Source: a virus
DNA length: 28,341 bases
IMG/VR virus record: IMGVR_UViG_3300020477_000101
Coordinates: 1-28,341 of that record
Strand: one strand, 5' to 3'
The notes below the pieces were generated by a model. The model did not search any database and was not told the origin of the DNA. It saw nothing but the letters and a program-made list of their open reading frames with translations. A program made the position numbers and the translations under genes. Positions 1 to 28,341 of this stretch are shown in pieces (positions within the stretch are counted from its first letter, which is position 1; each line of letters opens with the position of its first letter).

Positions 1-50
1 CTATGCATTCTTAAGTCATCTGAAAGAAGAAGAACCTTCTTTTTAGCCAT
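1..50 (-). CDS. Start of a gene running off the left edge; possible glycosyltransferase
   Basis: Only the first 16 codons are inside the window. They read MAKKKVLLLSDDLRMH and begin at an ATG at 50-48 that overlaps the stop of the upstream gene by 8 bases (ATGGCTAA). A basic start followed by a hydrophobic strand and an SDDLR motif resembles, from memory, the N-terminus of glycosyltransferase-like proteins of marine T4-like phages, where the strand would open a Rossmann-type fold. That similarity is unverified and the visible part is too short to decide. What is sure is that an open frame with a good start continues out of the window in the same operon. Confidence 0.5.
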   Translation of the reverse strand, partial: MAKKKVLLLSDDLRMH

Positions 51-273
51 TCAAAACCTCTTTGTCATTTTTTCCTAAGAAGTATTTATCTAACACTTCT
101 AATTTATCATCGTACTCAGCAATAATTCCCAATTCCTTATCAATGGTTTCCATGATATCAGGATGTTCAGCCACACCTGCAGCATTTCTCAAAAGATTAT
201 TCACATTGATTTTGTGTTTTTCAAGATTTGCTTGAAAGTATAGTCTACTAGCCTTCAATATTTCTTTTCTCAT
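43..273 (-). CDS. Conserved hypothetical protein, 76 aa
   Basis: A small, mostly helical, charged protein with no signal peptide or membrane segment. The central stretch GVAEHPDIMETIDKELG and the following EYDDKLEVLDKYF look like a conserved block that I associate with hypothetical proteins of marine T4-like phages; no function is known to me. Its ATG overlaps the stop of the upstream ribbon-helix-helix-like gene as ATGA, and its own stop overlaps the next start by 8 bases, so it is translated as part of a tightly coupled small-gene operon. Confidence 0.75.
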   Translation of the reverse strand: MRKEILKASRLYFQANLEKHKINVNNLLRNAAGVAEHPDIMETIDKELGIIAEYDDKLEVLDKYFLGKNDKEVLNG

Positions 274-464
274 AACCTGCTCCCACTTGGTTTTAGATTA
301 TCCCATTCTACTATAGTTTTCTTAAATTTACTGTCTTGTAAATACAAATCCATTGAGCGATTTACAAGCTTTTGTAGTGTAAAGTTATCATCTAAATTAC
401 TTATTTTGAATTTTTTGTATAAATCATCCAATAACTTTACGGTAGTAAGTTTCACATTATTCAT
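270..464 (-). CDS. Small ribbon-helix-helix-like protein, 64 aa
   Basis: This basic protein starts with a short strand-like segment (VKLTTVKLLDDLYKKFK), then has a helix-turn-helix-like stretch (TLQKLVNRSMDLYLQD). The order and length resemble a ribbon-helix-helix DNA-binding fold, although only one strand and the following helices can be judged by eye. A Shine-Dalgarno GGAG lies 7 bases before the ATG, after an AT-only 43-base gap that separates it from the gene to its right. The stop overlaps the next start (ATGA). A role as a small DNA-binding regulator is inference; it may simply be a conserved hypothetical of T4-like phages. Confidence 0.7.
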   Translation of the reverse strand: MNNVKLTTVKLLDDLYKKFKISNLDDNFTLQKLVNRSMDLYLQDSKFKKTIVEWDNLKPSGSRL

Positions 465-507
465 TCTTTGACTCCGTATAATATATATGTATATAAATAT
501 ATAAGAA

Positions 508-909
508 CTAATTTATTATTACAACTTTTTTATCTTTTTTGGTTGCCTCTTTTATAGCACTAGTAGTACCTTTTGAATAAGTATTACTTGGTAAAAAAGC
601 AACCATTACATCACAATATTCTGCTATGTGTTTATTTCTATCATGATAATGCCAGACAGCATATGGTCTACCATACTTATAACTTTCAAGAACACAATGT
701 TGATTATAAGCATAGTGTACTGGTGGAAATTCTGAATACTTTACATCAAGTTCTAAAGCATACTTTTTAGCATAACCATCAGCACCAAATTTCTGACCAC
801 CACTTACTATCTCAACTTCTTTTCCCCACTTCTGTTTTAATTTGTGGATAAATTCTTGTATCTTTCTTCGATTGGTGTATCTTCTACTACCGACTATTGC
901 TACTTTCAT
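508..909 (-). CDS. SLOG-superfamily (DUF2493/YspA-like) protein
   Basis: The 133-residue protein opens with MKVAIVGSRRYTN, a strand plus GSR loop typical of the DprA/LOG-like Rossmann fold of DUF2493 proteins. A second glycine loop, VSGGQKFGADGYA (about residues 35-47), and the late VMVAFLPSN...SKGT segment (about 101-115) complete the usual family pattern. Family members are thought to bind nucleotides or nucleotide-derived ligands; none of the substrates is clear. I chose the ATG at 909 because AAGGA sits 6 bases before it; the ATG at 915 would leave no spacing and one at 960 would add an unrelated head. The gene overlaps the upstream gene by 23 bases. Confidence 0.8.
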   Translation of the reverse strand: MKVAIVGSRRYTNRRKIQEFIHKLKQKWGKEVEIVSGGQKFGADGYAKKYALELDVKYSEFPPVHYAYNQHCVLESYKYGRPYAVWHYHDRNKHIAEYCDVMVAFLPSNTYSKGTTSAIKEATKKDKKVVIIN

Positions 910-1315
910 AGTCATTCCTTTTTTGTTTTTTTGGTTTCTCACCACAACAGAACACAGCACAATCAGAAAATGCTTTTAGACAACCCACTAATTCTTCAGC
1001 AGATTCATAGTGGCTCACAAATCTTCTTCTATTGCCATCAGATATATCGTCTTCTTTTCTTATAATATCAAACCATATAAAGTCATTAGCTTTTAATTCT
1101 GGCGTAGACTTTATGACAGTTCTAATATGTAACTTATCTTTATTAGTATCAGCAAATTTATTTATAGTATCCACATCTATCTCATTTTCATTACACCAAA
1201 AATGTAGAAAAAATGGCTGTCTTTTATGACAAGTATCTATATATTCCATTATAAATTCTTCATACTCTGTATTTATAAACTCTGAAAGTTTCATTCTAAG
1301 TGTTACTTTGTTCAT
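887..1315 (-). CDS. Hypothetical protein, 142 aa
   Basis: I do not recognise this protein. It is soluble by composition and has several cysteines and aromatics (HFWCNENE near residue 38, CAVFCCGE near residue 120) and a basic tail (KPKKQKRND). The ATG at 1315 has GGAG 6 bases upstream. Its end overlaps the SLOG-type gene by 23 bases, which supports co-translation. The last 20 or so residues are low in complexity and may not be conserved. Confidence 0.65.
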   Translation of the reverse strand: MNKVTLRMKLSEFINTEYEEFIMEYIDTCHKRQPFFLHFWCNENEIDVDTINKFADTNKDKLHIRTVIKSTPELKANDFIWFDIIRKEDDISDGNRRRFVSHYESAEELVGCLKAFSDCAVFCCGEKPKKQKRNDYESSNSR

Positions 1316-1344
1316 TACTTTTCTCCGATGTGCAATAATAAATA

Positions 1345-2190
1345 TTACAAGTCTTTACATTTATTGTAAGCTTTACACTTCCCAACACACTTTTCATATG
1401 AAACATCTTTGTGATTCCCATCTTCATCATAACACTCATCAATAAACTCTTTGAATCTAGCAATCATTTTATTCATACTTGGTTTACCATTTGCTGGTAC
1501 AAACTTCTGTACTCTTTTCTGTGGAAAATCTAAGTTCTCATATAACTTTCTTTTGAGAATAAAATATTCTACCTCCACCTTATCTACTGGGTGGTTGTAT
1601 TGTTTAGCATAAAATTGTTTGTACAATAGTAATTGGTCTGTTTTATTACTGTCAGCCTTTACCCATTTGTTCCAACCCATAGTGGATGTTTTTATATCGT
1701 ATATTTTTATAACATTTCTAACAGTATCTTTTATAACAACATCAAGATAACCAATAAATTTTAGATTGTTTGGTAAGTCATAATCTAACTTTACTTCGAT
1801 ACCAAGTAACTCATAACCTTTCTTACTAAAATATTGTCCTCTCTTCTTTTTCAGAAAGTCTAAAATTTCTGTTCCATGCACATAAAACTCAACCATATCT
1901 TTTTCTTCACAGAACATTTCACCACCATTTTGTTTTACAGCAGACTCAAAATTCTTTTTCATCCTAACCCTAAGTAAATCATCTAAGTCTAAAGACTCAG
2001 CCTTCTTAGCAGTTTCTGTATACATCACATGCAAAAATGTTTGAATAACTTCATGCATACTTGTACCAAATATGGTATGTATGCTATCTGTATAATCTCG
2101 TATACCATCAACATATTGTATTTTCCATTGATAAGGGCATTGTTTCCACAATGAATACTGACTATAACTTATTCTCTTCAATCCATCCAC
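1345..2190 (-). CDS. PD-(D/E)XK exonuclease of the Cas4/AddB type with likely 4Fe-4S Cys set
   Basis: A 281-residue RecB-family nuclease. The visible core is H46 (GTSMHEVIQ), E132 (IEVKLD), D150 (IGYLDVV), the D165-I-K167 pair (YDIKT) and Q186 (DQLLLYKQFY), the order expected for PD-(D/E)XK exonucleases. One N-terminal Cys (C18 in WKQCPYQW) and three C-terminal Cys (C268, C272, C278 in a CX3CX5C pattern) match the split cysteine set that binds a 4Fe-4S cluster in Cas4 and AddB. The start is a GTG at 2190; no ATG fits before the conserved SYSQYSLWKQC head, and it overlaps the 39-residue gene by 13 bases. It probably processes DNA ends in recombination or replication; no CRISPR genes are nearby. 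Confidence 0.88.
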   Translation of the reverse strand: MDGLKRISYSQYSLWKQCPYQWKIQYVDGIRDYTDSIHTIFGTSMHEVIQTFLHVMYTETAKKAESLDLDDLLRVRMKKNFESAVKQNGGEMFCEEKDMVEFYVHGTEILDFLKKKRGQYFSKKGYELLGIEVKLDYDLPNNLKFIGYLDVVIKDTVRNVIKIYDIKTSTMGWNKWVKADSNKTDQLLLYKQFYAKQYNHPVDKVEVEYFILKRKLYENLDFPQKRVQKFVPANGKPSMNKMIARFKEFIDECYDEDGNHKDVSYEKCVGKCKAYNKCKDL

Positions 2191-2297
2191 CTACCGTGTT
2201 TTCTTAGATGCCAGAGTCTATGTCTAAACATCTCCCATAGTAAACCAAATAAAGTATCTGATTCATATATTCCAGCCTTACATTCGTATTTATACAC
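2178..2297 (-). CDS. Small protein, 39 aa, GTG start
   Basis: A short frame fills the gap between two larger genes. It starts with GTG sharing one base with the preceding stop (TAGTG) and ends 13 bases inside the next gene. The product reads VYKYECKAGIYESDTLF at its start and ends in LWHLRKHGRWMD, rich in aromatic and basic residues. The perfect fit between two stops and starts, and the same TAGTG junction used at 3349-3353, argue for a real coupled gene. I think similar short proteins with an LLWE..RHRLWHL core occur in T4-like marine phages, but cannot confirm this. Function unknown. Confidence 0.7.
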   Translation of the reverse strand: MYKYECKAGIYESDTLFGLLWEMFRHRLWHLRKHGRWMD

Positions 2298-2683
2298 TAC
2301 TTACCCCACTTACCATTCTTTACTATCGTAGCCATTATACCATAGTTAGATACATCTAAGTAAGCATCTTCCATCGGTTCATCAACGGCTGTTTCTCTTC
2401 CACTCATAAGTAGATTTTTTAATCTCTGAATTTTATCATTCATCCTAAACCACAAACCTGTAAGTGCCAGTTGAACCTCTTCCTTTGTCTGTAACATAGT
2501 ACCCACAGAAATATTACCAGGACCGTAATCATGCTGCTTCTTCAAAAACAATTCATATTGTTCTCTTTGCAACCTACGGAATTCAGCAGTCATTTCGGGC
2601 CATTCCTTTTCCATTTGTTCTACGACAGGATGTACCTCTTCTTTTGTGTACTCTACTGTGTTAGACTCTTTTATATTTTTCAT
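2297..2683 (-). CDS. Nucleotide modification-associated domain (Nmad1/DUF1599-like) protein
   Basis: A 128-residue soluble protein. The segments KKQHDYGPGNI (about 48-58), LTGLWFRMNDKIQRLKNL (about 74-91) and DEPMEDAYLDVSNYGIMA (about 101-118) match the layout of the DUF1599/Nmad1 family, which was named for its genomic association with phage base-modification genes. The acidic EDAYLD helix also recalls all-alpha NTP pyrophosphatases of the MazG type, so nucleotide binding is plausible. GGAG lies 7 bases before the ATG, and a promoter-like site sits 24 bases further up. Its neighbour on the promoter side is a Mom-like gene, which fits a role in making or sanitising modified nucleotides; this role is inferred. 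Confidence 0.8.
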   Translation of the reverse strand: MKNIKESNTVEYTKEEVHPVVEQMEKEWPEMTAEFRRLQREQYELFLKKQHDYGPGNISVGTMLQTKEEVQLALTGLWFRMNDKIQRLKNLLMSGRETAVDEPMEDAYLDVSNYGIMATIVKNGKWGK

Positions 2684-2706
2684 TATAACACTCCAATTTA
2701 CATCTA

Positions 2707-2735
2707 AAGCTACGAACTTTTATGCTAAAAGTCAA
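2707..2735 (-). promoter_or_regulatory. Early-type promoter before the Nmad1-like gene
   Basis: TTGACT (2735-2730) and TAGCTT (2712-2707) are separated by exactly 17 bases, and the site is nearly identical to the one at 9013-9041 (TTGACTTTTAGCA followed by a GTAGCTTTA block). The predicted start of transcription would leave a leader of about 17 bases before the ATG at 2683. It is a sigma-70-like site; the copy before gp43 and a looser copy before gp32 strengthen the call. Confidence 0.7.
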
Positions 2736-3351
2736 GCTTTTTTATTTGTCTTTTGATTTTTTTATTTAGATAGTATACATAAATATGTTTTGGTTTTCTC
2801 TTCTTCCAAAAAATATTCTTGTCTCCACTATCATAGCGCCGTTTTAGCTCTCTACCATATGGTCTTTCTTTCTGATTCAATGAACGACTGTGCATTTCCT
2901 TACCATCCACCATCAATATTCTAGCACCAGCAGTTTCACCCAAATAATCAAAGTTACTAGCTTTATATATTATGCCAGAATGACCATAGTGTTGATCAGC
3001 AAAAGAAACTATGACTTCCATATCTGTATATTTTTTCAACCACCTAAAAGTTTGACCTATAAAATAACTTTCTGTATTCTTAGGTGTGTCATCTATACAA
3101 ACTAATCTTCTTAGTTCTAAACATTTATTTGGATTGATAGGATTGTATTTAGCTGCTGTTGCTGGCATAGATGGTATAGCATACATCATAGCACCAATCA
3201 TCTTAGGTAAACCAAAGTTACCCTCTCCATATAATCCAAAATGATATAGCGATTGTACACCATTTACATTATGCGAGTAATGGTGTTTTTCTATAAACTG
3301 AACTAAGGATTTTCTTGGTATCTCTTCAACAGTGTAGTCCGTAACCGACAC
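2725..3351 (-). CDS. Mom-like DNA modification protein (GNAT-related), copy 1
   Basis: The 208-residue protein carries the blocks LELRRLVCIDD (78-88), VIVSFADQHYGHSGIIYKAS (113-132) and a basic end with KHIYVYYL (188-195). This arrangement matches proteins annotated as the Mom family, whose Mu member adds a carbamoylmethyl group to adenine N6 in phage DNA and shields it from restriction. A paralogue with the same blocks lies at 4942-5703. The start is a GTG sharing a base with the gp62 stop (TAGTG), so it is coupled to the clamp-loader genes. The exact modified base cannot be read from sequence, and a plain acetyltransferase is an alternative. Confidence 0.78.
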   Translation of the reverse strand: MSVTDYTVEEIPRKSLVQFIEKHHYSHNVNGVQSLYHFGLYGEGNFGLPKMIGAMMYAIPSMPATAAKYNPINPNKCLELRRLVCIDDTPKNTESYFIGQTFRWLKKYTDMEVIVSFADQHYGHSGIIYKASNFDYLGETAGARILMVDGKEMHSRSLNQKERPYGRELKRRYDSGDKNIFWKKRKPKHIYVYYLNKKIKRQIKKLDF

Positions 3352-3806
3352 TATATTATTCCAAGCTTCCTTACTTCTTTTTCTTCTGTACCATATTTGA
3401 ATAATATGTCTGCTAACTCTGCTTGTCCACCAGCAGTCATATCTAACACTTCACAAGCATCTACAGCTTCACGAATACTTACTTGCATATGTTTAGCAAC
3501 TATTTCATAAACCCATTTTGGATATTTCATTTTCTTATCTCCTTTGATGTACTTCAACCAATGTCTTCCCTTTGGAAAAATATTTGTGTACAACTTGTAT
3601 ACCATTTTAGGTTCTAAATTATATTTCTGAACCTCATTTACAATATCTATCCAATCCATTTTCATAGAAAGGAATCGATTTACCATATAATTAGACCAAC
3701 TCTTTTTATCTTCTTCTGATATATCACTCCAATAATTAGGATTCTGTACATCAGTAATCTGTTTTATATGGTCAAATAAAGATTTAGCCTTCAGCGTCTT
3801 CGCCAT
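3351..3806 (-). CDS. 62: Clamp loader small subunit, gp62-like
   Basis: A 151-residue protein immediately downstream of the gp44 and zinc-ribbon genes, the usual place for gene 62 in T4-like phages. The segments YMVNRFLSMKMDWIDIVNE, YTNIFPKGRHWLKYIKG and KYPKWVYEIVAKHMQVS agree with my memory of gp62 proteins of marine T4-like phages. gp62 joins four gp44 subunits to form the loader that opens the gp45 clamp at primer ends. The ATG at 3806 is preferred because GGAGGT stands 8 bases before it; an upstream ATG at 3833 lacks this. It overlaps the zinc-ribbon gene by 23 bases. Confidence 0.85.
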   Translation of the reverse strand: MAKTLKAKSLFDHIKQITDVQNPNYWSDISEEDKKSWSNYMVNRFLSMKMDWIDIVNEVQKYNLEPKMVYKLYTNIFPKGRHWLKYIKGDKKMKYPKWVYEIVAKHMQVSIREAVDACEVLDMTAGGQAELADILFKYGTEEKEVRKLGII

Positions 3807-4023
3807 CTCTGTAGACCTCCCCACAATTGCCACAACTATATACTTGAATCGGAACTATAGCTTCTTGTCCAGTCGGAGACATTAGTGCTGATATTCTTTT
3901 TAGAAAAAAGCTCTGTATAAAGGAATGGTTTCCACAGTGTTTACAAGCTACATTATCTGCTTTTGATAAATCTACAGTAGCCTTTTGTTGTCCACCGATT
4001 GGTTTCATTGGTTTCATACTCAT
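3784..4023 (-). CDS. Small zinc-ribbon protein, 79 aa
   Basis: Two CX2C pairs, C27/C30 (CKHC) and C64/C67 (CGNC), spaced by 33 residues form a clear zinc-ribbon. Between them lies LKRISALMSPTGQEAIVPIQ, a block I associate with conserved hypothetical proteins next to the clamp loader in T4-like cyanophages. GAGGA precedes the ATG at 4023 by 5 bases. The gene sits between gp44 and gp62, so a link to the replisome or to transcription is possible, but no function is established. Confidence 0.82.
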   Translation of the reverse strand: MSMKPMKPIGGQQKATVDLSKADNVACKHCGNHSFIQSFFLKRISALMSPTGQEAIVPIQVYSCGNCGEVYRDGEDAEG

Positions 4024-4030
4024 AATTTCC

Positions 4031-4954
4031 TCACTTTATTATTGTTAGTAATTTTACCATTGTAGCCATAAAATTTATTTCTTTATCCACTACAACTATG
4101 TCATCTCTTTGTCCCTCAGCTAATGTCAAAATAGTTTCAGCAGTATGTCCACTAGCCCAATCATCCATTGTATCATAGAGCAATCTGAACCCATCAGAGA
4201 AATCCGTAACCTTACTATCTGCTAAGAGTTTTCTTATCTTTTTGAAAGCATCTTTCTTATTGTCATTTTTCAATACTTCAATCAATGTCAATTTGTAATC
4301 ATTTTCTAACAATGCCTGTCTATCTATAATTAACATCTGATCTACTACTTGTCTTTGAGCAGAATTTATTACTCTACGAATGTCAGGATATCCAGCATCT
4401 ACTAAACTAGCAACATCTGCAGTTTTTCTAGAAATATTCTCTTCTGATAAAATATTATGTAGGTGCATAGCAACCTCTTTCTTCGATGGTGGTACAATCT
4501 GAAATGATTGACAACGACTTTGTATTGGGTCTATGATTCTTTCTACGAAGTTACAAGTTAGGATAAACCTACAATGTTTAGAGAAAGTCTCCATAAGGTT
4601 ACGAAGAGCAGCTTGTGCATTCGGTGTTATGTAATCACACTCATCCAATATTATGATTTTCATATCTTGAAATCCCATAGTGGAAGCGAAATTACGAACC
4701 TTATTACGAACTGTATCTACACTATTCTCATCCGAAGCATTTATATATAGATGGTCACATTCTATACTGTTAACCAGCATTTTAGCTAGAGTTGTTTTAC
4801 CAGTACCAGCTCTACCAAACAACAATAAGTGTGGCATATCCCCACTCTTTAGATAAACCTCTACTTTACTTTTTAGGTGTTCATTACCAATATAGCTTTC
4901 TAATTCTGTAGGTCGGTATTTCTCAACCCACAAACTATGTTCTATTCTTGCCAT
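4031..4954 (-). CDS. 44: Clamp loader large subunit, gp44-like AAA+ ATPase
   Basis: A 307-residue AAA+ protein of the RFC-small/gp44 type. Visible motifs are Walker A GRAGTGKT (47-54), Walker B IILDECD (101-107), a sensor-1-like CNF (134-136) and the arginine-finger SRC motif (146-148). It also starts with the typical LWVEKYRP head (8-15). The protein drives ATP-dependent loading of the gp45 clamp. Its start overlaps the end of the upstream Mom-like gene by 13 bases. Length is close to T4 gp44 (319 residues, from memory). Confidence 0.96.
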   Translation of the reverse strand: MARIEHSLWVEKYRPTELESYIGNEHLKSKVEVYLKSGDMPHLLLFGRAGTGKTTLAKMLVNSIECDHLYINASDENSVDTVRNKVRNFASTMGFQDMKIIILDECDYITPNAQAALRNLMETFSKHCRFILTCNFVERIIDPIQSRCQSFQIVPPSKKEVAMHLHNILSEENISRKTADVASLVDAGYPDIRRVINSAQRQVVDQMLIIDRQALLENDYKLTLIEVLKNDNKKDAFKKIRKLLADSKVTDFSDGFRLLYDTMDDWASGHTAETILTLAEGQRDDIVVVDKEINFMATMVKLLTIIK

Positions 4955-5703
4955 TTTTTATTATCTACCTCTATTTTAGTTATTTCAACATCGTGTTTAT
5001 AATTTTTTGGATAATCCATAATAGGGTGTTTCATCATTTTTTTGAAGTTTCTATTTTCTTTTTTACTACCAAGAAAATAAATGTATCTATGTTTACTAGC
5101 TTCTTTCTTCAACCAAAAATCTCTACCCAAAGCCTTTATCAATTTTTTAGGATCAGCAGAACCATATTTAGAATACACACTTCTACTGTGCATCCAATCG
5201 TCATCTTCATTGACTTTCAAAGAATATGTTGGTGCTAACTGAAAATCACCACAACCTTGGTATATCCAATTAGTAGCTTGATAGATAGCACCATCATGCG
5301 ATTGTTCGGGATCTGCGTATGATATTAGAACCTTTATATTTGGAGCATGCTTTTTCATCCATTTGAATGATAATGATAATGCCAAAGACTCAATATTTTT
5401 TCCATAACCATCGTGTATAAATAGTCTTGTCAATTCTAAAACATTCTTATTTTCTATAATTTCCTCTTTGAAAATAGAGCCTACAACTCTTCTTCCAACT
5501 GGAAACCCATAACAAGCAACTCCAACCAATTTTTCATTCTTATCAAAAAATTGATGTTGACTGTCTTCATCGTAAAATATTCCTAATGGATATCTACACG
5601 AAGACAGTCTACCACTATAGTGATTTTTTTCAATAATATCTCTAGCCAATCTCTTATCTATTGGTCTAAGAGATACTTTTGATTTATCTACAAATGCTTC
5701 CAT
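4942..5703 (-). CDS. Mom-like DNA modification protein (GNAT-related), copy 2
   Basis: The 253-residue protein shares with the gene at 2725-3351 the blocks ELTRLFIHDGYGKN (90-103), ISYADPEQSHDGAIYQATNW (127-146) and a basic KHRYIYFLGSKK (204-215), as well as an N-terminal EKNHYSG that parallels EKHHYSH there. These are Mom-family features. It is longer by an insert around residues 40-60 and a C-terminal tail. It lies between the sliding clamp (TAATG junction) and gp44 (13-base overlap), so it would be made with the replisome. Two divergent copies suggest two substrates or an obligate pair; both ideas are inference. Confidence 0.78.
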   Translation of the reverse strand: MEAFVDKSKVSLRPIDKRLARDIIEKNHYSGRLSSCRYPLGIFYDEDSQHQFFDKNEKLVGVACYGFPVGRRVVGSIFKEEIIENKNVLELTRLFIHDGYGKNIESLALSLSFKWMKKHAPNIKVLISYADPEQSHDGAIYQATNWIYQGCGDFQLAPTYSLKVNEDDDWMHSRSVYSKYGSADPKKLIKALGRDFWLKKEASKHRYIYFLGSKKENRNFKKMMKHPIMDYPKNYKHDVEITKIEVDNKKWQE

Positions 5704-6419
5704 TAATCATTCGAATCAGCCACTAAGTAATACAAAGCATCATAATCATCTACTTTGAATTGAATTCTAGCAAGACCCTTTGACGAAATCTCAAGAGTTG
5801 CACTCTCACATTCCTTATTTGCAGTAAGCACATCTTTTAGTAAATTAGCACTAAAAGACACATTTTCTATTTTAGATAACTCTTCAGTTTCAACTGGAAT
5901 AGTGACCCTATTTGTGTTTATTTCAGCATAACCAATTACAACCTTACATTCGTCATCTGTAGAGAGGACAGTAAAGTTACCTGCATCTGGCAAAGCTGAT
6001 ACACCTGATACGAATTTATTCATAAAAGATTTATCTACTTTTATTTTTATTTCAAAATCAGGAACACTTTTCATATTAGGTGCTTTACTAATAACAGATA
6101 AATCTGATAGCATATAATTTACACTGGATGTGCTGTCTGATAAAGTAAGTGCAATTGCTTTATCATCACTTCCCAATAAATCCATACTAATATTATCTGA
6201 TAAAACAGAAAGTAACTTTACTAACTGTTCGGTATTATAAACACCCATTTCCACATTATCAAAAGAAAAATTCTTCATAGACAACTCACCCAATAGGTTT
6301 TTGTCACCAGTTATGAATCTAGTAGAAAGTTTGCTACCGTCACTTACCCAAGAGACGGAAGAACAATTTCCATTTAGATAGTATTTTTCGATGAATCGTG
6401 TAATAGAGATTTTATTCAT
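5703..6419 (-). CDS. 45: Sliding clamp, gp45-like
   Basis: A 238-residue protein just downstream of the polymerase and upstream of gp44, the standard T4-like order 43-45-44-62 with an added gene. Strand-rich segments such as TRFITGDKNLLGELSM, NTEQLVKLLSVLSDNI and LARIQFKVDDYDALYYLVA match gp45 proteins of marine T4-like phages. gp45 forms a trimeric ring that tethers gp43 and, in T4, also activates late transcription. Length is near T4 gp45 (228 residues). AAGGAG lies 7 bases before the ATG. Confidence 0.88.
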   Translation of the reverse strand: MNKISITRFIEKYYLNGNCSSVSWVSDGSKLSTRFITGDKNLLGELSMKNFSFDNVEMGVYNTEQLVKLLSVLSDNISMDLLGSDDKAIALTLSDSTSSVNYMLSDLSVISKAPNMKSVPDFEIKIKVDKSFMNKFVSGVSALPDAGNFTVLSTDDECKVVIGYAEINTNRVTIPVETEELSKIENVSFSANLLKDVLTANKECESATLEISSKGLARIQFKVDDYDALYYLVADSND

Positions 6420-6450
6420 TTATTACTCCTTATTATTTAATAGATATATA

Positions 6451-6479
6451 CATATATACATATCAATGTTATTTCTCAA
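6451..6479 (-). promoter_or_regulatory. Possible promoter before the sliding-clamp gene
   Basis: TTGAGA (6479-6474) and TATATG (6456-6451) are 17 bases apart in a 62-base AT-rich gap between the polymerase and clamp genes. It lacks the TTTTAG extension seen in the better promoter set. The whole gap is an alternating TATATA run, so a chance match is likely. Confidence 0.3.
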
Positions 6480-6481
6480 AA

Positions 6482-8980
6482 TCAAAAAAATCTTTCAAGA
6501 GATGTCTTTTTATTTACTGGAACATCCCATTTTAATGTATCATAAAACATCATAATTTTCTTTTCAAGCATTTGTGCATACATTTTTTTATGGTCTAGGT
6601 AAGTCTTTATAAATTCAATAATTTGTGGTGGGTCTTCATAACCTTTATAACCACAAGACTCCATAGCTAACTCATTCTGTTTTAGATAAACCCACTTTAT
6701 CTTTTGTGCTTCACTTATCTTTTCATATTGTTTAACTAAGCCAAAATGCCCTAATAAATCATTGTAGTTTATAGCAGCCTTTACATGCGCTGGTGAACCT
6801 TTAGCAAACTGAGTAAAGTGTCCATTCTTACCAGCAGAATATTTCTTTAGATTTTTCACACCAGTTGGCATTGCTATTCTATCGAAGTCCACCAACTTCA
6901 TAGAATCTTTGAAATTTACTATTCTCTCATCTATCTTTTCTTTTGGTACATTTGCCAGAATGTCTTCCAATACACTTTTTAGTAATTCACCCATAGCCTT
7001 TGGAAAATTACTACGAACTAAGTCCAAACCCTTTACATGCAGTTTGTTTACCTTTACTCCATTGTCATTGATAATCTTCATACCATATCGTTTCTTCACA
7101 ATAAATAAACCACTCTTAGCAATCAATTCCTGCTTTATCTCAAACCTATGTTTGTCTAGGTTTAGAAACTTCTTACCAAAATAATCATAAGACTTATTTA
7201 AATATGTCTGTAACTCATCAGCAACATCTAAGATTCTTTTACTCATCATAGTTTCGCTATCATAGTCCATATTAGGAAATCTTTTCTTTACCAATGGAAG
7301 AGCTGAATAAAATACTGAATCTGTATCAATGTATATACAATAATCTTTGTCATCTCCCAACTCTTTGTTATAGAAAAAATTACCAATCTTTTTCGTAAAT
7401 TTAATCAACTCCTGACCTGTAAGTGTAGTAGCTTCCGCATTATCTATATCATAAAACCTAAATACTGGCAAACCTAACACACCATACAAAGAGTTTAGAA
7501 CAACCTTTTGAATCAACTGACGACTTTTAAAATAAACATATTTATCTTCATCACCAGCATCACCAAATTTCTTCATCAACTTTCTGTACTCCACACGAGT
7601 ATCAAACCACTTTTCCAATAGAGCTGGAATCAAACCTTTTTTATCACTACGATATAATACACCATTAGAAGATACTGAAACTTCGTTTTTATCAAAGAAA
7701 TCTTTTAGTTCTGTTTCAGTAAGTTTACCCATCTCTTTTTTACCTGACATAATGGTATATGTTTTCTTATCCCCTCTCATAAATTCTTCAATATCCCATC
7801 CAGTCAACTTACCAATTTTTGTCTCTGGTGATATATTAAGAGACATAATAACCGATGGATACATAGAAGTAATATCCAAATCAAATACCCAATCGTGTTT
7901 ACCTCTTTGTGGTGGTTGGACATAAGCACCAGCAAATTTGTCCCCATCATCCATCTTTTCAGGTCTTGGTGGCTTGTTAGGAGCAATCACTCCCAGCTTT
8001 TTTAGATAAACTAAAATAGCACCCTCTAAATATCGTGATGAAAAATATACATCCTCATATGGAACATGACCTAGATGACATACACCACGAGCCATATCAA
8101 TAAAATCTAATTTATCATTCAATCTTTTTACAAGTCGAACATCATGTATGTTATATTCCACAAATTTATCTATGTTGTGTTCATACAAATCATTCAATGT
8201 TCCACTATACTCTATCTTATTTTCACTCAATTCAAGTTCAGCAACAGCATCCAATCTATAAGATGATAGCTGAGTATATGTAAACAATCTATATAAAGCA
8301 TAGTAATCTAAACAACTGACACCAGCAAACATATACCTCTTTCTATGTTTATTCCAATCAACAATTTTTATAGGTGAAAGTAAGTCTGCAGCACTCTTCC
8401 CAACGACAACCATAATCCTATTATAAAGATATGGCATATCGAATGTGTCGATATTCCAACCTGTAATAATGGTTGGTTCAGTTTCCAAATATACCTCAAA
8501 AAATCTTTTGTACATATCTGACTCATTATCAAATCTCTCTATGATAACATTATCTTTTGACTTCAGCCTTAATTTATTTTTTTCATCCAATACAAATGCG
8601 TAGTATGTATCATTTGATGACATATGTACTGCTATTGATGTAATTTTATTAGTAGCTTTACGATAGTCTGGAAACCCATCCGTAACTTCTACCTCAATAT
8701 CAATTGTCATTATCTTATGATTTTTAGAAATATCATCACTGTCTGTATATTTATCTACTAACACACGAGTTTCAACTGGCACATCCGATTCAAATAAATT
8801 TGATGTGTTGTGATCAAATTTGTAAACCTTTTTTAGTTTATCCCCATACAAAGATATATGAGTTCCAGCTCTGTCTTTTACATAAGCATATTTTTTATAG
8901 GGTATATTATAATATCCAAGTTCATCATCCCATATATGAACTTTTCTTTTTTTATTTTCGTAATATAAATTTTGGTACAT
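6482..8980 (-). CDS. 43: DNA polymerase, family B (gp43-like)
   Basis: The 832-residue replicative polymerase has the three proofreading motifs, MTIDIEVE (91-98), TGWNIDTFDMPY (173-184) and YNIHDVRLV (276-284). It also has the polymerase motifs DLDITSMYPSVI (367-378), KVVLNSLYG (492-500) and YIDTDSV (550-556). It ends in TSLERFF, an L-x-x-FF motif like those that dock polymerases on sliding clamps. The stop follows a run of seven T; one T fewer would extend the protein by four residues (see findings). The gene is the first after the promoter at 9013-9041 and is followed by gp45. The ATG at 8980 has only weak ribosome-binding sequence. Confidence 0.98.
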   Translation of the reverse strand: MYQNLYYENKKRKVHIWDDELGYYNIPYKKYAYVKDRAGTHISLYGDKLKKVYKFDHNTSNLFESDVPVETRVLVDKYTDSDDISKNHKIMTIDIEVEVTDGFPDYRKATNKITSIAVHMSSNDTYYAFVLDEKNKLRLKSKDNVIIERFDNESDMYKRFFEVYLETEPTIITGWNIDTFDMPYLYNRIMVVVGKSAADLLSPIKIVDWNKHRKRYMFAGVSCLDYYALYRLFTYTQLSSYRLDAVAELELSENKIEYSGTLNDLYEHNIDKFVEYNIHDVRLVKRLNDKLDFIDMARGVCHLGHVPYEDVYFSSRYLEGAILVYLKKLGVIAPNKPPRPEKMDDGDKFAGAYVQPPQRGKHDWVFDLDITSMYPSVIMSLNISPETKIGKLTGWDIEEFMRGDKKTYTIMSGKKEMGKLTETELKDFFDKNEVSVSSNGVLYRSDKKGLIPALLEKWFDTRVEYRKLMKKFGDAGDEDKYVYFKSRQLIQKVVLNSLYGVLGLPVFRFYDIDNAEATTLTGQELIKFTKKIGNFFYNKELGDDKDYCIYIDTDSVFYSALPLVKKRFPNMDYDSETMMSKRILDVADELQTYLNKSYDYFGKKFLNLDKHRFEIKQELIAKSGLFIVKKRYGMKIINDNGVKVNKLHVKGLDLVRSNFPKAMGELLKSVLEDILANVPKEKIDERIVNFKDSMKLVDFDRIAMPTGVKNLKKYSAGKNGHFTQFAKGSPAHVKAAINYNDLLGHFGLVKQYEKISEAQKIKWVYLKQNELAMESCGYKGYEDPPQIIEFIKTYLDHKKMYAQMLEKKIMMFYDTLKWDVPVNKKTSLERFF

Positions 8981-9012
8981 TTAGGTTATAGAATCCCCAT
9001 TATCAACATATA

Positions 9013-9041
9013 AAGCTACAAAGAATTTTGCTAAAAGTCAA
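9013..9041 (-). promoter_or_regulatory. Early-type promoter before the DNA polymerase gene
   Basis: TTGACT (9041-9036) is followed after 17 bases by TAGCTT (9018-9013), then TATATG. The site shares TTGACTTTTAGCA and GTAGCTTTA with the site at 2707-2735, with a diverged centre, as expected for a promoter rather than a recent duplication. It stands in the 70-base gap after the lipoprotein gene and would give a leader of about 25 bases to gp43. Confidence 0.72.
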
Positions 9042-9050
9042 GTGTTTTTT

Positions 9051-9551
9051 TCAATCCATTAAGAATATTTCTTGTGAATCTATCAATGTATTTTCAATAC
9101 TCCAGTATAACATCATATAACTACCTAAGCCTTTACCCTGCATCACTTTCGTTGGTGTCAATGTATTATAAAAATATCCTGCACTATCGGCTATAGAATA
9201 TACATCTGTTGTCCATCTTAGTGTATCCACATTTACATCCACTGTATCTCTATTACCGAAATTATCATACCATATAGCTTTGTTTCTACGATTAGGTAAT
9301 AATTTATAATGTCCACTTGAATCATTTTCATCCCAATACATATTACTCCACCAGTGAACAACCATTCTTTCTACAGGTAATTCTTCTGACTCTAAGTGTC
9401 CCCATATCGGCGCTGGTGTAATCCATAGGTTATCTAATATTTCAATTCTTGGTACTCGTAACATAGTTACGATAACATTTGCTTCCCTTTCTTCTTCTAC
9501 TTTGTCATCACATCCTAACAATAATAATAGTATAAGTAATCTTTTTATCAT
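9051..9551 (-). CDS. Phage-encoded lipoprotein, 166 aa
   Basis: The protein begins with MIKRLLILLLLLGC, a short basic head, a leucine core and a lipobox ending in G13-C14, so it should be cleaved by signal peptidase II and acylated on C14. The residues after Cys are acidic (DDKVEEERE), then a tryptophan-rich extracytoplasmic domain follows (LDNLWITPAPIWG, VVHWWSNMYWDEND, LRWTTDV, MLYWSI). I recognise no domain. It is coupled by ATGA to the 83-residue gene and lies just past the TonB-dependent receptor and its terminator. Phage lipoproteins often block superinfection, for example Llp of T5, which masks the TonB-dependent receptor FhuA; that role is inference here. Confidence 0.82.
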   Translation of the reverse strand: MIKRLLILLLLLGCDDKVEEEREANVIVTMLRVPRIEILDNLWITPAPIWGHLESEELPVERMVVHWWSNMYWDENDSSGHYKLLPNRRNKAIWYDNFGNRDTVDVNVDTLRWTTDVYSIADSAGYFYNTLTPTKVMQGKGLGSYMMLYWSIENTLIDSQEIFLMD

Positions 9552-9799
9552 GAGCTCATATAAGATATTATTTTTTCTATTTCGTGTTCATTACCATCAG
9601 TATCTTTAAATGTCGTTGGTAACTCTTCATAATTATATTTTGGAAACTTTCCGTGCGCTGTCATACTACCCTTTTCTCTATATGGTGGGCACTCACTTAA
9701 ATCACACTCATCCCATTGTACTTTTCCATTTACGCCTTCTATCTCCATTATGGGTTTTGAATCATTGAATAAGTGTCTTTGTGCTAATGTAATTTTCAT
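9548..9799 (-). CDS. Hypothetical protein, 83 aa
   Basis: I do not recognise this protein. It is small and acidic, begins MKITLAQRHLFNDSKPIMEI, and has a CDLSECPPYRE segment with two cysteines near the middle; no membrane segment or signal peptide is seen. An AAAAGG stands 6 bases before the ATG. The gene starts right after the strong terminator of the receptor gene, and its stop overlaps the lipoprotein start as ATGA, so the two form a small pair. Confidence 0.7.
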   Translation of the reverse strand: MKITLAQRHLFNDSKPIMEIEGVNGKVQWDECDLSECPPYREKGSMTAHGKFPKYNYEELPTTFKDTDGNEHEIEKIISYMSS

Positions 9800-9814
9800 T
9801 ATAAACCTTTTGAT

Positions 9815-9841
9815 AAAAATGGGGGGAAATTAATCCCCCCA
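9815..9841 (-). terminator. Rho-independent terminator after the TonB-dependent receptor
   Basis: A perfect stem of six G/C pairs (GGGGGG and CCCCCC, with an extra T-A pair) encloses the loop ATTAATTT and is followed on the minus strand by ATTTTTATC. It begins 12 bases after the receptor stop. In this AT-rich genome a six-pair G/C stem is striking and marks the end of the receptor transcription unit. Confidence 0.88.
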
Positions 9842-9852
9842 AATTTTACCTT

Positions 9853-12585
9853 TTAGAAATTAACAGTAAGTCCTAAGTTGAAATGTCTTGGTGAGCCCAA
9901 GAATACTTCAGCGTTATGAGCTGCGTGAACTTTGTCACCATACCCATTGTATTTACTGTTATCCGTTGCATCTTGGATGTAAACATCATCAAGAGCATTG
10001 AATAAATGACCTGTTAGAGTCATATCAAGACCAGCAACTTCTGGCAATTTGTAAGCCAAGTGCAAGTCTAATTTACCATACGATGGAGTTTTCCATACTT
10101 GAGCTCTGTCAGCACCATCTTCATCAACTTCACGAGCATCTGGACTCCAATCAGCATAGTGGTTATCGTACCATCTGTAAAGACCTTGTACACTCAATCC
10201 ATCAATTGGTTTCAATGTAAGACCACCAACATAAGCAGTTTGTGGCATATCACCAACTTTGAGTTCATTTAGAGCGTATTCATACTCAGTAGATGTTTGT
10301 CCAATGATTTGGTTATCATCATTATATTCCATCTCTGTGTAATCACCTTTAGCATCTCCATCAAAATACCAATTACCAATACTAACTGCTACATCTAAAT
10401 CAACCATTTCGTGTAAAGCAACTTTAGACTCTACTTCGAAACCACTGTGATTTTGATTTACACCAGTTAGGTAAATGATGTCTGTGTCACCTGAATCTCC
10501 TTGACCTGTGGTTACGGATTTGGTAAGGTTTCTATCTTTCCATTGGGTGTTATAAAAACTACCCTTGATAGCAACTAACTCACTTCCATACTCACCACCT
10601 ACTTCAAAAGATGTGAATTTCTCATTGTCTGGATTCTGCGAAACATTTCCATCATAATCAATCACATTATCTAAGATTGGTGGTTTTTGAACATATCCAA
10701 CATTAGCAAATGCTGACATTCTATCATCAAGATTGAATCTACCACCACCCTTTACTTGAAAGGTTGTGATGGATGGAGCTTCAACTACATCAGCATCAAC
10801 AGCAAAATGGTCGTGATAAGTATATCCAATTGTAGATATACCACCCATACCATAAAGGTTGATTTTTTCAGTATCATATTTACCCTGTAAGAATGTACCG
10901 AACCAATCTACTGTGGTTTCGTTGTGATAAGCAATAATATCACCTAACCCAACTTTCTTACCATCAGGTGCGTTATCATCAGCAAAGTCTACATAGTAGT
11001 CTCCACCAAGTAAATCACGAACCTCACGAGCGTGTTCAATACCAGCAGTTCTCCAATCAAGACCAATCTGAACTTCAAGTTCATCTGAAACATCATAGTT
11101 CAATTTAGAAATCAATCCATAGGTATTTTGTCTGTTAATTGAATTACGAAGTATGCCAGTTGACCTATTCTCACTATCTGACCAAGCTGAATCGATGTTT
11201 GCTGAGTTCTCAGCAATCTCACCGTTCCAATCCCACGTCCAAGGTGAACTTGCCCACCAGGAATTTCCTTCAATAGCAGGTAGTCGTTTGACACTCCCAT
11301 AGGTGCCTGTACCACCTCCTGAACCACCAGACCAGTATAATACTGAACTTAGTCTCATATCCTCATTCATATCATAGAAATGATTTAAATTGACAAGTGG
11401 TTTATGAAAGAAGTTTTCTCTTTCATTCAACATATTGGCATTGTACCTATCGGTTGTTCTCGCACCATACATATACCAATATTGTTGGCCTTTATATGAT
11501 GGGTCAACAGGTGCCCAATTTTGGTTGAAGTACCTACCAGCTTCATGTTCAAACTTATTACCAGCGACATAAGCTGAATCATCATATCCATCGATACTTC
11601 CAGCTAATTCTTGTGAATAAGTTGCTATGTTCTGTTTATATAGGTTCTGTCCATGTCTTTGTGGAGCACCAATTGCATATAACTCAAATCGATGTTCATC
11701 GTTCATCTGATAGGAACTACCAAGATAGTATGCCCATGCATCTGTCCAAGCACCATCAATAAATCCATCACCAGTCTTTCGAACTACTGTTCCACTAACT
11801 GCTAATTTATCATTGATTAGACCTGAGTTATAGTTGATGGTAGACTTTAGAAATCCACCCTCACCAACTTCCTGCTTTACTTTACCACCTTTTTCGTGAC
11901 CAGCAGGGTCGGTAATTATGTTCATTGTTCCACCAATCGATGGTGTAGCAAGATTCACGGCTGATAGACCTCTTTGCATCTGAATGGAATTGGAAGCATC
12001 AGCTACCCCATCCCAATTAGACCAATAGACCCATCCGTTCTCCATATCATTCTGGGGAACTCCGTTTATCATTACTGCAACATTCCTTTGGTTGAAACCA
12101 CGAACATTGATACGGGCATCACCCGCACCACCACCTTGTTGAGTAGCATATACACTTGGTGTCATATTCATAGCCATCGGTAAGTCTTGTGAACCAAGAC
12201 GAACTTCCATTTCAGCTTTACCCACCGTAGTATAAGCAACAGGTGTTGTTTCATCAGCCCTAGAAGCCAAGACTTCAAGTGCTGTTAGAGCAACCACATC
12301 AGTTTCTAAATCAAAACTGACGCTTCCAACTATGTCCCCAACAACAACTGATTGTGTTTGGGCTACATAACCGATGTATGAAGCAGTAACATCAAAAGTA
12401 CCTGTACCCGTCTCAATGACGAACTTACCCTCAGCGTCTGTTACGCCACCAAGTTCAGTACCCTCTACTGTCACATTTGCTCCAACAAGTGGCTCTTCTC
12501 CGTTGCCAACAAAACCAGTTACGGCTTGTCCAAAGACAATACCTACTGACATCATCAGTACAGAGAATAGATTACGATATTTCAT
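9853..12585 (-). CDS. TonB-dependent outer-membrane receptor with N-terminal carboxypeptidase-regulatory-like domain
   Basis: The 910-residue protein starts with a signal peptide (MKYRNLFSVLMMSVGIVFGQ). A carboxypeptidase-regulatory-like beta-sandwich follows (about 22-100, PLVGANVTVEGTELGGVTDAEG). A plug domain comes next (about 110-225, with DARINVRGFNQRNVAVMING and GLSAVNLATPSIGGTMNII), then a strand-rich barrel ending in an aromatic residue (LGLTVNF). TPVAYTTV at about 109 could be the TonB box. The ATG at 12585 has AAGGAG 6 bases upstream; an earlier in-frame ATG at 12606 lacks one. The region looks less AT-rich than its neighbours (40-48% G+C in sampled lines against about 27% in gp43), which points to capture from a host, probably Marinimicrobia or Bacteroidota. 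The imported substrate is unknown. The gene is full length with no break. Confidence 0.95.
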   Translation of the reverse strand: MKYRNLFSVLMMSVGIVFGQAVTGFVGNGEEPLVGANVTVEGTELGGVTDAEGKFVIETGTGTFDVTASYIGYVAQTQSVVVGDIVGSVSFDLETDVVALTALEVLASRADETTPVAYTTVGKAEMEVRLGSQDLPMAMNMTPSVYATQQGGGAGDARINVRGFNQRNVAVMINGVPQNDMENGWVYWSNWDGVADASNSIQMQRGLSAVNLATPSIGGTMNIITDPAGHEKGGKVKQEVGEGGFLKSTINYNSGLINDKLAVSGTVVRKTGDGFIDGAWTDAWAYYLGSSYQMNDEHRFELYAIGAPQRHGQNLYKQNIATYSQELAGSIDGYDDSAYVAGNKFEHEAGRYFNQNWAPVDPSYKGQQYWYMYGARTTDRYNANMLNERENFFHKPLVNLNHFYDMNEDMRLSSVLYWSGGSGGGTGTYGSVKRLPAIEGNSWWASSPWTWDWNGEIAENSANIDSAWSDSENRSTGILRNSINRQNTYGLISKLNYDVSDELEVQIGLDWRTAGIEHAREVRDLLGGDYYVDFADDNAPDGKKVGLGDIIAYHNETTVDWFGTFLQGKYDTEKINLYGMGGISTIGYTYHDHFAVDADVVEAPSITTFQVKGGGRFNLDDRMSAFANVGYVQKPPILDNVIDYDGNVSQNPDNEKFTSFEVGGEYGSELVAIKGSFYNTQWKDRNLTKSVTTGQGDSGDTDIIYLTGVNQNHSGFEVESKVALHEMVDLDVAVSIGNWYFDGDAKGDYTEMEYNDDNQIIGQTSTEYEYALNELKVGDMPQTAYVGGLTLKPIDGLSVQGLYRWYDNHYADWSPDAREVDEDGADRAQVWKTPSYGKLDLHLAYKLPEVAGLDMTLTGHLFNALDDVYIQDATDNSKYNGYGDKVHAAHNAEVFLGSPRHFNLGLTVNF

Positions 12586-12615
12586 AGTAATCTCCTTTGT
12601 TATCATTAATGAAAA

Positions 12616-12639
12616 GACACATTTTTCTACAGGTGTGTC
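12616..12639 (-). terminator. Hairpin between glutamine synthetase and receptor genes, weak terminator
   Basis: A perfect six-pair stem (GACACA/TGTGTC) with a 12-base loop is followed on the minus strand by TTTTC. It lies in the 75-base gap between the two genes. The short T run suggests partial termination or mRNA stabilisation, which could set receptor expression apart from that of glutamine synthetase. Confidence 0.4.
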
Positions 12640-12660
12640 GTCTGCCTGTCCGCATATTTT

Positions 12661-13647
12661 TTACTGACATATTGTTTCTACTAACTTCTGTGCAACCACA
12701 TAAGGATTACAATTAGAAGATGGTCTTCTATCTTCTAAATAACCTTTGTTCTCTTTAGCAACTTGCCAAGGAATACGAATTGACGCTCCTCTATCTGAAA
12801 CTCCCCATCGGAAAGTATTTATATCACAAGTTTCGTGTAATCCTGTAAGTCTTTGGTCGTTATCTACACCATAAGCATCAATATGCTGTTGATGTTTTTT
12901 TTCCAACTTTTCCATAACTGGATAAATAAAATTTTCATATCCACCATCCTCTCTCATCTCCTTTGTAGAGAAATTGGTATGGCATCCCGCACCATTCCAA
13001 TCACCAGCGATTGGTTTTGGATGTAGTGATGCTGTCAAATTGTAACTCTCACAAATTCTTTCTAATAACCAGCGAGCAACCCACAAGTCATCACTCATAT
13101 GAATTGAACCACCAGCTCCAATCTGATATTCCCATTGTCCTAACATAACTTCAGCGTTAGTTCCACAAATACTAATACCAGCTTCAATACAAGCATTCAT
13201 ATGTTCTCTTGAAACATTTTCTCCAATGTTTCTACCACAATAATAATCTCCTTGTGGTGGCGGTTCTCCTATATCTGGCCAACCATATGGTTTAGATGTA
13301 TCTAAATCATACAAAGTATATTCTTGTTCAAAACCTACCCACTCATCGATATCATCGGTTATAGTCTCTTCCAATAGTCTTCTTGTATTTGATTCGTGTG
13401 GTGTATCATCAACATTCCAAACCTCACATAATACTATTGAACTATTTGTTTCTAAAGGATTAGGGTAAACTCGTACAGGTTTCAAAACACAATCAGAACT
13501 ATTACCATCAGCCTGTTCTGTTGAACTTCCATCAAAACCCCAAATTGGTGCTTCTTCTTTTTTACCAAACTCTTTTACCACTTTCGTTTTATGTCTTATT
13601 TGTGTTGGTGTACAACCATCCAACCATAAGTATTCTAATTTATGCAT
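12661..13647 (-). CDS. Glutamine synthetase, type II (eukaryote-like)
   Basis: The 328-residue enzyme joins ammonium to glutamate using ATP. Type II features are all visible: the N-terminal WGFDGSSTEQADGNSSDC block (36-53), FEQEY (106-110) and NAEVMLGQWEYQIG (164-177). The second half adds KPIAGDWNGAGCHTN (211-225), NDQRLTGLHET (263-273), FRWGVSDRGASIRIP (279-293) and YLEDRRPSSNCNPY (303-316). The catalytic glutamates and the active-site arginine blocks are therefore kept and the length is normal for the family, so an active enzyme is expected. AAGGAG lies 9 bases before the ATG, 17 bases after the reductase stop. In this phage it is an auxiliary metabolic gene, plausibly feeding glutamine to nucleotide synthesis. 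Base composition is nearer the receptor than the replication genes. Confidence 0.97.
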   Translation of the reverse strand: MHKLEYLWLDGCTPTQIRHKTKVVKEFGKKEEAPIWGFDGSSTEQADGNSSDCVLKPVRVYPNPLETNSSIVLCEVWNVDDTPHESNTRRLLEETITDDIDEWVGFEQEYTLYDLDTSKPYGWPDIGEPPPQGDYYCGRNIGENVSREHMNACIEAGISICGTNAEVMLGQWEYQIGAGGSIHMSDDLWVARWLLERICESYNLTASLHPKPIAGDWNGAGCHTNFSTKEMREDGGYENFIYPVMEKLEKKHQQHIDAYGVDNDQRLTGLHETCDINTFRWGVSDRGASIRIPWQVAKENKGYLEDRRPSSNCNPYVVAQKLVETICQ

Positions 13648-13664
13648 AACCTTTCTCCTTACAC

Positions 13665-15674
13665 TTAGCTAGCATAGTCTTGATCATCGTTATCACCAGT
13701 CATTGGTGTTATCTCACAAGAGTCATTGTTACAAAATTTATCTACATCGGCCTCTTCATTTTTGATTACACCGAAAGATAGTTTACCCAATTTACTTACC
13801 TCGCTTTTATAAGTTTTTTCATCAATTGCTTCGTATGGCATTTGTTTATAAGCACCATAATCGTGTCTTGGTAATAATGAAATACCTTTCAAATGGTACT
13901 GATAATAATTCAAACACGGAGCAATCTGATTTGCTTCTGTTTCAGGATTAAATGTAACTGTACAACTTACTTGATTATCAGCCCAATGTCTTTGAAGAAA
14001 AGCGGCTAAACCGAATTGTTCCCAAATCGAAAGTTCAGCCGCTGTTCTAATCCCCTCACCGACATCCACAGGAATTTCTACAACATTTGTTGTGTCCTCT
14101 GAACCAAATGCTGGTTCTATTTTATAACCTGCCTTCTTCAATGGTTCTATTAATTCTGAATGTTTGGAAATTCTTATTCGCCTAATGTAAAAACGACTCT
14201 CAGGGTAATGTAATCCTGGAGTCGCTCCTGCAAGTAAAGAAACTGTACCTGATGGTTTCACCGATGTTGTCTTGATAGATCGTGGAACAGCAAACCAATC
14301 TGAATACATTTTATCCCAATCTTGTATAACATCAAACCCATCATTTAACCATTCTTTTAAAGTATTGATTCCTCTATATGTAATAAATTGTGCTACTCCA
14401 CTTACACTACATCCGATTCTTCTATTTCGTAACATCACACGATTTGTATCTGGCCAATGTGTTCTACCTAATGTTACTGTCTTAGCATATAAGTAAGCGT
14501 ATTTGAGGGTTCTAGCGTAGTCCTCAAAGGTTTCGTGGTTGTTTGGGAATGTTTCTACTAAGCAACATAACTCATATGATTCCAATGATTGTTCTAAACA
14601 AGGATTGCCACCAGCTACTCGATGGTCTTTGTTATCACCACCATTTTTCATACGAGAATACTTTCTCATATTATCTAACCATGCAAATCCAGGCTCACCA
14701 TTATCCACAATTCGTTTTGCAGCTTCTGTATAATCCATACCCAATTCTGCGAATATACTATTATTACTTGTCCATCCATATTGTTCTCTGTGTGGGTTAA
14801 CTTTATAATTTTTCAAATCTAAATATTCTTCTGAATTAGGATCACCAAATACTATTTCAGCAGTTCTACGAACATTTCCTGCCACAACACATTTACCTAT
14901 GAGATTCATTATGTCTACAATTGTGGTTACTGTGATTGGTTCTCCACCATTTTTATCAAGAACCTTTCGTACTGCTTCGTGAACTTCTTGTAATGGTTCA
15001 TATCCACTTGACACTCCACCGAATCCACTAATAGGTGCTCCAGCAGGTCTTATCTTTTGATAATCAAATTCCATTGGTGCTTGACCATGAAAGTAACTTT
15101 CTAATAGCAACTTTAGAGATTCAACCCAACCCTCACGAGTATCAGGTATCTCATAAATTTGTTCATCTCTACTACTGTCTACTCCCTTTACAACTATTTC
15201 TCCCGCACCTTTTGTATCAAAACCAACACCGACACCTAACATACTGGCATCCATAAGGAAACAGAAAGGTTTAGCATAATCTTCTTTTAGTGTTTTCGTA
15301 GATACGAAAGCACAATTGTTTAGGGCGGCGTATAATCCCTTTTTCTCTGTGATAGGTGTTCCCATCGCCCACAGACCGCGTCCAGGAGGCAAAAACTTCA
15401 TAGTGAAAATTCGCTCATACATATCTTGAGCAGATGCTTGAGCTTGCCACGCGTTCCACCCTAATTGATGTGATTCAATCCATTCCTTTTGCATTGAATA
15501 AGTTCCCTCTACAACTCTTTGTACAGTCTCCCACCATCTTTCGTTTTTTCCATTTTCTTTAATTCTTGAATAAGTTCTCATATAAACTAATTCACCCAGT
15601 CCGTTAAATCCAAAGGGTGCTTTTTTTCTTTTATACTTACTTATAAAATTTTCCGACAATTTAAATTTGTCCAT
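13665..15674 (-). CDS. nrdJ: Adenosylcobalamin-dependent ribonucleoside-triphosphate reductase (class II)
   Basis: A 669-residue monomeric-type class II reductase that makes dNTPs from NTPs using vitamin B12. The active-site cysteines are C121 (NNCAFVS), C359 in NPCLE (with E361) and C370/C371 in the following YELCCLVET. A C-terminal redox pair C648-x4-C653 keeps the spacing of the Lactobacillus enzyme. TSVKPSGTVSLLAGATPGLHYP is the phosphate-binding region. AAGGAG precedes the ATG by 5 bases. The 64-base gap upstream has an AT-rich TATAAT stretch but no cobalamin riboswitch. Dependence on B12 ties phage DNA synthesis to host cobalamin. Confidence 0.96.
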   Translation of the reverse strand: MDKFKLSENFISKYKRKKAPFGFNGLGELVYMRTYSRIKENGKNERWWETVQRVVEGTYSMQKEWIESHQLGWNAWQAQASAQDMYERIFTMKFLPPGRGLWAMGTPITEKKGLYAALNNCAFVSTKTLKEDYAKPFCFLMDASMLGVGVGFDTKGAGEIVVKGVDSSRDEQIYEIPDTREGWVESLKLLLESYFHGQAPMEFDYQKIRPAGAPISGFGGVSSGYEPLQEVHEAVRKVLDKNGGEPITVTTIVDIMNLIGKCVVAGNVRRTAEIVFGDPNSEEYLDLKNYKVNPHREQYGWTSNNSIFAELGMDYTEAAKRIVDNGEPGFAWLDNMRKYSRMKNGGDNKDHRVAGGNPCLEQSLESYELCCLVETFPNNHETFEDYARTLKYAYLYAKTVTLGRTHWPDTNRVMLRNRRIGCSVSGVAQFITYRGINTLKEWLNDGFDVIQDWDKMYSDWFAVPRSIKTTSVKPSGTVSLLAGATPGLHYPESRFYIRRIRISKHSELIEPLKKAGYKIEPAFGSEDTTNVVEIPVDVGEGIRTAAELSIWEQFGLAAFLQRHWADNQVSCTVTFNPETEANQIAPCLNYYQYHLKGISLLPRHDYGAYKQMPYEAIDEKTYKSEVSKLGKLSFGVIKNEEADVDKFCNNDSCEITPMTGDNDDQDYAS

Positions 15675-15738
15675 AGTAACTCCTTAGCAACATCATTATT
15701 TTCACAACACGTATAATTATAATATATATCATCTTATG

Positions 15739-17097
15739 TTACTCAAATCCTTTTAAATCTTTGTATTTTTGTGATAAAGTTTTTCTTAGATATTCATCTG
15801 AATTATTCATCTTTCCTTGAGCCTCTTTACCACCAACAGTGCTAGATTCATACACTTCAATTCTACCAGTATTAGTATTAATATTTGCTGGAAAGGTAAT
15901 TCCATCAACACCAAATCTATTTTTGATTACATGCACCCTACCAGTATTAGCTATCTTATCTTCTACCTTACGACTTACCGACATAACAAAGTCTGCTGTC
16001 ATAACCTTAGAATAATCTTCAGATACTTTACTGGCATCAATTACTTCTTCTTCCAATGAACTTCTATTTGCCTGTGATGCTGTCCATATCGGAACATCAA
16101 ACTCACCAGCCATACCACGAAGATTTTCATAAGTCTCACCAGTTGCATGTCTCTTCTCTTTATAGAATGTGGTTGGTTTTAGAATATCAGCGTAATCCAC
16201 AATCACAACATCAGGTTTGATTTCTTGTATCTCCATTTGTTTGAGATGAGCAGCTAATGTGTTTACAGATGCGGAACGGGTAGGATAATATTTGATAATC
16301 AATTTACCAGCCAATCCATCTATAACCTTTTGTACATCTTCTTGATAAAACTTTATATTAGCAGTTGGTGTCCCACTAAACACTGTATCATATCTAAGTC
16401 CAACATAAGACTCATTCAACTCTAAAGTATAGTGAACTACAGTCTTACCCTCTTTTACCAAATGAGCACCCAATGATTGTAAGCACCAAGTCTTACCAAT
16501 ACCAGCAGGTGCAACTAACACACCCAACTCACCACCAGCCAATCCACCATCCATAACATTGGTAATAGAATCCCAAGGTGTTGGTAATGTATTTCTTACT
16601 GATGATGTGAGTCTATCTTCTAATGATATAATATAGTCATGTCCTAAATCTCTTTCACTACCAGCTTTCATAGCACCATCGATTAGAACCTTTATCTCAT
16701 CATACTTTTTCTGTTCCAACAAATCTACCGATTCCATAATGGAATTTTTGATAACTTGATTCTTACAGAATCCTAATGTTTCTTCTTTTACAAACTCTAA
16801 ATCTGTAGACTCTATATTTCTCCAAGCATCCTTTAGATTTTCTATAACAGATACTTTCAAAATCTCATCATCCATCTGATTGATTTTGATTTTCAATACT
16901 TCTAAAGTAGGAGCTTTTCTATACTCCATAAAGTACTTAGCTATTTGTTTAGTCAACCACTTATTAGCATCTGAATCGAAGTATTCAGGTTCTAATATGT
17001 CGTTGATTGTTTGTATAAATTTATTGTCTGATAAAAGTGATGATATTATTTTGGCCTGAAAAGAAGGACCAAACTGATTAAAATTTTCATTCGTCAT
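15739..17097 (-). CDS. 41: Replicative DNA helicase, gp41/DnaB-like
   Basis: The 452-residue protein has an N-terminal helical half (1-150) and a RecA-like half that begins PTPWDSITNVMDGGLAGGEL. The Walker A is APAGIGKT (196-203), the Walker B DVVIVDYADIL (296-306), and TASQANR (339-345) contains the motif H4-type Gln and the loop Arg. It is the hexameric helicase that unwinds DNA ahead of gp43 and recruits primase; no primase gene is in the window. The start overlaps the basic 59-residue gene by 11 bases. Confidence 0.94.
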   Translation of the reverse strand: MTNENFNQFGPSFQAKIISSLLSDNKFIQTINDILEPEYFDSDANKWLTKQIAKYFMEYRKAPTLEVLKIKINQMDDEILKVSVIENLKDAWRNIESTDLEFVKEETLGFCKNQVIKNSIMESVDLLEQKKYDEIKVLIDGAMKAGSERDLGHDYIISLEDRLTSSVRNTLPTPWDSITNVMDGGLAGGELGVLVAPAGIGKTWCLQSLGAHLVKEGKTVVHYTLELNESYVGLRYDTVFSGTPTANIKFYQEDVQKVIDGLAGKLIIKYYPTRSASVNTLAAHLKQMEIQEIKPDVVIVDYADILKPTTFYKEKRHATGETYENLRGMAGEFDVPIWTASQANRSSLEEEVIDASKVSEDYSKVMTADFVMSVSRKVEDKIANTGRVHVIKNRFGVDGITFPANINTNTGRIEVYESSTVGGKEAQGKMNNSDEYLRKTLSQKYKDLKGFE

Positions 17098-17266
17098 ATA
17101 ATTCTTTTATTTGTTTTTGTTTTAGTTCTAATTGTTTCTTTCTACGATATCGTTCACGAGCCTTAGCTTGTAAAACAGCCCTATTTCTTTTATAGTATTC
17201 CATAGACCATTTTCGTTGAGCTTCTTTTCTTTCTTCTTCTGAGTTATATTTTCTATATCTACCCAT
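17087..17266 (-). CDS. Small basic coiled-coil protein, 59 aa
   Basis: The frame starts at an ATG overlapping the RNase H stop by 8 bases (ATGGGTAG) and ends 11 bases inside the helicase gene. The product begins MGRYRKYNSEEERKEAQRKW and is almost wholly helical, with a long basic stretch (KARERYRRKKQLELKQKQ). The perfect fit of both overlaps shows it is real. It could bind DNA or the helicase; nothing beyond charge and position supports that. Similar short basic proteins are common in phage replication operons. Confidence 0.78.
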   Translation of the reverse strand: MGRYRKYNSEEERKEAQRKWSMEYYKRNRAVLQAKARERYRRKKQLELKQKQIKELYDE

Positions 17267-18284
17267 TTGCTTTCTCAGCCATCTGATTTAATTTCCCAAA
17301 ACATTGAACTAACCAACTATCCATATTTGGTAATGTGGCAAATAACCTATCTTCTATGAACCTTTTTTGAAATTGTAATTTATTAAGTTTGTTTATAGGT
17401 TCACGAACTTTATCCATTATTTTTGTTTTAGCAGAAGTGCTAATGTCTACCTCATCCAATTGCATGAGATGATAATTTCTTTTCAATAACTCCTCACTCT
17501 CTTTGAGCTTTTCATCTTCATTTATTATATCGTCTATATTAAGTATATCGTCTTCGAGCAAAAGTGGTAATTTTTTTTGAATAGTTTTCAATCCCCAACC
17601 ACGAACACCATCTATGTTATCAGATTTGTCTCCATCTATTGATCTGTATACAGCAAAGTTGTGAGATGGTATTCCATAATCCTCTAACACCTTTGGTGGA
17701 TCGTACATTTTCTTTTTTGTGGGAGACCAAACTGAAACTCTGTGATTTACTAATTGTAGAAAGTCTTTATCTGTAGACATCAAAACTATTTTAGATGTCT
17801 TTAGAATCTGCTTGGTGACATAAGCCATCGTATCATCAGCTTCAATATTCTCAATTGTAATAGTGGTAACTGGCAAATATTCCAAATAGTCAATGACTCT
17901 AGTTATCTGTAAAACCATTGATTGGTGTTCATCTTCCTTTGAAGCAAAATCATAAGCCCTATTCAATCTTTTAGACATTGAACGACCAGCTTTATATTGT
18001 GGAAATATTTTCTTACGGCGATTAGACCCACCTTTACCATCAAAAACGATGATGGTTCTAGTAGGTCTAATTGTTTTTATAGCGTATCCGATTGACCTTA
18101 GAAAACCAACTATTCCCCCAACATGAGCACCGTCATCATTGAGAGTTGGTATAGCACTAAAACATCTTATGAATGTATTTAGACCATCTATAATCAATAC
18201 CTTATCGTCAGGATTTTCTGACTCTACGCTTCCACCTTTTTTCTTTATTTCTTCAAGTATTGATAAATACTTAGCATTACTCAC
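17259..18284 (-). CDS. rnh: 5'-3' exonuclease / RNase H of the T4 Rnh (FEN-1-like) family
   Basis: The protein has the acidic clusters of 5' nucleases, numbered here from the GTG at 18284: DGLNTFIR (33-40), FDGKGGSNRRK (81-91), IEADD (147-151), STDKDF (170-175) and the helix-hairpin GDKSDN...GVRGWGLKT (218-234). T4 RNase H removes RNA primers from lagging fragments. I prefer the GTG start because it gives an 8-base overlap with the uvsX stop (GTGAGTAA), the same arrangement as two other junctions here, with AGAGGT a few bases before it. An ATG at 18314 would add ten residues encoded inside uvsX. The protein is 341 residues from the GTG. Confidence 0.92.
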   Translation of the reverse strand: MSNAKYLSILEEIKKKGGSVESENPDDKVLIIDGLNTFIRCFSAIPTLNDDGAHVGGIVGFLRSIGYAIKTIRPTRTIIVFDGKGGSNRRKKIFPQYKAGRSMSKRLNRAYDFASKEDEHQSMVLQITRVIDYLEYLPVTTITIENIEADDTMAYVTKQILKTSKIVLMSTDKDFLQLVNHRVSVWSPTKKKMYDPPKVLEDYGIPSHNFAVYRSIDGDKSDNIDGVRGWGLKTIQKKLPLLLEDDILNIDDIINEDEKLKESEELLKRNYHLMQLDEVDISTSAKTKIMDKVREPINKLNKLQFQKRFIEDRLFATLPNMDSWLVQCFGKLNQMAEKANG

Positions 18285-19374
18285 CGACAACCTCTTCTGT
18301 AATCTCAACATCATCGATACCGATTTCAGCTTTGTTATACTTGAGGATTATCTTATCACAAATCATATTGTAACAATGTTCTTTGAACTCTTCGTCTTCC
18401 AACTTTTCAGACCAATCTTTGGATTGGAATTTTATTTCCTCACCATTATGGTCTTTCATAGTATACCAAGCACCACCAACTTTTGCAATCTTATGTTCTT
18501 TTAGAACCTGTAACCAACTACCCTCATCATCAATACCACTTTCAAAATAGAGTGGGAACTCAGCTTTTCGTAATGGAGGACCTAATCTGTTTTTTATTAC
18601 TTGTGCCAGAATAGTCATACCTATTACATTCTTTTTAGAGTCTTTTATCTGACCTTTGTTCTTCAAACGAATACGGGTTGATGCGTGAAATGGAAGAGCC
18701 TTACCACCTGAAGTTGTATAAGGGTCTCCAAACATAGCACCCAATTTTACTCTAAGTTGATTTGTAAATACTAAAGCAATTTTCTGTCTACCAATCATCT
18801 GAGTAATCTTTCTCATAGCTTTTGATATTACAATTGCTTTGGAAGTAGCCCAACCATCTTTATCGAAGTCAGCTTCTAACTCTACCTTGGTAGTAGCAGC
18901 TGCAAGTGAATCAACTAAGATGGTTACTAACCTATCTTTATCTGACTCTCTTACTTTAGTTACAATCTCTTCTATAGCCTCAAAGATATCCTCAACAGTC
19001 TCTAAGTGTAAGTATAACATATTATTTATGTTCACTCCTATGACTTCTAAGAAGTCTTCACTTACAGCAGTTTCTGTATCTATGTAAACAGCAACACCAC
19101 CTTTTTTCTGTGTCTCAGCAAGTATGTGTGCACCAATAAGTGATTTACCACTACTCTCTAATCCATTCAACTCTGTAATTCTACCAACGGCAATACCACC
19201 ATTAGGTCGATTGGAAATAGCTAAATCCAACATTGTTGAGCCACTAGAAATAAATTCTTTTATATCTGTGGGTGTTTCGGTGGCACCATCTAAGAAATAT
19301 GCAACCTTATAATCTTTGAATTTTTTATTTAGGGAATCCGCTAAAACCCCAGCCAAATCGTCTTTTACTGACAT
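18277..19374 (-). CDS. uvsX: Recombinase UvsX (RecA family)
   Basis: The 365-residue ATPase has Walker A GLESSGKS (71-78), the YIDTETAV block with the catalytic Glu (97-104), VTILVDSLAAA as Walker B, and NQLRVKLGAMFGDPYTTSGGKALPFHAS, the L2-like DNA-binding loop and following segment. Some of these segments look more like bacterial RecA than T4 UvsX, as is usual in marine T4-like phages. It catalyses strand exchange for repair and recombination-primed replication. AGGAG stands 6 bases before the ATG, directly after a U-rich structured leader. The tail is acidic. Confidence 0.96.
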   Translation of the reverse strand: MSVKDDLAGVLADSLNKKFKDYKVAYFLDGATETPTDIKEFISSGSTMLDLAISNRPNGGIAVGRITELNGLESSGKSLIGAHILAETQKKGGVAVYIDTETAVSEDFLEVIGVNINNMLYLHLETVEDIFEAIEEIVTKVRESDKDRLVTILVDSLAAATTKVELEADFDKDGWATSKAIVISKAMRKITQMIGRQKIALVFTNQLRVKLGAMFGDPYTTSGGKALPFHASTRIRLKNKGQIKDSKKNVIGMTILAQVIKNRLGPPLRKAEFPLYFESGIDDEGSWLQVLKEHKIAKVGGAWYTMKDHNGEEIKFQSKDWSEKLEDEEFKEHCYNMICDKIILKYNKAEIGIDDVEITEEVVGE

Positions 19375-19389
19375 ATATTTCTCCTATAA

Positions 19390-19469
19390 AAAAACAAGGG
19401 TGGTTCCAGAAGTATCAATAATGGGTGCAGTACCGATAACTAACAGTGGCTCTAAACCTTAGCCACCCT
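19390..19469 (-). promoter_or_regulatory. Structured leader of uvsX with mutually exclusive pairings
   Basis: In the RNA order, AGGGTGGCT (19469-19461) can pair with AGCCAC (19451-19446) to make a tight six-pair hairpin, or its AGGGTGG part can pair with CCACCCT (19403-19397), which is followed after TG by seven U and then the uvsX ribosome-binding site. The two folds share four bases and exclude each other. This could be a gp32 terminator, an attenuator or a control element for uvsX translation; which is not decidable by eye. Confidence 0.5.
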
Positions 19470-19485
19470 ATATTTTATTGTTTAC

Positions 19486-20250
19486 TTACTTACTAAAAAG
19501 TTCATCAAAAGCAGCACTAGCATCTTCAACCTTCGTTGAATTTTCTATTACAGCACTTTCTTTTACTTTTGTAGTATTAGTTTCTTCTTCATCAGTAGAT
19601 TCAGATGGGTTCAACCATTCATTTAAAACCTCTGTAAGTTCTTCATAGGTTCTTTCCTGATACAACTCAGTAATATCTTTTTGGTTCTCTAAAAGATTTT
19701 CTAATTGAGCTTTATCCTCTACGATTGGAGTCTGGTTCGGTTTCACACGAATAGAGGTTTTTGGAAAAGAAGCACCACTTTCTTCAGCAGTAATGAACTC
19801 TACAGATACATCACGACCATTTACAGGATCAGTAATATCACCATAATCTGGATCGGCAATTACAGAAAGTAATTCTTGATAAACAGTCTTACCAAAACCC
19901 CAAAACTTAACACCTTGTGATTCTTCACCACGAACTACGATTGGAGCAAAGGTTCTCATCTTTGATTCCAATTTACGAGCCATTTGGTATTCCTCACGAT
20001 TGCCACTTGTTTTGAGTTTTTGTGCAAACTCTTCAATTGGGTCTGGACGACCAAATGTGATTGGTGAAAGATAGGTTTTATTATTCAAACCAAAATGAAA
20101 AAACAATTCAATGAAAGGATTATCCTTATTATGTTTATAAGGTAAAACTCTAATTACTTGTTTTCCTGGTTGAGGTTTCCATAGGTTTGAAGTCCTATTG
20201 TTTGTTGTTTGAAGTTGATTAAGACGCTTACGAATTGAATTAATATCCAT
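19486..20250 (-). CDS. 32: Single-stranded DNA-binding protein, gp32-like, lacking zinc ligands
   Basis: The 254-residue protein has the order expected for gp32: a basic N-terminal cooperativity-type segment (SIRKRLNQLQ), an OB-type core (GKQVIRVLPY, IELFFHFG, FAPIVVRGEESQGVKFWGFGKTVY, YGDITDPVNGRDVSVEF) and a long acidic tail ending AAFDELFSK. T4 gp32 binds zinc through a Cys/His group after the core start. This protein has no cysteine at all, and the place is taken by NKTYLSPITFGRPDP. AAGGAG is 8 bases before the ATG. It sits in its T4-like position upstream of uvsX, with a structured leader and its own promoter. Confidence 0.93.
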   Translation of the reverse strand: MDINSIRKRLNQLQTTNNRTSNLWKPQPGKQVIRVLPYKHNKDNPFIELFFHFGLNNKTYLSPITFGRPDPIEEFAQKLKTSGNREEYQMARKLESKMRTFAPIVVRGEESQGVKFWGFGKTVYQELLSVIADPDYGDITDPVNGRDVSVEFITAEESGASFPKTSIRVKPNQTPIVEDKAQLENLLENQKDITELYQERTYEELTEVLNEWLNPSESTDEEETNTTKVKESAVIENSTKVEDASAAFDELFSK

Positions 20251-20357
20251 TTGTTATTCTCCTTATGTATTATTTATTTTTCATTTCTAAGTTACTATCG
20301 TAACCATTGTTATAATAAGTATCACCTACTTATCTAAAATTCAAATTTATTTTAGAT
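20251..20357 (-). promoter_or_regulatory. gp32 mRNA leader: serial hairpins and an AU-rich unstructured ribosome-binding region
   Basis: Three perfect inverted repeats occur in the order transcribed: ATCTAAAA/TTTTAGAT (20357-20350 with 20339-20332), ATAAGTA/TACTTAT (20333-20327 with 20321-20315, loop of 5) and GTTAC/GTAAC (20304-20300 with 20295-20291, loop GATA). They are followed by about 30 nearly G/C-free bases that include AAAAATAAATAAT and the AAGGAG site. T4 gp32 represses its own mRNA by binding such an AU-rich stretch next to a folded element; the layout here is analogous. Whether it folds as a pseudoknot was not tested. Confidence 0.5.
20316..20344 (-). promoter_or_regulatory. Promoter-like site before gp32, third member of the TTGAnTTTTAG set
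   Basis: TTGAAT (20344-20339) and TACTTA (20321-20316) are 17 bases apart. The eleven bases TTGAATTTTAG differ by one from the TTGACTTTTAG of the sites at 9013-9041 and 2707-2735. The -10 is poorer, and the site overlaps the hairpins of the leader, so it is less certain than the other two. It would allow gp32 and uvsX to be made early and apart from upstream genes. Confidence 0.5.
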
Positions 20358-20765
20358 CCTATCGAAGTTTTTCGTGTCTACTATCTTATACAATTTTGTA
20401 GGGATTTTGTTTAGACCCGCATCATTGGTCAATAATAATGAGTTTTTATAATTTTCCCAAGGTACAGGAAATCTCTTATCCAACACTCCATTGTTCAAAC
20501 TTCTTATTACTTCATTCAGAGCATTGATTGAATATAATGTATTTGTTTGTTTCTTTCTATGTAGTGAAATAGTATTTGGAATATCTTCAGCAACATAATC
20601 ATCTTCATAAGTTACATTGTAAGTACAAATCATCTGATTAGGTTCTGATAAATTTTGGAATACATAGACCTTATCATATAAAATATCATTACACTCTATA
20701 ATAAGTTCGAGGATATCATCAAGTCTATCTCTTGTAGAGAATGTGCAAAGTAGTTGAGTTCTCAT
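20352..20765 (-). CDS. Conserved hypothetical protein, 137 aa
   Basis: A soluble alpha/beta-looking protein that starts MRTQLLCTFSTRDRLDDILE and contains KVYVFQNLSEPNQMICTYNV. I recall proteins of this type as conserved hypotheticals near gp32 in marine T4-like phages, without a known function. It starts within the stop of the HNH-domain gene (TAATG) and ends at the head of the gp32 leader, so it closes the upstream operon. No catalytic motif is visible. Confidence 0.75.
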   Translation of the reverse strand: MRTQLLCTFSTRDRLDDILELIIECNDILYDKVYVFQNLSEPNQMICTYNVTYEDDYVAEDIPNTISLHRKKQTNTLYSINALNEVIRSLNNGVLDKRFPVPWENYKNSLLLTNDAGLNKIPTKLYKIVDTKNFDRI

Positions 20766-22975
20766 TATATGTTAGTACCTAATTTTTCATTAACTTCATC
20801 TAATTTTACTTGAGCATATTCCTTTGGTGTATATTCTTTTCCTTTGTATACAATAATCAGATTACCATCATCATCCTTTTTCCAACCAGCTCTAGTTTTT
20901 GTTTCATTACCAGATGGGCTTAGCCCATAAGCACTTGCGTATTTGACTAAGTTATCATCATCTAAAGCACCTCTTTTTATTAAACTGGCAGTCATTACTT
21001 CATTAGCCATACCCGCATCAAGAACTTCACTATTACTAGAATCCTTTATACTATCTTCCCATTTTTGTCTCAATGCTTGTCTCTCTGATACTGGAGTTCC
21101 TGCCATAGTCATAGCAAACCCTCTAAAATAGCCATCCGTTCCAGAAATGGAAGTAGCCCTACGACCACTTGGGTCTTGAACATATCTTGTCAATCCCATA
21201 GCGTTAACTAACTTCTTACCAATTTTAGATGAAATAGCTTTGATACTTTTCTTATCCTCTTCGGAAACATCTGGCTGTGATAAAAGTTGTTTTTGAATAT
21301 TTTTTATTTCCTGTTCAGCGCGTTCTATTTCATCACCCAATACTTCAGCAGTAACATTATCACCTAAAGTAGAAGAAGCAACCTCTGGCGTACCTGACTC
21401 TGAAATTTCTACATTTTCATCATGCATATCTCTGGTTGTTCCACCACCCTTTAGTTTATACTCAACATCACCTTGTAATCGTAATGCCGTTTGTTCTTCT
21501 ACAGTAACTCTTCGGTTTATATCTTCAAATCCCTCTTTCTTCTTTTTAAAATATTCTTCCGATTTTGGTTTGTCACCATCCATATGCTTATCAACATCTT
21601 CTTCAAAAAATTGTTTCATATTTTTATCTTTTTTATTTTGATTAGCTCTTGATGAAGTCAAAACCTGATTTGCTTCGTGTTCTCTATTCTTATAATCTTC
21701 TTCTGTTGGTTGTCCATTATCTTTATTTTGAAAACCTACAACATGCTCTAAATCCATAGATTCTAAGTCAAGTGGTTCTCCAGTATAAGCATCTCTACCA
21801 CCTTGTTCTAAATACATTCTCCAAACAAGCCTTCCCCTATCATTTGATGGAACTTTACCCCTCTTTACCACAGGTTTACCATTTTCATCTTTTTTGATAT
21901 TTGGGTCATTTACATCAGATGTTATACTACCATCTTCCCGTACATAGCCAAGAAAATGTAATTTTTCACCTGATTTACCAGTTTTACCTTTACCTTTTAG
22001 TGCATTTTTTACAGCTTCTGGAAGTGAATCATAACTAGCCCTAACTGTATCTTCTGAAACTTTTCTGTTTCTAACTTTCCTAACACCCTTTTCTACTTCT
22101 TCTGGTATAGCGTCATCATACATTTCCTCTAAGCGTTTTCTATTCTTATGAAGTAAATCGATATCATCATGTCCTAGCATATTTTTACCAACACCAGCAT
22201 TCTCTCTACCCTCATATAGAAAAGCCAAGGTAGTTAGTATTAGAACTTCTTCTTGTGCATCAGCAGTTTCTAAACCTTTCTCTAATGTTTCTTCAAACTT
22301 TTCTAATTTTTTGATTCTCTTTTCTTCTTCTTTAGCCAATTCATCAAATTGAGTTCTAGCTTTTAAATTACTGATTCTCTCCTTTTGACTAACCTTACCA
22401 ACTTCTTTTTCCCTTTCTTCTGGCGTCATCTTTAAAAGTCTTTTATTCAATTTAACTTTATCTCGAATAACATCTTGTTCAGCTTCCTCTTCCTTTTCCT
22501 TTTTATATATATCGGCTCGTTTAGAAGCTTTAGCAGTTCTTGTCCATTCTGGATCTTCTGGAGACATATGACCACCATCTCCATCTTTATCTCGTTCAAA
22601 ATCTGATGTGCCACTTAATTTTCCACTATCATCTTCTGGTTTTTCTTTATCTAATCCAGCAGCTTTAACAGCAGCAACTTTATCTTTATCTTTTCCATTT
22701 TTATAATCAGGATGTGATAAATAACTTCTAGCAGTTGATTTTTTAATTTTTTGTTGTTTGCCTTTTGTGTCGGTATATGTTATAATTTTATCATCATCGT
22801 CTTTAGGTGCCTCAGTTAGATTTGAGATATAAACACTTCTTTCAGCCAACTGCCACCCAAAGTCTTTTAATACTCCTTCTAGAATCCATAAGTCTCTCTT
22901 ACTTTTTGGATTGGGCATTCCATTATTTACACGATAAGCCCATTCAATAAGAATATCATTTATACTACTGTTCAT
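20765..22975 (-). CDS. Large charged protein with a Cas9-like HNH nuclease module
   Basis: The 736-residue protein is very rich in Lys, Glu and Asp. An N-terminal domain (1-55, INDILIEWAYRVNNGMPNPK...YISNLTE) resembles a head I associate with several marine T4-like phage proteins. A long helical, likely coiled-coil part (150-240) follows. Residues 387-455 look like an HNH module: YLEQGGRDAYTGEPLDL, then MDLEHVV with H411, then an asparagine block NQVLTSSRANQNKKDKN. This order resembles the HNH of Cas9, with Glu410 where Cas9 has its second Asp. No RuvC domain, CRISPR or intron features are seen. The gene is coupled to the family A polymerase-like gene by ATGA. It may be a nuclease, a virion protein delivered with DNA, or both. 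Confidence 0.7.
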   Translation of the reverse strand: MNSSINDILIEWAYRVNNGMPNPKSKRDLWILEGVLKDFGWQLAERSVYISNLTEAPKDDDDKIITYTDTKGKQQKIKKSTARSYLSHPDYKNGKDKDKVAAVKAAGLDKEKPEDDSGKLSGTSDFERDKDGDGGHMSPEDPEWTRTAKASKRADIYKKEKEEEAEQDVIRDKVKLNKRLLKMTPEEREKEVGKVSQKERISNLKARTQFDELAKEEEKRIKKLEKFEETLEKGLETADAQEEVLILTTLAFLYEGRENAGVGKNMLGHDDIDLLHKNRKRLEEMYDDAIPEEVEKGVRKVRNRKVSEDTVRASYDSLPEAVKNALKGKGKTGKSGEKLHFLGYVREDGSITSDVNDPNIKKDENGKPVVKRGKVPSNDRGRLVWRMYLEQGGRDAYTGEPLDLESMDLEHVVGFQNKDNGQPTEEDYKNREHEANQVLTSSRANQNKKDKNMKQFFEEDVDKHMDGDKPKSEEYFKKKKEGFEDINRRVTVEEQTALRLQGDVEYKLKGGGTTRDMHDENVEISESGTPEVASSTLGDNVTAEVLGDEIERAEQEIKNIQKQLLSQPDVSEEDKKSIKAISSKIGKKLVNAMGLTRYVQDPSGRRATSISGTDGYFRGFAMTMAGTPVSERQALRQKWEDSIKDSSNSEVLDAGMANEVMTASLIKRGALDDDNLVKYASAYGLSPSGNETKTRAGWKKDDDGNLIIVYKGKEYTPKEYAQVKLDEVNEKLGTNI

Positions 22976-24294
22976 ACAAATCTCTCCGTAATGTCTTTCA
23001 TTTCGTGGTAATTCAAACCTTTCGAAACTCTTACTGGATATCTTCCATTGTTCTCAATAATCTTCTTTACCATCTTTACGAATTTCATTCCATCCTCTTT
23101 ATGAACATCAAATAAAAATGAATCGTAACTATACAAAATTATCTTACTTTTATAACCATTTATTTTTGGTAATAATTTTGTGAGTGTATTCATATTATTT
23201 TCTGTTTCCATCAACTGAACAAGATAATTAAAAAGTTTATTCTTGTTCATATCCGCCAAATTTCGTTCATATATCCTCTTATTATAAATATCTGATTCTA
23301 TAAAATTATTGGATTTATAGGTACTCCAAGTATTATCTATATATACTTGAACTTTTTTGAAAAATGGGTTCTTTTTCAGTACATCGTCTGGTATATGACC
23401 ATATAAATATTGAAACGACAGTGATTTTGCTTCATTATAACTAACTTTGTATAGTTTAGCCATATGTTTATGTACTGAACCTTTAGGGAATTTGTAATTT
23501 ACCGCGTTACCAATTAGTCTAAGATGATAAGCATCATAGTCCATTTCAACTAACATACCATCTTCTCCATGCCTACTGATGAATTTTTTACGACTTCCAT
23601 CTTTTTTATTCAAAGCAGCAAAGTTTATGCCACCAAATCTATTAGATGGACGACCAGTAGAAGTATAAGGATTGTACTCTGAATATACCATACCATCTAT
23701 AGTTTGTAATCCATTACCCTCTATTGTCTGTAAACTCTCCAACATATCATTGTTATAGGAATTCATACACTTTGGTATTGAATTAAAAGCAGTTAATTTT
23801 ATTTTATCAACAATAATTCTACAAGCTTCTAAATGTTTCAGCATTGGTATAATACAATTTATATTTGATTGTCCCCAATAGACTCTATTGAAATGTTCGT
23901 GAGCATTAGTGGTTATCTCATCAAGTGGAAATGGTTGATTGGTATCTAAGTATTTTTTCATTTGTATATCGATTACATTTTTCCAATCGAAGAAATGAAG
24001 TAGTTTTTTCTTATCATGTGTAAATATCTCATTGTCTGTCTTCATCATTTTTAGATATTTAAAATCTAAGTTCATCGCATCGGTGTGTCTGAATGGCAAT
24101 ACATACTCATTCAAATTATCATTCACATCCCCTAATAATTTAACATATAATAAACACAAATCCGTAGATAACGGATGTTTATTATCATCACATTGTACAG
24201 GAATTACAACAGAGCTATTTATTTGGAACTCTGTTATGAATTTATCCCACTCTTTGTGAGACTCAATTATTTCCAGTTGTGTGCTTCGCTCCAT
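22972..24294 (-). CDS. Divergent family A DNA polymerase-like protein
   Basis: The 440-residue protein lines up with the Pol I fold: TSTGRPSN (211-218), motif A MDYDAYHLR (251-259, Asp252), motif B YNEAKSLSFQYLYG (286-299, Lys290, Phe294, Tyr298-Gly299), N356-x3-Q360 and motif C LYSYDSFLFDV (388-397, Asp391). Both metal-binding Asp are kept. Several other residues differ: the first Arg of motif B is Tyr286, the Glu of motif A is His257, and the His and Glu of motif C are Tyr390 and Ser392. Residues 30-110 look like a decayed 3'-5' exonuclease domain without its acidic set. The start overlaps thyX by 28 bases with weak ribosome-binding sequence. Role unknown; repair, translesion synthesis or a non-catalytic role are possible. 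Confidence 0.78.
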   Translation of the reverse strand: MERSTQLEIIESHKEWDKFITEFQINSSVVIPVQCDDNKHPLSTDLCLLYVKLLGDVNDNLNEYVLPFRHTDAMNLDFKYLKMMKTDNEIFTHDKKKLLHFFDWKNVIDIQMKKYLDTNQPFPLDEITTNAHEHFNRVYWGQSNINCIIPMLKHLEACRIIVDKIKLTAFNSIPKCMNSYNNDMLESLQTIEGNGLQTIDGMVYSEYNPYTSTGRPSNRFGGINFAALNKKDGSRKKFISRHGEDGMLVEMDYDAYHLRLIGNAVNYKFPKGSVHKHMAKLYKVSYNEAKSLSFQYLYGHIPDDVLKKNPFFKKVQVYIDNTWSTYKSNNFIESDIYNKRIYERNLADMNKNKLFNYLVQLMETENNMNTLTKLLPKINGYKSKIILYSYDSFLFDVHKEDGMKFVKMVKKIIENNGRYPVRVSKGLNYHEMKDITERFV

Positions 24295-24968
24295 ATCTCT
24301 GTAATCTTTGGGAAAGTTTGGTGCATCAAATCTAACATCGATTTAGCATATTCTTGTATCTCTATCTGTGATGTCTTTTCATTTCTCAATTCTATAAAAT
24401 TCATTATCGCCTGAAACGATGCTGTCCAATATACTTCTGTGTATTGATTTAGTGGTAAGATGATTCTTGCCTGTTCTTTAGCCATACCAGCATCAATCAT
24501 TCTATCATACGCCATTTCTACTTGTCTCATATACTCATTGAAAACACTCGACATTCTCTTCTGTTGTAAGTCATCTAATACACCCTCTGATGCTTGTTTA
24601 TTATCTTCTGATTGTTTTCTCCAAACTTCAGGTACATAAAACTCTTCTACTGGCACATACCTACCACTTATCTCATTCCATGCATGATCTTTTGCTGAAC
24701 TATTAGATGTGGTTTCTATACCAACCACGTGCTTGTACCATTGTCTCATTACAAATTCAGGTGCTTTTACATGGAATTGAACTTGTAAATGCCTGAATGG
24801 TGAATAGTGTTTGTATTTTGCCAGATAACGAACTAATCTTTCGTCTGATTTATCGAACTTTGTTTTTCTTTTACCGAATGATACTCTAGCTGAATTGACT
24901 ACAGTTAGGTCAGAACCCAATGAGTCTACGACTTCAATGAAGCCTTTATCTAAGACTTGAATTTTCAT
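24267..24968 (-). CDS. thyX: Flavin-dependent thymidylate synthase ThyX
   Basis: The 233-residue enzyme methylates dUMP to dTMP with FAD and methylene-tetrahydrofolate. SPFRH (56-60), the phage form of the signature, RQWYKH (75-80) followed after an insert by WNEISGRYV (97-105), and ARIILPLNQYTEVYWT...NFIELR (167-195) are all family blocks. The insert VGIETTSNSSAKDHA within the signature is a little longer than in most bacterial ThyX, but RQW-type signatures are common in marine phages. It complements the B12-dependent reductase in dNTP supply. AAGG precedes the ATG by 7 bases. Confidence 0.95.
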   Translation of the reverse strand: MKIQVLDKGFIEVVDSLGSDLTVVNSARVSFGKRKTKFDKSDERLVRYLAKYKHYSPFRHLQVQFHVKAPEFVMRQWYKHVVGIETTSNSSAKDHAWNEISGRYVPVEEFYVPEVWRKQSEDNKQASEGVLDDLQQKRMSSVFNEYMRQVEMAYDRMIDAGMAKEQARIILPLNQYTEVYWTASFQAIMNFIELRNEKTSQIEIQEYAKSMLDLMHQTFPKITEIWSEAHNWK

Positions 24969-24983
24969 ATTATAACCTTGATT

Positions 24984-24995
24984 TATTTATAAATA
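24984..24995 (-). promoter_or_regulatory. Possible T4-type late promoter box before thyX
   Basis: The intergenic palindrome TATTTATAAATA holds the T4 late box TATAAATA on both strands; on the minus strand it ends 15 bases before the thyX ATG. It is the only one of several TATAAATA matches outside coding sequence. In so AT-rich a genome this may be chance, and thyX is not an expected late gene. Confidence 0.25.
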
Positions 24996-25019
24996 TTATC
25001 TAAAAATCCCAAATACAGA

Positions 25020-25868
25020 TTAATATGCTCCACCAAAACCAGGAGGTGGTCCTCCTGAACCAGCATTGTATCCAGATGGTGCTGTTTGTGTATTTTCTTC
25101 TTCAACTACAGGTTCCTGTGGTTCGGTTATTCCTAGAGTTTCTTGAATAGCTTGTTTTAATGGTAAAGTTGTTAGAGTACCCTCAAAATATTGTAAAGCT
25201 GGTAAAAGTTTATTTATACCTGGAACATTTATTTCTGCTCTAGCAACGGAAAGTTGATTTAGTTCATTTACATAATTTGGTGTACCTTTGATATGCCAAC
25301 TAATTCTCTCATAGTCATATAAACTACTTGTATTGTAATCTTGTTCTGATATTTCTATTGGTCCTGATTCCTCATTTGTTTTTTTAGCAAAATACCTAAA
25401 CATAAATCCTCTAGTACGATCTTTTCTTGTAGGTTTAGTTATTTCTGACTCTAATTTCAAAGGTGCTATATTACCTTTTAGTCCTTTATATAAACTAAAG
25501 GAAGTCGGTTTACTTCTCCATATTAATTTTGATGATGGTTTATGTTTTCCACCTGTCATATTATATTCTTCAAAATTTTTAGTGTAATGTGTATGATATT
25601 TGAATCCCTTTGGTACAGGTCTTCCATTTGAATAATTAAATTCTTTCTTTTTAGCAGTTCTATTGGTAACTACCCTAACACTTTCCTTATGTATAGTTGC
25701 TATTCTCGGAGAAACTTTTTTCTTAGTACCACCCCTTTGTTCTTTTTGATTTATCATTTCTTGAAGTTTTTCTTGAGTACGGTCATCATAAGATTGAATC
25801 TGTTGTTGACTAACCTCTTGAGCCTCTTCTACTGTCATTCCATACATACTCTCTGCTGAATATGCCAT
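25020..25868 (-). CDS. Probable virion structural protein, 282 aa
   Basis: The N-terminal part is helical and polar (VEEAQEVSQQQIQSYDDRTQ). The middle has KYHTHYTKNFEEYNMTGGKH (about 90-110), SFSLYKGLKG and RGFMFRYFAKKTNE, and the tail is rich in Gly and Pro (SGGPPPGFGGAY). The YHTH...MTGGKH and YRYFA-type blocks remind me of structural proteins conserved in marine T4-like phages; I cannot give a T4 counterpart. It follows the hub-like gene by 14 bases with a strong AAGGAG, which supports membership of the tail or baseplate operon. The structural role is inference from context. Confidence 0.65.
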   Translation of the reverse strand: MAYSAESMYGMTVEEAQEVSQQQIQSYDDRTQEKLQEMINQKEQRGGTKKKVSPRIATIHKESVRVVTNRTAKKKEFNYSNGRPVPKGFKYHTHYTKNFEEYNMTGGKHKPSSKLIWRSKPTSFSLYKGLKGNIAPLKLESEITKPTRKDRTRGFMFRYFAKKTNEESGPIEISEQDYNTSSLYDYERISWHIKGTPNYVNELNQLSVARAEINVPGINKLLPALQYFEGTLTTLPLKQAIQETLGITEPQEPVVEEENTQTAPSGYNAGSGGPPPGFGGAY

Positions 25869-25882
25869 TTTTTATCTCCTTA

Positions 25883-27895
25883 TTATGGTGACCAAAGAGA
25901 TGAATCACCATCCCAATGATTTTTTCTTGTTTGATTATCATACCCACCATTGGCTACATCTGTATAAGCAGACCAGCTATCAAAACCGAAAGCAGCTGCT
26001 TGTGCCTCTCTAGCTAATTCGGCACTTTCATAACCACCAAATGGTGATTTACCAAAGTTTTCCCCAGTAAATGGATAACCAGGATTTTGTGGTCCGTCCC
26101 CAGCAACTCCACCCTCAGGACTAGCTATTGGGTCATTTGGAAATTTTACATAAAATGCGTTTGCTATTTTATCTCTATTTTCCTTTTTAGCTATATCTAT
26201 AGCTTTTTTAACAGTGGTTGACTGAGCAGATCCCATTTCCGATATTATCTCTCCTTTATAAAATCCCTCAGTAGTTATTGTTACAGTAACCAATCCACCT
26301 GTACCCTCATCAAGTAATCCCTCTTCATCAGTAAAGGTTATTTTTTCTAATAAAGCCTTTGCTTCGGGCACAACACCAGTAGAATTAGCAACTTTTACAT
26401 TTTTCTGTCTTCGTTCTTTTGCCTTTTTTCTAAAATAGTTGTTCAATGATAAGCCCAATACTTTATTTTTTATATCTATCCACGGACTAAACTCTTCAGT
26501 TTTTTCATCTTGAACATTTATAGGTAGCTTATCAGATTGTCCACCAACATCAGTTTTCTTTATTTTTTCTGTTACTGTTGTACCACCAGCAGGATTAGTT
26601 TTTCCGTCAGCTACAGGTTCTTCTCTATCTTCCCCTAAAAAGTTGAATGGTCTAGTTGCTGCTTCAGCACCTATTTTTCCAAATCCAACACCAACACCCT
26701 TAGCAATTGTTGCAGCGCCTGATAATCCAGCACCGATACCAACACCAGCTGCGTGAACAGTAGCACCAGCTACTTGAGCCAATTCACCAAAAAATCCCCC
26801 ATTATATTCTCCTTTTGGAAATACCTCTCCATCAAACTCACTTCTAATTTTTTGTTTTTCTGCTTCAGTTTCAGCATTAGCAAGTGATTTCAATACTTTT
26901 TGATCTTCTCTATATTTTGTGGCATCTTTCATAAAACCCTTACCTCTTTGTAAGAATTGGTCTGCCATTTCTATGTAGCCTGATATTTTACTTATGAAGT
27001 CAAAAGGTAATTGGTTTATTCCAAAAGATCTAGGACCTGTCAATCTAAAATAATCATAAACTCCTGCTGCTCTCATTTTTTGTATAGACTTCATAGCATC
27101 CGTATTTGGATGAATGAGACCTTCAATTTTAGTAGTCCATCCACTGTCACTAACTTCTTGTGTGTGTGATATCACTTTAAAATATGATGGAGGACCTAAA
27201 TCCGCTTTAGAGTCGATATCAATTACTTCTTTATTATAATTCAATGGCATATAATCAGTTTGAAATATATCTCCTGGTTTTATTCCAGAAATACCATCAA
27301 TAGTTATACTCATATTTACTTCTTTCATAGTATCTGATAAAGGAACATTATCATCTCCAGGACCATCCTTTTTCGTAAAAATTAACTTTTTTATATTTTC
27401 TTTCAAGCTAATTCTATCTAATATAAAACCTGTCCCCTCAGCTTCTTGATATAGGTGATGTATTTCTTCTACTTCGGAAGTGATTTCAGTTTCTGCTTCC
27501 ACTACAGCATTTGGTATAAAGTTCGTATCACCTGCTTGATTCACTTCAGCTATTATTTCTTTATGTTGTGTTCCCTCATAGCCTTCTAGAGTATCTTCTT
27601 CATCAATATCATCTCCCATAGTCTGATAAGTTCCAATCCTATCACTGTCGGCATTGAATTTTAGATCTCTCGAATCTTTTGTTAGTTTGTCACTCCAATT
27701 ATCAGCCTGTGGATTCAAGCTCAAGTTCCCCATATTGGCATTGCTAAGTTCATTTATCATACCTGGCAACCCTGTTTCTGTTGATGTACTCATCCCCTCT
27801 GGAGTTAATGTATAAGTCTCTACAGTTGTTACCTGTTCAGGTTCTTCATCACTAGATTTCCAATTAAGTAAATTATATATTCCAAATATTGGCAT
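25883..27895 (-). CDS. Virion structural protein with baseplate-hub-like domain, 670 aa
   Basis: A strand-rich domain (about 193-265) with MSITIDGISGIKPGDIFQTD, YFKVISHTQEV and GWTTKIEGLIHPN matches a domain I know from tail-tip and baseplate-hub proteins of phages. Acidic, low-complexity sequence precedes it (85-150). A glycine/alanine-rich segment (366-410, GATVHAAGVGIGAGLSGAAT) follows and could insert in or disturb membranes. The C-terminus is rich in Gly, Asn and aromatics and may be an exposed or attachment region. It begins in the stop of the upstream gene (TAATG). The exact T4 equivalent is not clear; no lysozyme motif was seen. Confidence 0.7.
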   Translation of the reverse strand: MPIFGIYNLLNWKSSDEEPEQVTTVETYTLTPEGMSTSTETGLPGMINELSNANMGNLSLNPQADNWSDKLTKDSRDLKFNADSDRIGTYQTMGDDIDEEDTLEGYEGTQHKEIIAEVNQAGDTNFIPNAVVEAETEITSEVEEIHHLYQEAEGTGFILDRISLKENIKKLIFTKKDGPGDDNVPLSDTMKEVNMSITIDGISGIKPGDIFQTDYMPLNYNKEVIDIDSKADLGPPSYFKVISHTQEVSDSGWTTKIEGLIHPNTDAMKSIQKMRAAGVYDYFRLTGPRSFGINQLPFDFISKISGYIEMADQFLQRGKGFMKDATKYREDQKVLKSLANAETEAEKQKIRSEFDGEVFPKGEYNGGFFGELAQVAGATVHAAGVGIGAGLSGAATIAKGVGVGFGKIGAEAATRPFNFLGEDREEPVADGKTNPAGGTTVTEKIKKTDVGGQSDKLPINVQDEKTEEFSPWIDIKNKVLGLSLNNYFRKKAKERRQKNVKVANSTGVVPEAKALLEKITFTDEEGLLDEGTGGLVTVTITTEGFYKGEIISEMGSAQSTTVKKAIDIAKKENRDKIANAFYVKFPNDPIASPEGGVAGDGPQNPGYPFTGENFGKSPFGGYESAELAREAQAAAFGFDSWSAYTDVANGGYDNQTRKNHWDGDSSLWSP

Positions 27896-28326
27896 TATTC
27901 AGTCTCACTATCTTTTTCAGATACCTTTGCAGCTTCCGTATTCGCAACTCTAACAAATTTTCCATCTCTCCAATCTATTGATCGTTTATCTATTGGTCTA
28001 TCGACTTTAGCTTTTCTCGTACCCAATGATGCAGGTTCGTCTGGTGCTGGTGTATATTTTTTCCATGTAACATTCGCATCTTTTAATCTAGAATAATGAT
28101 CCATATTAGCATTAGTAGTAAATTTAGAAGATTCTTCTCCCCCAACATAACCAGCCTTTGGATTTACTAAATGAGCCTTTGATAAATTTGTACCACCATC
28201 CTCACGTTCATTCATATCAATATTCAATCTTTGTACTTGTGCAAATTCTTGAAATTTTTGTATATCTCTATTTGAACTTGCTACAGTATTATAAGTAGTG
28301 TTTCCCATAAATGCCAAATAAGCCAT
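27895..28326 (-). CDS. Probable virion protein, possibly cut by the window edge
   Basis: A hydrophilic 143-residue protein starting MAYLAFMGNTTYNT, with a KAHLVNPKAGYVGG segment and a charged end. I do not recognise a domain. The frame stays open to the right edge (the codons before this ATG read SVGAN), and only a weak GGTG precedes the ATG, so the true start may lie outside the window. It is joined to the 670-residue gene by TAATG and is probably part of the same tail operon. Confidence 0.6.
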   Translation of the reverse strand: MAYLAFMGNTTYNTVASSNRDIQKFQEFAQVQRLNIDMNEREDGGTNLSKAHLVNPKAGYVGGEESSKFTTNANMDHYSRLKDANVTWKKYTPAPDEPASLGTRKAKVDRPIDKRSIDWRDGKFVRVANTEAAKVSEKDSETE

Positions 28327-28341
28327 ATTAGCACCAACTGA

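Follow-up and report, generated by a model that had tools for sequence, protein, structure and literature searches.

A divergent copy of a β-sandwich lipoprotein family of Neomarinimicrobiota and T4-like phages, located beside a phage-encoded TonB-dependent receptor

A lipoprotein gene between a receptor and a DNA polymerase

The window, meaning the whole stretch of DNA analyzed here, is a 28,341-base IMG/VR virus record. By its gene content it can be assigned as a fragment of a T4-like phage, because it encodes a family B DNA polymerase (PolB), a clamp loader, UvsX, a DnaB-like helicase and a class II ribonucleotide reductase (RNR); neither a tRNA nor an Rfam family was found in it. A small lipoprotein gene is located between polB and the gene for a TonB-dependent receptor (TBDR), in the following arrangement:

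6482 to 8980, minus strand: family B DNA polymerase (polB), downstream border of the cargo slot described below
9051 to 9551, minus strand: lipoprotein open reading frame of 166 amino acids, a divergent family member
9054 to 9488, minus strand: predicted β-sandwich domain, residues ~22 to 166 (AlphaFold2 model, pLDDT 88, pTM 0.76)
9510 to 9512, minus strand: codon of the lipidated Cys14
9510 to 9551, minus strand: signal peptide and lipobox, MIKRLLILLLLLG followed by C and then acidic DDKVEEE, read from sequence; Cys invariant, acidic residues conserved
9548 to 9799, minus strand: partner open reading frame of 83 amino acids, with neither lipobox nor family match, independently mobile
9853 to 12606, minus strand: TBDR of 917 amino acids, ortholog of a Neomarinimicrobiota receptor
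12661 to 13647, minus strand: GlnII-like glutamine synthetase; in relatives this cargo gene can precede or follow the TBDR
13665 to 15674, minus strand: class II (B12-type) RNR, fixed upstream neighbor of the TBDR in most relatives

The lipoprotein begins with MIKRLLILLLLLGC, followed by DDKVEEE. An initial annotation recognized a phage lipoprotein with an LLG-C lipobox, and this reading is borne out: the Cys of the lipobox is invariant in an alignment of relatives of the window's own type (window-type copies), so the lipoprotein is real. Lipidation is predicted straight from this sequence. The lipidated Cys is the only one in the whole protein, whose mature part comprises ~153 residues. Searches of Pfam and PHROGs with the lipoprotein returned no match at E values up to 1; across Pfam, PHROGs, NCBIfam and PADLOC there were no matches to either the lipoprotein or its 83-amino-acid partner, and a PDB sequence search with the lipoprotein was likewise empty.

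The same annotation placed the lipoprotein directly after the TBDR and coupled it to the 83-residue partner. It does lie downstream of the receptor, but as the second gene rather than the first, since the 83-amino-acid frame starts 53 nt past the TBDR end (9853). The two small frames overlap by 4 nt, consistent with coupling, but outside the window and one near-identical contig the coupling does not hold. Homologs of the 83-amino-acid frame were found at 13 viral loci (the window and 12 others, at 58 to 80% identity), and outside the clade of the window it does not adjoin the lipoprotein. In L015 and L003 it lies ~0.3 to 1.3 kb from the lipoprotein, and in two large contigs ~29 kb away by contig coordinates.

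The host is most likely a member of the Neomarinimicrobiota, to judge from homologs of the TBDR and the lipoprotein rather than from a CRISPR match. The closest genomic relatives of the TBDR are Neomarinimicrobiota sequences (57 to 65% over the whole length), followed by those of other Neomarinimicrobiota and other FCB-group phyla at ~45 to 53%. Each of the eight genomes searched carried one clear ortholog (53 to 66%), with the remaining TBDRs far behind. The phage-encoded receptor is intact, with Pfam Plug (2.7e-13) and CarbopepD_reg_2 (carboxypeptidase-regulatory-like domain; 2.3e-13) matches, and the neighboring glutamine synthetase scored 427 bits as a GlnII-type enzyme against a cutoff of 500. 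Nothing relevant emerged when the literature was searched for a phage receptor associated with Neomarinimicrobiota. As a role for the TBDR, B12 import to supply the class II RNR was considered and checked through cobalamin riboswitches, none of which were found near 17 host orthologs. At three host loci only (L132, L139 and L177), the ortholog lies near a deoxynucleoside kinase gene, and at several an SRAP gene is nearby. Elsewhere in the window, positions 4942 to 5703 encode a Mom-like DNA modification protein (Pfam Mom, 5.2e-45), and a second frame at 2725 to 3351 resembles a Mom-like protein by eye; anti-restriction is a possible function of these genes. A DNA polymerase A-like domain (22972 to 24294; Pfam, 1.9e-5; phrog_17, 2.2e-11) accompanies the complete family B polymerase.

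The receptor-polymerase interval

In the phage group of the window, the TBDR is near-core and fixed between the class II RNR and polB. At least 309 viral stretches match it, and the order RNR-TBDR-polB recurs in nearly every long-enough contig among the best 80 of these matches. Among contigs selected through polB that had enough upstream sequence, 39 of 47 carry the TBDR and 3 of 47 the lipoprotein; these and the viral counts below come from metagenomic contigs, many of them fragments, and include near-identical ones, with shared ancestry entering the adjacency tallies only through tree counts. The TBDR is often better conserved than PolB (74 to 90% compared to 45 to 83%). Its role in the phage may be nutrient uptake for DNA synthesis. 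A TBDR in a phage is not new, because the marine megaphage Mar_Mega_1 has been reported to carry one annotated as SusC (PMC9723777). Like the window, Mar_Mega_1 is a marine phage with a TBDR, but it belongs to another phage group, and the available part of that paper describes no lipoprotein partner. The near-universal place of the receptor between RNR and polB in the present group may be new.

The interval between the TBDR and polB could be measured in 73 contigs, with fewer than 200 nt in 35 and an insert in 38. Inserts comprise dUTPase-like, glutamine synthetase, glycosyltransferase-like, adenine-methylase-like and other genes, or the lipoprotein, most of these names being read from sequence. 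The interval is therefore a variable cargo slot, and the location of the lipoprotein beside the receptor looks mostly like cargo placement. Caution is warranted here, as gene adjacency is not partnership where the gap between receptor and polymerase holds cargo.

Of 21 contigs carrying a window-type copy, the TBDR is present in 13 and directly beside the lipoprotein in 12; it is absent from eight, including contigs of 82, 73 and 42 kb that may be fragments. Other copies follow an IMP-dehydrogenase-like gene (L007), follow a second small lipoprotein 38 kb from the TBDR (L021) or lie within the core cassette described below (L004). On the TBDR tree, presence of the lipoprotein requires five changes, four of them forced by supported branches, with the site being the same each time. 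Among window-type copies, the three lines that branch off first (L049, L019 and the window) all occupy the TBDR slot. With three basal lines linked to the TBDR and at least four changes on its tree, the association of this subfamily with the site is old and recurrent, but not obligatory.

This recurrence is what speaks for an accessory role, in which the lipoprotein caps or feeds the phage TBDR in the manner of BtuG or SusD and aids uptake for phage DNA synthesis; the 12 adjacent pairs include even the most divergent copy (L049, 52%). We consider such a role doubtful. The receptor usually stands alone in the polB-selected contigs, unrelated cargo occupies the same slot, and core and host members of the lipoprotein family are mostly far from a TBDR. 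The specific partnership with the neighboring receptor that was first proposed is not supported: among related phages few carry the lipoprotein although the TBDR is close to universal, and in many phages the lipoprotein lies elsewhere. Wide occurrence in receptor-less phages, which had been named as counterevidence, is not cleanly seen, given how frequent the TBDR is and how many of the contigs are incomplete. Like SusC/SusD and BtuB/BtuG, the window has a TBDR gene beside a lipoprotein gene, with acidic residues after the lipidated Cys. SusD/RagB proteins are 400 to 560 amino acids long and α-helical, and SusD-like frames in the host genomes span 409 to 559. The window lipoprotein, in contrast, has 166 amino acids, an all-β model (pLDDT 88) and no Pfam SusD match, which rules out SusD/RagB identity, and its pairing with a TBDR is not conserved. 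The receptor itself scores 47 bits against TIGR04056 (SusC/RagA), far below the cutoff of 368.25, and the suggested SusC/SusD-like uptake pair does not survive these comparisons.

A further alternative is that the phage supplies both a TBDR and a periplasmic blocker that jams it, as the lipoprotein Llp of phage T5 jams FhuA (PMC9586334). Llp is periplasmic, with 61 residues in its mature form and a Cys11-Cys58 disulfide, and its gene adjoins that of the receptor-binding protein (PMC9586334). The window protein resembles Llp and Cor as a phage-encoded, presumed outer membrane lipoprotein with a possible role in exclusion, and its gene does adjoin a TBDR gene. The parallel with Llp drawn in the initial annotation goes no further than this: the window protein is larger (~153 residues), a β-sandwich, without the second Cys that an Llp-type disulfide would need, and without a PHROG match. 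Size, Cys content and the PHROG search exclude membership of Llp/Cor. In T5, moreover, llp neighbors a receptor-binding protein gene rather than a receptor gene, whereas the window-type gene neighbors a receptor gene, and only in some phages. It would also be odd for a phage to add its own receptor while blocking that same receptor, and we regard jamming of this kind as very improbable.

A wider lipoprotein family and its core cassette

A pattern scan of genome contigs missed host homologs of the lipoprotein, which were later found by HMM searches. A model of window-type sequences picked up remotely similar lipoproteins in 7 of the 245 Neomarinimicrobiota genomes searched (best E value 2.8e-9, obtained before host rows entered the model), and with host rows added a family member was found in 15 of 244. 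None turned up in a limited set of eight genomes from other phyla, which included no positive control. Some host members lie among ordinary chromosomal genes, and at least one host-genome contig (L335) looks phage-like and carries a gene resembling the Mom-like gene of the window. In the regions read, host members are not beside the TBDR ortholog, although a less closely related TBDR (41%) lies ~3.4 kb from one of them. A profile built from host members retrieved 56 further viral loci, almost all with a readable lipobox.

Alignment of window-type and host-type profiles with hhalign gave a probability of 95.7% (E value 1e-8). Besides the lipobox, the family alignment shows conserved motifs of the types W-S, D-S/T-x-G-Y and M-x-G-D-T, of which the window type retains the last only in part. 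AlphaFold2 confidence rose from a pLDDT of 67 without the wider family to 88 (pTM 0.76) with 36 diverse rows, which provides independent support for the alignment, and the resulting model is a compact, all-β β-sandwich. Whether the weak or the strong model was used, fold searches of the PDB yielded nothing beyond generic Ig-like (TM score, 0.3 to 0.4) and pilus-chaperone folds, so function cannot be read from the fold.

Copies from phages and from hosts are interspersed in the lipoprotein tree, with at least five changes forced, the pattern expected of a gene that benefits both, such as one for phage resistance. Window-type copies form a single clade (support 100/100) at the end of a long branch, and long-branch attraction limits how exactly its origin can be placed. 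Six contigs (G003, G006, G008, G009, G011 and G012) combine a window-type copy with one from the wider family, which makes the window-type subfamily a divergent second copy. Taken together, this is a previously undescribed family of β-sandwich lipoproteins of Neomarinimicrobiota and T4-like phages without a database entry, and the window protein is very probably an accessory, divergent copy of it, placed in the TBDR-polB cargo slot.

At ~34 of the 56 wider-family viral loci the genes follow one conserved order: a protein of ~80 amino acids (up80), the lipoprotein and a protein of ~87 amino acids (dn87), commonly followed by a transmembrane/coiled-coil protein and an XhlA-like membrane protein. 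In L337 to L391, at ~5400 to 8700 of each locus, the small proteins flank the core lipoprotein with the two membrane-protein genes downstream. Pilin-like proteins with an N-terminal methylation-type motif (MKNIIKNTSKGFTLIELVMV...) lie near the cassette in L375 (7818 to 8938). In the loci read, a nucleotide-sugar epimerase gene (phrog_540 in L351, 2.8e-73) and a glycosyltransferase gene with a weak GtrB-like O-antigen-conversion match lie directly upstream of the core copy. Where large contigs hold both a core copy and a TBDR, the two are 13 to 70 kb apart in 18 of 21 and 2.5 kb apart in the other three, which are near-identical to each other.

The small membrane proteins of the core cassette, with their weak family scores, make lysis the main rival to an envelope function. 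The family would then form the outer membrane half of a spanin-like system, with the transmembrane/coiled-coil protein as the inner half and the window copy as a spare. The recurring gene order agrees with this, and a transmembrane/coiled-coil gene lies within ~3 kb of core lipoprotein copies. Outer membrane spanins (Rz1, T4 PseT.2 and T1 gp11) are phage lipoproteins as well. In one contig only, the transmembrane/coiled-coil protein weakly matches the Rz-like spanin phrog_739 (0.0019), and the XhlA-like protein has a match to Pfam XhlA (8.5e-5) that falls short of the cutoff. In other contigs, however, the former matches only families of unknown function, and its strongly basic C-terminal tail is unlike a periplasmic i-spanin. 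The lipoprotein family is larger than those spanins and compactly folded; a conserved β-sandwich of 145 residues is unusual for o-spanins, and the C-terminal transmembrane segment of a u-spanin is missing. No endolysin was recognized by eye in the listed flanks of the cassette, and stand-alone chromosomal copies in hosts and wandering extra copies in phages do not fit lysis, a role that we consider unlikely.

The lipoprotein could also be fortuitous cargo, a host gene gained by recombination with little effect on infection. Its sparse occurrence in hosts (15 of 244 genomes) and the variable content of the slot would suit such a history. In contrast, window-type copies from different contigs retain ~75 to 80% identity, and this conservation, the invariant lipobox and the presence of several copies per phage imply selection, making neutrality distinctly improbable.

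A putative role in remodeling the cell surface

The explanation we tentatively favor, at a little under an even chance, is an outer membrane lipoprotein that changes the surface of the infected cell. During infection, the protein would be lipidated and exported to the outer membrane, probably as far as the cell surface. This location is suggested by analogy from the short acidic motif after the Cys, which matches SusD-like lipoproteins of the same phylum (CEDLDF, CEDDF) and resembles the lipoprotein export signal (LES) of Bacteroidetes (PMC5080379). The Trp, Ser, Asp, Gly and Tyr positions that never vary point to a binding surface, through which the Trp/Tyr-rich β-sandwich might bind an envelope component. 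The altered surface would most likely block adsorption of further phages, without the neighboring receptor having to be the target.

Superinfection exclusion of this kind is a possible job for the lipoprotein, held with somewhat less assurance than surface change in general. As a single guess we prefer it to the others, since these genes are multi-copy, diversifying and shared with the host and the core copy adjoins glycan-modifying genes. The exclusion role proposed in the initial annotation thus stands in part: an envelope function is reasonable for a phage-encoded, probably outer membrane lipoprotein, but action specific to the receptor is not supported. As a best guess, we rank superinfection exclusion first, a role in lysis next and an uptake partner of the receptor last. 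We also speculate, as a long shot, that the phage's own copy of a conserved host TBDR and the diversifying, multi-copy surface lipoproteins form a kit by which the phage both replaces and masks the host surface. If so, nutrients would still be imported for phage DNA synthesis while rival phages were excluded.

What is known of Neomarinimicrobiota phages comes mainly from sequence. A lipoprotein family exchanged between host and phage, often multi-copy and partly bound to a cassette, offers a way into superinfection exclusion or lysis in one of the major lineages of the ocean.
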